A DNA stretch of 64,000 nucleotides, taken from Geothrix sp. 21YS21S-2 (lineage in GTDB: Bacteria > Acidobacteriota > Holophagae > Holophagales > Holophagaceae). The position numbers were made by a program, and so were the translations under genes. The notes below the pieces were generated by a model. It had not been told where the DNA came from. It did not search any database and worked only from the letters and a program-made list of their open reading frames with translations. The stretch is from positions 4,901,001-4,965,000 of the forward strand of contig NZ_CP132910.1 in NCBI RefSeq assembly GCF_030846775.1, given 5' to 3'. Below are positions 1 through 64,000 of the stretch, piece after piece. Within the stretch, counting starts at the first letter, position 1, and each line of letters opens with the position of its first letter.

Positions 1-749
1 TTGGCCTTCTTGGCCTTGGTCTTGGGCTTCTCGGCCTCGGGGGCGGACGCCGCGGCGACGGCCAGGATGATGTGGGGGCGGCTCTTCTTGGCGGGGTCGT
101 CATAGGCCAGCTTGGGGCTCTTCATGAGCTCCTCGCGGACGGTTTCGGGGGCGTATTCGAGCAGGTAGTAGGTGGGGCCCCAGGGGGTCTTGCCGGGGTC
201 CACGACTTCCTGGATCAGCCGGGCCGCGTTGGCCATCTGCTCCGGGGTGCGGTCCGGGTTGTGCTTGGAGTAGCGGCCGGACTTGTTGTTGATGGTGAAG
301 CTCTTGGTGGCCTTGTCGTAGTTGATCTCGCCGCTGATGCGGCTGGGGCCGCCCGCGATGGCGGAGACGTGGCCGTAGTTCTCGGTGGTGCCGGGCTTGC
401 GCTTGGACTGGTCCTCGGGGCGGAAGAAGCCCTTGGCGTAGGTGCGGCCCAGGGGATGGGCGGCTTCCTGGATGATGCCCACGCGGCCTTCGGCGTCGAT
501 CACCCAGTTGTACGGGGCGTTCTTGGCGTCCAGGATGGCGGGGTAGTCCTTGGTGGCCACCTGGAGGTAGGGGTTTATGAGCACCTTGCCGTTCTTGTCG
601 GCCTCGTAGTGCTTGATGTAGGCGGGCTGGGACAGGTAGCCGTACAGCGCGTCGAGCTTGTCGGGCCCGGCCTGGGCGAAGCCGGGAAGGGCGAGGCAGG
701 CCGCGAGGGCGCCCAGCGTGAAACTGCGGGAGAGGTTTCGCATCGTCAT
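1..749 (-). CDS. secreted protein of unknown function (3' end cut by window edge)
   Basis: The reading frame enters the window at base 1 and is open to the ATG at 749; a second in-frame ATG lies at 743. About 249 residues are visible. Residues 1-27 form a signal peptide ending in an AQA cleavage site, so the product is exported. The C-terminal end seen here is rich in Lys, Ala and Pro. A stretch near residues 125-160 has the pattern GGP..xSGEI..NNKSGRY, which I associate loosely with a signature found in several secreted effector-like or hypothetical proteins; this is recollection, not a search result. The gene lies 29 nt downstream of the secreted gene at 779-1738 and probably shares its sigma-54-type promoter. 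Confidence 0.75.
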   Translation of the reverse strand, partial: MTMRNLSRSFTLGALAACLALPGFAQAGPDKLDALYGYLSQPAYIKHYEADKNGKVLINPYLQVATKDYPAILDAKNAPYNWVIDAEGRVGIIQEAAHPLGRTYAKGFFRPEDQSKRKPGTTENYGHVSAIAGGPSRISGEINYDKATKSFTINNKSGRYSKHNPDRTPEQMANAARLIQEVVDPGKTPWGPTYYLLEYAPETVREELMKSPKLAYDDPAKKSRPHIILAVAAASAPEAEKPKTKAKKA

Positions 750-778
750 GGATCTCCGGAAAGGGGTGGGAATGGACT

Positions 779-1738
779 TCAGTGGGTGAGGGGCCTGTTC
801 ATGAGCTTGCGCACCTTGGAACCGCCCCATTTCTCGGCCTGGGGCATGGCCAGGTCGCCCAGCTCGCCGAGGATGACCTTCTGGTAGAACTGCTCGCTGG
901 CCTCGTGGAGCGCGGGGCTGTCGTAGTAGTCGATGTCGCCGTAGCCGAGGGAGACGTCGTAGAGGTAGGGGGCCTCGCCGGGCTTCGTGGACCACCCCTC
1001 GAAGGAGAAGCCGCAGTCGTCGGTGCCGGCCAGTTCCACCGAGCCCGGCTTCACGCGCACGGAGTAGGCCCGGTTGCCCACGAGTTTCGTGTCCGCCGGG
1101 ATGCCGAGGGTGGCCAGTTCGGGCATGTACTTGGCGAAATCGCCAAGGGTGAGCTTGCCCAGGCTGTCCAGGGTGACGCTGAAGGAGGCGCCCTTCTCGA
1201 CGTAGCCGTCCAGCATTCCGCCGGCGCCGGGGCCGGCGTTCTCCTCGGCCTCGACCTTCACCTTGTCCACGCCCACGACCTTCAGGGGCGTCGCCAGGGC
1301 GAGGTTGGCATCGGGATTGACGGCCTTGATGGTGAGACCCACCTGGAATTCCGCGACGCCCTTCTTGAACTTCTGGGTGATGCGCACCAGGTAGCCCTTC
1401 TTCCAGAGGTCCTGGCCGGGCGTGTCGAAGTACTCCTTGTAGGCGTTCTCGATCTTGAGGGGATTGTCGCCCTTCTCGGTGACCTTGAAGCCGTGCTTGG
1501 CGCCTGCGGCCTTGACCCGGTTCCAGACCGTCGCGAAGACTTCGGCAGGGGAGCCCTTGAGCTTGGCGGGGTCGAGGAGGAACTTCACCTCCCGCCCGTT
1601 CACGTTTTCCAGCCTGGGTGCGGGATACTTCTCGATGGTGCGCAGATGGAGAGCCTTGGCCTGTCCGGGTGCGGCCGCCCAGCCTCCGGTGGCCACGGTG
1701 CCCGCGACCAGCAGAACTGCCACGATGTTCCTGATCAT
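779..1738 (-). CDS. secreted protein with CYTH-like features, function unknown
   Basis: 319 residues with an N-terminal signal peptide (about residues 1-22, ending GWAAA). The mature part holds VKFLLDP (51-57), then YFDTPGQDLWKKG (103-115) followed by YLVRI, and LTIK (135-138). This order resembles the CYTH/triphosphate-tunnel fold (E-x-K start, YFDT, L...G..LRI, K), but no ExExK is evident, so catalysis is doubtful. The ATG at 1738 has a good ribosome site (AAGGAGAG). A sigma-54-type element lies about 50 nt upstream at 1788-1803, and the NtrC-type regulator gene ends just beyond. It is probably co-transcribed with the secreted gene at 1-749. The biological role is not known. Confidence 0.8.
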   Translation of the reverse strand: MIRNIVAVLLVAGTVATGGWAAAPGQAKALHLRTIEKYPAPRLENVNGREVKFLLDPAKLKGSPAEVFATVWNRVKAAGAKHGFKVTEKGDNPLKIENAYKEYFDTPGQDLWKKGYLVRITQKFKKGVAEFQVGLTIKAVNPDANLALATPLKVVGVDKVKVEAEENAGPGAGGMLDGYVEKGASFSVTLDSLGKLTLGDFAKYMPELATLGIPADTKLVGNRAYSVRVKPGSVELAGTDDCGFSFEGWSTKPGEAPYLYDVSLGYGDIDYYDSPALHEASEQFYQKVILGELGDLAMPQAEKWGGSKVRKLMNRPLTH

Positions 1739-1787
1739 GTTCGTCTCTCCTTGGATGAGTGAGTACGCGTTGGGATGCCCCTATTGG

Positions 1788-1803
1788 AGCAAACCCCGCG
1801 CCA
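1788..1803 (-). promoter_or_regulatory. sigma-54 (-24/-12) promoter for the 779-1738 / 1-749 secreted-gene pair
   Basis: On the minus strand the bases read TGGCGCGGGGTTTGCT. This fits the sigma-54 consensus TGGCACG-N4-TTGCT with one change (A to G) and the exact GG-to-GC spacing. The start point would fall near 1777, leaving a leader of about 39 nt with an AAGGAGAG ribosome site before the ATG at 1738. The adjacent upstream gene encodes a sigma-54 activator. Confidence 0.7.
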
Positions 1804-1807
1804 GTTT

Positions 1808-1852
1808 CCGCGGTGTGATTATTTGTTGATTCTGGATGAGATCACACCGCGG
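1808..1852. repeat. perfect 12-bp inverted repeat next to the sigma-54 promoter
   Basis: CCGCGGTGTGAT at 1808-1819 is matched by ATCACACCGCGG at 1841-1852 with a 21-nt AT-rich spacer. It begins 5 bp upstream of the -24 element and lies between the regulator's stop codon and the promoter. It could be a protein-binding site (the inner parts read TGTGAT/ATCACA) or an RNA hairpin at the end of the regulator transcript. No T-tract follows, so it is not a standard terminator. Confidence 0.6.
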
Positions 1853-1878
1853 CTCCACCCCGCAGGAGGGCGCCGGTG

Positions 1879-1892
1879 TGCGAAATTCCGCA
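1879..1892. promoter_or_regulatory. possible enhancer (upstream activator) site
   Basis: TGCGAAATTCCGCA is a 14-bp near-palindrome (one mismatched pair) centred about 108 bp upstream of the predicted sigma-54 start. That is a usual distance for NtrC-type activator sites. A weaker half-site TGCGAA recurs at 1901-1906. The binding protein is presumably the adjacent regulator; this is inference. Confidence 0.4.
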
Positions 1893-1913
1893 AGGCGGGG
1901 TGCGAAGACCCGC

Positions 1914-3263
1914 TCAGTAGCGGTTGAGGCTGAGACCCAGGATCTTCAGGCGGTCGTAGAGGGTGCGCCTGGCCAGCCCGAGGATCTGGGCGGCTTCGGC
2001 GACGTTGCCCGCCGTGCGCAGCAGGACCCGCTCGATGTGGGCGCGCTCCATCTCCTTGAGGGTGGACAGCTCCCCGGGGGCGTCCGAGGGCGGCGAGAGC
2101 CGGTCCTCCATGCCCAGGTCCGCGGCCTCGATCTGGTCCCCCCGCTGGAGGATCATGGCCCGCTCCAGGACGTTGGACAGCTCCCGGATGTTGCCCGGCC
2201 AGGGGTAGGCCAGCAGGGCGGCTTCCGCCCGGGGGCTCAGGGTCACGGGCATCCGGCCCATGCGCGAGGCGACGGACTGCAGGATGGTGGCGGCCAGGAT
2301 GGGGACGTCCTGGGGGCGCTCCCGCAGGGGGGGGATGCGCAGGGTGAGGGTGCTGATGCGGTAGTACAGATCGTCCCGGAAGGTCTTGGCGCGGACCATG
2401 TCCTCCAGGGCGAGGTTCGTGCTGGCGATGAGGCGGATGTCCACGACCCGGTCCCGCACGTCGCCCAGGCGCCGGAAGGTCTTCTCCTCGAGCGCCTTGA
2501 GGAGCTTGGGCTGGATGGCGGGGTCCATGTCGCCGATCTCGTCCAGGAACACGATGCCCCGGTGGCCCACTTCCAGCAGGCCCTGCTTGGCGGCGACCGC
2601 CCCCGTGAAGGCGCCCCGCTCGTGCCCGAAGAGCTCGCTCTCCAGCAGCTCCCGGGTGAGGCCGGCGCAGTTGAGGTTCACGAAGGCCTCTTCGGCGCGC
2701 GGGCTGTTGAAGTGGATCCACCGCGCCAGGACGCCCTTGCCGGCGCCGGTCTCCCCGAGAATGAGGATGGGGCTGTCCCACTCCAGCATCCGCCGGGCCT
2801 GCTCCTCCAGCCTGCGGATGGCCGGGCTCTCCCCCTGGAAGGGATTCATGATCCCGGCCCGGTCGCGGTTGGCGGCCTCCTGGCGGTGGCGCAGGCGCTG
2901 CTGCTGGAGCAGGCGGCGCACGATGACGAGGAGGGCCTTGGATTCCACGGGCTTGGTGAGGAACTGCTCCGCCCCCTCCTTGATGGCCCTCACGGCCAGG
3001 TCGATGGAGCCGTGGGCGGTGAGGATGATGAAGGGGGTGCTCTCGTTCAGGCGCTTGACCTGGGCGAGGATGTCCAGGGAGGTGCCGTCGGGCAGGCTGT
3101 AGTCGGCCACGACCACGTCGGGGTTGCCGCTGCGGTAGAGCTCCATGGCCTGCTTGCAGTTCTCGGCCTCCTGCACCTCGAGGTCGTTGGCGCGGAGGAA
3201 GGCGGCCATGCCGTGGCGCACGGAGGGGTCGTCCTCGATCAGGAGGATCCTGGGGTCAGTCAT
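1914..3263 (-). CDS. NtrC-family sigma-54-dependent response regulator
   Basis: 449 residues in the classic order. A receiver domain (1-120) has phospho-acceptor D54, T82 and K104. An AAA+ domain has Walker A GETGAGKG (170-177), the sigma-54 contact loop GAFTGA (217-222) and Walker B IVFLDEIGD (237-245). A C-terminal Fis-type helix-turn-helix ends in LARRTLYDRLKILGL. Walker A has Gly where most relatives have Glu or Ser after the Lys. The start overlaps the upstream histidine kinase by 8 nt, so the two form a two-component pair. When phosphorylated it should open sigma-54 promoters; the best local target is the promoter at 1788-1803, directly downstream of this gene. Confidence 0.95.
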   Translation of the reverse strand: MTDPRILLIEDDPSVRHGMAAFLRANDLEVQEAENCKQAMELYRSGNPDVVVADYSLPDGTSLDILAQVKRLNESTPFIILTAHGSIDLAVRAIKEGAEQFLTKPVESKALLVIVRRLLQQQRLRHRQEAANRDRAGIMNPFQGESPAIRRLEEQARRMLEWDSPILILGETGAGKGVLARWIHFNSPRAEEAFVNLNCAGLTRELLESELFGHERGAFTGAVAAKQGLLEVGHRGIVFLDEIGDMDPAIQPKLLKALEEKTFRRLGDVRDRVVDIRLIASTNLALEDMVRAKTFRDDLYYRISTLTLRIPPLRERPQDVPILAATILQSVASRMGRMPVTLSPRAEAALLAYPWPGNIRELSNVLERAMILQRGDQIEAADLGMEDRLSPPSDAPGELSTLKEMERAHIERVLLRTAGNVAEAAQILGLARRTLYDRLKILGLSLNRY

Positions 3264-4752
3264 GGTCGGGGTCCTGCATGAGGGTGGCGACCCTGCGGGG
3301 GGCCGGAAGCTTGACGGTCACGATGGCTCCGCCTCCGGTGCGGTTGCCCAGTTCCACGGACCCGCCGTGCTCCTCCACCACCCGCTTGACGATGGAAAGG
3401 CCCAGGCCCGTCCCCCCCTTGCGCCGGGTGAAGAAGGGCTCGAAGGCCCGGGCCTGCGTGTCGGGGGCGAAGCCGGGCCCCTGGTCCTCCACGGTGAAGA
3501 TCCACCACTCGTGGTCCTCCCTGCGGTCCCTCCGGCACCGCACCGCCACCTTCCCGCCCGGGGGGGAGTGGTGGAGGGCGTTCTCCATGAGGTTCCGGAA
3601 GACCTGGTGCATGCGGCGCCCGTTCAGCGGCAGCACCAGGTGGGGGTTCTCCAGGTGGATGCCCAGGTCAACCTGCTGGCGCGCCGCCTGGGACTCGCAG
3701 CTGCGCGCGGCCTCCTCCAGCAGGGCCTTCAGGAGGCAGGGCTCGGGGTTGAGCGTGCGGGGCTCGCCGTAGTCCTTGAGGTCGTTCATGAGGCTGGAGA
3801 TGCGCTCGGCGCTCTCCCGCAGGGCGGCCACGAAGGGCATGTAGCGCGGCTCCTCCCCGAAGGTGGCCTCCATGGCGTCCAGGTTTATGGAGATGCCGTA
3901 GACGGGGTTGCGGATCTCGTGCACGACGCCGCCCACCAGGGCCCGCAGGGACTCCTCGGCGCGCCTGCGCTCGGTGATGTCGGTGCACATGCCCGTCATG
4001 CGGGCCGGGCGGCCCTGGTCGTCCCAGGCCACCACCTTGCCCGCGTCGAAGACCCAGATCCAGTCCGTGGTCCCGCCCAGGATGCGGTACTCCACCTGGA
4101 AGGTGGCCTGCCGCCCCTCCAGATGGGCGTTCATGGCCCCTTCCACCTGGAGGCGGTCCTCGGGGTGGATCCGGGCGAGTCCGCCCTCCAGCGTGGGCGG
4201 CACGCCCGCGGGGGTGAGCCCCAGCATGGAGAACCAGCGGGGGCTGCGGTACACCTCGCCCTTGGCGAGGTTCCAGTCCCAGAGGCCCTGCTGGGTGCCC
4301 TCCAGGGCCAGGTTGAGCCGCTCCTCGGAGGCGTGGAGGGCCGCCTCGGCCTCCTTGAGGGCCGTGATGTCCCGGGATACGGCGGCGATGCGGTGGATGC
4401 GCGACCACTTGTTCCGCACCGGGGTGAGAGTGGTCTGGAAGCTCCGGGCCCGGCCCTCCACCACGTGCTCCTCCTCGTACAGGAGGGGCCGCTCCTCGGC
4501 CAGCACCCGGCTGAAGTGGTTCACCAGGAGCTCGGCGCTCTCGGGGGGGAGGCACTGCGCGGGCGTCTTGCCCGTGAACTCCGGGAGCAGGAACCCCGAG
4601 CCCCCGCCCAGGGGCGGGTTCACCGTCTCGAAGGTGAGCTCCCCGGCCTCGGAGACCCCCACCACGTAGATCCAGTCGTAGAGGTTGGGGAAGAGGCCGT
4701 CGTAGGCCTGGTCCGCGAGGAGCTTGGCAAGGGGGGTCTCGGAGGGGCTCAC
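3256..4752 (-). CDS. PAS-domain histidine kinase, partner of the NtrC-type regulator
   Basis: I choose the GTG at 4752, which overlaps the upstream stop as GTGA, giving 498 residues. The upstream ATG at 4833 would add a low-complexity Gly/Arg extension lying wholly inside the neighbouring gene. Two PAS domains (about 20-132 and 145-262, each ending DIT) are followed by the dimerisation helix with phospho-His278 in VVHEIRNP, the N box NLMENALHHS, G1 DQGPGF and G2 GTGLGL. No membrane segment or signal peptide is visible, so sensing is probably cytoplasmic. It is the sensor for the regulator at 1914-3263, and the coupled Sel1 and membrane genes upstream may feed it. Confidence 0.93.
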   Translation of the reverse strand: MSPSETPLAKLLADQAYDGLFPNLYDWIYVVGVSEAGELTFETVNPPLGGGSGFLLPEFTGKTPAQCLPPESAELLVNHFSRVLAEERPLLYEEEHVVEGRARSFQTTLTPVRNKWSRIHRIAAVSRDITALKEAEAALHASEERLNLALEGTQQGLWDWNLAKGEVYRSPRWFSMLGLTPAGVPPTLEGGLARIHPEDRLQVEGAMNAHLEGRQATFQVEYRILGGTTDWIWVFDAGKVVAWDDQGRPARMTGMCTDITERRRAEESLRALVGGVVHEIRNPVYGISINLDAMEATFGEEPRYMPFVAALRESAERISSLMNDLKDYGEPRTLNPEPCLLKALLEEAARSCESQAARQQVDLGIHLENPHLVLPLNGRRMHQVFRNLMENALHHSPPGGKVAVRCRRDRREDHEWWIFTVEDQGPGFAPDTQARAFEPFFTRRKGGTGLGLSIVKRVVEEHGGSVELGNRTGGGAIVTVKLPAPRRVATLMQDPDHD

Positions 4753-5288
4753 TTCTCGTCCACCGCCAGACCCAGCTGCTCCAGGTCCTTGCGGGCCGCC
4801 ACGCTCCCGGCGGCCGCGGCCTTCCGGTACCACTTGACGCCTTCCTTGCGGTCCATGGGGACGTTCAGGCCGTTGTAGTACATCGTCCCCAGCATGCGCA
4901 TGGCGCCGGAGTCGCCCTGGGCGGCCTTGTCCAGGTACGGGACGAGGACCGCGGGGATCTCCTCCCGGGCCTGCGCCGGGGCCGGGGCCTCCCCGCCCGG
5001 ATAGAGGAAGTAGTAGGCCACGGTGCCGCCCAGGATCGCCACGGCCAGGATGCCGAAGATCCAGAGCAGGGGCCGGGAGGCCCGCGCCGGCGCCTGGCGC
5101 GCCTCGGGCAGGGGCGCGACGACGGGGAGGGACTGGGTCGTGACGGCCTCCTGCCTCGGGGGGGGCGGGATGATCCGCATGGGCTGGGTGTCCTGGAGCC
5201 TGGGCGCCCCGGTCTTCAGGACCTGCGTGGCGTCGGGATCCGTGGGGATGCCGGGATCGGTCTTGTCGTGGGCGGAATTCTCGCTCAT
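4749..5288 (-). CDS. single-pass membrane protein with Sel1-like repeats
   Basis: 179 residues. The N-terminal part (about 1-70) is Pro-rich and polar, with no signal peptide. One membrane helix (about 73-93, WIFGILAVAILGG) follows, then a short domain with Sel1/TPR-like helices (GAMRMLGTMYYNG, GVKWYRKAAAAGS). The topology suggests a cytoplasmic tail and a periplasmic Sel1 part. It overlaps the histidine kinase start by 4 nt and the upstream membrane gene by 4 nt, so the genes are translationally coupled. A scaffolding or input role for the kinase is plausible but unproven. Confidence 0.85.
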   Translation of the reverse strand: MSENSAHDKTDPGIPTDPDATQVLKTGAPRLQDTQPMRIIPPPPRQEAVTTQSLPVVAPLPEARQAPARASRPLLWIFGILAVAILGGTVAYYFLYPGGEAPAPAQAREEIPAVLVPYLDKAAQGDSGAMRMLGTMYYNGLNVPMDRKEGVKWYRKAAAAGSVAARKDLEQLGLAVDEK

Positions 5289-5749
5289 GGGCGCTCCTCC
5301 TGGGCGGCTTCCCGCCAGGCCTGGAATCGGGGGACGAAGACGAAGAACATGACGGTGGTCAGGGCGATGAAGGACCGGGCGTAGCGCTCGGCCGGCGGCC
5401 CCCCCAGGGCGTAGTAGACGATTCCGTAGAGGGAACTGAGCTCGAACAGGGCGGCGTAGAGGATGGTCTCACGGATCACGGTTCCGGGGCGCCGGGCCTC
5501 CTCCAGGCTCCCGAAGGTCCGCCGGACCTTGCTCCAGCGCCAGGTCACGAAGAACGCCGACGCGAAGGTCAGCCCCGTGAAGGTGTAGCCCAGCTGCTGC
5601 ACCACGCCGTCCGGGGGCGCCGCCCCGGGCCGGATGGCCGTGCCCAGCATGAGCTGCAGGAGCAGGGGCCAGGCCACGCAGATGAACAGGCCGATGACGT
5701 AGGCGATGCGGAAGGCCTTTGCGAGGGAGGGGCTGGGTTCGCGGGTCAC
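5285..5749 (-). CDS. four-helix membrane protein of unknown function
   Basis: 154 residues with about four hydrophobic segments (starting near 13, 48, 92 and 121) and a basic loop in the middle (WRWSKVRR). I do not recognise a family. Its ATG lies 4 nt after the scpA stop, and its own stop overlaps the next gene as ATGA, so it sits inside the scpA-to-regulator transcription unit. Confidence 0.8.
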   Translation of the reverse strand: MTREPSPSLAKAFRIAYVIGLFICVAWPLLLQLMLGTAIRPGAAPPDGVVQQLGYTFTGLTFASAFFVTWRWSKVRRTFGSLEEARRPGTVIRETILYAALFELSSLYGIVYYALGGPPAERYARSFIALTTVMFFVFVPRFQAWREAAQEERP

Positions 5750-5753
5750 GATG

Positions 5754-6518
5754 CTAGGCCGCGCGAACCCGGATTTCGCCGAAGGCTTCCGACTGCACCA
5801 GGAGGATCCGCCCGGTGCGGACCATCTCCAGGAGGGCCAGGAAGGTGAGCACCAGCTCCTCCCGGGAGCCGGCGGTGGCCAGGAGCCCGCCGAAGGCCTC
5901 CCACCGCCCGTCCAGGAGGAAGGCGGTGACCTCGGCGATGCGCTGGTCCAGGGTCTTGGGGGGGGTGCGCACCTGCACCGGCGGGGGCGGCAGGAGCCGC
6001 TTGAGGGCGTCCCGGTACGCCGCGAGCAGGTCGAAGAGGTTGGCCTTGATGGGCTCCTCCTCCACCCGTGCGTGGTCCCGGATGTCCAGCCCCGGCGCGA
6101 AGACCACCTTCTGCCACTCGGTCTCGCGGCTGGAGAGCTCCTTGGCGGCCTCCTTCACCTGCTGGTAGTCCAGGAGGCGCTGCACCAGGTCCTCGCGGGG
6201 ATCCTCCAGGCCCTCGTCCGCGGGGGGCCGGGGGAGCATCATGCGGCTCTTGATCTGCAGGAGGTGGGCGGCCATGGCCACGAACTCCGCGGCGATCTCC
6301 AGGTTCAGCTCCTCCATGAGGAGCAGGTAGTCCATGTACTGGCGGGTCACCGAGGCCATGGGCAGGTCCAGGATGTCCAGCTTCTGCTCCCGGATCAGGT
6401 GCAGGAGCAGGTCCAGGGGGCCGTCGAAGGAGGCCAGATGCAGCTCGAGGTCGCGGAACTTCGTCTCGAAGCCCTTCGGGGGCTCGAAGGCGGGATGCTC
6501 TCGGGGGGTGTCGGTCAT
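5754..6518 (-). CDS. scpA: segregation and condensation protein A
   Basis: 254 residues starting at the ATG at 6518. The N-terminal kleisin motif FDGPLDLLLHLI and the following helix LDILDLPMASVTRQYMDYL are typical of ScpA, and the C-terminal winged-helix part ends in RTGRILLVQS. ScpA bridges SMC dimers together with ScpB in chromosome organisation; no scpB is in the window. The start is divergent from lipA with only 39 nt between start codons. No good ribosome site precedes the ATG, and a TACAAT -10 box ends 8 nt upstream, so the message may be almost leaderless. It is probably the first gene of the unit running down to the NtrC-type regulator. Confidence 0.93.
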   Translation of the reverse strand: MTDTPREHPAFEPPKGFETKFRDLELHLASFDGPLDLLLHLIREQKLDILDLPMASVTRQYMDYLLLMEELNLEIAAEFVAMAAHLLQIKSRMMLPRPPADEGLEDPREDLVQRLLDYQQVKEAAKELSSRETEWQKVVFAPGLDIRDHARVEEEPIKANLFDLLAAYRDALKRLLPPPPVQVRTPPKTLDQRIAEVTAFLLDGRWEAFGGLLATAGSREELVLTFLALLEMVRTGRILLVQSEAFGEIRVRAA

Positions 6519-6526
6519 GGCAGTCC

Positions 6527-6555
6527 ATTGTAGCCCAGTGCGGTAGGATTGACTC
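6527..6555 (-). promoter_or_regulatory. candidate sigma-70 promoter for scpA
   Basis: Minus strand: -35 GAGTCA (6550-6555), 17-nt spacer, -10 TACAAT (6527-6532). The start point would lie about 1-3 nt from the scpA ATG. The -10 is strong and the -35 weak. It overlaps the lipA ribosome site and start on the other strand. Confidence 0.4.
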
Positions 6556-6557
6556 CT

Positions 6558-7442
6558 ATGGCGCGTCCCCCCGTTCTCCCCGGCCCCCGTCCCGACTGGT
6601 TGAAGATCAAGGTCCCGGCTCCCGAGGTGGTGGCCGAGGTGGAGGCCCTGGTGCGGTCGAACCGCCTGGTCACCGTCTGCGAGGAGGCCCGGTGCCCCAA
6701 CCTCCACGAATGCTGGGGAATCCATCGCACCGCCACCTTCATGCTGCTGGGCGACGTGTGCACCCGGCACTGCGGCTTCTGCAACGTGGGCAAGGGCCGC
6801 CCGGGCGAGGTGGACCCCGGCGAGCCCCAGCGCGTGGCCGAAGCGGTGGCATCATTGGGGTTGGCTTTCGCGGTGGTCACGAGCGTGAACCGGGACGACC
6901 TCCCCGACGGGGGCGCCGCCCACTTCGCCGCCACCATCCGCTGGATCCGCACCCTGGTGCCGGGCTGCGGGGTGGAGGTGCTGATCCCCGACTTCAGCGG
7001 GAGCGAGGCCTGCCTGGCGACGGTGCTGGAGGCCGCCCCCCAGGTCCTCAACCACAACGTCGAGACCGTGGAGCGCCTGTACAAGCGGGTGCGCCCCGAC
7101 GCGGACTACGCCCAGAGCCTGCGGGTCCTGGCCGGCGCCGCCCGCCACCGGGACGCCGCCGCCCCCGCCCTGCGCGTCAAGAGCGGCATCATGGTGGGCC
7201 TGGGCGAGACCCCCGAGGAGGTGCTGGACCTCATGGGCCACTGGCGGGACTCCTCCGTGGACATCGCCACCCTGGGCCAGTACCTGCCCCCCTCCCCCCT
7301 GCATCTGCCCCTGGCGCGGTACGTCGAACCCGCCGAGTTCGACATGTATAGGCGCAAGGGCCTCGAGATGGGCTTCCAGCGGGTGGAATCGGGCCCCCTG
7401 GTGCGCAGCAGCTACCACGCGCAGGACAGCTACCAGGGATGA
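6558..7442 (+). CDS. lipA: lipoyl synthase
   Basis: 294 residues. This radical-SAM enzyme inserts two sulfurs into octanoyl chains on lipoate-dependent proteins. Both iron-sulfur clusters are visible: the auxiliary cluster motif CEEARCPNLHEC (C41, C46, C52) and the radical-SAM motif CTRHCGFC (C68, C72, C75). The C-terminal RSSYHA holds the serine used to ligate the auxiliary cluster in this family. I start at the ATG at 6558, which has an AGGA 9 nt upstream; a TTG at 6549 is too close to it. No lipB is nearby. The stop overlaps the next gene as ATGA. Confidence 0.97.
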   Translation: MARPPVLPGPRPDWLKIKVPAPEVVAEVEALVRSNRLVTVCEEARCPNLHECWGIHRTATFMLLGDVCTRHCGFCNVGKGRPGEVDPGEPQRVAEAVASLGLAFAVVTSVNRDDLPDGGAAHFAATIRWIRTLVPGCGVEVLIPDFSGSEACLATVLEAAPQVLNHNVETVERLYKRVRPDADYAQSLRVLAGAARHRDAAAPALRVKSGIMVGLGETPEEVLDLMGHWRDSSVDIATLGQYLPPSPLHLPLARYVEPAEFDMYRRKGLEMGFQRVESGPLVRSSYHAQDSYQG

Positions 7443-8383
7443 GCATGCGACGACTGGCCGTCATCCACCACCGCCACATGGACTGGGTCCCCGCCCTGCG
7501 GGAGGCCGAACCCCGCCTGGACATCCGCGGCTGGCACCCCCGGGAGGCCGGCGAGGCCGAATGGCTGGCGGAGGCCGAGGGCCTCTTCGCGTGGAAGCTT
7601 CCCGAGGGCCTGGCCGCTCGCATGCCCCGGCTGGCCTGGGTGCAGAACAGCGGGGCCGGGGTGGACCATCTGGTGGCCGACCCCTCCATCCCCCCCGGCG
7701 TACCCATCACCCGGGCCGACGGCCAGTTCGGCCTCTGGATGGCCCGCTACGTGGCCTTCCACCTCCTGGCCGGCGCCCAGCGCCCCGACGAATGCCGGGA
7801 GGCCCAGACGGCGCGCGCCTGGAACCCCCGGCTCATCCCCGAGGACCTCACCGGCCGCACCGCCCTGGTGGTGGGCTTCGGCCGCATCGGCCGGCAGATA
7901 GGCCGTTCGCTTAGGGAACTGGGCCTGGACGTGCGGGGCTTCGTGCGGACCCCCCGGGAGGACCTGGAATTCCCGCTCCACGGCACCGCCGACCTGCCGA
8001 ACCTGCTACCGGCAGCTCGCCTGCTGGTCCTCTGCGCCCCCCTGACCCCGGAAACCCGGGGCCTCGTGGACGCCCGCCTGCTTGCCCACGGCCACGGCGG
8101 GCTCACCCTGGTGAACGTGGGCCGGGGCGAGCAGGTGGTGGTCCCCGACCTGATCGAGGCCCTGGACGCGGGGCGGCTGGGCCGGGCCGTCCTGGATGTC
8201 TTCCCTTCCGAACCCCTGGAAGCGGATTCGCCCCTCTGGGGCCACCCGAAGGTGACGGTCACGCCCCACCACTCGGGACCGTCCACGCCCCGGGCCATGG
8301 TTCCTGACCTGCTGCCGAACCTGCGGAGGTTCGCGGAAGGACTGGCGATCGAAGGCGCGGTGGACCGGAAGCTGGGGTACTAG
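7439..8383 (+). CDS. D-2-hydroxyacid dehydrogenase (GhrA-like)
   Basis: 314 residues, NAD(P)-dependent 2-ketoacid reductase family. The Rossmann motif GFGRIG is at 146-151. The catalytic triad appears as R229 in NVGRG, E258 in DVFPSEPL and a His in TPHHSG (277/278). The overall shape resembles glyoxylate/hydroxypyruvate reductase A, but the substrate cannot be read from sequence. It is coupled to lipA by an ATGA overlap. Confidence 0.9.
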   Translation: MSMRRLAVIHHRHMDWVPALREAEPRLDIRGWHPREAGEAEWLAEAEGLFAWKLPEGLAARMPRLAWVQNSGAGVDHLVADPSIPPGVPITRADGQFGLWMARYVAFHLLAGAQRPDECREAQTARAWNPRLIPEDLTGRTALVVGFGRIGRQIGRSLRELGLDVRGFVRTPREDLEFPLHGTADLPNLLPAARLLVLCAPLTPETRGLVDARLLAHGHGGLTLVNVGRGEQVVVPDLIEALDAGRLGRAVLDVFPSEPLEADSPLWGHPKVTVTPHHSGPSTPRAMVPDLLPNLRRFAEGLAIEGAVDRKLGY

Positions 8384-8441
8384 TGTAGGCCGCCAGAAGA
8401 ACAGGTAACACCTTGTCCAGCACCTTCACCCCAGTTCCAGG

Positions 8442-8861
8442 TCAGGGCTTGGTGTTGACGAGTCGCTTGATGCCCCCGTCTTTGAGGGGCCAGTTATGGA
8501 AATGGATCAGCAGGCCCGCTTTGGAGTTGGCGAAGTGGAGGCAACTGTTCAATTGGGCGAAGTCCGCGTCCGAAAACGTGGCGATGGCCTTTGCCTCGAT
8601 GACCCCTTTGTGGTCCGCGACGAGATCCATGATGTAGGCATTCTCGACGCACAAGCCCTTGTAGGTGATATCGAGGTGAACCTCGCGAAGGGCCTGGTGT
8701 CCGGCCAACCTGAGTTCATGGGCGAGGCAAGCCTTGCAGGCATTTTCCAGGAGTCCAGGCCCCAGAACGATCTGCACCCTGATGGCAGCGAGAATGATGG
8801 CTTCGGTGATATCCCGATGGGGATGGTTGTCGCCCCAATCTTCACCCCAATGCCGACCCAT
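8442..8861 (-). CDS. GxxExxY-family protein, altered motif
   Basis: 139 residues from the ATG at 8861 (GGGGGAGG just upstream); ATGs further upstream run into a hairpin repeat and are less likely. The order ITEAII..A, GPGLLENACKACL, YKGLCVENAYIMDLV, EAKAI and LKDGGIKRLV fits the GxxExxY family (PF13366, nuclease-fold-like). The naming motif here is GLLENAC: the Tyr is replaced by Cys. The D..V...EAK core is kept. Function in this family is unknown. It sits beside a giant hairpin and a broken transposase, suggesting the patch is mobile or decaying. Confidence 0.75.
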   Translation of the reverse strand: MGRHWGEDWGDNHPHRDITEAIILAAIRVQIVLGPGLLENACKACLAHELRLAGHQALREVHLDITYKGLCVENAYIMDLVADHKGVIEAKAIATFSDADFAQLNSCLHFANSKAGLLIHFHNWPLKDGGIKRLVNTKP

Positions 8862-8922
8862 GACCTCCCCCTTCGGGTCAGGCGTGCGCTCAACCATGGC
8901 GGGACGTTCAGGCCAGAATTCC

Positions 8923-9060
8923 TTCCTCGGTATCCTCGGCCTCCTCGGCGCCTCGGCGATGGCTTTCTCAAGCATCTGTCGGCGCAAAGATTACTTGCGC
9001 CGAAGCACCGTTCGAAAAGCCCATCGCCGAGGCGCCAAGGAGGCCGAGGATACCGAGGGA
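8923..9060. repeat. 138-nt giant hairpin with 40-bp arms
   Basis: Left arm 8923-8962 and right arm 9021-9060 are inverted copies matching at about 38 of 40 positions, built from CTCGG/CCGAG units. The 58-nt loop holds a second perfect hairpin: TCGGCGCAA (8979-8987), 7-nt loop, TTGCGCCGA (8995-9003). The arms share the CGCCGAGGCGCC..GAGG..CCGAGG theme with the arms at 22978-23061. It lies between the GxxExxY gene and the IS630 remnant. Confidence 0.85.
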
Positions 9061-9081
9061 AAGATAAAGGCAGGTTCGCCG

Positions 9082-9908
9082 TCAACCCTTGGCAGAGGCC
9101 GTCCGAATGGCCGCCAGGGCCTGCCGCGCTCGGGTCACCTTGGCGAGGATATCACTCGCGGACGCTGTCCAAACAAATGGTTTCGGATTGGCATTGTGTC
9201 TCGCGATATTGGTGTGGATCGGTACTTCGAGTTCCGGGACGGACCTAATTATGCCCCTGCGGATGCGGTTCTCCGTGATGTCCCGAAAAAATCGCTCCAC
9301 CCTGTTCAACCACGATGAACGGGTGGGGGTGACGTGAACGTGGACCCTCGGATGGTCTTTCAACCAGCTTTTGACCGCCGGATCGTACCCTCCAGCGTGG
9401 TCATGGCCGCAAAGAGGGTGGTCGTGCCATTGCGCTTGCAGTCGTGCGTCATGGTGCCGCAGCGACCTTTCTTCATCGGTAGGCCAGGCTGAGTCCGGTC
9501 CAGGGCCTGGATCTGGCTCTTCTCGTCTACGCTCACCCCGGTGGCCTGCGCCATGGAGGCCCGACTCCAGTGCGTGGCATTGACGGGCTGTTCCTGCGTT
9601 GTCTTCTGGAGCACCTCTTGCCCTTTCAAGGCGATCACCCAAGACTTCCGGCCTCGACCTGGGCGTTCCCTCTCGAGACCCTCGAAGCCCGCTTCCTCCC
9701 ATCGCTTGAGGCATTGCCAAGCGGTCCGATGATCGCAGCCCAAAGCCTGGCCGATGTCGCGAAAGGACTCGCCGGAAGCTCGATGAAGAACGATCTTGGC
9801 CCGCAGCACCCTGCGTGCAGACAACGTCCGGCTCCGCGCCATTTCCTCAAGCCGTCTGAATTGCTCCCCAGTTAAATCAACTCGCCCCACTTGCACCAAA
9901 TCTCTCAC
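9082..9908 (-). pseudogene. IS630-family transposase remnant, frameshifted and internally deleted
   Basis: Starting at 9908, the first part encodes an N-terminal helix-turn-helix (DHRTAWQCLKRW) and the first catalytic region GVSVDEKSQIQAL with its Asp, up to FAAMTTLEGT. The frame then shifts, and the other frame resumes with PAVKSWLKDHPR, TPTRSSWLNRVERFF and the C-terminal tail PKPFVWTASASDIL. The section that normally carries the second Asp (the LDN.ATHKHP region) is missing, so the copy cannot be active. I could not identify terminal inverted repeats. It abuts the giant hairpin. Confidence 0.9.
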
Positions 9909-10001
9909 CTGCCACTTGGATGCGACGAGATGAATTGGCCTTACACGTATTTCTGGCGGCCTGCACCAGGGGGTTCGCGAACGCAGGCCCCTGGGCCCGG
10001 C

Positions 10002-13000
10002 TCACCGCTTGGACGGCCTTTTGGCGGCTGCCTCCTTGCCTGGGATCCGCGCCGTCTGCAGCGCCTCCTCCAGGGGGGTGACGATGAAACGTGACGCCTT
10101 GCCGCCGGTGGTGAGGATGCCCCGCAGAAGGATCCTTTGCGGGCCTTCGTCCGGGAACAGTTTCCGGAAGTCGACCTGCCCGAGTTTGTCCGCGTCGGCC
10201 TTGAGGGCCGCGTACCCGTACACGAAGCTTGCGCCTTCGAAGCCCTTCCCGGAAAGCTTCACGTCGAACTGCGCGTAGCCGTCCCCCTTCGCCCTGGAAG
10301 GCAGGAGGTAGGTCCGGGCCTTCACCCGTTTCAGCTCGGCATCCGGCCTCCGCTCAGGCAAGGGTCTCCCCGTGAGGGCCTGGTAGTGCGGACCGATGAT
10401 CCCCAGTTCCGCCCCTGGACAGACGGAGGCCATCAGGAACAGGTCCTCCGCCTCCGCCTTCCGGCCCTGCTTCTGGAACGCCTGGGCGAGGTGGTCGCCC
10501 GGGACCCAATGCTGGCCGAGGGCCCAGGCGGCCTCCAGGAACCGGATCGCCGGGGCCTGCTCTCCGCGCCGGAAATGGATCCAGCCCAGGGTGTCCCAGA
10601 AATTGGCCAGGGTCTGCAGCTTGTTCCGGGAGGCCCGGTCCAGGACCGTCAGGCCGGCGCACTCCCCTTCGATGAGCTGGACGGCCTTCCGGGACCACGC
10701 CAGGGCCTGGTCCAGGTCCAGGTCCGCCTCGGCCAAGGCGTAGGCCGCTTCGTTCAGGTCTTCCTTGTCCGGGTGGTCCCCGGCCAGGAGGGCCTTGAGG
10801 GTCTCCAGGCCCTCCACCCGGCGGTCCGTCTTAACGAGCGTGCAGCCCAGGAACAAACGGAGCTTGACCGCCTCCGGCATGGTCCGCACGGCCTCGGTCA
10901 GGTATTCCCGCGTCTCCCCGGGCAGGAGCTGGGCGTAGAAGGTCCGCCCCAGGAATTCGGCCGGCTGGATGGCCCGGGGGGCCAGGCGGAGCATCTTCAT
11001 CCCTTCCGCCACGGCCTCGGCGCCCTGGTGCTTCAGGGCGTAGGCGGCGGCCAGGCCGAAGTGCCCCATGACGCTGTCCGGGTCGGCCGCCAGCGCCTGC
11101 TGGAATTCCCCGATGGCCTGTGCCGGCTTGCCTTGGTCGAGGAACACGCTGCCCTGGATCTCGTGCGGCGACCGGTTCTCCGCCCGGGGGCCGGCGGGCC
11201 TGGCGGCGCCGTTGCCGTTGAGCGCCTGGAAGGCCATCCCTTCCCTGCGGACCCCCGCCAGGAATTCCCGGAAGGTGTCCATGTCCCGGGCCGGGACTTC
11301 GGCCACCCTCGACACCAGCACCTTCTCCACGGTGAGGGTTCCGTCCTTCATCGTGGCCGTGGCGGTGAAGTCCGCGACGGGGCAGGTCAACGAAACGGGC
11401 GCGGGCAGGGCGGGCTGCCAGCCCTTGGGAAGGGTCATTTCCGCCCTCATGCGGTATTCCCCGGGGAAGCCCAGGACCAGCGGGATCTTCGCGTCGCTCG
11501 GCGGAAGCTGGAAGGACTCGAGCCGGCCCAGGGGCGGAACGATGATGCGGTCGGGATTGTCCCCGAGGGTGCTCCGGACCGTGAGGTCGAAGCCGAAATG
11601 GAAAGGTTCTCCGGTGGCCTCGATCGGCGACGGCACCAGGTTCTCCATCTCCCAGGAGGTGCCGGGCATGGCGGTGTTCGCCTTGAGAATCTCCTTCCAC
11701 TGGGCGGGTGGGCAGGACCGGAAGAAGGTTCTCATGGTCAGGTCGAAGTCGCCGGTGCAGGTCTGTTCCGTGTGGCCTTTGAAGGTGCCATCGGCCTGGT
11801 AGGCTCCCCGGGTCAGGATCCCGACGCCGGTCCTGAAGGCGTCGTCGGCCGGGACGAGGCGCAGCGAGGCCGGCCCTTCCGGGGGCGCCACCAGCCCCTG
11901 CCGGTCCCGTTCGAAGAAGTTCAGGAAGCCCATCGGGGCCGCCTCCTGGGTCGAGTCCATCCAGAGGAGGCGCTTCCCCAGGGGGACGACGGTGAAGACA
12001 TGGTTGAAGGCGCCCGGCGAAGGCATGCCGGGGTCCAGGCGGCCGCCGGCGCCCATGAGCACCGGCCAGGCCTCGAAGCCCGCGGCCTTGAGCAGGGCCG
12101 TCAGCAGGCAGTGCTTGTCCTTGCAATCGCCGTAGCCGTTTTCCAGCACCTCGTCCGCGCTGTGGGGCTGGTACCGTCCGAGGCCGAAGGAGATGGAGAT
12201 GTAGTGGAACTTCAGGGCCACGAAATCGTAGAGGGCCCGGATCCTGTCCTCGTCCCTCGCCAATCCCCGCGTGAGTTCGGCGGCTTTCGCCTGGAGCCGG
12301 GGCGTCGGGGCGATGCGCGGACGCTGGAGGTCCCAGAACCACCGGCCCACCTCCTCCCAGGACTGGAAATTGGAAAGCTGCACGGCGGGAAGGGGCGCTT
12401 CCATCCTGCGGACCGGCGCCTTGGCCGCCGGCGCAGCCGTGACGCGGGTCCAGGTGTAGACCCGGTAGCCGCCCAGGGTCGCCACCACCGGATTCCAGGC
12501 CGGGCTGTTCACCTTGAGCCCGACGGCGGGGGGCACGCGGACTTCGAGGGTCTCCTCCCGGGTGGCGTCGGTCTCGGATGGGCTGTACTGGAACCAGAAG
12601 TGTCCGGGGAACTCGGGCCTGATGGTCCTCAGGCGGTAGGCCAACTCCAGGACGTCTCCGACGCCCAGCCCCTTGACCAGGACGTGCTTCTCGTGGAGGT
12701 CGCTGTACATCGGCGCCGTGCGGGAGATCTCGGCGGGCAGGTCCTGGATGTTCTGATCGGGGGTCGTGACCACCGTGCCGTCCGCCTTGCGAACCCGGAC
12801 CGCGTCCACGTCGAGGGCCTGGGAGCCGGTGAGGTAGGGGAGCTTGAGGATGGCGAGCGCCTTGACCCCGCCCTCGTTCAGCACCCGGGCCTCGGCCGAG
12901 ATCTCCTGGACGGAGGTCCCGTCCAGTTCGAAGGTCACCCGGGTCTTCTTGTGGTCGAAGACGGCCGCCTCCGCCTGGGGCCTCCCTTCCGTCTGCGCCC

Positions 13001-13058
13001 GCAGGGAGGGGCACAGGAACGCCAAGGCTGCGGCGCACAGGAGGAACTTGATGGGCAT
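10002..13058 (-). CDS. exported DUF3857 / transglutaminase-like protein with TPRs
   Basis: 1018 residues. A signal peptide (about 1-21, ending LRAQ) is followed by a DUF3857 beta-rich domain (about 30-230). A transglutaminase-like domain comes next, with its Cys in YGDCKDKHCLL, His in FNHVFTVV and Asp in LLWMDST. A long C-terminal region has TPR-like helices (QGKPAQAIGEFQQAL, ALAADPDSVMGHFGL). Proteins of this build are common in Acidobacteriota and Bacteroidota and probably act on or bind cell-envelope peptides; the exact role is unknown. The ATG has GAGGTC 6 nt upstream. The 165 nt between it and pcm hold no clear promoter. Confidence 0.9.
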   Translation of the reverse strand: MPIKFLLCAAALAFLCPSLRAQTEGRPQAEAAVFDHKKTRVTFELDGTSVQEISAEARVLNEGGVKALAILKLPYLTGSQALDVDAVRVRKADGTVVTTPDQNIQDLPAEISRTAPMYSDLHEKHVLVKGLGVGDVLELAYRLRTIRPEFPGHFWFQYSPSETDATREETLEVRVPPAVGLKVNSPAWNPVVATLGGYRVYTWTRVTAAPAAKAPVRRMEAPLPAVQLSNFQSWEEVGRWFWDLQRPRIAPTPRLQAKAAELTRGLARDEDRIRALYDFVALKFHYISISFGLGRYQPHSADEVLENGYGDCKDKHCLLTALLKAAGFEAWPVLMGAGGRLDPGMPSPGAFNHVFTVVPLGKRLLWMDSTQEAAPMGFLNFFERDRQGLVAPPEGPASLRLVPADDAFRTGVGILTRGAYQADGTFKGHTEQTCTGDFDLTMRTFFRSCPPAQWKEILKANTAMPGTSWEMENLVPSPIEATGEPFHFGFDLTVRSTLGDNPDRIIVPPLGRLESFQLPPSDAKIPLVLGFPGEYRMRAEMTLPKGWQPALPAPVSLTCPVADFTATATMKDGTLTVEKVLVSRVAEVPARDMDTFREFLAGVRREGMAFQALNGNGAARPAGPRAENRSPHEIQGSVFLDQGKPAQAIGEFQQALAADPDSVMGHFGLAAAYALKHQGAEAVAEGMKMLRLAPRAIQPAEFLGRTFYAQLLPGETREYLTEAVRTMPEAVKLRLFLGCTLVKTDRRVEGLETLKALLAGDHPDKEDLNEAAYALAEADLDLDQALAWSRKAVQLIEGECAGLTVLDRASRNKLQTLANFWDTLGWIHFRRGEQAPAIRFLEAAWALGQHWVPGDHLAQAFQKQGRKAEAEDLFLMASVCPGAELGIIGPHYQALTGRPLPERRPDAELKRVKARTYLLPSRAKGDGYAQFDVKLSGKGFEGASFVYGYAALKADADKLGQVDFRKLFPDEGPQRILLRGILTTGGKASRFIVTPLEEALQTARIPGKEAAAKRPSKR

Positions 13059-13223
13059 CGCTTGACCTCGCCTGGCTGGGGACCCTGGACCTGCTGCGGG
13101 AAGCCCCTCCCTGCCGATGGGGCCTCCGGGCGGGATGGCACGGGTTCGAGGGCCGAAAACCTGGCGATGCCGGGATGGGAGAAGGGGAATCAGGTCGATT
13201 GTCGCACGGTCCGGTCCGACCGG

Positions 13224-13886
13224 TCACCGCAGCGGAACGAACACCACCGGCAGCAGGTTCCTCGTGACCGCCCCCGCGGCGGTCTTGTGCACCAGCACCA
13301 GGTCCTGGTGCGTGGGATGCACCGCCAGCGGCAGCAGCATCCGCCCCCCCTCCGCGAGCTGCTCCCACAGGTCCGGCGGGATGACGTCCGCCGCGCAGCT
13401 GACGACGATCGCGTCGAAGGGCGCCTCCGACCGCCATCCCAGCTTGCCGTCGCCGCAGCGCACGGTGGCGTTGGCGACCCCCAGGTCCTCCAGGTTCGCG
13501 GCGGCCCTGCGCAAAAGGTCCGCCTCCAGCTCGATGCCGAACACCTTCCGGCAGAGCCTGGCCAGCACCGCGGCCATGTAGCCGCAGCCGCAGCCCACTT
13601 CCAGCACCTTCTCGGTGCCCGAGAGCGCCAGGGCCTCGGCCATGAAGGCCACGATGTAGGGCTGGGAGATGGTCTGGCCCCGCCCGATGGGGAGGGGATG
13701 GTCCTCGTAGGCCGCGGCCTCCTGGGAAGCGTCCACGAAGCGGTGGCGGGGCAGGGTGGCCATGGCCTCCAGCACCCGGGGGTCGTCCACGCCCCGGGCC
13801 TCGATCTGGTTTTTCACCATTGCCTGACGCGCCAGGTCGGGATCCTGGGCGTATGATGACGGAGCCTTTTCCTCGGGAGCCCTCAT
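13224..13886 (-). CDS. pcm: protein-L-isoaspartate O-methyltransferase
   Basis: About 220 residues. The enzyme repairs isoaspartyl residues using SAM. Family landmarks: MVKNQIEARGV..PRVL, PRHRFV, the substrate loop IGRGQTISQPYIVAFM, SAM motif I VLEVGCGCGYMAAVLA (Cys in place of the usual Thr/Ser) and GDGKLGW. The start is uncertain: ATGs occur at 13898, 13886 and just before VKNQ (near 13821). The first two overlap the start of the divergent DUF2911 gene, so the true start may be further in. Confidence 0.9.
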   Translation of the reverse strand: MRAPEEKAPSSYAQDPDLARQAMVKNQIEARGVDDPRVLEAMATLPRHRFVDASQEAAAYEDHPLPIGRGQTISQPYIVAFMAEALALSGTEKVLEVGCGCGYMAAVLARLCRKVFGIELEADLLRRAAANLEDLGVANATVRCGDGKLGWRSEAPFDAIVVSCAADVIPPDLWEQLAEGGRMLLPLAVHPTHQDLVLVHKTAAGAVTRNLLPVVFVPLR

Positions 13887-14739
13887 GAGAACCGTCATCC
13901 TTTCCGCCGCCTTCGCGGCCGTCCTGAGCCTTCCGGCCCAGCAGACGATGGTGAAACCCTACCAGCCCAGCCCCGGCGCCAGCGTCACCCAGACGATGGG
14001 AAACAGCACCGTGAAGATCGACTACTCCCGTCCCGGCGTCAAGGGGCGGAAGATCTGGGGCGGCCTGGTGCCCTTCGGCGAGGTGTGGCGCACGGGCGCC
14101 AACAACGCGACGGTCATCACCTTCAGCGACCCGGTGAAGATCGAAGGGAAGGACCTGGCGGCGGGTTCCTACGCCTTCTTCGCCATCCCGGGCCCCAAGG
14201 CCTGGACCCTCATCTTCAACAGGAACGTCAAGCAGTGGGGCGCCTACGACTACAAGGCCACGGAGGACGCCCTCCGGGTGGAGGCGACGCCCGGGTCCCT
14301 GGCCGCTCCGGAAGAGTACCTCCAGTATTCGATCCATATGAAATCCCTGGAGGCGCTGCGCGTGGAGCTGGCGTGGGAGAAGCTGTCCGTGGGCTTCGAC
14401 GTGACCCTGGACACCCCGGGCCTCTACTGGGCCTACCTGGAGAAGACCCTGGCCGGCGCCAGGCCCGAGGAGCACATCCCCTTCCTGCAGGGGGCCCGCT
14501 ACTGCCTGAACAACGAGGTCCACCTGGACAAGGGCATGGAGTGGATCGACCGGTCCCTGAAGGCCAAGGAGGTCTACAGCAACCTGGACACCAAGGCCCG
14601 GTACCTCCACAAGGCCGGGAAGAAGGCCGAGGCCCTGGCCACCCTGCAGAAGGCCATCGACCTGGCCACCGCCGCCAAGACCCCCCAGGAGTACCTGGAC
14701 GGCCTGGCCAAGACCAGGGCGGAGTGGTCCGCCAAGTAG
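13885..14739 (+). CDS. secreted DUF2911 protein
   Basis: 284 residues with a short signal peptide (about 1-19, ending LPAQ). The domain pattern TQTMGNSTVKIDYSRPGVKGR..GG.VPFGEVWRTGANNAT is typical of DUF2911. The C-terminal third is helical and TPR-like (KAEALATLQKAIDLA). Function is unknown; the family is common in Bacteroidota and Acidobacteriota. A CGGGAG ribosome site precedes the ATG. The start overlaps the possible start of pcm on the other strand, and a TATGAT box at 13852-13857 could be part of its promoter. The stop directly abuts the stop of the convergent gene. Confidence 0.9.
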   Translation: MRTVILSAAFAAVLSLPAQQTMVKPYQPSPGASVTQTMGNSTVKIDYSRPGVKGRKIWGGLVPFGEVWRTGANNATVITFSDPVKIEGKDLAAGSYAFFAIPGPKAWTLIFNRNVKQWGAYDYKATEDALRVEATPGSLAAPEEYLQYSIHMKSLEALRVELAWEKLSVGFDVTLDTPGLYWAYLEKTLAGARPEEHIPFLQGARYCLNNEVHLDKGMEWIDRSLKAKEVYSNLDTKARYLHKAGKKAEALATLQKAIDLATAAKTPQEYLDGLAKTRAEWSAK

Positions 14740-15183
14740 CTATTTCGCCAGGGCCGCTTCGGTGTCGAGTTCGTACAGGACGAGTTCGTAGGGCTCGTTC
14801 GACATGGACTCGGTGCCGGAGACCACCACCACGAAGTCCAGGTTCTCCTTCTTGCGGTTGAAGAGGATGACCTTGCCGCCGACCCGCGTGACCTGGCGGT
14901 CGATGGGCTTCTGCACCTTGTCGGTGAGCGTGATCAGGAACAGGCTGGCGCGTTCGCCTCGCACCTCGGCCATGAGGCTCTGGTGGGGGCGGAGCTTGAC
15001 CCCGTAGATGTTCTGGCCGCGGGTGACCTGCTTGCCGCCGCTCATGAAATCCGAGGAGGTCGTGAGCTTGCCCTTGATGGCGGAGGTGGATCTCAGCGCG
15101 GCGGCGGGGACCGGGGCGACGGGGTTGGCCGGCTCCTCCCCGCCGGTGAGGAATAGGGATGCGGCCAGGGCGAAGGCGAGCAT
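14740..15183 (-). CDS. small secreted protein of unknown function
   Basis: 147 residues from the ATG at 15183, chosen because AGGAGGT lies at ideal distance; more upstream ATGs have none. A signal peptide covers about residues 1-15 (MLAFALAASLFLTGG). The rest is beta-rich with many charged residues (VGGKVILFNRKKENL, YELVLYELDTE). I recognise no family. It converges with the DUF2911 gene without any gap, and a good sigma-70 promoter lies just upstream. Confidence 0.85.
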   Translation of the reverse strand: MLAFALAASLFLTGGEEPANPVAPVPAAALRSTSAIKGKLTTSSDFMSGGKQVTRGQNIYGVKLRPHQSLMAEVRGERASLFLITLTDKVQKPIDRQVTRVGGKVILFNRKKENLDFVVVVSGTESMSNEPYELVLYELDTEAALAK

Positions 15184-15212
15184 TTCGGTACCTCCTGGAT
15201 GGGGAACACCTG

Positions 15213-15242
15213 AATATACTCCCCGGATCCGCGTCCGGCCAA
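15213..15242 (-). promoter_or_regulatory. sigma-70 promoter for the 14740-15183 gene
   Basis: Minus strand: -35 TTGGCC (15237-15242), 18-nt spacer, -10 TATATT (15213-15218), about 30 nt upstream of the ATG. The region also lies immediately upstream of the divergent gene at 15248. Confidence 0.55.
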
Positions 15243-15247
15243 ATACC

Positions 15248-15781
15248 ATGGAAGCCATGTCCGACTCGTTCCTCACCAGGATTCCCGCCCTCTCCGACGC
15301 CCAGCTCCAGGATCTCCTCGCGCATCACCGGAAATACAAGCGCGGGGCCCTGGAGGCGGCCGTGGCCGAGCTGCGGTCCCGGGGCCGGGAGGTGCCGGAG
15401 GGGTTCCTGGACGCGGCCCTGGAGACGGAGCCGCCCCGGCCCGGCTTCCTGCGGGACGAACGGGGGCCCAGGATGGACCGGATCCGCCTCATCGCGGGAT
15501 CGATCCTGGCCGCGGGCACCGTGAGCGCCCTGGTCATCTACCGCTTCGCTTCCACCACCGTCGCGCCCTTCGCCCTGGAGGACGAGGACTCCAAGAGCTA
15601 CCTGCGCCAGTTGGAGATGATGGGCGGCAAGGCCAACCTCCTGGCCAGCCAGGTGCGGCACGGGTTCGCGGCGCTCTGGCAGGGCACGACCCTGGCGTTC
15701 ACGGTGTTCTGGCTCTCCGCGGCCGCGGCCGCGATCTTCTGGGTGGCGGCGACCCAGATGGGGCGCAGGGTGAGGGAGTAG
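15248..15781 (+). CDS. membrane protein with two helices, function unknown
   Basis: 177 residues from the ATG at 15248 (a second ATG is at 15257). The N-terminal 50 residues are charged and helical (LSDAQLQDLLAHHRKYKRGALEAA cut here by family uncertainty, ending in REVPEGF). Two hydrophobic segments follow, one around IRLIAGSILAAGTVSALVIY and one near the C-terminus (FTVFWLSAAAAAIFWVA). The N-terminal motif resembles short repeats found in prokaryotic zinc-ribbon/DUF2007-like proteins, but I would not assign a function. Confidence 0.7.
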   Translation: MEAMSDSFLTRIPALSDAQLQDLLAHHRKYKRGALEAAVAELRSRGREVPEGFLDAALETEPPRPGFLRDERGPRMDRIRLIAGSILAAGTVSALVIYRFASTTVAPFALEDEDSKSYLRQLEMMGGKANLLASQVRHGFAALWQGTTLAFTVFWLSAAAAAIFWVAATQMGRRVRE

Positions 15782-15782
15782 G

Positions 15783-16964
15783 CTAGAGCCCTACCCGCTT
15801 GAGGGTCCCAAGCGCCTTGGCCGCCATGGCGTCCTGGAAGGCGGCCAGTTCCTCCGGCGTGCGGGGCCGGGCCTCGAAGGCGGCGGCGGCCTTGAAGATC
15901 TCCTCCTCCACGGCCAGAAGGCGCGGGAGGTACCCGGTGCCCTCGGCGTTGAGGAGCCTGGCGAGGTCGAGGTACTCCTTGCGTTCGGCCTCCGGGAAGG
16001 GCCGCCCGATCTCCTTGATGCGCCGGGTCTCGGCCCACAGCGGGGCCTCGGCCCCCTTCCAGAGGGGCTCGGGGGACCTGCCCGCCTCGACCCACAGGGG
16101 CATGGCCAGGCCCGTGACGGGCTCCCCGGGCAGGATCCAGAAGGTGGCCCGCGATCCCGGGTCCCCGGGGCGCCGCCCCACGATGATCACCGAGGCGCTG
16201 GTGTAGCTCTTGTTGATGGAGTCCCGGGTGGACACCCACAGGCCCTGGCCGGCCCGGGGCAGGGGGGCCAGGTCCACGGCGGAGGGCTGTTTCGTCAGGG
16301 GATTGCCGGTGTCCCGGGCCACCTTGGCGAAGATGCCCTGGGCGGTCACCGGCCCCAGGGCCTGGACGAGGGCGGAGGCCCGGTCGAAGCGCAGGTAGCC
16401 GGCGCCCTTGCCGGGCTTTCCCGAGCGCGCGAAGTTGGTGTTCACCTGGAGCCGGTCCGGGCACAGGGCGGCGTCGATCTTCGTGAAGCCGTGGTTGTGC
16501 ACCTCGAACAGGAAGGCCCGCCCCTCGGCGTCGAGCACCCCGAAGTTGGCCTGGCTGCCCAGGCCGCGGCCCTTGTTGGCCTCCAGCCAGGCCTCGAAAT
16601 CGGCCACGGTGCGGCACAGCCGCAGGGCGTCGCCCATGATGGCCCCCTCGCCGTCCCGGGCCTCCTTGTCGCTGCCGGGCAGGTTGTAGGCCACGGTGTT
16701 CATGATGGCGAAGCCCGCGTCGTTGAGCCCGGCCCAGGCGTGGCGCCCGGAGTCGTCGTCCGCGTCCACCAGGGCCAGGTAGCTGTGGGGGAGGTCCCGG
16801 CGGAAGACCACCTTGTTGGAGAGGGTGTCGGTGTCCCGGTTCTTCCACAGCATGGGCCGCCCCTCCTGCCCCCGGGAGATGACGGCCGAGGTGCACTGTT
16901 CGGCGCCCTGGGCCAGCAGGGCCGGGGCCAGCGCGAGGGCGAGGAGGACCGCTGCGAGGTTCAT
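15783..16964 (-). CDS. secreted Ntn-hydrolase, peptidase C45 / choloylglycine-hydrolase-like
   Basis: 393 residues with a signal peptide (about 1-23). Cys24 follows directly in EQCTSAVIS and is then well placed to become the N-terminal nucleophile. GRPMLWKNRDTD, the Arg/Asp pair expected near the active site, and the central FGVLDAEGRAFLFEVHNHGF support an acyltransferase or amidohydrolase of the C45/C59 kind. The substrate is unknown. It converges with the membrane gene upstream, and its start faces queE 24 nt away on the same strand. Confidence 0.8.
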   Translation of the reverse strand: MNLAAVLLALALAPALLAQGAEQCTSAVISRGQEGRPMLWKNRDTDTLSNKVVFRRDLPHSYLALVDADDDSGRHAWAGLNDAGFAIMNTVAYNLPGSDKEARDGEGAIMGDALRLCRTVADFEAWLEANKGRGLGSQANFGVLDAEGRAFLFEVHNHGFTKIDAALCPDRLQVNTNFARSGKPGKGAGYLRFDRASALVQALGPVTAQGIFAKVARDTGNPLTKQPSAVDLAPLPRAGQGLWVSTRDSINKSYTSASVIIVGRRPGDPGSRATFWILPGEPVTGLAMPLWVEAGRSPEPLWKGAEAPLWAETRRIKEIGRPFPEAERKEYLDLARLLNAEGTGYLPRLLAVEEEIFKAAAAFEARPRTPEELAAFQDAMAAKALGTLKRVGL

Positions 16965-16988
16965 GGGGGCTCCGGGGGATCCCCCATT

Positions 16989-17678
16989 CTAGACCCCCCG
17001 CTTCTCCGCCCCCCACACAAGCTTGTGGAGCTGGAGCTGGAACCGCACGGGGAGGCCGTCCTCGACGATCCGCTCCGCCAGCCACGCCGGGTCCAGGCTC
17101 CCCCACACGGGGCTGAAGAGCACGTCGAAGCGGTCCAGGACCCCCTTCTCCTCGCACCAGGCCTTGGCCCAGGCGTAGTCCTCCGGATCGCACAGGACGA
17201 ACTTCAGCTCGTCCTGGCCGGGCACCAGGTGGTCCAGGTTGGAGTCCAGCCAGCGGTCCACCTCCCCGCTGCCGGGGGTCTTGCGGTCCACGATCTTCAC
17301 CACCCGCTCGTCCACGAGGCGGATGTCGTGGCTGCCGGCGGTCTCCAGGGCCACCTCGTAGCCCAGGCCCAGCAGGGCCTCCAGCAGGACCGGGGCGTCC
17401 CGGTGGGCCAGGGGCTCGCCGCCGGTGAGTTCCACGAAAGGGGCGTTGGGCCCCTTCCGGGGGGGGCCGAGGGTCTCCCGGACCTGGGCGAGGATCGCCT
17501 CCAGTTCCATGAAGTTGCCCTCGAAGAAGGCGTAGGTGGTGTCGCAGTACACGCAGCGCAGGGGGCATCCCGTGAGCCGGATGAAAAGGCAGGGCCGGCC
17601 GGCCCTGGAGCCCTCCCCCTGGATCGATGTGAATATTTCATTGATCTTGAAGCGCACCGGTACTCCTGCCTCCATCAT
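16989..17678 (-). CDS. queE: 7-carboxy-7-deazaguanine synthase
   Basis: 229 residues; a radical-SAM enzyme of the queuosine/preQ0 pathway that converts CPH4 to CDG. The motif CPLRCVYC gives C-x3-C-x2-C, preceded by SIQGEG and followed by FVELTGGEPL. The ATG at 17678 overlaps the stop of the upstream SDR gene as ATGA. Another queuosine gene, tgt, occurs at 35378-36511. Confidence 0.93.
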   Translation of the reverse strand: MMEAGVPVRFKINEIFTSIQGEGSRAGRPCLFIRLTGCPLRCVYCDTTYAFFEGNFMELEAILAQVRETLGPPRKGPNAPFVELTGGEPLAHRDAPVLLEALLGLGYEVALETAGSHDIRLVDERVVKIVDRKTPGSGEVDRWLDSNLDHLVPGQDELKFVLCDPEDYAWAKAWCEEKGVLDRFDVLFSPVWGSLDPAWLAERIVEDGLPVRFQLQLHKLVWGAEKRGV

Positions 17679-18406
17679 ACCCAGCGGGTGCCCCCGTCCA
17701 GGGTGAGGATCTCGCCGGTGAGGTAGGGGCTCCCGGCGGCGTAGCGCAGGGCCCGGACCAGGTCCTCCGGGGTGCCCACGGCGCCGAGGAGGCTGCGGGA
17801 GGCCAGGGCCGCGGTGTCCTCGCGGGCATCGGGCAGGACCGTGCCCAGGGCGTGGCCCACCACCCGCACCCGGGGGGCCAGGGCCCGGGCCAGGCCGGGC
17901 ACCAGGGCCGCCACGCCGGACTTGGCGGCGGTGTAGGGCAGGCGCTTCAGGAAGGGCCTGTGGATGGCCGTGTCCAGCAGGAACTGGATGCACCCCCCGT
18001 CGGCCATGTGCGGCGCCACCTGCTGGGCCGCCAGAAGGGGGAAGCTCAGGTTCAGGCGCCAGGTCTCCTCCAGGCTGGCCGGGGTCCAGGTGCCCAGGGG
18101 GCTTTCGGGGAAGGTCCCCCCCACCACGACACAGGAATTTACCTTCACGCCTTCCGCCCCCAGGGCCTCCAGATCTGCCATCATCGTGTGGACAAGATCA
18201 GGACTTGCGGCATCCCAAAGCAAGCACCTTACTTGAGTCTGTTTGGAAAGTTCAGCGATCCAGGCCTCCTCCTGATCCCAGGAGACGGAGGTGGTCAGTA
18301 TCAGGTTGTGTCCCTTCGCAAGCGCCTGCGCGAGCTCGCGACCCAGCCTCCTCCGGCCGCCCACGAGCAGCCACCAGGTCCGGTCTTCCCACGCGGTTTT
18401 GTTCAT
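17675..18406 (-). CDS. short-chain dehydrogenase/reductase, pteridine-reductase-like
   Basis: 243 residues. The nucleotide-binding start is VGGRRRLGRELA, a variant of TGxxxGxG seen in pteridine reductase/FolM-type enzymes. The catalytic YTAAKSG (YxxxK) is present, and the C-terminus has LTGEILTLDGG. The pairing with queE by ATGA overlap, both acting around pterins or deazapurines, would fit a pteridine substrate, but this is inference. The start is only 14 nt from the divergent TTG start of the phosphatase gene. Confidence 0.85.
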   Translation of the reverse strand: MNKTAWEDRTWWLLVGGRRRLGRELAQALAKGHNLILTTSVSWDQEEAWIAELSKQTQVRCLLWDAASPDLVHTMMADLEALGAEGVKVNSCVVVGGTFPESPLGTWTPASLEETWRLNLSFPLLAAQQVAPHMADGGCIQFLLDTAIHRPFLKRLPYTAAKSGVAALVPGLARALAPRVRVVGHALGTVLPDAREDTAALASRSLLGAVGTPEDLVRALRYAAGSPYLTGEILTLDGGTRWV

Positions 18407-18420
18407 GTCCTAAGGTTACC

Positions 18421-20970
18421 TTGTCCGACAGCCTCCGAGCCATCCGATGGAAACTGATCCTCACCAGCATCTTCGCGCTGCTGATGGCCCTGGGTTGCTT
18501 CTACCTCAGCAACTGGGTCTACGCCTCCTCGGATGACCAGTGCACGTGGCGGGCCACGGGCAAGCGGGTGGTCATCGTCGAGATCCTCCCCAACGGCGTG
18601 GCCGAGGAGGCCGGGCTCCTGGACGGGGACGAGCTGCTCAGCATCCACGGCCGCAAGGTGGACGCCAAGCACCTGGCCACCGCCCAGCGCTACATCAACG
18701 ACCAGCCCGAAGGCCGGATCCTCATCTACACGGTCCTGAGGGAAGGGAAGATCCTGCGCCTGCCGGTGCGGCTCGTGAAGGGGTTCGACCGCACCGGCCT
18801 CATCGCGCTCTTCTCGGGGCTCGCGGCGTGGGCCGTGGGGCTCCTGGTGGTGGTCTCCTCCCCGTCCAGGAAGATCGCCCGGCACTTCTACTACATGGGC
18901 GTGGTGTCGCTCCTGCTGACCGTCTCCGTGGGCCTGGGCGTGGACAGCGTGGCTCCCGGCCTCCTGGTGCCCCTGATCCTGGTGGCGGGGCTCGCCATCG
19001 GCCTGGCGCCCCCCCTCTGGCTCCACTTCTTCCTGCGGTTCCCCCATCCGTTCAAGCTGCGCACCAACCGCCACTTCCTGGCGGCGCTGTACGGGTTCTC
19101 CCTGGGCGGCGGGGCCCTCTACGCGGTGCGGGTCTTCCTGCGGACCTTCGACAAGTCCGAGCTCTTCCAGGAGGCCTTCCGCTACATGGACGGCAGCATC
19201 GTCGGCAGGCTCGTGGCCTGGATCACCCCCACCGTGGCCGTCGCGGGCCTCGTGCTCTTCTGGATCGGCACCTTCCGGATGCCAGGGCGCAAGCGCCGGG
19301 CCCTGCTCCCGGCCCTCATCTTCACGACGGCCATCATCGCCGACCTCCTGGTGTTCGCCCTCCTGCAGCGGTCCGCGGGGCAGAGCCTGGTCTTCGCCCG
19401 GGAAAGCTGGGTGTTCTTCCTGCCCCTGCCGCTCCTGCCGCTGTCGTTCGCGTACGCCATCTTCCGCCACGGGTTCTTCGACGTGCGCCGGGCGATCCTC
19501 CGGTGGGTGTCGTACTTCACGGTCCTGGGCCTGACCCTGGCCGTCTACCTGGGGGGCCTGGCCTGGGTCTTCGCCCAGGGCGTCCAGGTGATTCCTTCCG
19601 CCTGGGTGGGCGTGCTGGTGGGCATCTCGGCCCTGCCCATCGGGTGGCTCCTGCGGTGGCTCCTGCTCACCCTGCGGCGCCGGTTCCGGCGCGACCTCAA
19701 CACGACCCGGGAGGTGATCCTGGGCAACCTGCGCGAGACCAAGAAGCGGTTCTCCGAGGAGGCGCTCCTGGCGGGCCTCCTGGACTCGGTGCGCGAGGCC
19801 TACCAGCCCCACGTCCTGCTCATGCTGCCCGTGGACAAGCGCCGGCTCCTGCTGCCCGCCGTGGCCGACCCGGATCCCGACGAGCCCTTCGCGGAGGAGC
19901 TGGCCAGGCCCTGCCACCTGGAGCTGCCCCTGGGGCTGGTGCGCCACGCCCGGGAGAACCGGGAGCTGGTGCTGGGCCTGGGCAGCGACGAGGCGGACTG
20001 GGTCCGGGAGCAGGGCGACGTGCTCCGGGCCCACGTGGACGGCCTGGAAGTGCAGGTGCTGACCCTGATCATGGTCAACGACGAGCCCCACGCGGCCCTG
20101 CTGCTGGGCGGGAAGTACGCCGAACTGAACTACGGCCGCGAGGACCGGGAGCTGCTGCGGGAGGTGGCGCTGGCCGCGGGCGCGCTGCTGGAGACCGCGG
20201 TGCTGCACCGCCGCATGCTGGACCAGGGCCGCATCGAGCAGGAGCTCAACACCGCGCGCCTCATCCAGGAGAGCCTGATCACCTCCGAGGCCCCCTGCAT
20301 GCCGGGGTTCCAGGCCGCCCTGCGCCTGTCCCCGGCCCTGGAGACCGGCGGGGACCTGCTGTGGGTGGGCCGGCGGCCCTCGGGGTGCTGGATGGCGGCG
20401 GTGGGCGACGTGAGCGGCAAGGGGCTGGCCGCGGCCCTCTACATGAGCCAGGCCACGGCCCTCCTGAAGATGGCCGCCCAGCAGGAAGGCATGAGCTTCG
20501 AGGCCATCCTTCCCGCCCTGGACCGCACCATGCGCAGCCTCATGGGCCCTCGGGACTTCCTCACCCTGTCCATCCTGGAGTGGGACGCCGAGGGCCGCTA
20601 CCGCATCGCCCGGGCCGGGCATCCGCCCATCCTGCTCATCGAGGGGGCGTCCCCGGCGGAGGCGCGGGAGATCGAATCCACCGGCCGGGGCCTCGGCCTG
20701 CGGCCCTTCGCTCCGGGCAACTGGAGCGTGATCGAGGGCCAGCTCTCGCACCGCCAGTGGCTGGTGATGTACAGCGACGGACTCACCGAGGCCATGAACA
20801 AGCGTGGCGAGCTCTACGGGCTGCGCCGCTTCAAGGAGCAGATGCAGCGCATCTGGGGCACCGGGTCGGTCAGGGCCGCCTGCGAGGCGGTCTTCCACGA
20901 CGTCACGGCCTTCGAGTCCCAGAACCGGGACGACCGGACCCTCTTCATCCTTTCCAGGGAACCCGCATGA
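18421..20970 (+). CDS. membrane PDZ-domain PP2C (SpoIIE/RsbU-type) phosphatase
   Basis: 849 residues from a TTG at 18421, which has TAAGG 5 nt upstream and places the first membrane helix at residues 10-30. A PDZ domain follows (about 45-115, VEILPNGVAEEAGLLDGD), then about seven more membrane helices (125-425), a cytoplasmic GAF-like region (about 470-610), and a PP2C domain (630-849) with ETGGDLLWV, GDVSGKG (near 661) and DGLTEAMNK. Such phosphatases usually act on STAS anti-sigma antagonists. A PDZ facing the periplasm as input is unusual. The stop overlaps the next gene as ATGA. Confidence 0.88.
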   Translation: MSDSLRAIRWKLILTSIFALLMALGCFYLSNWVYASSDDQCTWRATGKRVVIVEILPNGVAEEAGLLDGDELLSIHGRKVDAKHLATAQRYINDQPEGRILIYTVLREGKILRLPVRLVKGFDRTGLIALFSGLAAWAVGLLVVVSSPSRKIARHFYYMGVVSLLLTVSVGLGVDSVAPGLLVPLILVAGLAIGLAPPLWLHFFLRFPHPFKLRTNRHFLAALYGFSLGGGALYAVRVFLRTFDKSELFQEAFRYMDGSIVGRLVAWITPTVAVAGLVLFWIGTFRMPGRKRRALLPALIFTTAIIADLLVFALLQRSAGQSLVFARESWVFFLPLPLLPLSFAYAIFRHGFFDVRRAILRWVSYFTVLGLTLAVYLGGLAWVFAQGVQVIPSAWVGVLVGISALPIGWLLRWLLLTLRRRFRRDLNTTREVILGNLRETKKRFSEEALLAGLLDSVREAYQPHVLLMLPVDKRRLLLPAVADPDPDEPFAEELARPCHLELPLGLVRHARENRELVLGLGSDEADWVREQGDVLRAHVDGLEVQVLTLIMVNDEPHAALLLGGKYAELNYGREDRELLREVALAAGALLETAVLHRRMLDQGRIEQELNTARLIQESLITSEAPCMPGFQAALRLSPALETGGDLLWVGRRPSGCWMAAVGDVSGKGLAAALYMSQATALLKMAAQQEGMSFEAILPALDRTMRSLMGPRDFLTLSILEWDAEGRYRIARAGHPPILLIEGASPAEAREIESTGRGLGLRPFAPGNWSVIEGQLSHRQWLVMYSDGLTEAMNKRGELYGLRRFKEQMQRIWGTGSVRAACEAVFHDVTAFESQNRDDRTLFILSREPA

Positions 20971-21485
20971 CCACCGAACCCACCCCCAAGCCCCAGCCCT
21001 CCTGGCTTCTCGGCGCCGTCGTCACCCTCCTGCTCCTCCAGGTGGCCCTCCTGTGGATGCAGGGCAGCATGCTGGAGCGCCAGCACGGGACCCTCATGGG
21101 CCTGCGCCAGGACATGCAGGACCTCACCGAGAGCCTGGACAACTTCCAGGGCAACTTCGACCAGGGCGCCGAGGATGGCACCCTGCGGCCCTCCTCCCGC
21201 CGGGTCCATCCCCGCCGCGGCCTCCAGCGGGTGCGGCTCCAGGACCAGGAGGGAGGGGACCAGGGCGTGCGCAAGGAGATGGCCGATCAGCGCAAGAGCG
21301 AGCGCGAGGCCATCGACAAGGCCCGCGAGGCGCAAAGCAAGCTTTCCCTCGCCGAGAACTACCGCAAGGCCGAGGAGAAGAAGCGCATCGAGGCCGAGCA
21401 GAACAAGTGGCGGCCCTTCCTGTGGGGCGGCGCGGTGGTGGCGCTCCTGGCCCTGGTCCTCCGGTCCTGGCTGAGGAACCGGTAG
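20967..21485 (+). CDS. coiled-coil protein with a membrane helix at each end
   Basis: 172 residues. One membrane helix is near the N-terminus (LLGAVVTLLLLQVALLW) and one at the very C-terminus (PFLWGGAVVALLALVL). The middle is charged and helical (LRQDMQDLTESLDNFQ, EREAIDKAREAQSKL) and probably forms a coiled coil. It starts inside the stop of the PDZ-PP2C gene (ATGA), so it is likely a partner of that protein. No family was recognised. Confidence 0.8.
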   Translation: MTTEPTPKPQPSWLLGAVVTLLLLQVALLWMQGSMLERQHGTLMGLRQDMQDLTESLDNFQGNFDQGAEDGTLRPSSRRVHPRRGLQRVRLQDQEGGDQGVRKEMADQRKSEREAIDKAREAQSKLSLAENYRKAEEKKRIEAEQNKWRPFLWGGAVVALLALVLRSWLRNR

Positions 21486-21486
21486 C

Positions 21487-22281
21487 ATGTCCCTGCACGA
21501 ATTCCTCCAGTCCGATCCGGAGTGCGCCCACCTCCTGGAGGGCGCCGTCCTGGCCGTGGGACCCATGCTGGGGGAGGAGGATGCCACCCCGGTGGTGAGG
21601 ACGGTCGAGGCCTGGGCCGACACCCTGGCCGGGCACATGCCGCTGCCCTGGACGATCCACGGGGGCATCGACGCCCTCAACACCTACCTGTTCCAGCAGG
21701 TGGGCCTCCAGGGCGACCGGGAGACCTACGACGATCCGGCCAACGCCCTGCTCCCCAAGGTCCTCGAGCGCAAGCGGGGCATGCCCATCACGCTCTCCGT
21801 CCTCTGGATGGAGGTGGCGCGGCGCCTGGGCTTCCGGGCCATCGGCGTGGGGCTGCCGGGCCACTTCATCACCGGGATCCAGCTGGACATGGGCACCCTC
21901 TACTTCGATCCCTTCAACGGCGGCCGCACCGTGGGCGAGGAGGACGCGGCCTGGCTGGTGGAGCAGTCCACGGGGGGCCGGGCGGTCTTCCACCCCTCCA
22001 TGCTGGCCCCCGTGCCCAACCGGTCCATCCTGGGCCGCCTCGTGCGCAACCTGCACGTGCGCTTCGTGCGCACCGGCAACTGGGACGAGGCCATCTGGAC
22101 CGCCACGCACCTGGTCCTGCTCAACCCCGGGGAGAGCACGTCGTACCGGGACCGCGCCTTCGTGCGGTTCAAGCGGGGCGAGACGTCCCAGGGTATGCTC
22201 GATCTCCAGGAGGCCATCCGGCTGAGCCCCGAAGGGGACCCCGAGCTGGTCCAGTGGCTGGAAAAACTGCAGAGGGACTAG
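21487..22281 (+). CDS. SirB1-like transglutaminase-fold protein with TPR tail
   Basis: 264 residues. The landmark block RGMPITLSVLWMEVARRLG followed by GVGLPGHFI matches the SirB1/UPF0162 transglutaminase-like family (PF13369). The catalytic Cys expected in true transglutaminases is not obvious, so an enzymatic role is uncertain. The C-terminal part (from about 200) is TPR-like (LVLLNPGESTSYRDRAFVRF). It starts 1 nt after the previous stop, so it belongs to the same operon as the PDZ-PP2C phosphatase. Confidence 0.88.
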   Translation: MSLHEFLQSDPECAHLLEGAVLAVGPMLGEEDATPVVRTVEAWADTLAGHMPLPWTIHGGIDALNTYLFQQVGLQGDRETYDDPANALLPKVLERKRGMPITLSVLWMEVARRLGFRAIGVGLPGHFITGIQLDMGTLYFDPFNGGRTVGEEDAAWLVEQSTGGRAVFHPSMLAPVPNRSILGRLVRNLHVRFVRTGNWDEAIWTATHLVLLNPGESTSYRDRAFVRFKRGETSQGMLDLQEAIRLSPEGDPELVQWLEKLQRD

Positions 22282-22284
22282 GGG

Positions 22285-22854
22285 ATGGATCTGAGCCGCT
22301 TTCTGGAACTGGCGCGCAACCACGGCTGGCAGGGCCTGTCGCTGTGGGGCGTGCTGCTGTGGCAGGCCCTCCTGTGGGTGGGACTGGTGCGCCTGCACCT
22401 GGCCCTGCACCGCGAGGAGGCCCCCTGGGAGGAGTGCGTCGGCAAGATCCGCTCCGCCTTCCTGCGCAAGGTCAACGGCGAGGAGGAACTGGCCGAGCTG
22501 AAGGTGCACAACTACGCCCCCCTGGTGGACCTGCTCGTGGCGCTCAACTTCGCCGAGGCCAAGACCCCCGTGATGGAGCGTTGGCTCCTGCTCAAGTGGA
22601 AGACCCAGGAGTGCCTGCGCCCCTACTGGATCCGCTGGGGCCACCTGCTCATCGCGTTCGGCGTGGTGGTGTGGTTCCTGTACGGCCTGCGCATCGACCT
22701 GGGCCTGGAGCCGCTCAAGCGCACCCCCTGCGACCCGCGGCTGCTATGGGTGTGGCTGGGCTACGCCATGATCCTGGCGTGGAAGCTGGTGCGCCTGCAC
22801 GGGAACCTGGAACGGGTCCAGAGGAGCCTCATCCTGCCGCGGCGGGACGAATGA
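22285..22854 (+). CDS. membrane protein of unknown function
   Basis: 189 residues with three hydrophobic segments: near the N-terminus (LWGVLLWQALLWVGLV), in the middle (LLIAFGVVVWFLYGL) and near the C-terminus (LLWVWLGYAMILAW). The stretch between the first two is acidic and helical. It begins 3 nt after the SirB1-like gene and is the last gene before the repeat element at 22880. I recognise no family. Confidence 0.8.
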   Translation: MDLSRFLELARNHGWQGLSLWGVLLWQALLWVGLVRLHLALHREEAPWEECVGKIRSAFLRKVNGEEELAELKVHNYAPLVDLLVALNFAEAKTPVMERWLLLKWKTQECLRPYWIRWGHLLIAFGVVVWFLYGLRIDLGLEPLKRTPCDPRLLWVWLGYAMILAWKLVRLHGNLERVQRSLILPRRDE

Positions 22855-22879
22855 CTTTTGGGTTCCTCTCGGATCCGGG

Positions 22880-23139
22880 GGTAGACCCTGACCGGGCCTG
22901 GTCTGGTGTCGAATGACGTCGCATTGTCTTTTCGCGGCCTGGATCGCGAAGATCGGCACCGCCCCTGAAAATGCCTGTCGCCGAGGCGCCGAGGAGCCGA
23001 GGATCGCCGAGAAGGGAAACTGCATTTCTCGGCGATCCTCGGCTCCTCGGCGCCTCGGCGATAGGTCTTTCTCCCGAACCTGACGAATCGCAGGGATAAA
23101 GGGTTGGCAACAGATGAAATCAGTCATCCTGGGTCTGCC
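22880..23139. mobile_element. MITE-like palindromic element, intact copy
   Basis: About 260 nt of non-coding DNA between convergent genes. It is bounded by short inverted ends: GGTAGACCC (22880-22888) and GGGTCTGCC (23131-23139), which pair at 8 of 9 positions. A left flank (to about 22960), a perfect central palindrome (22978-23061) and a right flank follow. Both flanks recur around 43282-43347 and 44585-44707. No transposase is encoded, so if it moved it did so in trans. The nearby IS630 remnant is one conceivable source, which is speculation. Confidence 0.7.
22978..23061. repeat. perfect 36-bp inverted repeat, core of the MITE-like element
   Basis: Arms 22978-23013 and 23026-23061 are exact inverted copies with a 12-nt loop. 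They consist of CGCCGAGG-type units like the hairpin at 8923-9060. Between convergent genes it could also act as a bidirectional transcription barrier. Confidence 0.9.
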
Positions 23140-23148
23140 GAAGACTCT

Positions 23149-24189
23149 TTATCCTTTTTCCAGTCTCCCTATCGCCGCCACGAACGATGCCGCGTCCTCC
23201 GGCATCGAGTCCCACGCGCACATCCAGCGCACCAGGCCCGCGCGTTCGTCCCAGGGCCAGAAGAAGGTCTCGGCCTGCAGGGGCGCCAGCATCGGCACGG
23301 GAATCCTGGCGAAGACGGCGTTGGCCTCCACCGGGAAGGCCACCTGGACGCTGGGGAGGTCCTTCACCGCGGCCTCCAGGGCCGTGGCCGCGGCATTGGC
23401 CCTGCGGCCGTTCTCGATCCAGAGGCCGTCCTCCAGGAGGGCCTCGAACTGCGCGGCGGTGAAGCGCATCTTGGAGGCCAGCTGCATGGCGTGCTTCTGG
23501 TGGTAGGGATAGTCGGGACCCAGGCCGGGCTTGAGGAAGACGACGGCCTCCCCGCCCAGCATGCCCTGCTTGGTGCCGCCGAAGCTCAGGGCGTCCACGC
23601 CCGCCAGCATCTCGCAGGCGGACACCCCCGCGGAGGCCACGGCGCAGCCCAGGCGCGCCCCGTCCACGTGCACGCCCAGGCCGTGGGCGTGGGCCAGGTC
23701 CACCAGGGTGGCGAGCTCGGCCACGGTGTAGACCGTCCCCAGCTCCGTGGGCTGGGTGATGGTGAGGGCGACCGGAACCGCGCCGTGCACGCCGTGGGCG
23801 CGGCCCAGGGCCTCCGCCAGGGCCCCGGGGTCGATCTTCCCGTCCACGGAGCGCAGGGGGACGAGCCGCATGCCCAGGAACCGCTCGGGGGCCGTGCTCT
23901 CGTCGTTGCAGAGGTGCGCCACGTCCGAGCAGAGCACGGCCCCGTAGGGCCTGGCGAAGGCCATGAGCGCCGTCACGTTGGCGCCGGTGCCGTTGAAGAC
24001 GAAGTGGGTGGCCACCTCCCGCCCTAAGAGCGCGTCGAAGGCGGCCCGGGCCCGGGCGGTCACGGCGTCCTCCCCGTAGGCCATGGCGTGGCCGTGGTTG
24101 CAGGCCTGGATGGCGTCCATGATCCGGGGGTGGACCCCCGCGAAGTTGTCGCTGGCGAAACCGCGGGGGAAGGCGTCGGGTGCGTGCAA
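23149..24189 (-). CDS. ltaE: low-specificity L-threonine aldolase
   Basis: 346 residues; a PLP enzyme splitting threonine or allo-threonine into glycine and acetaldehyde. The start FASDNFAGVHP, the VHVDGARLG aspartate and the PLP lysine in SFGGTKQGML fit the family. The C-terminal part is ordinary. It follows ribA by 12 nt, at the end of a long minus-strand run. The gene symbol is by family; the specificity is not proven. Confidence 0.9.
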   Translation of the reverse strand: MHAPDAFPRGFASDNFAGVHPRIMDAIQACNHGHAMAYGEDAVTARARAAFDALLGREVATHFVFNGTGANVTALMAFARPYGAVLCSDVAHLCNDESTAPERFLGMRLVPLRSVDGKIDPGALAEALGRAHGVHGAVPVALTITQPTELGTVYTVAELATLVDLAHAHGLGVHVDGARLGCAVASAGVSACEMLAGVDALSFGGTKQGMLGGEAVVFLKPGLGPDYPYHQKHAMQLASKMRFTAAQFEALLEDGLWIENGRRANAAATALEAAVKDLPSVQVAFPVEANAVFARIPVPMLAPLQAETFFWPWDERAGLVRWMCAWDSMPEDAASFVAAIGRLEKG

Positions 24190-24201
24190 GGCGGGCTCCA
24201 G

Positions 24202-24888
24202 CTACAGCTTCGGATCTTCCTTGAAGTCCAGCATGTGCCCCGACTTGTTGGCCTTGGTCTTCAGGTACTTGAGGTTGTAGGGATTCGACGCCAGCTGGTG
24301 GGCTTCCCGCTGCACGTGGATCCCGGCCCCTTCGAGGGCGTCGATCTTCCTGGGGTTGTTCGTGAGCAGCCGCACCTTCCGGATCCCGAAGAACTTCAGC
24401 ATCTCCACGGCCGATTCATAGGTCCGCAGGTCGTCCGCGAAGCCCAGTTCATGGTTGGCCTCCACCGTGTCGAAGCCCTGCTCCTGGAGCGCGTAGGCCT
24501 TGAGCTTGTTCAGGAGGCCGATGCCGCGGCCCTCCTGGCGCAGGTAGAGCACGATGCCGCCGTGCTCGCCCACGTAGCGAAGGGCGGATTCCAGCTGGGC
24601 CCGGCAGTCGCACTTGAGGCTGCCCAGCACGTCGCCCGTCCAGCACTCGCTGTGGATGCGCACGTTCACCCGCTTGCGGGCGTCGATGTCGCCGGAGACG
24701 ATGGCCAGGTGCTCCTTGCCCGTCATCTTCTCCAGGAAGCCGTAGACGACGTACTTCCCGAAAATGGAAGGGACGTTGGCCTTGGCCACGAAAGGGACCG
24801 ATTCGGTCTCGAAGCGCGTCACCACTTCCAGGGGGGATTCCGGGCCGAGTTCCAGGTGGGGGGCGCTGCTGCTGTCTTTGGGGGCCAT
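24202..24888 (-). CDS. ribA: GTP cyclohydrolase II
   Basis: 228 residues from the ATG at 24888; ATGs at 24897 and 24945 are alternatives, but the longer forms lack a ribosome site. The zinc site is HSECWTGDVLGSLKCDC (C82, C93, C95), and the catalytic loop RQEGRGIGLLNK and RLLTNNPRKI are present. After CDC the usual Gly is Arg (CDCRAQL), a subgroup feature. It makes the first riboflavin precursor from GTP. There is no fused ribB domain. The gap to nrnA upstream is about 90 nt. Confidence 0.93.
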   Translation of the reverse strand: MAPKDSSSAPHLELGPESPLEVVTRFETESVPFVAKANVPSIFGKYVVYGFLEKMTGKEHLAIVSGDIDARKRVNVRIHSECWTGDVLGSLKCDCRAQLESALRYVGEHGGIVLYLRQEGRGIGLLNKLKAYALQEQGFDTVEANHELGFADDLRTYESAVEMLKFFGIRKVRLLTNNPRKIDALEGAGIHVQREAHQLASNPYNLKYLKTKANKSGHMLDFKEDPKL

Positions 24889-24981
24889 GCGTTTCATTCC
24901 GCGGTCTGCGTTTCGTGAAAGGGGCTGTTGAATAGGCATGAACATGGGATCGGGGCGGTGTGCAAACGATCCGGGGAGTGA

Positions 24982-25977
24982 TCAGGCGAGGTCGGCCTCC
25001 AACTGGGCGAGCACGGCGGCGTCCATCTCATTCTGGGCCTTGGACAGGGGGCCGTCCAGCTTGGCGCCCGAAGCGAGCCGGTGGCCGCCTCCGCCGAAGC
25101 GGCGGCAGACCTGGTTCACATTCGCTCGCTCTCTGGACCGGAGGCTCGCCTTGATGCGCCCGTCGGCCAGCTGGTATAGAAGGCAGGACACCTCCACGCC
25201 CCGCAGCTCCAGGGGGCGGTTCACGAGGGTCTCCATGTCGTCATGGTCCGCGCCGCAGGCGTCCAGGTCGGCCTGGGTGAGGCTGATGCGGGCATAGCGG
25301 CCCTCGGCCAGGAGCTCCAGCTTGTCGAAGGCCCGGCCGGTCAGCCGGAGCTTCTGCAGCCGCCCCTGGTGGTAGAGGTTCTGGTAGATGCGGGCCGGCG
25401 CCACGCCCTGCTCGATGAGCTGGGCCGCCATGCGGTGCACCTTGGGGGTGGCGTTGGAGAAACGGAAGTTGCCGGTGTCCTCCACGACGCCGGCGTACAG
25501 GGCGTCGGCCATGGGAGCGGGCAGGGGGAGTGGCATGTGGGCCACCGCCAGGTCGTACACCAGTTCGGCGCTGGCGGAGGCCGTGGGATCGGTGAACTCC
25601 TGGGCGAACCCCGCGGGGGCGTCCTTCAGGTGGTGGTCCAGGCAGGCGGTGACGGCCGAGGTGGCCTGGAAGGCGGGGAGCAGGGGACCCAGGCGGTGGG
25701 GCTCGGAGGCGTCCACGATGATCCAGGCGCCGGGCCAGGCGGCCAGTTCCCGGTGCCGGCCTTCCAGGTCCAGGGCCTCCACCCAGCCCCCGGGGTCCAT
25801 GAACCCAAGGAAATCCGGGAGATGGGGGTGCACGACGATGCGTACGTCCTTTCCCCTGGCCTTCAGGTAGTGGGCCAGGCCCACCATGGCGCCGATGCCG
25901 TCGCCATCCGGATTCTCATGGGTGGTCAGCAGGATCCGGTCCTGGTTCTCGAGAAAGGCATTGAAGCGGTTCAGCAA
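24982..25977 (-). CDS. nrnA: DHH/DHHA1 phosphoesterase, NrnA-like oligoribonuclease/pAp phosphatase
   Basis: 331 residues. The DHH-domain motifs are HENPDGDGIGA (20-30), VDASEPHRLG and LDHHLKD (113-119), and the C-terminal DHHA1 domain has GGGGHRLASGAKL. NrnA-type enzymes degrade nanoRNAs and 3'-phosphoadenosine phosphate. The start codon is TTG at 25977, preceded by GAGGTCGG. It lies between add and ribA on the same strand with short gaps, consistent with a nucleotide-salvage group. Confidence 0.9.
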   Translation of the reverse strand: MLNRFNAFLENQDRILLTTHENPDGDGIGAMVGLAHYLKARGKDVRIVVHPHLPDFLGFMDPGGWVEALDLEGRHRELAAWPGAWIIVDASEPHRLGPLLPAFQATSAVTACLDHHLKDAPAGFAQEFTDPTASASAELVYDLAVAHMPLPLPAPMADALYAGVVEDTGNFRFSNATPKVHRMAAQLIEQGVAPARIYQNLYHQGRLQKLRLTGRAFDKLELLAEGRYARISLTQADLDACGADHDDMETLVNRPLELRGVEVSCLLYQLADGRIKASLRSRERANVNQVCRRFGGGGHRLASGAKLDGPLSKAQNEMDAAVLAQLEADLA

Positions 25978-26008
25978 TTCCGACCTCTGCGATCAACTAT
26001 AGCACGGT

Positions 26009-27076
26009 CTAGAGCTGTTCCTTCTTGCTTTCCAGGCTGTGGGGCTGGAAGGACTTCAGCTCGTTCACCACGTCCGAGAGCAGGGCCCGCTTCACCGCGT
26101 AGGGCAGGAAGGCGCTCTTGAAGCCCATGATGATGAGCTCCTTGATCTCGTCCAGGGTGAAGCCCATGGTCTCGTGCAGGTGGAGGTACTCCTCGCTGAC
26201 GGTGGTGCGGGTGACCATGCGGTTGTCGGTGTTCACCGTCACCCGCAGGCCGAGGTCGTAGAAGAGGCGGATCGGGTGCTCGGCCATGGTGCGCACGGCC
26301 CGGGTCTGCACGTTGGAGGAGGGGCAGCACTCCAGGGGGATGCGGTGGTCGTTCACGTAGTTGAGCAGGTCGCCGTTCTCGATGAGGCGAACGCCGTGGC
26401 CGATGCGGTGGGCGCCGCAGAGGTGGATGGCCTGGTGGATGCTCTCCGGCCCGTAGGCCTCCCCGGCGTGCAGGGTGCAGTTGATGTTGTTGGCCAGCAC
26501 GCGGCTGAAGGCCTCGCGGTGCTTCTTGGCGGGGAAGTCCTCCTCCGCGCCGGCCAGGTCGAAGCCCACGACGCCCTTGTTCTTGAAGGCGACGGTGAGG
26601 TCGGCCAGGCGATTGGACAGCTCGGGGCTGATGTGCCGGATGCCGCAGAGGATGACGCCGGTCTTGATGTTGAATTCCTTCTCCGCCTTGGCGAGGCCCT
26701 CCACGACCGCCTGCACGATGTGGTGCAGCGTCAGGCCCTTCTGCTGGTGGAGGATGGGGCTGTAGCGCACCTCCAGGTAGCGGACGTTCTCCGCCGCGGC
26801 GTCCTCGGCCAGTTCGTACGCCGTGCGCACCAGGGAGTCATAGGTCTGCATCACCGACAGGGTGACGTCGAAGGCCTTCAGGTAGTCCACCAGGGAGGTG
26901 CACTCCTCGCCCACTTCCACGAAGGGGCGCAGGGTCTCGAGGGTGTCGCCCGGCAAGGTCACGCCCTGCTCCTGGGCCAGCTCGAGGATGGTGGTGAGAC
27001 GCAGGCTGCCGTCCAGATGAACGTGCAGGTCGGTCTTGGGGAGGCGCTGGATGTCTTCGAGAGTGAGTTTTCGCAT
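26009..27076 (-). CDS. add: adenosine deaminase
   Basis: 355 residues; a zinc hydrolase converting adenosine to inosine. DLHVHLDGS (H18, H20), the HAGEAYGPESI region, HRIGHGVRL and the VNTDN Asp match the family; the last reads NTDNR instead of the usual NTDDP. It is the usual length. It sits 31 nt from its neighbours on both sides in a minus-strand run with nrnA and ribA. Confidence 0.93.
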   Translation of the reverse strand: MRKLTLEDIQRLPKTDLHVHLDGSLRLTTILELAQEQGVTLPGDTLETLRPFVEVGEECTSLVDYLKAFDVTLSVMQTYDSLVRTAYELAEDAAAENVRYLEVRYSPILHQQKGLTLHHIVQAVVEGLAKAEKEFNIKTGVILCGIRHISPELSNRLADLTVAFKNKGVVGFDLAGAEEDFPAKKHREAFSRVLANNINCTLHAGEAYGPESIHQAIHLCGAHRIGHGVRLIENGDLLNYVNDHRIPLECCPSSNVQTRAVRTMAEHPIRLFYDLGLRVTVNTDNRMVTRTTVSEEYLHLHETMGFTLDEIKELIIMGFKSAFLPYAVKRALLSDVVNELKSFQPHSLESKKEQL

Positions 27077-27107
27077 CCCTCAGTTTACCGGGCCAAACCG
27101 CTTTCTT

Positions 27108-27404
27108 CTATGCCTGATGGCGGGCCCCGAAGAGTTCGGCGAGGCTCAGCTCCGCCAGGAGCTCAAGGAGCCGTTCATCCTGGATCAGCATGGTCACCTT
27201 GACCTTGTCCCGGTTGACGAGCTTGACGAAGAAGCCGATGACCGAGGAGGGCATGGACAGGGACTCCCGGATGTGGAGGGTGAGGCTCGCGGCCCCGGCG
27301 GCGACCTGCTCGGTGACCAGCCTCCGGATCTCCAGGTAGTCGGCGGTCGTCTTGATGTTGCCCGTTATGGTCAACTCGGCCGGGCCCGTCCTTGCGATGT
27401 CCAT
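27108..27404 (-). CDS. STAS-type anti-sigma-factor antagonist-like protein
   Basis: 98 residues with the STAS build: beta strand ELTITGNI, helix, SLTLHIRESLSMPSSVIGFF and a C-terminal helix. The paired serines in MPSSVIG lie where SpoIIAA-type proteins carry the phosphorylated Ser. It is translated from a GGGAG site directly after the REC-PP2C-HATPase gene, whose kinase and phosphatase parts are its obvious partners. In this arrangement it resembles HsbA of the HsbR/HsbA pair of pseudomonads; this is inference from architecture. Confidence 0.8.
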   Translation of the reverse strand: MDIARTGPAELTITGNIKTTADYLEIRRLVTEQVAAGAASLTLHIRESLSMPSSVIGFFVKLVNRDKVKVTMLIQDERLLELLAELSLAELFGARHQA

Positions 27405-27408
27405 TGCG

Positions 27409-29097
27409 TCACTCCCGATAGAACTTGAGCAGTGTCAGGGTATTGCCTTGTTCATTGTAATGGAATGCGTCGGTGTACTTCCGGATCATCCTCAGGCCGC
27501 GGCCATGGAGCAGGAGGGAGTCCGGTTTCTCGAGCCGGGCCAGGGACGTCGCGAAGCCGGGGCCTTCGTCCTGGATGGTGACCGAAAGCAGGCGGTTCCC
27601 GCCCTCCCCGGTCAGGGCGAGGTCCACGGTGACGGGCGGGTGGGGGGAGGCCTCCCGCTCGAGAAGGTGGTCGAAGTAGAGTCCGCCTTCCAGAAGCTCG
27701 GCCTTGAGGTGGCCGGGGATCCCCAGGGAGCCGTGTTCGTAGGCGTTCAGAAGGGCCTCCCGGATGGCGACGCTGAACTCGTACCGGGGTTCCGCGGCCA
27801 GGGCCGTGCGGGTCTCCAGGCACTTCTCCAGCTCCTGGCAGGCCTCCTCCACGCGTTCCAGGCGGCTCTCCACGGTCATGTGGCGCTGCCAGAGGGGCTC
27901 GGAATCCACCCGGGTGAGGAAGAGCAGGGTCACGTCGTCCTCCGGACTGGGCACCAGCTTCCGGAAGGATTCCAGGAATGCCGCCCGGCCTGCCTGTTCC
28001 CTGAAATCGGGCTCCAGGCGGCTCCGGTAGAGCCCGCCCTCCGGCGTCCCGGCCTCGTTGAGGCCGTCGGTGTAGAGAAGGATGCGGCGGGTGTCGCCCA
28101 GGTTGTGGGCCCGGGTGCTGAAGTCGGTGGTGTAGGGCGAGAGGGGCGGGTTGTTGCAGGGCAGCTTGCGGGGGCCGTCCCCGCCTTCCAACAGCATCGG
28201 GGGCATGCCGAAGGAGGCGAGCTCCAGCAGGGCCCGCTTGCAGGGGAGCCAGACCAGCGCGAGGCTGAGCACCTCGTCCTCCAGGAGGCGCCGCCCGATC
28301 ATGGTGATGAATTCCCGCACGAACTCCCCGAGGCTGAACAGGCTGCCCGGCGCCAGGCGGTCCACCTGGAGGTTGAAGGTGTAGACGGCCAGCGAGGTGG
28401 TGAGGGCGGCCGAGAGGCCCTTGCCCATGGCGTCGGCGAGGAACACCAGCATGCTCCCGTCCGGAAGGCGCCGCAGGGAGTAGCTGTCCCCGCACATGAT
28501 GTCCTTGGGCAGGTAGGCGACCTCGGCGATCCACTCCCCGCGGCCCGGGGGGCCCGTGAAGGACCGGCCCTGGAAGTCGTTCTCCAGGATGCTCAGCTCC
28601 TTCCGGAAGGCCATCTCCTGCTGGTTCTCATGGTAGCGCTCCCGCAGCTGGAGGAGCGCCAAGTCCTGCTCCATGGTCCTGCGCTGGAGGTGGTCGTGCT
28701 CGAGCAGCCCCACCACCAGGGAGAAGGCCTGGACAAGGTTCTCCGGCACCACGGGCTTGGGGAGGATGGAGGCGATGCCCAGGCCGATGACCTGCCCCAG
28801 GAGCGCATTGTTCATGGACTCGGTGATGAAGATGATGGGGACCTTCGAACCGCCCTTCCGGATCTCCGCGGCCATGTCCAGGCCCGTCATGCCGGGCATG
28901 TGATGGTCCGTGAGGATGATGTCCGGCGCCTTGGCCCGCCATGCCGCCAGGCCCTCGCGGCCGTCCCTGGCCTGGAAGACCTCCTTGAAGAGGCCCCGCA
29001 TGCGCGCGGCCATCGCCATCCGGCTGGGGCCGTCGTCCTCCACGTAGAGGACGGTGAGCTCGCTGCAGTAGGGGCTTAGGTGGTCCCGGAGCGCCAC
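27409..29097 (-). CDS. REC-PP2C-HATPase partner-switch regulator (HsbR-like)
   Basis: 562 residues from a GTG at 29097 that overlaps the chemoreceptor stop by 1 nt (TAGTG). A receiver domain (1-130, VEDD at 19-22, phospho-acceptor D64 in LTDHHMPG) comes first. A PP2C phosphatase domain (about 185-380, MCGDSYSLRR, ADAMGKGLSAA, YTDGLNEAG) is next. A C-terminal RsbW-type kinase domain has EALLNAYEHGS, DEGPGF and GRGLRMIR. One protein thus carries both a phosphatase and a kinase for a STAS substrate, switched by receiver phosphorylation. The next gene is that STAS protein; the preceding one is a chemoreceptor. Confidence 0.9.
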   Translation of the reverse strand: MALRDHLSPYCSELTVLYVEDDGPSRMAMAARMRGLFKEVFQARDGREGLAAWRAKAPDIILTDHHMPGMTGLDMAAEIRKGGSKVPIIFITESMNNALLGQVIGLGIASILPKPVVPENLVQAFSLVVGLLEHDHLQRRTMEQDLALLQLRERYHENQQEMAFRKELSILENDFQGRSFTGPPGRGEWIAEVAYLPKDIMCGDSYSLRRLPDGSMLVFLADAMGKGLSAALTTSLAVYTFNLQVDRLAPGSLFSLGEFVREFITMIGRRLLEDEVLSLALVWLPCKRALLELASFGMPPMLLEGGDGPRKLPCNNPPLSPYTTDFSTRAHNLGDTRRILLYTDGLNEAGTPEGGLYRSRLEPDFREQAGRAAFLESFRKLVPSPEDDVTLLFLTRVDSEPLWQRHMTVESRLERVEEACQELEKCLETRTALAAEPRYEFSVAIREALLNAYEHGSLGIPGHLKAELLEGGLYFDHLLEREASPHPPVTVDLALTGEGGNRLLSVTIQDEGPGFATSLARLEKPDSLLLHGRGLRMIRKYTDAFHYNEQGNTLTLLKFYRE

Positions 29098-30332
29098 TAT
29101 TCCACCCGGAAGTGGCTCAGGGAACTGCGGAGGTCCTCGGACTTCGCGGCGAGGTTCGTGGAGACCGCCTCCACCCCGTGGGCGGCGTCCTTGTTCTGGT
29201 TGGAGAGGTCCACCAGGCTGTTCATGGTCTCGATGAGGTCCTTGGTGCGGGTGGCGATGTAGGTGGTCTTGCGCACCAGGTCCGAGGAGGTGGCCACGGA
29301 GTCCCTGAGCTTGGTGCCGGTGGTGCCGGCGTCCTCCAGGAGGCTGCGGGTGCGGTCGGACACGCTCACCATCTGGAGCGAGGCCCGGTCCGTCTCCGTG
29401 CACATGGCCTCGATGCCGTCCACGACCTCCTTGACGTTGATGTTGATCTCCACGAGCGAGCCCTGGGTCTTCGCGGCCAGCTTGCGGATCTCCTCGGCCA
29501 CCACCGCGAAGCCCTTGCCGGCCTCCCGCGCGTGGGCCGCCTCGATGGAGGCGTTCAGGGCCAGCAGGTTGGTCTGGTTGGCGATCTCGGCGATGATGCC
29601 CAGCACGCTGTTGATGCCCTGGGCGTCCTCGCTCAGCTCGCGCATCCGGGTCGCCATGCGGGACTGCTTCTCTCCTTCGGCGATGACCACGCCCCCCACC
29701 TCCGTGAGGGTGGCCACGAAGGCCGCCAGGACCTTCTCGGTGGATTCCAGGGTCTCGGTGGTGGTGATGGACATCTCCTCGGTGACGTCGAGGTTGCGCG
29801 CCACGTCGGTCATGAGGTTGGAGCTGTTCTCGGCGAGCTCGCACTGGCTCGAGACGTTGCCGGCCAGCTCCCGGGAGATGGCGGAGAGCTCGTTGCTGGA
29901 GGCCGCCGTCTCGTTGGCGGTGGCCACGGAGTGGGCCACGGTGGCGTGGGCCTTGTGGATGAACGTGTTGATGAAGCCCGCCAGCTGGCTGAGTTCGTCG
30001 GCGCCCGCGATGGTGATGCGCTGGGTGAGGTCGCCCTCGCCTTCGGCCAGGTCATGCATGCGCCGGGTGATCAGCGTGAGGGAGGAATTGATGCTCATGC
30101 TGATGATCAGGCCCACCCCCGCGCCGCACACGATGAAGAAGGCCAGCAGGGCCAGGGTCACGCGCATGGCCTCGGCGGCCACGATCCGGTTCGCCGCGAC
30201 GTCGCCGTGGGTGGCCTCCATGGCCCGGAGGTAGTAGACGCCGGCCGCTCCGAGACACACGAGCGCGAGGCTGCATCCGAGGATGATGACCAGCAGGCGC
30301 GTACGGATCTTCAGGAGCTTGAGCAGGTTCAT
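29097..30332 (-). CDS. methyl-accepting chemotaxis protein without a large sensor domain
   Basis: 411 residues from the ATG at 30332, with GGAGGAAAG upstream; an upstream ATG at 30389 has no ribosome site. Two membrane helices (about 9-29 and 57-78) are separated by only about 30 residues, so there is almost no periplasmic sensor. HAMP-like sequence and the signalling hairpin with its conserved tip ([30 protein letters not shown]) follow. No che genes are in the window. Transcriptional coupling to the REC-PP2C-HATPase gene suggests a link to that partner switch rather than to flagella. Confidence 0.9.
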
Positions 30333-30395
30333 CTTTCCTCCACACCAAGGCCGGCCCGGATGACCTTCCCGGGCCCTATTATTCTGCACGATTCC

Positions 30396-30905
30396 CTAGG
30401 TATGGATCTGCGCGACCTTCGTGCGGATGGCGTTCTCGTCCGTCTTGTCCACGCAGTCGATGCACAGGCCGAAGATCTGCAGGCTGTGATGCAGGGGCTT
30501 GAACTTCCGCTCCTGGCAGATGGCGTCCTGGAGCGTCTCCAGGTCGGCGCGGTAGAACTCGAAGACCTTGTTGCAGGCCAGGCAGATCAGGTGATCATGA
30601 TGCTCATTCTCATGCGCCGCTTCGTAGTTGGCGTGGCTCGAGCCCAGGCTGCTCTTGCGCACGAGACCGCATTGCACCAGGAGATCCAAGGTGCGGTACA
30701 CGGTGGCGCGGCTGATATCGCGTCCCAGTGTCTTGAGTTCCGCGTGGAGTTCCTCGGCATCGAAGTGGCTGTCCTTGCGGAAGATGGTCGCGAGGATCTC
30801 CATCCGCTCGCCCGTCAGTTTGAGCTTCTTGCTCCGGAGATAGGCCTCGAAACGATGGGCTTCCGTGGAAGGAGCTCGGGTGGGCAGCGTCTGGTTAGGG
30901 GACAT
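30396..30905 (-). CDS. Fur-family transcriptional regulator
   Basis: 169 residues. The winged helix has LTGERMEILATIF and SRATVYRTLDLLVQCGLV, and the dimerisation part has HENEHHDHLICLACNKVFEF. Structural zinc Cys pairs are CLAC and CIDC. Whether it senses iron, peroxide or zinc cannot be read with certainty; the HHDH.IC.AC pattern is Fur-like. It is divergent from the tautomerase-winged-helix gene across a 103-nt AT-rich region that may hold its operator. Confidence 0.93.
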   Translation of the reverse strand: MSPNQTLPTRAPSTEAHRFEAYLRSKKLKLTGERMEILATIFRKDSHFDAEELHAELKTLGRDISRATVYRTLDLLVQCGLVRKSSLGSSHANYEAAHENEHHDHLICLACNKVFEFYRADLETLQDAICQERKFKPLHHSLQIFGLCIDCVDKTDENAIRTKVAQIHT

Positions 30906-30959
30906 GGATACTCCCAGAGTGGAAAAGTCGTTAAAGGGATCAAAAAGAATTCCCCCTCA

Positions 30960-30982
30960 TTCATAATACAGATTAAATTGAA
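30960..30982. promoter_or_regulatory. AT-rich inverted repeat, possible Fur-family operator
   Basis: Within the divergent 30906-31008 intergenic region, TTCATAAT starting at 30960 is mirrored imperfectly by ATTAAATTGAA ending at 30982. Size (23 nt) and AT-richness are like Fur/PerR boxes. CATAAT at 30962-30967 could also be a -10 box for the plus-strand gene. Confidence 0.35.
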
Positions 30983-31008
30983 ATCACCCCCGTTTTAAAG
31001 GAGTGTGT

Positions 31009-31575
31009 ATGCCTTTGATACACATCAAATCCAACCCCCTTTCAAAAGAACAGAAAAAGAGAATCGGCGACCGAATCATCGAGGCGTTCCACGGTGAGGG
31101 CATCCCGCCGAGCTCCGTCGTGGTCCTTTTTGGACGCGAGGAAGCCGATATATTGCTAGACGGAGGGTTACTATTCGAGGTCAACGGCGCGAAGCAGGAA
31201 GTCCCGGCCCCCAGGCCGGCCCCCGCGCCCCCCGCGCCGATGGTGTTCGAGAAGGACATCCTTCCTGATTTCAAGAACAAGCTCAGGCGGTCCAAGGGCG
31301 AGCTGCTGGCCCTCAAGGCCCAGCTCATCAAGACCCTCCAGCTCCAGGGGGCCCTGAGCAGCTTCCAGGCCCAGGAGGAACTGGGACTCAAGACCTGCGA
31401 CTGGGCACCGGCGACGCTCAGGCGGTTTTTTTCTGAGTTGGAGGACGAGGGCGTCATCCTCAAGCAGGGCCAGAAGCGGGGCACCCGCTATGTGTGGAAG
31501 GGCATGTCCAGCCAGCCCGTCCACGGGTCCCCCCGCCTCGTGAAGCGGGGCGATGACGAGCCCGCCGGGAACTGA
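31009..31575 (+). CDS. tautomerase-like domain fused to a winged-helix domain
   Basis: 188 residues from the ATG at 31009, with AAGGAG 5 nt upstream. Residues 1-60 look like a 4-oxalocrotonate tautomerase monomer: MPLIHIKSNPLSKEQKKR start with Pro2 (the catalytic Pro1 after Met removal), a helix, then IPPSSVVVLFGREEAD and a GG turn. A Pro/Ala linker (about 66-80) leads to a helical and winged-helix C-terminus (APATLRRFFSELEDEGVI, GTRYVWKG). The fusion is unusual to my knowledge. Its divergence from Fur and proximity to DUF421 hint at a stress or redox regulator. Function is unproven. Confidence 0.75.
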   Translation: MPLIHIKSNPLSKEQKKRIGDRIIEAFHGEGIPPSSVVVLFGREEADILLDGGLLFEVNGAKQEVPAPRPAPAPPAPMVFEKDILPDFKNKLRRSKGELLALKAQLIKTLQLQGALSSFQAQEELGLKTCDWAPATLRRFFSELEDEGVILKQGQKRGTRYVWKGMSSQPVHGSPRLVKRGDDEPAGN

Positions 31576-31578
31576 TCC

Positions 31579-32073
31579 ATGACCGCCCTGCCCGTGGGCG
31601 TGAGCCTCTGGAAGCTCGGTCAGCCCTGGTGGGAGTTCGCCCTCCGGGCCGTCCTGGTCTACGGCTTCCTCCTGGTGATCCTCCGTCTCACCGGCAAGCG
31701 CCAGGTGGGCCAGCTCTCGCCCTTCGACCTGGTGCTGCTCCTGATCCTGTCCAACGCCGTGCAGAACAGCATGAACGCCGGCGACAACACGGTGGCCGCG
31801 GGGTTCATCCTGGCCGGGACCCTGGTGGGGCTCAATTCCCTGGTGAGCTGGCTCACCTACCGCAGCAAGAAGGTGCAGAGGTTCGTGGAAGGCAACCCGC
31901 TGGTGCTCGTGCACAACGGGAAGATCCTCCAGTCCGTCCTGGATTCGGAGGAGGTCACGCAGCACGAGCTGATGGCCGCCCTGCGCGCCGCGGGCCTGAG
32001 CAGCCTGGAGGAGGTCCACGTGGCCATCCTGGAGACCAACGGGCACATCAGCGTGATACCCAAGCCGACCTGA
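31579..32073 (+). CDS. DUF421 (YetF/YcaP-like) membrane protein
   Basis: 164 residues. Three N-terminal hydrophobic segments (FALRAVLVYGFLLVIL, FDLVLLLILSNAVQN, AAGFILAGTLVGLNSLV) precede a soluble domain with KKVQRFVEGNPLVLVHNGKI, typical of DUF421. The family is membrane-bound and of unknown function. The ATG is 3 nt after the tautomerase-fusion stop, so the two are co-transcribed. Confidence 0.9.
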   Translation: MTALPVGVSLWKLGQPWWEFALRAVLVYGFLLVILRLTGKRQVGQLSPFDLVLLLILSNAVQNSMNAGDNTVAAGFILAGTLVGLNSLVSWLTYRSKKVQRFVEGNPLVLVHNGKILQSVLDSEEVTQHELMAALRAAGLSSLEEVHVAILETNGHISVIPKPT

Positions 32074-32105
32074 ACCCGCTCTCGGCCGAGGTTCGCCGTG
32101 AAAAG

Positions 32106-32138
32106 AGAAACCGGCCGGACCCTTTCGGATCCGGCCGG
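32106..32138 (-). terminator. intrinsic terminator of the tgt-yajC-secDF operon
   Basis: A 12-bp stem with one mismatch (32111-32122 with 32127-32138, CCGGCCGG core, TTTC loop) is followed on the minus strand by the T-rich run TTTCTCTTTT. It lies between the convergent DUF421 and secF genes. There is no T-tract on the plus-strand side. Confidence 0.75.
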
Positions 32139-32153
32139 CAACGTCAGGGCGGG

Positions 32154-33356
32154 CTAGGCGTGCTGCTTGAGCTTTTCCTTGCCGCCGAACTGGTGGTCCA
32201 GGAAGACGACCACGGGGGACGCGATGAAGATCGACGAGTAGGTGCCCGTGATCACGCCCACGACCAGGGGGAACGCCAGGTCGCGCAGGGCGTGGCCGCC
32301 CCAGACGAAGAGGCACACCGCGACGAAGAGCACGGACATGGACGTGAGGATGGTCCGGCTCAGGGTCTGGTTGATGGAGTCGTCCACCAGCTTGACGATG
32401 TCCACGCGGCGGTACTCGGGCTTGTGGCTGTTCTCGCGGATGCGGTCGAAGACCACGATCGTGTCGGCCATGGAGTAGCCGATGAGGATCAGGAAGCTCG
32501 CCACCACCGGCACCGAGAACTCGAACCCGAACAGGACGAACAGGCCCAGGGCCATGAGGACGTCGTGGATCAGCGCCACGATGCCGCCCACCGAGAAGCT
32601 CAGGGTGAACCGGAAGAGGACGTAGACGAGGATGGCCACCAGGGCCCAGCCCACGGCCGACAGCGTCTTCCAGGTCCACTCGCCGGAGATCGAGGGCGAG
32701 AAGCTCTCGTTCTTCAGGATGGTCAGGTTGCCCAGGCGGTAGTCCTTCTCCAGGCTGGCCCGCAGGGACCCTGGAAGGTCGGAGGGGAGCTGGTTGTAGT
32801 CGGACATGGGGCTGGCCTTCTCGCGGGCCTTGATGACCTTGTCCACCCAGGGCTCGTAGGCCAGGCGAAGCGCGGTCTCGTCGCCCTGGACGCCCAGAGG
32901 GTTGGCCTTCATCCAGGTGTCGACGATGGCGCCGACGCTCTCGGTGTTCAGGTCCAGGCGGTGGTCGCTGGCGGCCTTGGCGTCCAGGCTCTTCAGGGCG
33001 TCGGTGATCTGCTTGATCTGCGAGGTGGAGTCCTTCTCGTCCTGGCCCTTCCTGGCCTTGACCTTGATGGAGAACATGGCCACGCCGGGCTTGTCCTGGT
33101 AGGCCACCACGGCGGCCTGCTGGACGCCGCCGGCATAGAGGGCGTTGCGCACGTCCTCCTGGTGGACGTTGCCCTTGAAGGCCACCATCATGTCGATGCC
33201 GCCGGTGAACTGCATGCCGAGCTTGACGTGGGCGTCGGCGCCCTTCCAGGGGTGGATCCACAGGAGGCACGCGAGGATCACGCCCCAGGAGAGGATCAGG
33301 GCGACCTTCGAATACTTCATGAAGGGAATGTGGGGGAGATGCTCGAATATTTTCAT
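32154..33356 (-). CDS. secF: protein translocase subunit SecF
   Basis: 400 residues, with the SecF fold: first helix, a periplasmic domain containing QFTGGIDM, then five helices with the conserved YSMADTIVVFDRIREN. SecDF uses the proton gradient to pull exported proteins through SecYEG. It is somewhat longer than E. coli SecF because of the larger periplasmic domain (about 40-215). It starts 13 nt after secD. Confidence 0.95.
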   Translation of the reverse strand: MKIFEHLPHIPFMKYSKVALILSWGVILACLLWIHPWKGADAHVKLGMQFTGGIDMMVAFKGNVHQEDVRNALYAGGVQQAAVVAYQDKPGVAMFSIKVKARKGQDEKDSTSQIKQITDALKSLDAKAASDHRLDLNTESVGAIVDTWMKANPLGVQGDETALRLAYEPWVDKVIKAREKASPMSDYNQLPSDLPGSLRASLEKDYRLGNLTILKNESFSPSISGEWTWKTLSAVGWALVAILVYVLFRFTLSFSVGGIVALIHDVLMALGLFVLFGFEFSVPVVASFLILIGYSMADTIVVFDRIRENSHKPEYRRVDIVKLVDDSINQTLSRTILTSMSVLFVAVCLFVWGGHALRDLAFPLVVGVITGTYSSIFIASPVVVFLDHQFGGKEKLKQHA

Positions 33357-33369
33357 CTGGGCGGGCCTG

Positions 33370-35001
33370 TTAGATGGAGAGGGTCCTGGTGCCGGGGTGG
33401 CGTTCCAGGATCCAGTCGTAGATGAACCGGCTGATGTAGATGCTGGTGAACAGGGAGGCCGTGACGCCCACCGTCAGGGTCACGGCGAAGCCCTTGACGG
33501 GGCCCGTGCCGAAGATGAACAGGAGGATGGCCGACACCAGCTGGGTGACGTGGCTGTCCACGATGGTCCAGAACACCCGGTCGAAGCCGGTCTGGATCGC
33601 GCCCGCCACGGACTTGCCGTTGCCCAGTTCCTCGCGGATGCGCTCGAAGATCAGGATGTTCGCGTCCACCGCCATGCCGACGGTGAGGGCGAAGCCGGCG
33701 ATGCCGGGCAGGGTGATGACCGCGTGGAAGGAGCCCATGAGGCCCAGCATCACGATGATGTTCACCGTGAGGGCCACCACGGCGTTCACGCCCGACCACC
33801 TGTAGTAGAAGACCATGAAGCCGATGACCGTGAGGAAGCCGATGAGCGCGCCCCGCACGCCCGAGGCGATGGAGTCGGCGCCCAGGCTCGGGCCCATGGC
33901 CCGCTCCTCGAGGAACTTCATGCTGGCGCGCATGGCGCCGCTCTTGAGCTTGAGGGCGAAGTCGTCGGCCTCCTCCTTGGAGAACTGGCCGGTGATGCGC
34001 ACGGCGCCGCCGGGGATCTTCTCCTTGCACCAGAGCACGCTCACGACCTTGCGGTCCAGCACCACGGCGATGCGGCGGTTCTCCTCCGAGGCGATGCCCG
34101 AGAGGTTGTAGAAGTCGTCGGCGCCCTTCTTGTTCAGGACGTAGCTGATCTCGTACTGGTCGGTCTGGGAGTTGACGGTGGGGTCGGCCTTGGTGATGTC
34201 GGCGCCGTCCACGTAGACCTTCTCCTCCACCAGGACCCAGGAGCGGATGGGGTCGGGCTGGCCGGCGGCGGGGGCCTGGAAGGCCTTGCCTTCGCGGCGG
34301 GCCTCGCGCTCGGAGAGGGGCAGGGGCAGGAGCTCGGTGCCGGGGGGGAGGTGGCCGGCGAAGTGGCCCATGGCCTCCTCGCGGGTGCGCCAGCCGATGC
34401 CGTTGGTGGTGTCCTGCTTGGCCACCAGGCGCTGCTCGAGCCGGCCCGGGGTGGTGAGCAGGCCCTTGATGCGCTCGCGTTCCGCGTCGCCCACGCCCGG
34501 GAGCTCGACGACGATGCGGTTGCCCTCGGCGCCGGTGGGGGTGATCTCCGGCTCGGCCACGCCGAACTGGTTGATGCGGTTCTCGATGATCTGCTGGGCG
34601 CGCTTGTTGGCGTCGTCCTTGAGGCTCTTCTGGTATCCGGCCTTCTGGCTCAGGGTCAGGGTGTCGCCGGAGAAGGCGGCGTCGTAGCCGCTGAAGCCGT
34701 TGAGGATCTTCTGGGCCTCGGCCTGGCGGTCCGCGGGGACGCCCTCGGCCTTGACGGTCATGCCCTCCAGGTGGGCCACGGCCTCGGGGAAGCCCTTCTC
34801 GTGGAGCCGGTCCAGAAGGCGGTCCCGGGTGTCACGCAGGTCGGCCTCGAGGGCCTCGTGCCCCTGGACCTCGAGTTCGAAGTGCACGCCGCCCTTCAGG
34901 TCAAGGCCCAGTCGGACCTTGGAGAGGGGGACGAAGAAGTACGCGCAGGCGCCGCAGATCAGGGTGGTGAAGATCAGGCGCCAGAGGCTCCGCTTGGTCA
35001 C
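33370..35001 (-). CDS. secD: protein translocase subunit SecD
   Basis: 543 residues from the GTG at 35001 (GGAG 7 nt upstream); an upstream ATG at 35058 has no support. GLDLKGGVHFELEV, the large periplasmic P1 region (about 40-360) and the six-helix end with AVDANILIFERIREE mark SecD. It partners SecF, encoded 13 nt downstream, and YajC, upstream. Confidence 0.95.
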   Translation of the reverse strand: MTKRSLWRLIFTTLICGACAYFFVPLSKVRLGLDLKGGVHFELEVQGHEALEADLRDTRDRLLDRLHEKGFPEAVAHLEGMTVKAEGVPADRQAEAQKILNGFSGYDAAFSGDTLTLSQKAGYQKSLKDDANKRAQQIIENRINQFGVAEPEITPTGAEGNRIVVELPGVGDAERERIKGLLTTPGRLEQRLVAKQDTTNGIGWRTREEAMGHFAGHLPPGTELLPLPLSEREARREGKAFQAPAAGQPDPIRSWVLVEEKVYVDGADITKADPTVNSQTDQYEISYVLNKKGADDFYNLSGIASEENRRIAVVLDRKVVSVLWCKEKIPGGAVRITGQFSKEEADDFALKLKSGAMRASMKFLEERAMGPSLGADSIASGVRGALIGFLTVIGFMVFYYRWSGVNAVVALTVNIIVMLGLMGSFHAVITLPGIAGFALTVGMAVDANILIFERIREELGNGKSVAGAIQTGFDRVFWTIVDSHVTQLVSAILLFIFGTGPVKGFAVTLTVGVTASLFTSIYISRFIYDWILERHPGTRTLSI

Positions 35002-35068
35002 GAATGGGCTCCGACGAAGGGAGAGCGGGAACGCGAATCCCCGCCCTCGGCAAGACAAAGATCAGGGA

Positions 35069-35377
35069 TCAGTTCTGTTCGGGAGCAGGTTCCGCCGCCA
35101 GGGACGCCACCGCGGTGCGGCGGGCCTTGACGATGGAGCTGCCCAGCTTGAGGTAGATGTTCTTGTCCTCGACGCGGTCGATGACGGCGTAGAAGCCCGA
35201 GGTCAGCAGGACCTCGTCGCCGGCCTTGAGCTTGGAGAGGCGTTCCTCCATCTGCTTGCGGGCCTTGCTCTGGGGGCGGATGAGGAGGAAGTAGAAGAGC
35301 AGGGCCATGCCCCCGAAGAGGATGATGGGACCGAATGGGGATCCCTGCTGGGCTTGCTGGAGAAGGGCGAAATTCAT
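35069..35377 (-). CDS. yajC: preprotein translocase subunit YajC
   Basis: 102 residues: a short N-terminus, one helix (ILFGGMALLFYFLLI), then RPQSKARKQMEERLSKLKAGD, the YajC signature (shown to 20 residues in part), and a small beta domain. The ATG follows the tgt stop with no gap (TGAATG). The tgt-yajC-secD-secF order is a common arrangement. Confidence 0.95.
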   Translation of the reverse strand: MNFALLQQAQQGSPFGPIILFGGMALLFYFLLIRPQSKARKQMEERLSKLKAGDEVLLTSGFYAVIDRVEDKNIYLKLGSSIVKARRTAVASLAAEPAPEQN

Positions 35378-36511
35378 TCAAGGCTCCTCTTGGTTCCAAT
35401 TTTCCCTGGTGCGGCTGGCGAATTCCGGGAACCGTTCCTCCTGGAGGGCCTGCCGCGCGGCTCGAGTCAGCCCAACAGTGTAGCTCAGGTTGTGGATACT
35501 GTTGAGGGTGGATGCCAGCATCTCCCCGGCCCGGAAGAGGTGGTGCAGATAGGCGCGGCTAAAAGTCCTGCATGTGTAGCAGTTGCAATCGGGGTCCAGG
35601 GGCCGGTCGCTTTCGCGGTGGCGGGCGTTCTTGATCTTCACACGCCCCCGCGACGTCAGGAGGGTGCCGTGGCGCGCCTCCCGGGTGGGCAGGACGCAGT
35701 CGAAGAGGTCGACGCCGTGCTCGATGCCGAAGAGGAGATCCTCGGGCGTGCCCACGCCCATGAGGTAGCGGGGGCGGTCGGCGGGCATGAGGCGGACGAA
35801 GCCGGCCAGCAGCGCGTTCATCTCCTCCTTGGGCTCGCCCACGCTGAGCCCGCCCACGGCGAAGCCCTGGAAGGGGGTGGCGGCGTCGATGTCCAGGAGC
35901 TCCTCCAGGTGGCGGGAGCGCAGGTCCAGGTGCACGCCACCCTGGTTGATGGCGAACAGGCCCTGGCGCTCGCCCAGCGGGAAGTCCCGGCAGCGCTTCA
36001 GCCAGCGGGTGGTGCGGGCCATGGACAGCTCCAGGCCGGGCCTGTCCAGGCGCCCCGGCGGGCACTCGTCCAGGGCCATGACGATGTCCGAGCCGAGGTT
36101 GCGCTGGATCTCCATGCTGCGCTCGGGCGAGAGGAAGTGGGTGGAGCCGTCGATGTGGCTCTGGAAGGTCACGCCCTCCTCCTTGATCTTGCGCAGGGAG
36201 GCCAGGGAAAAGACCTGGAAGCCGCCGGAGTCCGTGAGGATGGGGCCGGGCCAGGCCATGAAACGGTGCAGCCCGCCCAGGTCGCGCACCAGCGCGTCCC
36301 CGGGCCGGAGCCCCAGATGATAGGTGTTGCCCAGGATCACCTGGGGGCCGATCTCGGCCAGCTGCGCGGGGGTGATCCCCTTCACGGTGCCCTGCGTGCC
36401 CACGGGCATGAAGGCCGGTGTGAGGACGGAGCCCCGGGTGGTTTCGAAGCGGCCGGACCGGGCGACGCCAGACGATGAATCTTGAATGAACCTGGAAAAT
36501 GCGTGTGACAT
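35378..36511 (-). CDS. tgt: tRNA-guanine(34) transglycosylase
   Basis: 377 residues. It exchanges guanine for preQ1 at the wobble base in queuosine synthesis. The general acid Asp94 is in [10 protein letters not shown], the nucleophile Asp is in DCVLPTR, the zinc site has CNCYTC plus His (YLHHLF), and GGLSVGEP is present. The block after PTR reads EARHG rather than the usual NARNG. It is the first gene of the operon with yajC-secDF. The region around its start is rich in GTGACA/TGTCAC motifs. Confidence 0.96.
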
Positions 36512-36582
36512 GACTGTGACAAACCCCTATGAACTGTCACGTGATTATCACGGAAAAGCCCCAGGACGGGGGTCCGTGTCAC
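36505..36582. promoter_or_regulatory. cluster of GTGACA/TGTCAC motifs and a palindrome upstream of tgt
   Basis: GTGACA occurs at 36505-36510 and 36516-36521, and TGTCAC at 36535-36540 and 36577-36582. The second and third form an inverted pair with 13 nt between. A perfect palindrome CGTGATTATCACG spans 36540-36552. The cluster covers the tgt start codon and its upstream side and may be an operator; no cognate regulator is recognised. Confidence 0.4.
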
Positions 36583-36779
36583 GATGTTGGAAAAAGTGTG
36601 GCAATCGTCCTAAATCCTCTGCCAATGCGGATTTCAGCTCTTGACGCCGATCGGGCAGCTTGTAATCTTAACCGCTGGGCCTGCCCCGGATCATTCGACC
36701 TTTGGTTTAGAGCCGTTTCTGTCGTCAAACGCAGATCCGGCTCCATTTTTTTCTCATTTCAGCTTTTTTCGGGAGTCGC
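36583..36779 (+). promoter_or_regulatory. AT-richer leader and promoter region of the tonB operon
   Basis: The 268-nt gap between tgt and tonB holds no credible gene. A possible sigma-70 promoter is -35 TTGACG (36641-36646), 16-nt spacer, -10 TAATCT (36663-36668). A T-rich stretch (36747-36772) and GGGAG ribosome site precede the tonB ATG. The region is noticeably lower in GC than its surroundings. Confidence 0.45.
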
Positions 36780-37589
36780 ATGAGCCAAGACCCCAAGACC
36801 AACCCTCCTCCCAACGGCGCTTCCAAGGAGACCCTGGAGGACCTCGTATACAGGTCCAGCCTGGCTACCGGGAACTCCGCCGTGCACGGCGCGAGTCCCC
36901 TGGTCACCATCCCCATGACCATCGTGTCCTACGCCATCTTCGGCGCGTGCGGATACCTGCTGGCGACCCACACGGACGCCGGCAAGAAGGTCATCAAGAC
37001 CATGGGCGTGGACCTGACTGAGCAGGCCGACGCGCCGCCGCCCCCGCCGCCGCCGCCTCCGCCGGCCCCCGCGGCCCCCGCGGCCCCCGCTCCCAAGATC
37101 CAGATGAAGGAGGCGCCTCCGCCGCCCCCCATCAACCCCAATCAGGACCAGGTGCCTGAGATCGCTCCCCGGGAACTCCCCAAGCAGGACCTCACCCTGC
37201 GCTACGCCTCGAGCCAGAGCTCCGGTTCCGGCGTCCCCGGCGGCGGCGTGAGCGGCTCCGCGGGCCCCGCCACCGGCATGGCCGTGGCCGGCGCCGGCAC
37301 GTCGCACGTGGTGGACTTCGACTTCAGCCAGATGAAGATCAAGTTCCAGCCCCCCGCGCCCCCCTATCCCGCCCTCGCCAAGATCGCCCGCATCCAGGGC
37401 ACCGTGGTGGTGGAGATCACCGTGGGTCCCGATGGCATCCCCATCGCCGCCCACGCCGTGGAAGGCCCGGCCCAGCTCCGGCAGACCGCCGAGAACTACG
37501 CCATGGGCTGGAAGTTCGAGCCCGCCATGCTCAACGGCGTGGCGCAGACGGCGCGGTTCAAGCTGACCATGCCCTTCAGGCTGAAGTAG
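36780..37589 (+). CDS. tonB: TonB-type energy transducer
   Basis: 269 residues. A cytoplasmic N-terminus of about 45 residues precedes one uncleaved membrane helix (about 47-63). A Pro-rich periplasmic spacer (PPPPPPPPPP, APAAPAAPAPK) is followed by a Gly/Ser segment and a C-terminal TonB domain (PAPPYPALAKIARIQGTVVV, ending in FKLTMPFRL). It transmits proton-motive force from ExbB/ExbD to outer-membrane receptors. It heads an operon with a small gene, exbB and two exbD genes. Confidence 0.92.
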   Translation: MSQDPKTNPPPNGASKETLEDLVYRSSLATGNSAVHGASPLVTIPMTIVSYAIFGACGYLLATHTDAGKKVIKTMGVDLTEQADAPPPPPPPPPPAPAAPAAPAPKIQMKEAPPPPPINPNQDQVPEIAPRELPKQDLTLRYASSQSSGSGVPGGGVSGSAGPATGMAVAGAGTSHVVDFDFSQMKIKFQPPAPPYPALAKIARIQGTVVVEITVGPDGIPIAAHAVEGPAQLRQTAENYAMGWKFEPAMLNGVAQTARFKLTMPFRLK

Positions 37590-37593
37590 GGAC

Positions 37594-37830
37594 GTGCCGA
37601 ACATGTCCCGTCCCGCATGGTTGGGTGCTGGTTTCGCCATCGCCCTCGCAGCAACGCTCGTCGCCTTCGGCGGCGGCGCTTCGAAGCCCAGGGCTTCGAA
37701 CCCGGCCCCAGCATCTTCACAGGCCCCCGCGCCCACGTTGGATCCCGTGATCCAGGACTCCAGAACGCACCCTTCCGCCTCTCCCGAGGCCCCCTCTCAA
37801 GCCACCTCATCCCATAAGGAATCCAAATGA
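37594..37830 (+). CDS. small single-helix membrane protein in the tonB operon
   Basis: 78 residues from the GTG at 37594; an ATG at 37603 is also possible. One hydrophobic helix (WLGAGFAIALAATLVAF) is followed by a Pro/Ser/Ala-rich tail (ASNPAPASSQAPAPTLDP). It overlaps the exbB start by 4 nt. The tail resembles a miniature TonB spacer without the TonB domain. I know of no family. Confidence 0.6.
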   Translation: MPNMSRPAWLGAGFAIALAATLVAFGGGASKPRASNPAPASSQAPAPTLDPVIQDSRTHPSASPEAPSQATSSHKESK

Positions 37831-38558
37831 GCCTGCTTGCCTCCCCCTTCGTTCTCGCCATCGCAGAAGCCGCCGAAAACGCCTTCGGTCCCAAGCAGAT
37901 CTGGGAAGCCGCTTCTCCGGTGAACAAGGTCATCATCGGCATCCTGATCCTCCTCATCCTCCTCCAGATCTACACGGCCATCGAGCGCGGCATCGTCTAT
38001 GCCCAGTCCAACGCCGCCTCCCGCAAGTTCCTCAAGCTCTTCATGGACACCCTGCGCCGCGGTGACTTCGAGGCCGCCAAGCGCGCCGCCACCACCCACA
38101 ACAAGAGCCACATCGCCCTCGTCCTCAAGCACGGCCTGGACATCTTCCAGTACGAGAAGCAGCTCAAGGCCCTCCACGAGTCCCACGACGTGATCCAGCC
38201 CGTTGAGCGCGCCATCGCCCGCGGCACCGCCGAAGTCACCGACCTGCTCAAGAAGGGCATGCTCGGGCTGGCCACCATCGGCGCCCTGGCCCCCTTCATC
38301 GGCCTGCTCGGCACCGTCATCGGCATCATCAAGGTCTTCTCCGACCTGAAGACCAAGGGCGCCGGCGACATCAACGCCCTGGCCGGTTCCATCGGCGAGG
38401 CCCTGGGCACCACCGCCCTCGGTCTGATGGCCGCCATTCCCGCCGTGTGGATCTACAACCTCTACACCGCCCAGCAGGACAAGATGGTCACCAACATCAA
38501 CAACGCCGCCTCCCAGATGATCGACGAGTTCATCCGCCGCGAGAGCCAGCAGGCCTAA
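37827..38558 (+). CDS. exbB: ExbB/TolQ-family proton-channel protein
   Basis: 243 residues with three membrane helices. One is near 30-50 (VIIGILILLILLQIY); the others are in the conserved C-terminal half (GLATIGALAPFIGLLGTVIG and ALGTTALGLMAAIPAV). The GLLGTV motif is typical of the MotA/TolQ/ExbB family. It forms the pentameric channel around ExbD and powers TonB. Confidence 0.93.
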   Translation: MSLLASPFVLAIAEAAENAFGPKQIWEAASPVNKVIIGILILLILLQIYTAIERGIVYAQSNAASRKFLKLFMDTLRRGDFEAAKRAATTHNKSHIALVLKHGLDIFQYEKQLKALHESHDVIQPVERAIARGTAEVTDLLKKGMLGLATIGALAPFIGLLGTVIGIIKVFSDLKTKGAGDINALAGSIGEALGTTALGLMAAIPAVWIYNLYTAQQDKMVTNINNAASQMIDEFIRRESQQA

Positions 38559-38569
38559 GAATTAACCCC

Positions 38570-38604
38570 GGTCCGGGGGAGCCCTGAGAAGGATCCCCCG
38601 GACC
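38570..38604 (+). promoter_or_regulatory. hairpin between exbB and exbD
   Basis: GGTCCGGGGGA (38570-38580) and TCCCCCGGACC (38594-38604) form a perfect 11-bp stem with a 13-nt loop. An AGGAGG ribosome site follows at 38610-38615. No T-tract follows, so it more likely stabilises or processes the message (setting ExbB:ExbD ratio) than ends it. Confidence 0.6.
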
Positions 38605-38620
38605 TATCTAGGAGGTCACC

Positions 38621-39127
38621 ATGGATGCAGGTGGTGGTGGCAAGTCTGGGGTTAAAGCGGATATCAACGTAACCCCACTTGTGGACATCGTTCTGGTGCT
38701 GCTGATCATCTTCATCGTGATCACGCCCGCCGTGAACAACGCTGTGCGGCTCCCGCTGTCCAAGCACAGTCTCAAACCCGAAACCCAGGCAGGTGCCAAG
38801 TACCTCACCCTGATCCTCCCCGCCCACCGCGACGCCAAGGGCGTCATCGATGGCCCGGCTCCGATCATGGTGGACGACAAGGACGCCAAGGACGCCAAGG
38901 GCAATGCCCTGACGTTCACCTACAAGGATGACGCCAAGAAGCAGCAGCTCATCCAGTACATCAAGCAGTCGATGATGTACCTCAGCGACCGGCGCGTGTT
39001 CATCAAGGCCGACGCCGACATTCCCTTCAAAAACGTAGATGAGCTCTTCCAGATCTGCCGTGAGGGCGGGGCCGACGAGGCCTCCATCGTCACCAGCGAG
39101 GACAAGAGCACCGGGGGGGCTAAATAA
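38621..39127 (+). CDS. exbD: ExbD/TolR-family protein, copy 1
   Basis: 168 residues. A short cytoplasmic start with ADINVTPLVDIVLVLLIIFI carries the membrane Asp (VD) that binds protons, followed by a periplasmic domain with a Lys/Asp-rich insertion (DDKDAKDAKGNA). Its stop overlaps the second exbD start by 1 nt (TAATG). Confidence 0.93.
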   Translation: MDAGGGGKSGVKADINVTPLVDIVLVLLIIFIVITPAVNNAVRLPLSKHSLKPETQAGAKYLTLILPAHRDAKGVIDGPAPIMVDDKDAKDAKGNALTFTYKDDAKKQQLIQYIKQSMMYLSDRRVFIKADADIPFKNVDELFQICREGGADEASIVTSEDKSTGGAK

Positions 39128-39621
39128 TGGACGCCGGTGGCCCGAAGGGCAAAGCCAAAAGCGATATCAACGTCACGCCCCTCATCGACATCGTTCTCGT
39201 GCTTCTGATCGTGTTCATCGTGATGGTGCCCGGCCTCTCCAAGGCCCTGCCCGTCGTGGTGCCCCAGGTGGTGAAGGTCGACAGGCCCACCCCGCCCGAT
39301 CCGAAGAATCCCCCTCTGGTCGTCACCATCGACCAGAACGGCGATCTCATGCTCCAGAACGACAAGATCCAGCTCGCCGAGCTGGCCGACAAGCTCTCCC
39401 CCGTGGTCCAGCTGCAGCCTTCGGGCATGCGGAAGGTCTTCCTGCGGGTGGATGAGGAGCAGGCGTACCAGTATGCCGTCAACGTCCTCGACCAGATCAA
39501 GGTCGCCAGCGACCGGGCCAAGCGGGAAACCGCCCTCCGCCCCGAGTTCGTCGGCACCGGCCTGGACGGCGGCGACGTGAAGGTGGTGGCTGCGGTCAAG
39601 AAGCGCACCCCCACCAGCTAG
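39127..39621 (+). CDS. exbD: ExbD/TolR-family protein, copy 2
   Basis: 164 residues with SDINVTPLIDIVLVLLIVFI, again with the membrane Asp, and a periplasmic domain (VTIDQNGDLMLQNDKI, VFLRVDEEQAYQYAV). It differs clearly from copy 1 in the periplasmic part and probably makes a heteromer or an alternative complex with the same ExbB. A strong terminator follows 22 nt later. Confidence 0.93.
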   Translation: MDAGGPKGKAKSDINVTPLIDIVLVLLIVFIVMVPGLSKALPVVVPQVVKVDRPTPPDPKNPPLVVTIDQNGDLMLQNDKIQLAELADKLSPVVQLQPSGMRKVFLRVDEEQAYQYAVNVLDQIKVASDRAKRETALRPEFVGTGLDGGDVKVVAAVKKRTPTS

Positions 39622-39643
39622 ACGATCCCCAGGGATCGGAGGA

Positions 39644-39679
39644 AACGGGCCGGAATCTCCGGCCCGTTTTCATTTTTTG
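39644..39679 (+). terminator. intrinsic terminator of the tonB-exbBDD operon
   Basis: AACGGGCCGGA (39644-39654), an ATC loop, TCCGGCCCGTT (39658-39668), then TTCATTTTTT: a perfect 11-bp stem with a U-tract. The stop codon of the convergent small gene lies inside the T-tract. Confidence 0.92.
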
Positions 39680-39885
39680 GAACGGAGGAGGTGGATCCGC
39701 CAGGCCAGGTAGGGGCCGATGGACTTCTGGCGCCTGGGCTTCTTGCGGCGTTCGATGGGCGCGAACAGGCGCCTGCGCCGCCGGTCCCTGCGCCGGCGGT
39801 TGCTGCCGAACACCACGGCAAGCACCAGGATCATGGCGGCCAGGGAGGCCACAATGATGAGGGCGAGGAGGGCGTCGGAGGTCAT
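39670..39885 (-). CDS. small membrane protein with an arginine-rich segment
   Basis: 71 residues: one N-terminal membrane helix (ALLALIIVASLAAMILVLAVVF in part) followed by a very basic stretch (NRRRRDRRRRRL, RRKKPRRQK) and a short tail ending KK. The basic side would sit in the cytoplasm and could bind nucleic acid or acidic lipid. It converges with exbD, ending in that operon's terminator. The ribosome site is weak. No family recognised. Confidence 0.6.
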   Translation of the reverse strand: MTSDALLALIIVASLAAMILVLAVVFGSNRRRRDRRRRRLFAPIERRKKPRRQKSIGPYLAWRIHLLRSKK

Positions 39886-39999
39886 GGATCGGCCTTCATG
39901 GGGCCGTTCGGGTACGGCCCATGGGGATACGAACTGCCAAGGGGGCGGTAGCGTATTTTTTCGCCGATTCCTGCCGGGATCAAGCGGATTCGAACGAAT

Positions 40000-41469
40000 T
40001 CAGGGGTTGTAGGCTCCCTGGGGCAGGTTCATGCCCTCGGTGTGGAACCGGTCGCTGGCGTGGAGGTGGTCCAGGAGCTGGGACAGGTTGGCGCCGCTGG
40101 GCACCACCGGGACGCCCACCTCCCGCTCCAGCTCGGCCAGGGTCATGTCGTCCAGGAACTGGTTGGAGGGGGTGGGTTCGCTGCCGTCGTCCAGGGCGTA
40201 CTGGTCGGTGGGGCCGGTGTGGACCCGCAGGGAGGCGCTGGGGATCACCACGGCGTCCACCCAGCGCAGGTTGCCGCCGTGGGCGTCCCGGTCGGCATGG
40301 GCGGCATAGGCCAGGTCCCGTCCGCACAGGAGCCCGGCCACCGTGACGCTCGAGCCGAAGGCGTTGTTGGGCGCCGCCACGGCCCGCAGCTCGCTGCCGC
40401 ACTGGCGGTTCACCTGGGCCAGGGTGCGGTTGAGCACCGGGGCGAAGCTGCTGCCGGTGAGCACCAGCACCTTGCGGCCCTGGAAGTCCATGGCCTTGGG
40501 GGTCCGCACGAAGCGGCGGGTGTGCTCCAGGAACTTCCGGACCAGGCCCACCCCGTTTTCCAGCTGGGCCCAGGACTGGGAATAGAAGGCCCGGCCCGGC
40601 ACCGGGATGTCCGCCCGGGTGAACCACTCGTCGGCCAGCAGCAGCCAGGGCTCGCCGTGGTTGGCCGCCGTATGGCGGCGCACCTCGGGAATCCAGCGCC
40701 GGGCCCACGCGGCCGCGAAGGCCGGGTCCACGTCGGGGATGGAGGGCAGGCCGTCCCGGTGGGACGTGAGCCCCACGGGGACGCAGGAGAGGCTCAGCAC
40801 CCCGCCCTTGCCGGCCCAGGGCCCCTCGGTCTGGAAGGCCCGGCGCTCCCAGAGTTCCCGCACGGTCTTCTCCCACACCTCGCCGTCGTTGATGCCCGGC
40901 ACCAGCACGGCCTGGGTGTGGATGTCCACGCCCCCCTCCAGGAGCCGGTCGATCTTGCGCAGGATGTTCCCCTCCCGGGGATTGCCCACCACCTTCGCCC
41001 GCACCACGGGATCCGTGGCGTGGACGCTCACGTGGATGGGGGAGAGCCGTTCGCGCACGATGCGGTCCAGCTCGGCGTCGTCGCTGGAGGAAAGCGTGCT
41101 GAAGTGGCCGTAAAGAAAGGAGAGCCGGATGTCCTCGTCCTTCAGGTACAGGGACTTCCGGTACCCCTTGGGCATCTGCAGCACGAAGCAGAAGATGCAG
41201 TTCTGCTTGCACACCTTCACCTGGTCCTGGGCCAGGTCCAGGCCGATGCCGTTCTCGCCGTTCTCCACGACGGCGGTGCCGCGGCTCCCGTCGGGCCGCT
41301 TGTAGGCGAGCCGGGTCTCGTCCCGCTGGCTGATGAGGAACTGGTAGCTGAGCTGATCCAGAACCGGTTCCCCGTTGATCTCGAGCAGGGTGTCCCCGGC
41401 CCGGAGGCCGGCCTCCCAGGCCAGGCTCTCCGGTTCGACTGAAATGACGAGGACACCCTTTTGCGCCAT
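40000..41469 (-). CDS. DUF512 protein: PDZ plus radical-SAM-like domain
   Basis: 489 residues. An N-terminal PDZ-like domain (1-80, EAGLRAGDTLLEINGEPV) is followed by a Cys motif CKQNCIFC (C87, C91, C94), then GYRKSLYLKDEDIRLSFLYG, the block typical of the DUF512/TIGR03279 family. The C-terminal DUF512 part has GSSFAPVL and FLDDMTL. The family is thought to be radical-SAM-like, but its reaction is unknown. It follows the aldehyde dehydrogenase after 42 nt, so the sigma-54-type promoter at 43120 may also serve it. Confidence 0.9.
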   Translation of the reverse strand: MAQKGVLVISVEPESLAWEAGLRAGDTLLEINGEPVLDQLSYQFLISQRDETRLAYKRPDGSRGTAVVENGENGIGLDLAQDQVKVCKQNCIFCFVLQMPKGYRKSLYLKDEDIRLSFLYGHFSTLSSSDDAELDRIVRERLSPIHVSVHATDPVVRAKVVGNPREGNILRKIDRLLEGGVDIHTQAVLVPGINDGEVWEKTVRELWERRAFQTEGPWAGKGGVLSLSCVPVGLTSHRDGLPSIPDVDPAFAAAWARRWIPEVRRHTAANHGEPWLLLADEWFTRADIPVPGRAFYSQSWAQLENGVGLVRKFLEHTRRFVRTPKAMDFQGRKVLVLTGSSFAPVLNRTLAQVNRQCGSELRAVAAPNNAFGSSVTVAGLLCGRDLAYAAHADRDAHGGNLRWVDAVVIPSASLRVHTGPTDQYALDDGSEPTPSNQFLDDMTLAELEREVGVPVVPSGANLSQLLDHLHASDRFHTEGMNLPQGAYNP

Positions 41470-41511
41470 GGAACTCCCTTGGTTTCCCAGTCTAACCCGG
41501 GATCCAAGGGG

Positions 41512-43056
41512 TCAGGGCCGGGAGCATCGCTCCTTCGCCTGCTCCAGCTTGGCTTCGGTGTAGGGGAACCAATCGGGTTCGGCGTCCGTGGCGCCGTCGT
41601 CGATGACCATGCCCTTGTACTCCGTGAACAGGCGCAGGCCGATCTTCCCGTGGTAACGGTTGTGGCCGGACTGCTTGACGCCGCCGAAGGGGATGTCCCG
41701 GATGACGTAGTTGACGACCACGTCGTTGATGTCCACGGATCCGGCCCGGAGGCGGTTGGCGATCTTCTGGGCGCGGCGCATGTCGTTGGTGAAGACGTAG
41801 GCGTCCAGGCCGTAGTCGTTGTCGTTGGCCAGCTCGATCGCCTCCTCGTCATCCTTCACGGTGCAGATGGGGAGGATGGGGCCGAAGGTCTCCTCCTTCA
41901 TGATCCGCATGGAGTGATCGACGTTGGTGATCACCGTGGGCTGCCAGTACCAGCCGGCCTGGATGGCCGGGAAGCCCCCCGCCACCAGCTTGGCGCCCTT
42001 GTCCAGGGCGTCGTGCAGAAGGGACCGGAGGGTGCTGATGGCTCGGTCGTTGGCCAGGGGGCCGACGTCGGAGGTGGGGTCGTCGCAGGGGCCCAGCTTC
42101 AGGACGTTCACCTTGGCGATGACCTTCTCGATGAAGGACCGGCTGATGGACTCGTGGCAGTACACCCGCTTCACCGCGGCGCACACCTGGCCGTTGTTGC
42201 AGAAGCGGCCGTACACCGTCGCGTTGGCGGCCCGCTCCAGGTTGGCGTCGGCGCAGACGATCAGCGGGTCGCTGCCCCCCAGCTCCAGGAGGCAGGGCCG
42301 CAGGAGGGGCGCCAGCCGGGACTGGAGTTCCCGGCCCACGGACGTGGAGCCCGTGAAGCACACGAAATCCACGCCGGGCGCCGTGGCCACCACCGTGCCC
42401 ACCTTGCCGGGCCCGTGGACCACCTGGGCCAGCCCCGGCCACTCCGGGAAGGCCTCGGCGAAGAGCTTCTCGATGAGGTCCCCCACCAGGGGCGCCGCGG
42501 AGGTGGGCTTGAGGATCACGGCGTTGCCCGCCGCCAGGGCCGCGATGGCCGGGGAAAGGGCCAGCTCGAAGGGGAAGTTCCAGGGGGAGATGACGCACAC
42601 GACGCCCCGGGGGGCGTAGCGGATGAGGGCCGTCTTGTGCCGTTCCATGCGGGGGGGCAGGTCCACCTTCTCGTCGGCCAGGTAGTTCTCGGCGTGGTGG
42701 ATGTAATCGTCCAGGTCCTCCAGCACCATGCCCACGTCGAAGTGGAGGGCCTCGAGCAGGGGCTTGCCCATGCTGCGGGAGATGGTTCCGGCGATCTCCG
42801 CGGAACGGTCGGCGATGAGGGTCCGCAGCTTGCCCAGGGTGCGCGCCCGCTCCTCCCACCCGGCGAGGCCCCAGGCGTCGGCGGCGCGCCGGGCCCGCTC
42901 GACGAAGGTCGGCACCAGGGCCTCGGGGGTCTGGGGAACCGCGCCGATCATCTCGAAGGTGGCGGGGTTCACCGCCCGGGTGACCTGCTGGCGGTACGTG
43001 GGGGGTTCGGCCCGCCTTTCGATGCGGGTGCGGGGGTTGAGGGTGCGCTGTTCCAT
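41512..43056 (-). CDS. aldehyde dehydrogenase
   Basis: 514 residues from the ATG at 43056, which has CAGGAGA upstream; an ATG at 43164 has none and would start inside the promoter. Motifs: SPWNFPFE, FTGSTSVGREL, catalytic Glu258 in LLELGGSDP, catalytic Cys292 in NNGQVCAAV, and ETFGPILP. It resembles succinate-semialdehyde-type class enzymes, but the substrate is not determined. A sigma-54-type promoter lies upstream. Confidence 0.92.
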   Translation of the reverse strand: MEQRTLNPRTRIERRAEPPTYRQQVTRAVNPATFEMIGAVPQTPEALVPTFVERARRAADAWGLAGWEERARTLGKLRTLIADRSAEIAGTISRSMGKPLLEALHFDVGMVLEDLDDYIHHAENYLADEKVDLPPRMERHKTALIRYAPRGVVCVISPWNFPFELALSPAIAALAAGNAVILKPTSAAPLVGDLIEKLFAEAFPEWPGLAQVVHGPGKVGTVVATAPGVDFVCFTGSTSVGRELQSRLAPLLRPCLLELGGSDPLIVCADANLERAANATVYGRFCNNGQVCAAVKRVYCHESISRSFIEKVIAKVNVLKLGPCDDPTSDVGPLANDRAISTLRSLLHDALDKGAKLVAGGFPAIQAGWYWQPTVITNVDHSMRIMKEETFGPILPICTVKDDEEAIELANDNDYGLDAYVFTNDMRRAQKIANRLRAGSVDINDVVVNYVIRDIPFGGVKQSGHNRYHGKIGLRLFTEYKGMVIDDGATDAEPDWFPYTEAKLEQAKERCSRP

Positions 43057-43119
43057 GAGGGAGTCTCCTGCCGGATTCCATGAAGTGAGCCTGAAACGGC
43101 CGTTGCCGTCATTTCCTTG

Positions 43120-43135
43120 TGCAAGGGTTGTGCCG
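43120..43135 (-). promoter_or_regulatory. sigma-54 (-24/-12) promoter for the aldehyde dehydrogenase
   Basis: Minus strand CGGCACAACCCTTGCA fits TGGCACG-N4-TTGCA with two changes (first T to C; G to A at position 7) and the exact GG/GC spacing. The start would be near 43108, about 50 nt before the ATG at 43056. The 400-nt gap 43057-43456 holds this promoter, the left part of the MITE-like element and the rrf2 promoter, but no gene. Confidence 0.6.
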
Positions 43136-43281
43136 CATGGACTCGGCTTGGGATTTACAGGCATTATCTCTCCGGGCGTGCGATCAAACTGAATCTGAAA
43201 ATCATATTGATGTAACTAGGGGCCTTCCACGGGCCGGGGGCACTATGAACCTCGCCTAATTGGTCCTTCTCGGAGTAGGGG

Positions 43282-43347
43282 GGCAGATCCTGGCCGCGCC
43301 TGGTTTTCGGGCCTGGTTCGGTATCGAATGACGTCGCAAGGTCTTTT
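43282..43347. mobile_element. left half of a second MITE-like element
   Basis: GGCAGATCC (43282-43290) matches the left end of the copy at 22880. The block TATCGAATGACGTCGC (43322-43337) through GTCTTTT (43341-43347) repeats 22908-22932 closely. It has an 11-nt extra piece relative to the intact copy. After GTCTTTT the similarity stops, and the Rrf2/methyltransferase cassette begins. Confidence 0.8.
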
Positions 43348-43420
43348 GTCCTGCGTCGGCAAGGGTGCGCAACGTTCCAGACCCGGCTGAGGGGATTCGC
43401 GACGAATTCACTCAACGCGG

Positions 43421-43449
43421 TTGATACTTGGCGCATTACGTAATACAAT
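43421..43449 (+). promoter_or_regulatory. sigma-70 promoter with palindromic operator for the rrf2 gene
   Basis: -35 TTGATA (43421-43426), 17-nt spacer, -10 TACAAT (43444-43449): near-consensus. A perfect 10-bp palindrome ATTACGTAAT (43435-43444) occupies the spacer and touches the -10, as an autoregulatory operator would. The start point falls within about 1-2 nt of the ATG at 43457, so the message is probably leaderless. Confidence 0.75.
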
Positions 43450-43456
43450 AACTTAC

Positions 43457-43918
43457 ATGAGACGAGATAGCCGATTATCCGGAGTCCTCCACGTCCTACT
43501 CCACATGGCGCAGCAGGGTGCCCCTCTGACTTCGGAAGTCCTGGCGAAAGCACTGAACACCAATCCCGTGGTGATCCGCCAGATCATGGCTGGCCTTCGG
43601 AACGCGGGGTACGTCCGATCGGAAAAGGGACATGGCGGTGGCTGGACGCTGGCCTGCGGCCTATCGAAGGTGACTCTGCGCGATGTGTACAATGCGCTTG
43701 GCTGCCCTTCGCTACTCGCCATCGGCAACCGCACGGATGCGCCCGGCTGCCTTGTCGAACAGACCGTAAATGCCGTACTAAATAAGTCATTTCAGGATGC
43801 GGAGGCGCTGCTGCTTTCGCGCCTTGGCGAGGTGACACTCGCGGCGCTGAGCGCCGACGTTTGCAAACGCCTTGCTGCCCGTGGCGGATCACCTCATCTG
43901 GAGACGAGCCATGCCTAG
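43457..43918 (+). CDS. Rrf2-family transcriptional regulator
   Basis: 153 residues. The winged helix spans about 5-66 with [20 protein letters not shown] and [13 protein letters not shown]. Three Cys occur (C67, C83, C98), but not in the tight cluster of the iron-sulfur members (IscR, NsrR), so it looks closer to the YwnA-like subgroup. There is no ribosome site before the ATG at 43457, consistent with a leaderless message. GC and codon use are visibly lower than in neighbours. It is followed by a methyltransferase, and both lie inside a split repeat element, suggesting acquisition by transfer. Confidence 0.9.
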
Positions 43919-43953
43919 ACCCATTCACCACCGAAGCAAGGGCCGGGATTGAT

Positions 43954-44583
43954 ATGACTGAATTCTGGGAAACGGCTTTTACTGAGAAGCAACTGATATG
44001 GGGAAACGAGCCGACCGCCTCCGCCAACCTCGCGAGCGATTACTTCGCTCGAATGGGCATCAAGGATGTCCTTATCCCCGGGGTAGGGTACGGCAGGAAC
44101 GCCAAGGGGTTCCTGGATCGCGGGATGTCCGTCACCGGGATCGAGATCTCTGACACGGCGATCTCTCTCGCCCGTTCCCAGCTCGGCCTTCAGATCCCCA
44201 TCCACCACGGCTCGGTAGCGGACATGCCGTACGACAGCAGGCCGTACGATGGCATCTTCTGCTATGGACTCATCCATCTCCTGGATCCAGCGGGACGTGC
44301 AAAGCTCATCCAGGACTGCTACCGACAGCTCGCGCCAGGCGGGCACATGATTTTCACCGTCATCTCGAAGAAAGCGCCGATGTATGGGCAAGGAGAAAGG
44401 CTGGGCGAGGATTGGTACGAGAGAGGACCCGGCCTGCAGATGTTTTTTTACGACACCGGTTCGGTTGAGCGGGAGTTCGGTCCGCACGGGTTGGTCGCGC
44501 TCTCCGAGATCGATGAGCTGATGCCGGGCGGTGGCTCTTTCCCGTTCATCAACGTGTTTTGCATGAAGGGCGAAATGACGTGA
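43954..44583 (+). CDS. class I SAM-dependent methyltransferase
   Basis: 209 residues from the ATG at 43954 (GGGA upstream). SAM motif I is [12 protein letters not shown] (39-50), with an acidic end to the next strand in [21 protein letters not shown] and [16 protein letters not shown]. It resembles a family of small methyltransferases of unknown substrate found with YwnA-like Rrf2 regulators in other phyla; that recollection was not checked. Its stop codon falls exactly where the right half of the split repeat begins. Lower GC than neighbours. Confidence 0.88.
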
Positions 44584-44584
44584 A

Positions 44585-44707
44585 CATCGTGAGGCATCGG
44601 CACGTTTTCGCGAAAATCAGCGCCGGCGCTAGGTTCTTCTCCCGAACCTGACGAATCGCTGGGATGAAGGGTCGGCCCCAGATGAATTCAGTCCTCCCGG
44701 GTCTGTC
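44585..44707. mobile_element. right half of the second MITE-like element
   Basis: From ATCGTGAGGCATCGGCAC (44586-44603) onward the sequence follows 22943-23139 with gaps. CTCCCGAACCTGACGAATCG (44639-44658) is identical to the intact copy, and the end GGGTCTGTC (44699-44707) matches its right end. The long central palindrome is reduced to AGCGCCGGCGCT, a perfect 12-nt palindrome (44620-44631). Confidence 0.85.
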
Positions 44708-44767
44708 GGAAATCCATGAAGACCCGTTTACTTTGGTATCCTTGGCGGCATCCCCCGGAGATGCCCC

Positions 44768-46483
44768 ATGCGCCTTGGATCCCTGCTCACCGCCTGCGTC
44801 GCCGGCCTGGCCCTCCAGGCCGCCCCGGCCAAGGACGCCACCTTCCAGTCCCTCGCCAGGATCATCGTCGAGGACACCCTGCGGTTCTCCCCGGAGGGCG
44901 CCACCCAGTTGGGCGATCACCGCTGGGACGACCGTCTCCAGGACCTCAGCGCCCGGGGCGTCGCCGAGCAGCTCGCCTGGGCGCGGCATATGTCGGGCCT
45001 CCTCCGGGGCATCCGGCCGGAGCAGCTCTCGCCTGCCAACCGCGTGGACCGGGAGGTCCTCCTGGACACCCTCGGCGCCACGCTCCAGGACCTCGCGGAG
45101 CTGGAGGTCTGGCGCCGGAACCCGCTGATGTACAACCCCGGCGGCGCCCTGGACGGCCTTCTTTCCAGGGACTTCGCCTCCCCGGGCCGGCGGCTGGCCT
45201 CCGTGAAGGGGCGGCTGCAGGGGATCCCGGCCCTCCTGGCCGCGGCCCGGGCCAACCTGGACAATCCGCCGCGGATCTTCACCGAGACCGCCATCCAGCA
45301 GTTCCAGGGCACCCTGGGCCTGGTGCGGGACGGCGTGACCGAGGCCGCGGCCCAGGCCGGGCTGAAGGAGGACCTGGCGCCGGCCCAGGCCCAGGCGGCC
45401 CGGGCGCTGGAGGACTTCATCGCCTGGCTGAAGGCCGATCTCCTGCCGCGGTCCAACGGCGACTTCCGCATCGGCAAGGCTGCGTTCCGCAAGCGCCTTG
45501 GCACGACGCTGAGCTCCGGCCTCACGCCCGAGGCCATCCTGGTCCGGGCCGAGGCGAGCCTGAAGGCCATCCACGCCGAGATGGCGGAGGTGGCGCGGCC
45601 CCTCCACCGGGCCTGGTTCCCGGACCGGGCCGGAGCCGGCGACCGCGACGCCGTCAAGGCCGTGCTGGACCGCATCGCCGAGCGCCACCCCGACAACGCG
45701 ACCATCGTCGCCCAGGCCACGCGGGACCTGGCCGAGGCCACCGACTTCGTGCGCGCCCGCGGCATCGTGACCCTCCCCACCAGCCCCGTGCGGGTCAAGG
45801 TCACCCCCGAGTACGCCCGGGGTGTCGCCGGGGCCTACTGCGAGACCCCGGGCCCCCTCGAGAAGAACGGCACCACCTTCTACTGCATCGATCCCACCCC
45901 CGCCGACTGGAGCCCCGCGCGGGCCGCTTCCTACTTCCGGGAATACAACGACGCCATGCTCAAGGACCTGACGGTCCACGAGGCCATGCCCGGGCACTAC
46001 CTCCAGGGCGCCATCGCCAACCTCTACCAGGGCCCGACCCTGGTGCGCGCGGTCTTCTCCAGCGGCCTGTTCGCCGAGGGCTGGGCGGTGTACGGGGAGC
46101 AGGTCATGGCCCGGATGGGCTTCGGGGGCCCGGAGGTGCGCCTCCAGCAGCTGAAGATGCGCCTGCGGGTGACCATCAACGCCATCCTGGACCAGAAGAT
46201 CCACACCGCCGGCATGACCGAGGCCCAGGCCCTGAAGCTCATGATGGACGAGGGCTTCCAGGAGGAGGGGGAGGCCGTGGGCAAGTGGAAGCGGGCCTGC
46301 CTGACCTCCACCCAGCTCAGCACCTACTTCGTGGGCGCGGCGGAGATGGACGACCTCCGCGCCGCGGCGGAGGCCCGGGCGAAGCGGGAGCGCAAGCCCT
46401 TCGATCAGAAGCTCTATCATGATCAGGTACTTGGCTTCGGGACCCTGGCCCCCAAGTTCGTGCGCCGGCTGATGGGGCTGTAG
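44768..46483 (+). CDS. secreted DUF885 protein, metallopeptidase-like
   Basis: 571 residues with a signal peptide (about 1-18, ending LQAAP). The DUF885 family is helical; the C-terminal half has HEAMPGHYLQ (H404 to H410), an HExxxGH-like zinc motif, and FAEGWAVYGEQ with the expected Glu. It is probably a secreted zinc-dependent peptidase. GGAG precedes the ATG at 44768. It lies just right of the split repeat element. Confidence 0.9.
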   Translation: MRLGSLLTACVAGLALQAAPAKDATFQSLARIIVEDTLRFSPEGATQLGDHRWDDRLQDLSARGVAEQLAWARHMSGLLRGIRPEQLSPANRVDREVLLDTLGATLQDLAELEVWRRNPLMYNPGGALDGLLSRDFASPGRRLASVKGRLQGIPALLAAARANLDNPPRIFTETAIQQFQGTLGLVRDGVTEAAAQAGLKEDLAPAQAQAARALEDFIAWLKADLLPRSNGDFRIGKAAFRKRLGTTLSSGLTPEAILVRAEASLKAIHAEMAEVARPLHRAWFPDRAGAGDRDAVKAVLDRIAERHPDNATIVAQATRDLAEATDFVRARGIVTLPTSPVRVKVTPEYARGVAGAYCETPGPLEKNGTTFYCIDPTPADWSPARAASYFREYNDAMLKDLTVHEAMPGHYLQGAIANLYQGPTLVRAVFSSGLFAEGWAVYGEQVMARMGFGGPEVRLQQLKMRLRVTINAILDQKIHTAGMTEAQALKLMMDEGFQEEGEAVGKWKRACLTSTQLSTYFVGAAEMDDLRAAAEARAKRERKPFDQKLYHDQVLGFGTLAPKFVRRLMGL

Positions 46484-46531
46484 GATTTTCGGGCCGGGGA
46501 TGTCAGCATAGGAAGTGCCCCCGGAGAAGCC

Positions 46532-47764
46532 ATGAAGTTCCACCCGACCGCCCTCCCCACGGCCCTGCTTCTGGTCCTCGCCTGCTCCCGGCAGCCGCAG
46601 GACCTGAAGAAGGGGATGGAGGCCTTCCAGCGCCAGGACTACGCCGCGGCCATGGCCCTCTGGCAGCCGCTGGCGGAAAAGGGCGTCGCCCAGGCCCAGC
46701 TGTCGCTGGCGGAGATGTTCGCCCGGGGGGACGGCGTGCCCCGGAACATGGCCGAGGCCGCAAGGTGGTACCGCCTCGCCGCCGAGCAGGGCGTCCTGAA
46801 GGCCCAGGTCCAGATGGCCTGGATGTGCACCCAGGGCGAGGCCGTGAAGAAGGACCCGGCCGAGGCCGCGAGGTTCTACCGCCTCGCCGCGGACCAGGGC
46901 AGCGCCCTGGCCCAGTACAATCTGGCCGTGATGCTCGACAAGGGCGAAGGCGTGGCCCGCAACCCCGCCGATGCCCTGAAGTACTACCGCATGGCCGCGG
47001 ACCAGGGGGATCCCAACGCCCAGTACCTCGCGGGCTATTTCTACGCCCGGGGCGACGGCGTCCGGAAGGACCCGGCCCAGGCCGTGGCCCTGCTCACCAA
47101 GGCCGCGGGGCAGGGGGTGGCCGGCGCCCAGTCCCTCCTGGGATGGATGTACGAGGCCGGGGAGGGCGTGGCCGCCGATCCGGCCCAGGCCGCCACCTGG
47201 TACCGCAAGGCCGCCGAGAAGGGCGACCCCTTGGCGGAAGGCCAGATGGGGGCCATGTGCGCCTCGGGCACGGGCGTCGCCAAGGATCCGGCCCAGGCCG
47301 TGAAGTGGTACCGCCTGGCCTCCGAGCACGGCAACCCCGCGGCCCAGGCAGCCCTGGGCTGGATGCTGGAGCGGGGCGAGGGCGCCGGGAAGGACCCGGC
47401 CGAGGCCCTTAAGTGGACCCGCAAGGCCGCCGAGCAGGGCAATGCCGACGCCCAGTGCCACCTGGGGGCCCTCCTGGCCAAGGGCGCCGGCCTGCGCAAG
47501 GATGCCGCCGAGGCCACCCAGTGGTACCGCAAGGCCGCGGACCAGGGCCTGGCCCAGGCCCAGGCCCTCCTGGGCTCGGCCTTCCTCGTGGGCGAGGGGG
47601 TCCCCAAGAACCTCCAGGAGGCCTATGTGTGGTTCCTGCTGGCCAAGGCCGGCGGGGACGCGGCCTCGGCCCAGGTGGTGGAGCGCCTGGAGCGGGACCT
47701 TTCGCCCGAGGCGGTGGCGGAAGGGCAGAAGCGGGCTTCGGAGACCTGGAGGAAGCACTCCTAG
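46532..47764 (+). CDS. lipoprotein with Sel1 repeats
   Basis: 410 residues. The signal peptide ends in a lipobox LVLAC (Cys18), so the protein is a lipoprotein. About nine Sel1/TPR-like repeats of some 36 residues follow (AQAQLSLAEMFARGDGV, AAKWY-type helices such as AARWYRLAAEQG repeated). Sel1 proteins act as protein-binding scaffolds. It stands alone, 48 nt after the DUF885 gene, with GGAGAAGCC before the ATG. Confidence 0.9.
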   Translation: MKFHPTALPTALLLVLACSRQPQDLKKGMEAFQRQDYAAAMALWQPLAEKGVAQAQLSLAEMFARGDGVPRNMAEAARWYRLAAEQGVLKAQVQMAWMCTQGEAVKKDPAEAARFYRLAADQGSALAQYNLAVMLDKGEGVARNPADALKYYRMAADQGDPNAQYLAGYFYARGDGVRKDPAQAVALLTKAAGQGVAGAQSLLGWMYEAGEGVAADPAQAATWYRKAAEKGDPLAEGQMGAMCASGTGVAKDPAQAVKWYRLASEHGNPAAQAALGWMLERGEGAGKDPAEALKWTRKAAEQGNADAQCHLGALLAKGAGLRKDAAEATQWYRKAADQGLAQAQALLGSAFLVGEGVPKNLQEAYVWFLLAKAGGDAASAQVVERLERDLSPEAVAEGQKRASETWRKHS

Positions 47765-47890
47765 CGCGGCTCCCAGGCGTGGAACGGCCGCCCAGGCCCT
47801 GATCCGTGGACATTGCAGGAATTCGGGATATTGTGACCTTCAACAATCCCTTGGCGTCACCTGGACGCCCTGCGGTCCCGCCGAGGTCCC

Positions 47891-50800
47891 ATGTCCAAAG
47901 CCCCATCCCATCCGGAATCAATCCAGGCTTCCTGGCTGGTGGGCGGGGGCGAGATGGGGAAGGCCATCCGGGAGAAGGACTGGTCCCTCACCCCGCTGGG
48001 TCCCCTGGAGACCTGGCCGCCGAGCCTGCGCACGACGGTCAGCCTGGTCCTCAATTCCAACTTCCCCATCTCCCTGGCCTGGGGACCCGACCACACCCAG
48101 ATCTACAACGACGGCTACTGGCCCATCTGCGGCGACAAGCACCCCGAGGCCATGGGCCAGGACTTCTCCGTGTGCTGGGCCTCGGCCTTCCCCGCCATCG
48201 GCGACGCCTTCCGCAGCGCCCTGGCCGGCACCACGGCCTTCCTGCGGGACCAGCGCATGTTCCTGGACCGCCTGGGCTTCCTGGAAGAGACCTTCTTCAC
48301 GTTCTCCTTCAGCCCCATCCGGGACGAAACCGGCGCGGTGGCCGGCCTGTTCCACCCGGTCACGGAGACCACCGGCATCATGCTCGCCGAGCGCCGGGCC
48401 CGCATCCTGCGCGACATCGCCGCCCTGGACATCAAGGCCCTGTCGCTGGACGATGCCCTGGCGGCGGCCGCCGGGGCCCTGGGGGAGGCCGCCAACGACG
48501 TGCCCTTCGCCCTCTTCTACCGCGCCGGGGATGGGACCGCCACCCTGGTGGCGCGCACGGGCCTGCCGGCGGATCCGGTGGCGTGCCCGGCCCGGGTGGA
48601 CCTGTCGGTGCCCGACCCGGCCTGGGGCGTGGGCCGCGGCGCTCCGGGCGGAAGCCCGGCCCTGTGCCCTCCGGGCCTGCATGCGGGGCCCTACCCGGAG
48701 CCGGTCGAGGCGGCCATGGTGCATCCCATCCGCCTGGCGGGCCAGGAGCGCCCCATCGCCTACCTGGTGGCGGGGCTCAGCACCCGGCTGCCGCTCAACG
48801 ACGCCTACCGCTCGTTCTTCGAGCTCCTGGCCTCGGCCGTCACCTCCCTGGCGGCCAACGCCACCGCCTTCGAGGAGGAACGCCGCCGCGCCGACGCCCT
48901 GGCCGAGATCGACCGCGCCAAGACCGTGTTCTTCAGCAACGTCAGCCACGAGTTCCGCACGCCCCTCACCCTGCTGCTGGGCCCCCTGGAGGACGAACTG
49001 GCCGACCCGGCTTCGGAGCTGGCCCCGGCCGGCCGGGAACGCCTTCGCATCGCCCACCGCAACGCCCTGCGCCTCCTGAAGCTCGTCAACACCCTCCTGG
49101 ATTTCGCCCGCATCGAGGCGGGCCGGCTCCAGGCCGAGTTCTCCCCCACGGACCTCGCCGCCCTCACCTCCGACCTGGCCGGCAACTTCCGCTCCGCCTG
49201 CGCCCAGGCGGGCCTGGCCCTCACCGTGGACTGCCCGCCCCTGGACAGGGCCGTGAACGTGGACCGGGACATGTGGGAGAAGATCGTCCTGAACCTGCTC
49301 TCCAACGCCTTCAAGTTCACCCTGGAGGGGGGCATCGGGGTGGAGCTGAAGGAAGGGGCGGGCTGGGCCGAGCTGGTGGTCCGGGACACCGGCGCGGGCA
49401 TCCCCTCGGAGGAGGTGCCCCGCGTCTTCGAGCGGTTCCACCGCGTCCGCAACACCCCCGGCCGCACCCACGAAGGCGCCGGCATCGGGCTCGCCCTGAC
49501 CCGGGAGCTGGTGGCCCTCCACGGCGGAACCATCCAGGTCGAAAGCACGCCCGGCCGGGGCAGCGCGTTCACGGTGCGCATCCCCTCGGGCGCCGCGGAG
49601 GCCGCGGCCGCCCCGGTCCCGTACCGGCAGCCGGATTCGCAGGCCGCGCGCCTCTACCTCGAGGAGGCCTCCCAGTGGCTGCCCTCCGGGACGCCGGCGC
49701 CGGCGGCCCCCGGGCGCCCGCGGATCCTCCTGGCCGATGACAACGCCGACATGCGCGCCTACGTGATGCGGCTGCTGGCGGACGACTTCGAGGTGGAGGC
49801 CGTCCCCGACGGCGCCGCCGCCCTCGCGGCGGTGAGGCGGGAGCCGCCCGTGGTGGTGCTCTCCGACATCATGATGCCCCGCCTGGACGGCTTCGGCCTG
49901 CTGCGGGAACTGCGCGCGGACGAAGCGCTGCGCACCATCCCCGTGATCCTCCTCTCGGCTCGGGCCGGCGAGGAGGAGCGCATCCGCGGCCTGGCCCTGG
50001 GCGCCGCCGACTACCTCACCAAGCCCTTCACCGCCCGGGAGCTGCGGGCCCGCGTGCGTGCCCACGTGGATCTGGCGGAACTGCGCCTCCGGGCCGGGCG
50101 GGACCGGGTGGACGTGGTCCTCAGGGAGAGCGAGCAGCGCTTCCGCAGCCTGGCCGAGGCCATGCCCCAGATCGTCTGGACCACCGACGCCGCCGGCAAG
50201 AACGACTACTTCAACCGGCAATGGGTGGACTACACCGGCATGACCATGGAGGAAAGCCATGGGGACGGCTGGAACCGGCCCTTCCATCCCGAGGATCGCC
50301 AGCGGGCCTGGGAGGCCTGGCAGCGCGCCACGGCCACCGGGGGGGCCTACGCCCTGGAGTGCCGGCTGCGGCGCGCCGACGGAGCCTACCGGTGGTGGCT
50401 GATCCGGGGCGTGCCCCAGTTCGACGCCGCCGGCGCGATCTCCAGGTGGTTCGGCACCTGCACGGACATCGAGGCCATGAAGCAGCAGGAGAAGGCCCTG
50501 CGCGAAACCCAGAAAATGGACAGCCTGGGCAGCCTGGCCGGGGGCGTGGCCCACGACATGAACAACGTGCTGGGGGCCATCCTGGCCCTGGCATCGGTGC
50601 ACGGCATGGCCGCGCCGGCGGATTCGGCCCTGGCCCGGGACATGGCCACCGTCGCCTCCGCCTGCCAGCGGGGCGGGAGCCTCGTGAGGGGCCTCCTGGG
50701 CTTCGCGAGGCAGGAACTGGCGGAGGAGCGGGACGTGGACCTGAACGCCGTGATCCGCCAGGAGGTCGAGCTCCTGGAGCGCACCACCCTCCAGAAGGTG

Positions 50801-51580
50801 CGCCTCGCCCTGGACCTCGAGCCGGACCTGCCCGCCATCTCGGGGGACCCGTCCGCCCTCCACCACTGCCTCATGAACCTCTGCGTGAACGCCGTGGACG
50901 CCATGCCGGAAGGGGGCACCCTGACCCTGCGCACCGCCCGCGTGGAGGGCGGCGTGCTCATGGAAGTGGCCGATACCGGCGCCGGCATGTCGCAGGCGGT
51001 CCTGGACAAGGCCCTGGAGCCGTTCTTCACCACGAAACCCCAGGGCAAGGGCACAGGCCTGGGCCTCGCCATCGTCTACGGCACCGTCAAGACCCACCAG
51101 GGGACGCTGGAGATCCAGAGCGAGCAGGGCCGCGGAACCCGCGTGTTGGTGCGGCTTCCGGCCGCCGTGGCGGGCCCGGGGGCGCCCCCGGCTTCCGGAC
51201 CGGCGGAGGCACCCCCTTCCAGGCCCCTGAGGGTCCTGGTGGTCGACGACGACGAGCTGATCCTGCTTTCGGTCCCCCTGCTCCTGCGGGCCCTGGGCCA
51301 CGCCGTCGCCACCGCCCAGGGCGGCGAGGAGGCCCTGGCCCTGCTGGAAGCCGGAGAGCGCCCCGACGTGATCATCCTGGACATGAACATGCCCGGCGCC
51401 GACGGCGGGGTCACCCTGCCGCGCCTGCGCGGCCTCCGCCCCGGGGTGCCGGTGCTGCTGGCCACGGGCAGGGCCGACCAGGCCGCGCTCGACCTGGTGG
51501 CGGCCCACCCCGGCGTCGCCCTCCTGGCCAAGCCCTTCGACATCGCGGAACTCAGGCGCAGGCTGGCCGAGGTCGGCTAG
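47891..51580 (+). CDS. double hybrid histidine kinase
   Basis: 1229 residues. An N-terminal PAS/GAF-like region (1-340) leads into kinase module 1 with phospho-His353 in NVSHEFRTP and G boxes DTGAGIP and GAGIGLAL. Then come receiver 1 (about 610-730, D659 in [11 protein letters not shown]), a second PAS (about 745-860, [13 protein letters not shown]), kinase module 2 with phospho-His888 in [10 protein letters not shown] and [11 protein letters not shown], and receiver 2 (about 1110-1229, D1164 in ILDMNMPG). Two complete kinase-receiver units in one chain are unusual. There is no clear membrane helix, so it is cytoplasmic. Confidence 0.92.
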
Positions 51581-51589
51581 ATTGTCACC

Positions 51590-52153
51590 ATGCGCGTCCT
51601 GCTCCTGGACAACCTGGACTCCTTCACCCACAACGTGGCCCGCTGCCTCGCGGAGGCCGGGGCGTCGGTGGACGTGCGCCGGCGGGACCAGGTGACCCTG
51701 GCGGGCCTCCTGGAGGCGGACCCGGACTTCCTGGTGCTCTCCCCCGGCCCCGGGGCGCCGGAGGCGGCCACGCTGGCCCTGGCGGCGGTGCGGGCCTTTT
51801 CCGGCCGGATCCCCATCCTCGGGGTGTGCCTGGGGCACCAGGTGCTGGCCGTGGCCCACGGCGGCCGCGTGGAGCGGGCCCCGGAACCCGTGCACGGCAA
51901 GGCCTTCCCCGTCCGCCACGACGGCCGGGGGCTCTTCCGGGGGCTCCCGGACCCCCTGGAGGCGGGGCGCTACCACAGCCTCGTGGTGACCGAGGCCCCC
52001 GGCTTCGAGATCAGTGCCCGCACCCCGGACGGCCTCGTCATGGCCATGCGCCACCGCAGCCTGCCCCTGGCCGGGGTGCAGTTCCATCCCGATTCCTTCC
52101 TCACGCCCCTGGGCCCGGAGATCTTCCGCAATGCGCTCCTGGGACATCTCTGA
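51590..52153 (+). CDS. pabA: aminodeoxychorismate/anthranilate synthase glutamine amidotransferase subunit
   Basis: 187 residues of a class I glutamine amidotransferase: SPGPGAPEAA, the nucleophile Cys in GVCLGHQ, and the His in GVQFHPDS (usually HPES). It supplies ammonia to the synthase subunit encoded next. With pabB and pabC downstream, p-aminobenzoate synthesis for folate is the likely role; trpG function cannot be excluded. The gene overlaps pabB by 23 nt. Confidence 0.9.
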   Translation: MRVLLLDNLDSFTHNVARCLAEAGASVDVRRRDQVTLAGLLEADPDFLVLSPGPGAPEAATLALAAVRAFSGRIPILGVCLGHQVLAVAHGGRVERAPEPVHGKAFPVRHDGRGLFRGLPDPLEAGRYHSLVVTEAPGFEISARTPDGLVMAMRHRSLPLAGVQFHPDSFLTPLGPEIFRNALLGHL

Positions 52154-53387
52154 AACCTGGCAGGCGCGGGCCTGCGTCCTGGACGAGGCGGCGTTCTTCG
52201 AGGACCTGCCGGCCACCCCCTTCGCGTTCCTGTACGGCGAGGGCCGCTGGCTGATCCTCGGGGAGGACCCCCTGCTGGAGCTGGAGGACCTGGCCCCCGG
52301 GGAGCTGCGCTTCCACCGCCGGGGGGAGGCCCCGGAGGTGCTTCCCGACCTGGTGGCCCTGGCGGCCTACGAGCACGGCTACGCCCTGGACCCCGCCCTG
52401 CCGGCCCCGCCCCCGCACGGGGATCCCGTCCCCGACGTGCGCCTGACCCTCCACCGGAGGATGCGGGTGTACGACCGCGCCCGGGGCGTGCTCCACACCG
52501 CGGTCCGCGAAGGCGTCCCGGCCGGCCCGGCCCGGCATTCCCTGGGCCGGGGGGCCTGGCGCGCCCGGAAGACCGGGGACACCGAGGACGCGGCCTCCCA
52601 CATGGCCAAGGTGGCCCGCATCCGCGAGGAGATCGCCCGCGGCAACGTGTACCAGGCGAACCTCACCCGCCAGGAGACCTGGGCCTTCGAGGGCGCCCTG
52701 GACCGGCTCGCGCGCAGGCTCCACGCCGCCAACCCGGCGCCGTACTCCGCCCTGGTGGCCGACCCGCTGTGGACCCTCGTCTCGTCGAGCCCCGAGTGCT
52801 TCCTTCGCATCGGCGGGGGCCGCCTCCTCACGCGCCCCATCAAGGGCACCGCCCCGCGCCACGGCGACCCCGCCCGGGACCTGGCCGCCGCCCGGGACCT
52901 CCTGGCCTCGGCCAAGGACCGCTCCGAGCTGGCCATGATCGTGGACCTGCTGCGCAACGACCTGGGCCGGTTCTGCGCGCCGCCCCCGGTGCGGGTGGAC
53001 GCCTTCGCCCTGCTGGAGAGCTACGCCAACGTGCACCACCTGGCGGCCGACGTCTCCGGAACGCTGCCTCCGTCCTGGACGTTCGGAGAGCTGCTGGCGT
53101 CCCTTTTCCCCGGGGGCTCCATCACGGGCTGCCCGAAGATGGCGGCCATGGCCCTCATCCGGGAGTTGGAGCCCGCCCCGCGCCGCCTCTACACCGGGAC
53201 CCTGGGCTGGCTGCGCAGCGACCTGGGGCAGGGGGAATTCGCCATCCTCATCCGCTCGGCCTGGGCCGCGGGATCCGAGCTGCGCTTCGGCGTGGGCGGC
53301 GGCGTGGTGTGGGACTCGGACCCCGCCGCGGAGTACGAGGAGACCGTGCACAAGGGAAGGAGCCTCGTCCAATGCTTACGCTCGTGA
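52131..53387 (+). CDS. pabB: aminodeoxychorismate synthase component I
   Basis: 418 residues from the ATG at 52131, 23 nt inside pabA (GGAG about 10 nt upstream). The chorismate-binding domain has SSPECFLRI, RPIKGTAPR, LLRNDLGRFC and GGSITGCPKMAAM, including the active-site Lys region PIKG of PabB-type enzymes. It combines chorismate with ammonia from PabA. The N-terminal domain is short. It overlaps pabC. Confidence 0.92.
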   Translation: MRSWDISETWQARACVLDEAAFFEDLPATPFAFLYGEGRWLILGEDPLLELEDLAPGELRFHRRGEAPEVLPDLVALAAYEHGYALDPALPAPPPHGDPVPDVRLTLHRRMRVYDRARGVLHTAVREGVPAGPARHSLGRGAWRARKTGDTEDAASHMAKVARIREEIARGNVYQANLTRQETWAFEGALDRLARRLHAANPAPYSALVADPLWTLVSSSPECFLRIGGGRLLTRPIKGTAPRHGDPARDLAAARDLLASAKDRSELAMIVDLLRNDLGRFCAPPPVRVDAFALLESYANVHHLAADVSGTLPPSWTFGELLASLFPGGSITGCPKMAAMALIRELEPAPRRLYTGTLGWLRSDLGQGEFAILIRSAWAAGSELRFGVGGGVVWDSDPAAEYEETVHKGRSLVQCLRS

Positions 53388-54088
53388 CGGATACCCGCGT
53401 CGACCTGGCCGGGAGCGCCCTGCGCTTCGGGGCGGGCCTCTTCGAGACGGTCCGCGTCCAGGGGGGGCGCGCCCGGTGGCTCCCGCTGCATCTGGAGCGG
53501 CTGGCCGCGGGCTGCTCCTTCCTGGGCCTGGACGCGCCCCCGCCGGACCTGGAGGCGCGCCTCGACCTGCCCCGGGAGGGGGTCCTGCGGCTCCTGGCCG
53601 CCGACGGGCGCCTCCTGGCCTGGACCGGCCCCCTGGAGCCCGCGCCCGGCCGGGACCTGCGCATCGGCCTGAGCCGCGGGATCCTGCGGCACCCGGGCCC
53701 CCTCACCCGGTTCAAGACCACCAGCTACCTGGAGAACCACCTGCTCCAGGCCGAGGCGGGGGCCCGCGGCCTGGACGAGGTGCTGGCGCCGACGCCCGCG
53801 GGGCGCCTCAGCGACGGCGGCCGCAGCACGCTTCTGGCCCTGGTGGACGGCGCCCTCCTGACGCCCCCCCTGGAGGACGGCGCCCTGCCGGGCATCGGGC
53901 GCCGGGTGCTGCTGGACGCGGGCCTGGCGCGGGAGGCGTCCCTGGCCTGGGAGGATCTGGCCCGGGCCCGGGCCCTGGGCCTGGTGAGCGCCCTGCGCGG
54001 CCTGCGTACCGTGGCGGAGGCGGAAGGCCTGGCCTTCGCGCCGGTCCCCGGCGCCCTCCGGGAGGCCGCCGATGCCCTATCCTGGTAG
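53372..54088 (+). CDS. pabC: aminodeoxychorismate lyase
   Basis: 238 residues of the fold-type IV PLP family (branched-chain-aminotransferase-like), slightly short. The PLP-binding Lys is K115 in TRFKTTSYLEN, with an FGAGLFETVRV start. It would release pyruvate from aminodeoxychorismate to give p-aminobenzoate. The ATG at 53372 overlaps the pabB stop by 16 nt. D-alanine-transaminase-like activity cannot be excluded on sequence, but the context favours PabC. Confidence 0.88.
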   Translation: MLTLVTDTRVDLAGSALRFGAGLFETVRVQGGRARWLPLHLERLAAGCSFLGLDAPPPDLEARLDLPREGVLRLLAADGRLLAWTGPLEPAPGRDLRIGLSRGILRHPGPLTRFKTTSYLENHLLQAEAGARGLDEVLAPTPAGRLSDGGRSTLLALVDGALLTPPLEDGALPGIGRRVLLDAGLAREASLAWEDLARARALGLVSALRGLRTVAEAEGLAFAPVPGALREAADALSW

Positions 54089-54099
54089 CCGGAGCGAAC

Positions 54100-54390
54100 A
54101 TGGACATCAAGCTGCCCAAGGACCTGGAACAACGGCTCACCGGCTCGATCCGGCGCTACATCACCGAGAACTTCGGCGAGGACGTGGGCGACCTCAAGGC
54201 CGCGATGTTCCTCAAGTACTGCCTGGAGGAGATCGCCCCCAGCGTCTACAACCAGGCCGTCGCCGACGCCCGGACCTTCATGCAGGAGAAGCTCCAGGAC
54301 CTGGAGGACGTCTGCTTCGCGCACGAGGAGGGCTACTGGACCAAGGGCTCCGGGGCCAGGGGCGTCCCGCGCAGGCCCGACCGGCGCTGA
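54100..54390 (+). CDS. DUF2164 family protein
   Basis: 96 residues. The blocks SIRRYITENFGEDVGDL, FLKYCLEEIAPSVYNQAVADA and LEDVCFAHEEG match DUF2164 (PF09932). Function is unknown. A CCGGAGCG ribosome site precedes the ATG. It follows pabC by 11 nt. Confidence 0.85.
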   Translation: MDIKLPKDLEQRLTGSIRRYITENFGEDVGDLKAAMFLKYCLEEIAPSVYNQAVADARTFMQEKLQDLEDVCFAHEEGYWTKGSGARGVPRRPDRR

Positions 54391-54429
54391 GCCCGGGAAC
54401 CTGGGCCCGGGCCGCGGCATCCTGGTGAC

Positions 54430-54987
54430 ATGCCGCCCTCCATCCGTCCTGCCGCCTACCTGCTCCTCGTCCTGGGCCTGGCCTGCGGCAGCAAGGGGCC
54501 CCGCTTCACGTACGACACGGGCCCGGGGCTGGAGACCGTGCGTTCCTTCGCCCTGGACCCGCGCCAGCTGATCTTCCGCGTCGACGGGCGCCGGGAGGTG
54601 GATGCCGGCACCTTCCGCACCGCGGCCATCCTGGAGCTCAAGGCCAAGGGCTTCACCCAGGCCGGCGCCGGCGTCGCGGACGCATGGGTGAACGTCATCG
54701 TCCTCGCGGACGGCGCGGACAGGGACGAAGGGCCCGCCAGGAAGCTGGATGCGGGCGGCGAGGGCAGGGGCAAGGGCCGGGGCGCCCGGGGCGCGCCCCC
54801 CGAACTCACCGCGGCGCGCCACTCCATGCCCTCCGGGGACCTCACGGTGATGGTCAAGGTGATGTCCCGGGACGGCCAGAGGACCCTCTGGTACGGCCGG
54901 GCCGACCTGCCCGCCCGGAAGCCCGGCCAGGGCCCCCAGGAGGACCACGTCCGCACCCTCATGGAGCCGCTGCCGGCGCGGCGCTGA
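54430..54987 (+). CDS. lipoprotein, DUF4136-like
   Basis: 185 residues; lipobox LGLAC gives Cys19. The beta-rich body with TVRSFALDP, AILELKAKGFTQAG and a conserved DLTVMVKVMSRDGQRTLWYG resembles the DUF4136 family of small outer-membrane or periplasmic lipoproteins. A Gly/Arg-rich loop lies near 105-120. No ribosome site stands out. Function is unknown. Confidence 0.8.
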   Translation: MPPSIRPAAYLLLVLGLACGSKGPRFTYDTGPGLETVRSFALDPRQLIFRVDGRREVDAGTFRTAAILELKAKGFTQAGAGVADAWVNVIVLADGADRDEGPARKLDAGGEGRGKGRGARGAPPELTAARHSMPSGDLTVMVKVMSRDGQRTLWYGRADLPARKPGQGPQEDHVRTLMEPLPARR

Positions 54988-55095
54988 GACCTGCCGGTCC
55001 CCCGGAATCCGGTTTCCGGAAAATACCGGAAATGCCGATGTATAGGTCTTCTGAATTCAAGGATTGAGCAGCAGAAAATAGCCCCTTCTGAATCA

Positions 55096-55123
55096 TTGCA
55101 AGTTGGGAAAACAGAGCTAGGCT
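55096..55123 (+). promoter_or_regulatory. candidate sigma-70 promoter for the liv operon
   Basis: In the AT-richer 54988-55166 gap: -35 TTGCAA (55096-55101), 16-nt spacer, -10 TAGGCT (55118-55123), about 43 nt before the livJ ATG. A moderate match only. Confidence 0.3.
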
Positions 55124-55166
55124 TATGCCGCTCTTTCCTTCCTCCCCTTGCTTTCAGGAGTGCGCC

Positions 55167-56429
55167 ATGGCCCTTCGTTCGCTTTCGCCGCTGGTCCTTT
55201 CGCTTGTGGTCCTGCCCCTCGCGGGTGCCGACACCGTCAAGATCGCCCTCACCGGGCCCTTCTCCGGAGGCTCGGCCCCCATGGGCACCTCGATGCGGGA
55301 CGGGGCCAAGCTGGCCATCGCGGAGATCAACGCCGCCGGCGGGATCCAGGTGGGCGGGGCGAAGCTGAAGATCGAGGCGCTCGAGCGCGACGACGAGGCC
55401 AAGAACGAGCGGGGAGCCCTCATCGCCCAGGAACTCGCCAGCATGCCCGGCCTCGCCGGGGTCCTGGGCTCGGTGAACACCGGCGTCGTCATGGCGGGGG
55501 ACAAGCATTACCAGGAGAAAGGCATCACCAAGATCATCACGCCGGCCGCGGGTTCGCTGTCCATGACCCAGTGGTCCCAGGCGGGGGTGAAGGACCTCTC
55601 GATCTTCCGGTTCGCGGCCCACGACGGCATCCAGTCCTCCATGGTGGTGGCCGAGGCGCAGCGCCGCGGCTTCGAGAAGGTGGCCCTGCTCTACGATTCC
55701 ACCAACTACGGCGTGTCGGGCCGGGACGACCTGGTGCGCGAGATCGCCGCCCAGGGCGGCAAGCTCAAGATCATCGCCTCCGAGAAGTTCAACATCGGCG
55801 ACAAGGACATGACCGCCCAGCTCCTGAAGGCCAAGAGCGGCGGCGCCCAGGCCGTGCTCATCTGGGGCATCGGCCCCGAACTGGCCGCGGTGGCCAACGG
55901 CATGGCCAAGCTGGGGCTGAAGGTGCCGCTGATCGGGGGCTGGACGCTCTCCATGTCCAATTTCATCGACAATGCCGGCAAGAACGGCAACGGCACCCTC
56001 ATGCCCCAGACCTTCATCGAGGAGCCCATCAACCCCCGCGTGAAGGGCTTCATCGAGAGCTTCCACAAGGCCTACAACGTCACCCGCATGGCCTCGCCGG
56101 TGTCGGCGGCCCAGGGCTACGACGCGGTGCTGATCTTCGCGGCGGCCGTCAAGCAGGCCCAGAGCACCGACACCCACCGGATCAAGGAGGCCCTGGAGGA
56201 CCTGAAGGAGCCGGTGAAGGGCGTCATCGCCACCTGGGTGCGGCCCTACGCCAAGTGGGATCCCGCCCGGGAGGAGACCCACGAGGCCTTCCGGAAGGAG
56301 CAGACCGTCATGGGCATGGTGATGGACGGCAAGGTGGTCTTCGGCAACCCCGCCGACAGGGAGCGCCTGGCCCGGGCCGACAAGCCCGTGCCGCCCTCGG
56401 CGCCCTTCAAGGGCAAGAAGAAGCCCTGA
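55167..56429 (+). CDS. livJ: branched-chain amino-acid-type ABC transporter substrate-binding protein
   Basis: 420 residues from the ATG at 55167, with AGGAG 6 nt upstream; an upstream in-frame ATG at 55125 is less likely. The signal peptide (about 1-20) ends LAGAD. The type I periplasmic-binding fold shows IALTGPFSGGSAPMG, AIAEINAAGGI and VLGSVNTGVV. Ligand could be a branched-chain amino acid, amide or other small molecule. It heads the liv operon. Confidence 0.9.
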   Translation: MALRSLSPLVLSLVVLPLAGADTVKIALTGPFSGGSAPMGTSMRDGAKLAIAEINAAGGIQVGGAKLKIEALERDDEAKNERGALIAQELASMPGLAGVLGSVNTGVVMAGDKHYQEKGITKIITPAAGSLSMTQWSQAGVKDLSIFRFAAHDGIQSSMVVAEAQRRGFEKVALLYDSTNYGVSGRDDLVREIAAQGGKLKIIASEKFNIGDKDMTAQLLKAKSGGAQAVLIWGIGPELAAVANGMAKLGLKVPLIGGWTLSMSNFIDNAGKNGNGTLMPQTFIEEPINPRVKGFIESFHKAYNVTRMASPVSAAQGYDAVLIFAAAVKQAQSTDTHRIKEALEDLKEPVKGVIATWVRPYAKWDPAREETHEAFRKEQTVMGMVMDGKVVFGNPADRERLARADKPVPPSAPFKGKKKP

Positions 56430-56442
56430 CCCGGGCCGGCCC

Positions 56443-57321
56443 GTGGACGCCCGCATCATCGGACAGATGGCCGTGAGCGGGGCCCTCATGGGCCTCGTGT
56501 ACGCGCTCATCGCCTACGGGTTCCAGCTCACGTACGCCACCAGCAGGAGCCTCAACTTCGGCCAGGGGGAACTGGTGATGGTGTCGGCCTTCGTGGCCCT
56601 CACGTTCACCAACCTCGGCCTGCCCTACGGACTCATGGTCCCCTGCGCCCTGGCGTTCGGGGCGCTGGCCGGGCTCGCGGTGGAGCGGGCCGCCGTGCGC
56701 CTGGCCCTGCAGCAGAAGTCCGAGGGCTGGATCATGCTCACCATCATCCTGGGCCTGTTCATGCTCTCGGCCTCGGAGAACATCTGGGGCCGGGACGACC
56801 GCCCCTTTCCCACGCCGATCCCCTCCGAGGCCGTGCGCATCCTGGGCATCGAGGTCACGCCCCTGGAACTGTCCGTGGCCGCGGGGGCGCTGGCGGTCAT
56901 GGGGCTGATCGAGGTCTTCAAGCGCACCACCCTGCAGGGCAAGGCCTTCGAGGCGGTCAGCGCGGACCCCGAGGCCGCCGAGCTCATGGGCATCTCCTCG
57001 CGGCGCATCGTCATGCTCAGCTACGGGCTGTCGGGGGCCGTCGCGGCGCTGGCGGGCATCCTGGTCTCGCCCATCACCACCGTGGGGCCCACCATGGGGG
57101 CCGTGCTGGTGCTCAAGGCCTTCTCCGTGGCCGTGGTGGCGGGCCTGGACTCGGGCTTCGGGGTGGTCCTGGTGGGCATGGCCCTGGGCGCGATCGAGAG
57201 CCTGGCCAGCTTCTACCTGGGCAGCGGCTGGCGCGAGGCGCCGGGTCTCGTCCTCCTCATCCTCACCCTGGCCGCGCGCCCCTACGGGCTTTTCGGCAGG
57301 GCCGCCATCCGGAAGGTGTGA
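56443..57321 (+). CDS. livH: ABC transporter permease, LivH-type
   Basis: 292 residues from a GTG at 56443, with about eight membrane helices (LMGLVYALIAYGFQL, LSVAAGALAVMGLIEV, AVAALAGILVSPITTVG). The conserved RRIVMLSYGLSGAVAALAG and AVLVLKAFSVAVVAGL blocks are the LivH/LivM signature. It pairs with the LivM part of the next gene. The stop overlaps that gene by 1 nt. Confidence 0.92.
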   Translation: MDARIIGQMAVSGALMGLVYALIAYGFQLTYATSRSLNFGQGELVMVSAFVALTFTNLGLPYGLMVPCALAFGALAGLAVERAAVRLALQQKSEGWIMLTIILGLFMLSASENIWGRDDRPFPTPIPSEAVRILGIEVTPLELSVAAGALAVMGLIEVFKRTTLQGKAFEAVSADPEAAELMGISSRRIVMLSYGLSGAVAALAGILVSPITTVGPTMGAVLVLKAFSVAVVAGLDSGFGVVLVGMALGAIESLASFYLGSGWREAPGLVLLILTLAARPYGLFGRAAIRKV

Positions 57322-59249
57322 TGCGGCGCTTCCTCCTCCTCCGCGGCGCCGAGGTGCTGATCATGGCCGTGCTGGCGGCGGTGCCGCTGGCCGTGACCAA
57401 CCCGTACGCCCTGGGACTCCTGACGCTCCTGGCCATCTACGGCGTCCTCCTCATCGGCCTGGACGTGTCGGTGGGCTACCTGGGCCAGATCAACCTGGGG
57501 CAGGTGGCCTTCCTGGGCCTGGGCGCCTACGCCGCGGGCATCGCGGTCACCCGGTTCGGCGCGGGCCTGGTCCCGGCCCTCCTGGCGGCCTCGCTCGTGG
57601 GCCTCGTGCTGGGCGGGATCCTGGCCCTGCCCGCCCTGCGCCTGGATGGGCCGCAGTTCGCCCTGGCGACCCTGAGCTTCTCGGCCCTCACCGTCACCGC
57701 CCTCAACGAACTGGAGGGGCTCACGGGCGGAGCCCAGGGCCTCAGCCTGGTCCGGCCGCGCCTCCTGGGGCTGCCCCTGGAGTCCCGGGGCTTCTACTGG
57801 CTCTGCCTGGCGGCCCTGGCCCTCGTGTGGATCACCATGCGCAACCTCCTGGGCTCCCACTGGGGACGCGCCTTCGAGGCCCTGAGGGACAGCCCCATCG
57901 CCACGGACGCCATGGGGGTGGGCACCTACCGCCACAAGGTGGCCGCCTTCGCCCTGGGCTCGGGGCTGGGGGGCCTGGCCGGGGGGCTCTACGCCTTCAA
58001 CTTCCAGTACCTCCAGCCCCAGATCTTCACGTACGACCTCATGGTCATCCTGCTCCTGGGCGTGGTGCTGGGCGGCCGCAAGAGCCTGTGGGGCGCCTTC
58101 GTCGGGGCCTGCGTGGTGGTGCTCCTGCCCAACCTCCTTTCGGACCGCCGGCTCTTCCTGGCCCTGGCCTTCCTGGGTCTCCTGGCGGCGCTGGCCGCGG
58201 GGGTCCGGAACCTGGTCCGGCGGCGCACCGGCGCCTTCCAGGCCCTCGCGCCCGTGGCCGCCACGGGGCTCCTGGCCGTGGGCGGACTCCTGGTGAAGAA
58301 CACCGAGGACTGGCGCAAGGCCATCTTCGCGCTCCTGCTGTTCGCGGTCGTGGTGGGCCTGCCCGAGGGTCTCATGGGCTTCGCCTCCCGCTTCCTGACG
58401 GGGATCTTCCGGGTTCCCCCCGCGTCCCTGCCGCCCCGGGCCGGGCTGGACGAGGTGCTGCCCCAGCAGCAGGACCGGCCGGGGCCGGTGCTGGAGGTGA
58501 AGGACCTCAGGCGCTACTTCGGGGGCGTCAAGGCGGTGGACGGCATCACCTTCGCGGTGGAGACCGGCACCATCCACGGCCTCATCGGCCCCAACGGCTC
58601 GGGCAAGAGCACCCTGGTGAACGTCGTGTCCGGCCTCTACCCGCCCACCGGCGGCGAGATCCGCCTGCGGGGCTCCCTCATCACGCGCCTGGGCATGGTG
58701 CCCATGGCCCGGGCGGGGGTGGCCCGCACCTTCCAGAACCTCCAGCTCTTCGGGGAGCTCAGCGCCCTGGACAACGTGCTCGTGGCGCTTCACGGCGCCT
58801 TCCGCATGCCCCTGCCGCTCCTGATCGCGGGCCTGGGGCGGGCCGAGGAGCGCCGGGCCCAGGCCGACGCCCTCGCCCTCCTGGCCCTGGTGGGCCTGGA
58901 GAGCGAGGCCCGGGTGCGCGCCCGGGACCTCACCTACGGCGCCCAGCGCTTCCTGGAGGTGGCCCGGGCCCTGGCCCGCAGGCCCGCGCTGCTCATCCTG
59001 GACGAGCCCGCCGCGGGCCTGGCCCACCCCGACGTGCTGCGCCTGATGGAGGTCATCCGGAAGATCCACGAGCGGGGCATCGCCGTCCTGCTCATCGAGC
59101 ACCACATGGACGTGGTGAGCGAGCTCTGCCACTACGTGACCGTGATGGACGGGGGCCGCATGCTGGCCGAAGGCAGCGCCTCCGAGGTCAAGCGCGATCC
59201 CAGGGTGCTGGAAGCCTACCTGGGCGTGCCCCGGGAGGCCGCGTCATGA
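57321..59249 (+). CDS. livMG: fused LivM permease and LivG ATPase
   Basis: 642 residues from the ATG at 57321 (GGAAGG 4 nt upstream). Residues 1-375 are a LivM-type permease (SVGYLGQINLGQVAFLG) with an additional hydrophobic stretch (about 270-350) before the ATPase. Residues 385-642 are a LivG-type ATPase: Walker A GPNGSGKST (about 423), signature LTYGAQRFLEVARAL and Walker B LLILDEPAAGLAHP. Fusions of this kind are known in some bacteria. The signature region (LTYGAQ for the usual LPYGQQ) deviates slightly. Confidence 0.9.
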   Translation: MRRFLLLRGAEVLIMAVLAAVPLAVTNPYALGLLTLLAIYGVLLIGLDVSVGYLGQINLGQVAFLGLGAYAAGIAVTRFGAGLVPALLAASLVGLVLGGILALPALRLDGPQFALATLSFSALTVTALNELEGLTGGAQGLSLVRPRLLGLPLESRGFYWLCLAALALVWITMRNLLGSHWGRAFEALRDSPIATDAMGVGTYRHKVAAFALGSGLGGLAGGLYAFNFQYLQPQIFTYDLMVILLLGVVLGGRKSLWGAFVGACVVVLLPNLLSDRRLFLALAFLGLLAALAAGVRNLVRRRTGAFQALAPVAATGLLAVGGLLVKNTEDWRKAIFALLLFAVVVGLPEGLMGFASRFLTGIFRVPPASLPPRAGLDEVLPQQQDRPGPVLEVKDLRRYFGGVKAVDGITFAVETGTIHGLIGPNGSGKSTLVNVVSGLYPPTGGEIRLRGSLITRLGMVPMARAGVARTFQNLQLFGELSALDNVLVALHGAFRMPLPLLIAGLGRAEERRAQADALALLALVGLESEARVRARDLTYGAQRFLEVARALARRPALLILDEPAAGLAHPDVLRLMEVIRKIHERGIAVLLIEHHMDVVSELCHYVTVMDGGRMLAEGSASEVKRDPRVLEAYLGVPREAAS

Positions 59250-59974
59250 CCGCGCCCATGCTGAGGATCGAGAACCTGCACGGCGGCTACGGCAGCGTGG
59301 ACGTGCTCCAGGGCGTGTCGCTGGAAGTGGCCCAGGGCTCCGTGGTCGCCCTCATCGGCGCCAACGGCGCCGGCAAGACCACGGCCATGCGCCTGATCTC
59401 GGGCCTCCTGCGCCCGACCCGGGGCACCATCGTCCTGGACGGGAAGCAGGTGGAGGGCCTGGACGCCTCGCGCATCGCCCGCCTGGGCCTGGCCCACTCC
59501 CCCGAGGGCCGCAAGGTCTTCGGCCCGCTCTCCACCGAGGACAACCTCCTCCTGGGCGCCTACACGCGCCTGCCGCGCTTCCTGGGCTTCCGGCGCCAGG
59601 CCGCGCGGGACCTTGAGGAGGCCTACGAGCGCTTCCCCCGCCTCAAGGAGCGCCGCCGCCAGCAGGCCGGCACCCTCTCCGGGGGCGAGCAGCAGATGCT
59701 GGCCATCGCCCGGGCCCTCATGGCCCGCCCCAAGGTCCTGCTCCTGGACGAGCCCAGCATGGGCCTGGCCCCGGTCATCATCCGGGAGGTCTACGAAGCC
59801 ATCCGCCGCCTCAAGGCCGAGGGCACGACGCTGCTCCTGGTGGAGCAGTTCGCCGTGACCGCCATGGAGGTGGCCGACTACGCCTACGTCATGGAGCGCG
59901 GCCGGATCACCGTGGAGGGGACGCGGGAGGACCTGGGGCGGAACGAGCGGGTGGTGGAGGCGTACCTGGGCTAG
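59246..59974 (+). CDS. livF: ABC transporter ATPase, LivF-type
   Basis: 242 residues from the ATG at 59246, overlapping the fusion's stop as ATGA. Walker A GANGAGKTT (38-46), the signature LSGGEQQMLAIARAL and Walker B VLLLDEPSMGLAP are intact. It would pair with the LivG domain of the preceding protein. Last gene of the operon. Confidence 0.93.
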   Translation: MTAPMLRIENLHGGYGSVDVLQGVSLEVAQGSVVALIGANGAGKTTAMRLISGLLRPTRGTIVLDGKQVEGLDASRIARLGLAHSPEGRKVFGPLSTEDNLLLGAYTRLPRFLGFRRQAARDLEEAYERFPRLKERRRQQAGTLSGGEQQMLAIARALMARPKVLLLDEPSMGLAPVIIREVYEAIRRLKAEGTTLLLVEQFAVTAMEVADYAYVMERGRITVEGTREDLGRNERVVEAYLG

Positions 59975-60079
59975 CGTCGACCTGCGGGGCGGTCCGATTC
60001 GCGCGAAGGCCTTGAACTGCTATATTTAATTCATCAAAATTCTGGATGAAAAATCCAATCGGGTTGGATGACGGCGCTA
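59975..60079. other. AT-rich intergenic segment with small hairpins
   Basis: Between the convergent livF and 60080 genes. TTCATC/GATGAA (around 60029-60049) and ATCCAA/TTGGAT (around 60053-60069) form short stems in a stretch of low GC (AAATTCTGGATGAAAAATCC). It may act as a weak bidirectional terminator. No gene is seen here. Confidence 0.4.
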
Positions 60080-60535
60080 TCAGTCGGTCATCAACCGGGA
60101 CAGAACCAACCAGGCCAGCCAAAGCACGGGCAGCCCCAGGACCCCGAAGGCCGGAAGGGACGCCCAGCTGCCCTCAAGATACGCGTTCAGCCCTCCGCCC
60201 AGGCACAGGCAGACCAGCACCCGCAGGGACGCGGCCAGCCAGGGCCTGGGAGCCAGGGCCAGGACCAGGCCCCCCGCCAGGGTGGCAGGCAGGACTGCCA
60301 CGGCGTGGAGGCGGAACCAGGGGCCGCCCAGGAGGGGGCCCAGGGCGCCGATCCCGTCGCCGTGGGCCAGGGCCGCGTAGCCCGCGAGGCCGCCGGCCAG
60401 GGCGCCCGCGAGCAGCTCCCGCCAGTACCGCACCAGGAACCGCCGCCGGAAGACCGGGTCGCAGAGGGCGGAGAACCAGGGCAGGGCCTGGGGCTGGCCG
60501 CAGCAGGAACCCTTGGGGTCGGAACAGCAGGACAT
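60080..60535 (-). CDS. Cys-rich-tipped four-helix membrane protein
   Basis: 151 residues from the ATG at 60535 with GAGGAG upstream; upstream ATGs have no such site. The N-terminus reads MSCCSDPKGSCCGQPQ, two CC pairs that could bind metal or an iron-sulfur centre. Four hydrophobic segments follow (ELLAGALAGGLAGYAAL, LHAVAVLPATLAGGLVLAL and two more). No family recognised. It converges with livF and is divergent from the hybrid kinase at 60751 across about 215 nt. Confidence 0.7.
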   Translation of the reverse strand: MSCCSDPKGSCCGQPQALPWFSALCDPVFRRRFLVRYWRELLAGALAGGLAGYAALAHGDGIGALGPLLGGPWFRLHAVAVLPATLAGGLVLALAPRPWLAASLRVLVCLCLGGGLNAYLEGSWASLPAFGVLGLPVLWLAWLVLSRLMTD

Positions 60536-60750
60536 GGCGGGCTCCTCGGTTCCAGTGTCGCCGGGGAACGGGGGGCCCGGCCAGTCCGTCCGGGGAGTTG
60601 TGACGTCCATCCGCCCGGGTTCGCCGGTGTGGTTGATGAGCTTGCAATGGGGATCCACGCCCTTGCGGGCCCGCCCCAGGTTCCGGTGGACAGCCGGGCC
60701 AATGGCCTCACAATTGCCGAATCAGCTCCCAAGGCCAGGAATCCGCCCAC

Positions 60751-62850
60751 ATGCTCCTTCGCGCCCTCAGCGCCCTCTTCCACCGCACCCTGCGGGCCCC
60801 CGCCTCCGGTGAGGGCGATGTGGCCTTCTGGCGCCTGAGGATCCTGGAGCTGATGCTGGGGGCCGGAGCCGCGCTGGGCCCCCTGGTCCTGGTGCCCAGC
60901 TTCCTCCTGGCCCTGAAGGTGCGCTTCTGGAGCGTCGCGGCCGCGGACGTGGCGGCCTACGCCTGGATCCTGGCCGCGGCCCTGTCGCCGAAGTGGAGCT
61001 ACCGGTCCCGGGCCTGGGGCATCCTGGCCCTGATCTACCTCCTTTCGCTGGTGCTCCTCACGCGCCTGGGCTCGGCGGGCGCGGGCATGCTCTGGATCGG
61101 GGCCCTGCCGGTGCTGGCCGCCATCCTCCTGAACCCGCGGGCCGCGGCCGTCTGCTGGGGGCTGGCCCTGGCCACCCTGGCCGGGTGCGCCCTGGCGGTT
61201 CGCGCGGGGGCCATGGTCACCGGACCCATGGGGGGAGGTCCCGCCGACGCCTTCGCCACCTGGGTGGTGGTCTCGGTGAACGCCCTGTTCCTCAGCGCCT
61301 TCATCGCGCTGCCCACCGCGCTCCTCCTCCGGGGCCTGGAGCACACCCACCGGGCCCTGTCCCGGGAGGAGGAGCGCTTCACCAAGGCCTTCCAGCTCTC
61401 CCACGAACCCATCGCCATCAGCCGGCGCTCCGACAACCGGTTCCTGGACGTGAACGAATCCTGGTGCCGGGTCTACGGCTGGACCCGGGAGGAGGTGCTG
61501 GGCAGGACCTCGACGGATCTGGGCATCTGGAACGCGGGGGAGGACCGCCAGCGGCTCCGGGCGGAGCTGGAGGCCACGGGCGGGATCGCGCCCCGCGCCA
61601 TGGAGCTCCGCCGCAAGGACGGCGCTGTGCTGCCGGTGCTCCTGTCGGCCAAGGTGCTGGACCTGGAGGGCGAGGCCTGCCTCCTGACCCTGAGCCAGGA
61701 CCTCACCGCGACCCGGGCCGCCGAGGCCGAGCGGCGCCGGCTGGAGGCGGAGCTGCAGCACGCCCAGAAGCTCGAGAGCCTGGGAAGCCTGGCCGGGGGC
61801 GTGGCCCACGACATGAACAACATCCTGGCCGCCATCATCGGCCTGGGGTCGGCCCTCCAGGAGAAGTACGCCCACGACGCCCCCCTGGCCCGGGCCCTGG
61901 AGACCATCCTGGGCGCGGGGGAGCGTGGCCGCAGGCTGGTGCGGGGCCTGACGGACTTCGCCCGCAAGGGCCTGGACGACCCCCGGCCCGTGGACCTCAA
62001 CGAGCTGGTGCGCCTCCAGATCGAGCTGCTGCGCGGCACCACGCTGGCGCGCATCGAGATCTCCACGCAGCTGGATCCGGACCTCCCGGCGGTGCTGGGC
62101 GAGCCCTCCTCGCTGGGCAACGCCCTGATGAACCTCTGCGTCAACGCCATGGACGCCATGCCCCAGGGCGGCGGGCTCGCGTTCTGCACCGGGGTGGACG
62201 CCCAGGGGCGGGTGGTGCTGGCGGTGGAGGACACCGGGGAAGGGATGCCCCCGGAGGTGGCGGCCCGGGCCATGGAGCCGTTCTTCACCACCAAGCCCGT
62301 GGGCAAGGGCACCGGACTGGGGCTGGCGGGGGTCTACGGCACGGTGAAGGCCCACGGCGGCACCCTGGAGATCGAGAGCCGCGTGGGGCAGGGCACGCGG
62401 GTCATCCTGTGCTTCCCGGCCCTTGCGCCGGTGGCGGGAAGCGGTTCCGGCCCGGCGGGGGCGCCCCAGGAGCGCGAGGGGCCGCCCCTGAGGATCCTCC
62501 TGGTGGACGACGACCCGATCATCCTGGAGACCCTTCCCTCCGTCCTGGGCTTCCTGGGCCACACCGTCCTCACCGCCGCCCGGGGCCAGGAGGCCCTGGA
62601 CCGGATCGGGGCGGGCCTCGACGTGGACCTGGTGGTCCTGGACCACAACATGCCCGGCCTCAGCGGCGCCGAGACCCTGGTCCGGCTCAAGGAGCTGCGC
62701 GGGACGCTGCCGGTGATCCTGTCCACCGGTTTCCTGGAATCCGGCGTGGAGGACCTGGTCCGGAGCCTTCCCGGTGTCTGGCTGCTCAACAAGCCCTACG
62801 CGCTGCCGGCCCTCCGGCAGAAGCTCCGGGCCGTGCAGGAGTTGCGCTAG
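60751..62850 (+). CDS. membrane-bound PAS hybrid histidine kinase
   Basis: 699 residues. About six membrane helices (30-205) are followed by a PAS domain (about 210-330), a dimerisation helix with phospho-His353 in [12 protein letters not shown], an ATPase domain ([21 protein letters not shown]) and a C-terminal receiver with D631 in LVVLDHNMPG. It resembles module 2 of the kinase at 47891-51580. An AGGA lies about 10 nt upstream of the ATG. The output partner is not in the window. Confidence 0.92.
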   Translation: MLLRALSALFHRTLRAPASGEGDVAFWRLRILELMLGAGAALGPLVLVPSFLLALKVRFWSVAAADVAAYAWILAAALSPKWSYRSRAWGILALIYLLSLVLLTRLGSAGAGMLWIGALPVLAAILLNPRAAAVCWGLALATLAGCALAVRAGAMVTGPMGGGPADAFATWVVVSVNALFLSAFIALPTALLLRGLEHTHRALSREEERFTKAFQLSHEPIAISRRSDNRFLDVNESWCRVYGWTREEVLGRTSTDLGIWNAGEDRQRLRAELEATGGIAPRAMELRRKDGAVLPVLLSAKVLDLEGEACLLTLSQDLTATRAAEAERRRLEAELQHAQKLESLGSLAGGVAHDMNNILAAIIGLGSALQEKYAHDAPLARALETILGAGERGRRLVRGLTDFARKGLDDPRPVDLNELVRLQIELLRGTTLARIEISTQLDPDLPAVLGEPSSLGNALMNLCVNAMDAMPQGGGLAFCTGVDAQGRVVLAVEDTGEGMPPEVAARAMEPFFTTKPVGKGTGLGLAGVYGTVKAHGGTLEIESRVGQGTRVILCFPALAPVAGSGSGPAGAPQEREGPPLRILLVDDDPIILETLPSVLGFLGHTVLTAARGQEALDRIGAGLDVDLVVLDHNMPGLSGAETLVRLKELRGTLPVILSTGFLESGVEDLVRSLPGVWLLNKPYALPALRQKLRAVQELR

Positions 62851-62896
62851 TATGAAAATCCAGCCAACTTGATTTCCGTCCGCCGGGAGCCCCGGA

Positions 62897-64000
62897 ATGA
62901 GCAAACTGCTAGAACTTCTTCGGATCCTGGACGATCGGGTCGCCGGCACGAAAGGGCAGGTGTTCAACTACACCGTTCCCGACCTGTGGAACTGCTTCGA
63001 CTACCAGGGCGAGGAGCTGCGCAAGACGCCCTGGGGCGAGCTGGTGGTGAACCCCTACTCCTTCTACCGGGACGCCATCCGGCAGTTCGTGGAGCCCCGC
63101 ATGGGGCGGGTGCGCACCTGGGGCAAGCCGCTCAGCCGCCACCAGGACGTGGAGGCCGGCCTGGAGGGCGGGGACTGGATCCGCAGGGCCACCGTCTACT
63201 CCATGATGGTGCGCACCTCCACCGCCTGGGACCACGACCGCTCAGGGGCGCTCGAGGACGTGGACCTCTACGGCCTCCGGGAGACCGGCACGTTCGTCAA
63301 GTCCATCGCGCTGCTCAGCCTGCTCCACAAGATGGGCGTGACCTGCGTGTACCTCCTGCCCATCTCGAAGTTCTCGCTGCGGGACAAGAAGGGCGAGCTG
63401 GGCTCGCCCTACGGCGTCTCCAGCTTCTTCACCCTCGACCCCAACCTGAAGGACCCCATGACGGGACCGGGCTTCAGCGTGGAGGACGAGTTCCGCGCCT
63501 TCGTGGAGGCCTGCCACATCCTGGGCATGAACGTGATGATCGACCTGATCCCCCGGACCAATTCCGTGGACTCGGAGCTGATCCTGGAGCACCCGGACTG
63601 GTTCTACTGGATCCGGCACCCGGACCTGGCCGGCTACAAGCCCCCCTACGTCCCCGGGCTGGGGGTGCAGATCCGGCCCAAGGCGGAGTTCCTGCCCGTG
63701 GTCTACCAGAGCGCCGAGGTGCGCCAGCACCTGGCGAAGTTCGTGGAGAACCCCGGCTCGGCCTACCCGGAACGCTGGGCCGAGCTCCAGGCCCACATCC
63801 GGGCCAACCCGGGCGCGGGCGTCATGGAGACCGTGCAGCAGCGCTTCGGCCTCACCGTCGCCCCGGCCTTCTCCGACCAGATCAACGACCCCCAGCCGGC
63901 CTGGAACGACGTCACCTTCTTCCGCATGTACCTGGACCACCCCGTGGCCTCCGTGCCCTTCCTGGACCAGGACTACGCGCCCTACATCCTGTTCGACGTC
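62897..64000 (+). CDS. GH13 alpha-amylase-family protein (cut at window end)
   Basis: 368 residues are visible from the ATG at 62897 (CCGGGAGCCCCGGA upstream); the frame is open at 64000. GSPYGVSSFFTLDPNL, the helix EAFVEACHILGMNVMI region and HPDWFYWI match the start of GH13 barrels. The usual region I (D...NH) reads DLIPRTN, so the canonical His is missing, hinting at a non-standard subfamily. The catalytic Asp/Glu region lies beyond the window, so activity cannot be judged. Confidence 0.75.
   Translation, partial: MSKLLELLRILDDRVAGTKGQVFNYTVPDLWNCFDYQGEELRKTPWGELVVNPYSFYRDAIRQFVEPRMGRVRTWGKPLSRHQDVEAGLEGGDWIRRATVYSMMVRTSTAWDHDRSGALEDVDLYGLRETGTFVKSIALLSLLHKMGVTCVYLLPISKFSLRDKKGELGSPYGVSSFFTLDPNLKDPMTGPGFSVEDEFRAFVEACHILGMNVMIDLIPRTNSVDSELILEHPDWFYWIRHPDLAGYKPPYVPGLGVQIRPKAEFLPVVYQSAEVRQHLAKFVENPGSAYPERWAELQAHIRANPGAGVMETVQQRFGLTVAPAFSDQINDPQPAWNDVTFFRMYLDHPVASVPFLDQDYAPYILFDV

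Follow-up and report, generated by a model that had tools for sequence, protein, structure and literature searches.

A probable ISL3 remnant in Geothrix sp. 21YS21S-2 and the hairpin arm it shares with insertion sequences and intergenic repeats

Introduction

Several described systems resemble the locus studied here, and the comparisons below refer to the available portions of the cited reports. In Microcystis aeruginosa, a 187-nt MITE is linked to ISL3 and associated with 8-nt direct repeats (PMC11448079). ISPpu12a is an ISL3 element with extra open reading frames (PMC4133298), and the transposase of ISPpu9 is under the control of a 5'-UTR structure and small RNAs (PMC8450116). ISL3-derived MITEs (PMC11448079) and ISL3 elements with cargo (PMC4133298) are already in print.

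Here we analyse E1, a palindrome-bearing element of approximately 280-300 bp from Geothrix sp. 21YS21S-2. The analysed stretch, referred to as the window, comprises 64,000 nt (NZ_CP132910.1, positions 4,901,001 to 4,965,000), and the genome it comes from, G000, is a 5.25-Mb single contig. A preliminary description of E1 knew of no named family with such a build; a comparable ISL3-linked stem-loop MITE is on record from Microcystis (PMC11448079).

Results

E1 carries a palindrome between two convergent genes, a setting that had been described correctly. The features of the locus are as follows.

ends at 22854, plus strand: 189-aa open reading frame, left neighbour of E1
22861-22881, plus strand: left terminal inverted repeat of E1, ISL3-type, GGTTCCTCTCGGATCCGGGGG; rank 12 of 127,968 with a PWM of ISL3 ends
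22880-22888, plus strand: GGTAGACCC, subterminal 9-mer, previously taken for the left end
22893-22973, plus strand: left flank of E1, 91% identical to E2 over 78 nt; its first 40 nt also in E3 (88%)
22974-23013, minus strand: left hairpin arm, U', pairing with 23026-23065
23014-23025, no strand assigned: hairpin loop, 12 nt
23026-23065, plus strand: right hairpin arm, U, head-to-head with the left arm
23066-23139, plus strand: right flank of E1, homologous to the ISL3 leader and shared with E2 (90%) and E3 (87%)
23140-23159, no strand assigned: candidate right border region, with host sequence from 23160 by comparison with the relative G005
23149-24189, minus strand: beta-eliminating-lyase/aldolase-like gene, right neighbour of E1

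The palindrome at 22974-23065 is perfect over 36 bp, and its 40-bp arms differ by one mismatch (G.U in RNA), which lies outside the inner 36 bp of the stem and is followed by three further pairs. Folded as DNA, the 92-nt hairpin reached -57.6 kcal/mol, compared with a mean of -20.2 for shuffled sequences (z -14.8; equalled by 0 of 200 shuffles), and RNA folding of the 281-nt E1 region gave a z of -9.4. The hairpin was not called by a terminator scan and has no U-run 3' of its stem, and for the latter reason it is not a standard terminator; the scan made two weak terminator-like calls in the E1 region, neither involving the hairpin. An Rfam scan returned seven matches at E<=1, every one under its gathering threshold. 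The preliminary description had placed the perfect core and two flanking 9-mers where we find them, but its reading of GGTAGACCC and GGGTCTGCC as the ends of the element did not hold. GGGTCTGCC, at 23131-23139, is inverted relative to GGTAGACCC and matches it at eight of nine positions, and the similarity of E1 to E3 and to ISL3 ends extends left past GGTAGACCC to 22861.

When E1 was used as a DNA query against G000, 116 matches were obtained at E<=10. The flanks without the hairpin scored strongly at three places only in this genome: E1 itself, a second E1-like copy, E2 (C1:4651622-4651859), and E3 in the same window. Both flanks and an identical right breakpoint, GGGTCTG, are common to all three, while GGTAGACCC is absent at the left of E2. 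The genome thus contains further copies with shared ends, and the multi-copy repeats found bear out the earlier proposal of a MITE- or REP-like family rather than a simple terminator.

Five of the places found with E1, at 75% over 168 bp, were copies of one 1,563-bp insertion sequence (IS). Its transposase belongs to the ISL3 family (NF033550, E 4.6e-99; PF01610, E 2e-65). The five G000 copies are more than 99% alike, have the terminal inverted repeat GGTTCTTCACGGATTT and 8-bp target repeats, and carry the hairpin at the identical position, with the left terminal repeat on one side of it and the transposase gene on the other. The hairpin and right flank of E1 aligned with positions 122-298 of the IS at 74% (E 2.5e-28). 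With the IS as query, alignments covered IS 122-289 in E2 and IS 204-311 in E3; when the hairpin was masked, E2 matched ISL3 weakly (E 0.005). The right flank of E1 alone scored 19 against the IS leader (maximum of 500 shuffles, 15), and the left flank alone scored 14 against the left flank of the IS, which is not significant (shuffle maximum 19). An exact 30-mer of the right flank had 0 matches in a contig collection from which the own genome was possibly excluded. As a side observation, a second element, about 2.4 kb long, splits two of the five copies, at a different point in each (L031:4218-6636 and L034:4622-7040).

We scored ends over 127,968 positions of the window with a PWM 17 nt wide, derived from 14 ISL3 ends other than those of E1 and E3. 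Besides the left end of E1, both ends of E3 ranked near the top (left, 43262, plus strand, rank 4; right, 44725, minus strand, rank 2). At the right of E1, the minus strand at 23150-23159 scored below background, and we term E1 a remnant rather than an intact MITE because a matching right terminal repeat is absent. The best candidate for an E1 target repeat matches at six of eight positions (GACTTTTG/GACTCTTT), which 27% of chance trials reach as well. The preliminary description had also proposed a check for matches to IS630-type or other transposase ends. IS630 ends in G000 read GTAGGCCGCCAGAA and lie at CTAG; E1 has neither GTAGGCCGCCAGAA nor a CTAG target, and the related transposase is that of ISL3.

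Other ISL3 derivatives without transposase were present in G000. L112 is an internally deleted derivative of 365 bp that joins IS 3-277 to IS 1475-1563 and keeps both ends; it is flanked on both sides by CTTATTTT, an 8-bp target duplication that is perfect but for an additional T in the left copy. L098, L099, L095, L109 and L119 are left-end pieces lacking the transposase, and the insertions at L098 and L109 come after the T-run closing a host terminator-like hairpin. A search for an autonomous partner combining the left flank of E1 and E3 with a transposase found none in G000, where the ISL3 transposases are those of the five known copies only. In relatives, the ISL3 elements of G013 (1,323 bp) and G010 (1,326 bp) do not have the extra approximately 237-240 bp that bears the hairpin; in these elements, as in two left ends of G007, the terminal inverted repeat passes directly into the leader, with no hairpin.

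E3 is a transposase-less element with ISL3-type ends that carries two genes.

43262-44725, plus strand: E3, between two divergent host genes
43457-43918, plus strand: Rrf2-family regulator gene in E3 (Pfam PF02082, E 8.6e-31)
43954-44583, plus strand: class I SAM-dependent methyltransferase gene in E3 (Pfam PF13649, E 1.5e-15)

The flanks of E3 match as a target repeat at five of eight positions, with a chance expectation of about 5%. As a query, E3 matched four of 100 genomes at E<=0.001, namely G000 and three others, in which the matches (query 295-349) fall in the Rrf2 gene region.

We then compared occupied and empty sites in relatives. Among 60 relatives, five matched E1 at E<=0.001, G000 included, and the matches listed beyond G000 cover the hairpin part only. 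The E1 locus itself differs in G005, a genome of the same genus (330 contigs, 83% complete).

22851-23159, no strand assigned: 309-bp stretch at the E1 locus, in place of which G005 has 7 nt

In G005 the genes flanking E1 are 95-98% identical and are separated by GTAGCCG only. As a member of a multi-copy set, E1 is more simply read as an insertion in its own lineage after the split from G005, but G005 could instead have lost it. E2 is absent at its site in both G005 and G002. These carry other sequence there, with no clean empty site in either, and the site looks like a variable locus. In G005 it holds an extra gene (L163:533-2176) encoding a 547-aa protein with a serine-rich tail. One tail-to-tail site (copies of this kind are described below) is unoccupied in G002, where about 28 nt stand against 170 bp in a compared stretch of 15 kb. 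For a 20-kb stretch containing three such copies, relatives yielded distant matches only and no empty site.

The arm of the hairpin proved to be far more widespread than E1. A sequence-only model built from 33 arms was used to search 41 genomes at E<=0.001, with up to 139 candidates scored in each genome, which yielded at least 121 matches in G000, at least 54 in G003, at least six in G004, at least three each in G002 and G007, at least two in G001 and at least one each in G005, G009, G017 and G023. No match at this threshold was obtained in the other 31 of the 41 genomes. A 25-mer of the arm matched one contig, from Holophagaceae bacterium UBA706 (own genome possibly excluded), and searches of the open-access literature, which omits most subscription journals, turned up no description of this family. 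The 113 arm matches listed for G000 fall into 65 loci. Among these are 34 tail-to-tail pairs (spacing 46-57 in 33 and 0 in one), 12 head-to-head pairs (spacing 1-9 in model coordinates) and 18 single arms; one further locus has three arms, including the head-to-head pair of an IS copy, which brings the head-to-head total to 13. Eleven of these 13 hairpins are ISL3-type (the five IS copies, E1, E2, L098, L099, L112 and L119). The remaining two, L213 and L214, have no ISL3 flank and have different long inverted ends in common. A single arm does not fold: four arms gave z values of -0.9 to 0.1 relative to shuffles.

Some of these loci showed further particularities. At L213:1286-1577 and L214:1243-1546 the head-to-head hairpin sits in a palindromic element, some 300 bp long, whose inverted ends are GGGTGGGCCGGCCCTTCGGATGA. 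At L031:3333-3383, a further single arm directly adjoins one ISL3 insertion, which suggests that the IS at L031 landed beside or within an already present palindrome. Away from the arm family, L120-L124 hold, besides a fragment, four Y1_Tnp (IS200-like) genes that resemble one another; an in-frame TAG is present in three of the four.

We next consider the tail-to-tail copies, eight of which (of 34) sit in an IS630-family element. One copy of this element lies in the window.

8385-9964, minus strand: IS630-family element, a diverged copy of a multi-copy IS, with a GxxExxY gene, a transposase remnant and a tail-to-tail palindrome
8926-9057, no strand assigned: tail-to-tail arm pair inside the IS630 element, one of the eight

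The IS630 element carries the same arm as E1 in the opposite arrangement. Its GxxExxY gene encodes a PD-(D/E)XK protein, and its transposase is broken. Seven near-identical copies with the same palindrome are found elsewhere in the genome, as is a fragment at L238.

Outside IS630, 26 tail-to-tail loci remained, a count that leaves out the single-arm locus L089 (convergent). Seventeen lie between convergent genes and nine between genes of the same direction, with none in divergent gaps and none inside genes; gene context came from a custom codon-usage gene caller, not all of whose calls are strong (the right gene at L093 is one of a few weak ones). Of the intergenic bases in sampled DNA, 15% lie in convergent gaps and 37% in divergent ones, which gives P values of 1e-8 for the convergent excess and 7e-6 for the absence from divergent gaps (26 loci; some of the elements themselves are part of the sample). 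Both called stop codons are at most 15 nt from the palindrome at 13 of the 17 convergent loci.

Across 16 tail-to-tail elements, changes on both sides were seen in 17 of 40 pairs, 95.2% of cells pair, and none of the measures was reached by any of 500 shuffles. Arms within an element were more alike (mean 0.88) than arms of different elements (0.75), a difference reached in 0 of 300 permutations. This pattern fits selection for pairing or palindrome-directed repair. Seven head-to-head hairpins showed one compensatory pair. The perfect arms of E1 had been read as a sign of recent origin or strong selection. Because arms are alike within an element and compensatory changes are frequent among the 16 tail-to-tail elements, perfect arms need not mean recency; they indicate a pairing that is maintained or repaired.

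Discussion

We conclude that E1 is probably a decayed, non-autonomous (MITE-like) derivative of an ISL3-family insertion sequence of the genus. What remains would be the terminal repeat of the left end and the non-coding leader with the hairpin inside it; the transposase gene would have been lost, and so, probably, would the terminal repeat of the right end. Its arrival, after the split from G005, was presumably mediated by ISL3 transposase acting in trans. For the hairpin we favour a predicted barrier role: RNA reading in from neighbouring genes would fold into a stem of roughly 40 bp ahead of the ISL3 transposase gene, and the stem would hinder transcription or translation of the transposase and may shield convergent neighbours.

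Other explanations share part of this evidence. A plain bidirectional terminator of two convergent host genes would suit an element only a few nucleotides from both convergent stops, with a strong hairpin and with relatives that lie between convergent genes in 17 of 26 tail-to-tail cases. We nevertheless consider it unlikely, given a stem that lacks a U-run and escapes the terminator scan, the recurrence of the same hairpin with its flanks elsewhere, also within a transposon, and the absence of E1 from the orthologous gap in G005. As a secondary function of an ISL3 derivative, termination by the E1 hairpin may occur.

The head-to-head and tail-to-tail dimers at discrete spacings resemble those of REPs (PMC3733652, as far as described there), and the bias of arm copies to intergenic, 3'-end positions would likewise fit a REP/BIME element mobilised by a REP-associated tyrosine transposase (RAYT). 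However, the single 40-nt unit is not a hairpin, the consensus of 33 arms contains neither a GTAG nor a CGTC tag, the five Y1_Tnp (PF01797) matches in the genome are all separated from the listed arm loci by over 5 kb, and E1 itself is flanked by ISL3 sequence, all of which makes RAYT mobilisation quite improbable. The idea that E1 is a stand-alone MITE with GGTAGACCC and GGGTCTGCC as its true ends draws on the inverted orientation of these 9-mers, with their one mismatch, and we hold it to be highly improbable: the left one is missing from E2 and is overrun by the similarity to E3 and ISL3 ends, and the right one aligns inside the ISL3 leader.

Beyond the proposed ISL3 origin of E1, the arm itself probably predates E1 and exists in addition as a REP-like family with two modes of pairing. 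The head-to-head mode is that of ISL3-type elements and of a third MITE, whereas tail-to-tail pairs occur in an IS630 element and where genes end convergently. ISL3, IS630 and this third element appear to have captured the same arm. It is conceivable, although we lean somewhat against it, that a 40-nt unit with two fixed topologies, at least three unrelated carriers (ISL3, IS630 and a MITE with GGGTGGGCCGGCCC ends) and punctuation of convergent gaps without a RAYT represents a new REP-like class. Its tail-to-tail form would fill small gaps between convergent stop codons, with compensatory change keeping the pairing.

The genome offers a clear case of one hairpin module common to unrelated insertion sequences and free intergenic repeats, and the empty sites in close relatives make the insertion rules of this module testable. 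Should the tail-to-tail copies function where genes converge, the 3'-end signals of no fewer than 17 gene pairs of a single genome would come from a mobile repeat. E3 adds a cargo-bearing ISL3 element without transposase from the same window.

Compared with the Microcystis MITE, as portrayed in the available text (PMC11448079), the elements described here are likewise non-autonomous, with a stem-loop and ISL3-matching ends, and a near-perfect 8-nt repeat is present at L112. E1 is, however, larger, only one of its ends is recognisable, and it carries the hairpin as an internal module common to other carriers rather than as a product of terminal repeats. Like ISPpu12a in the portion of its report at hand (PMC4133298), E3 is ISL3-type and carries genes beyond the needs of transposition, but it has no transposase and its cargo is an Rrf2 regulator and a methyltransferase. 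A structured leader upstream of the transposase gene recalls ISPpu9 (PMC8450116, available text), which is a different IS; in the ISL3 element of G000, control by the leader is a prediction. The arm family shares with the REP/BIME and REPIN repeats covered by the accessible account (PMC3733652) many intergenic copies, both dimer topologies and a 3'-end bias. Unlike the GTAG/CGTC families of that account, it consists of a tagless 40-nt unit that does not fold alone and has no RAYT nearby.
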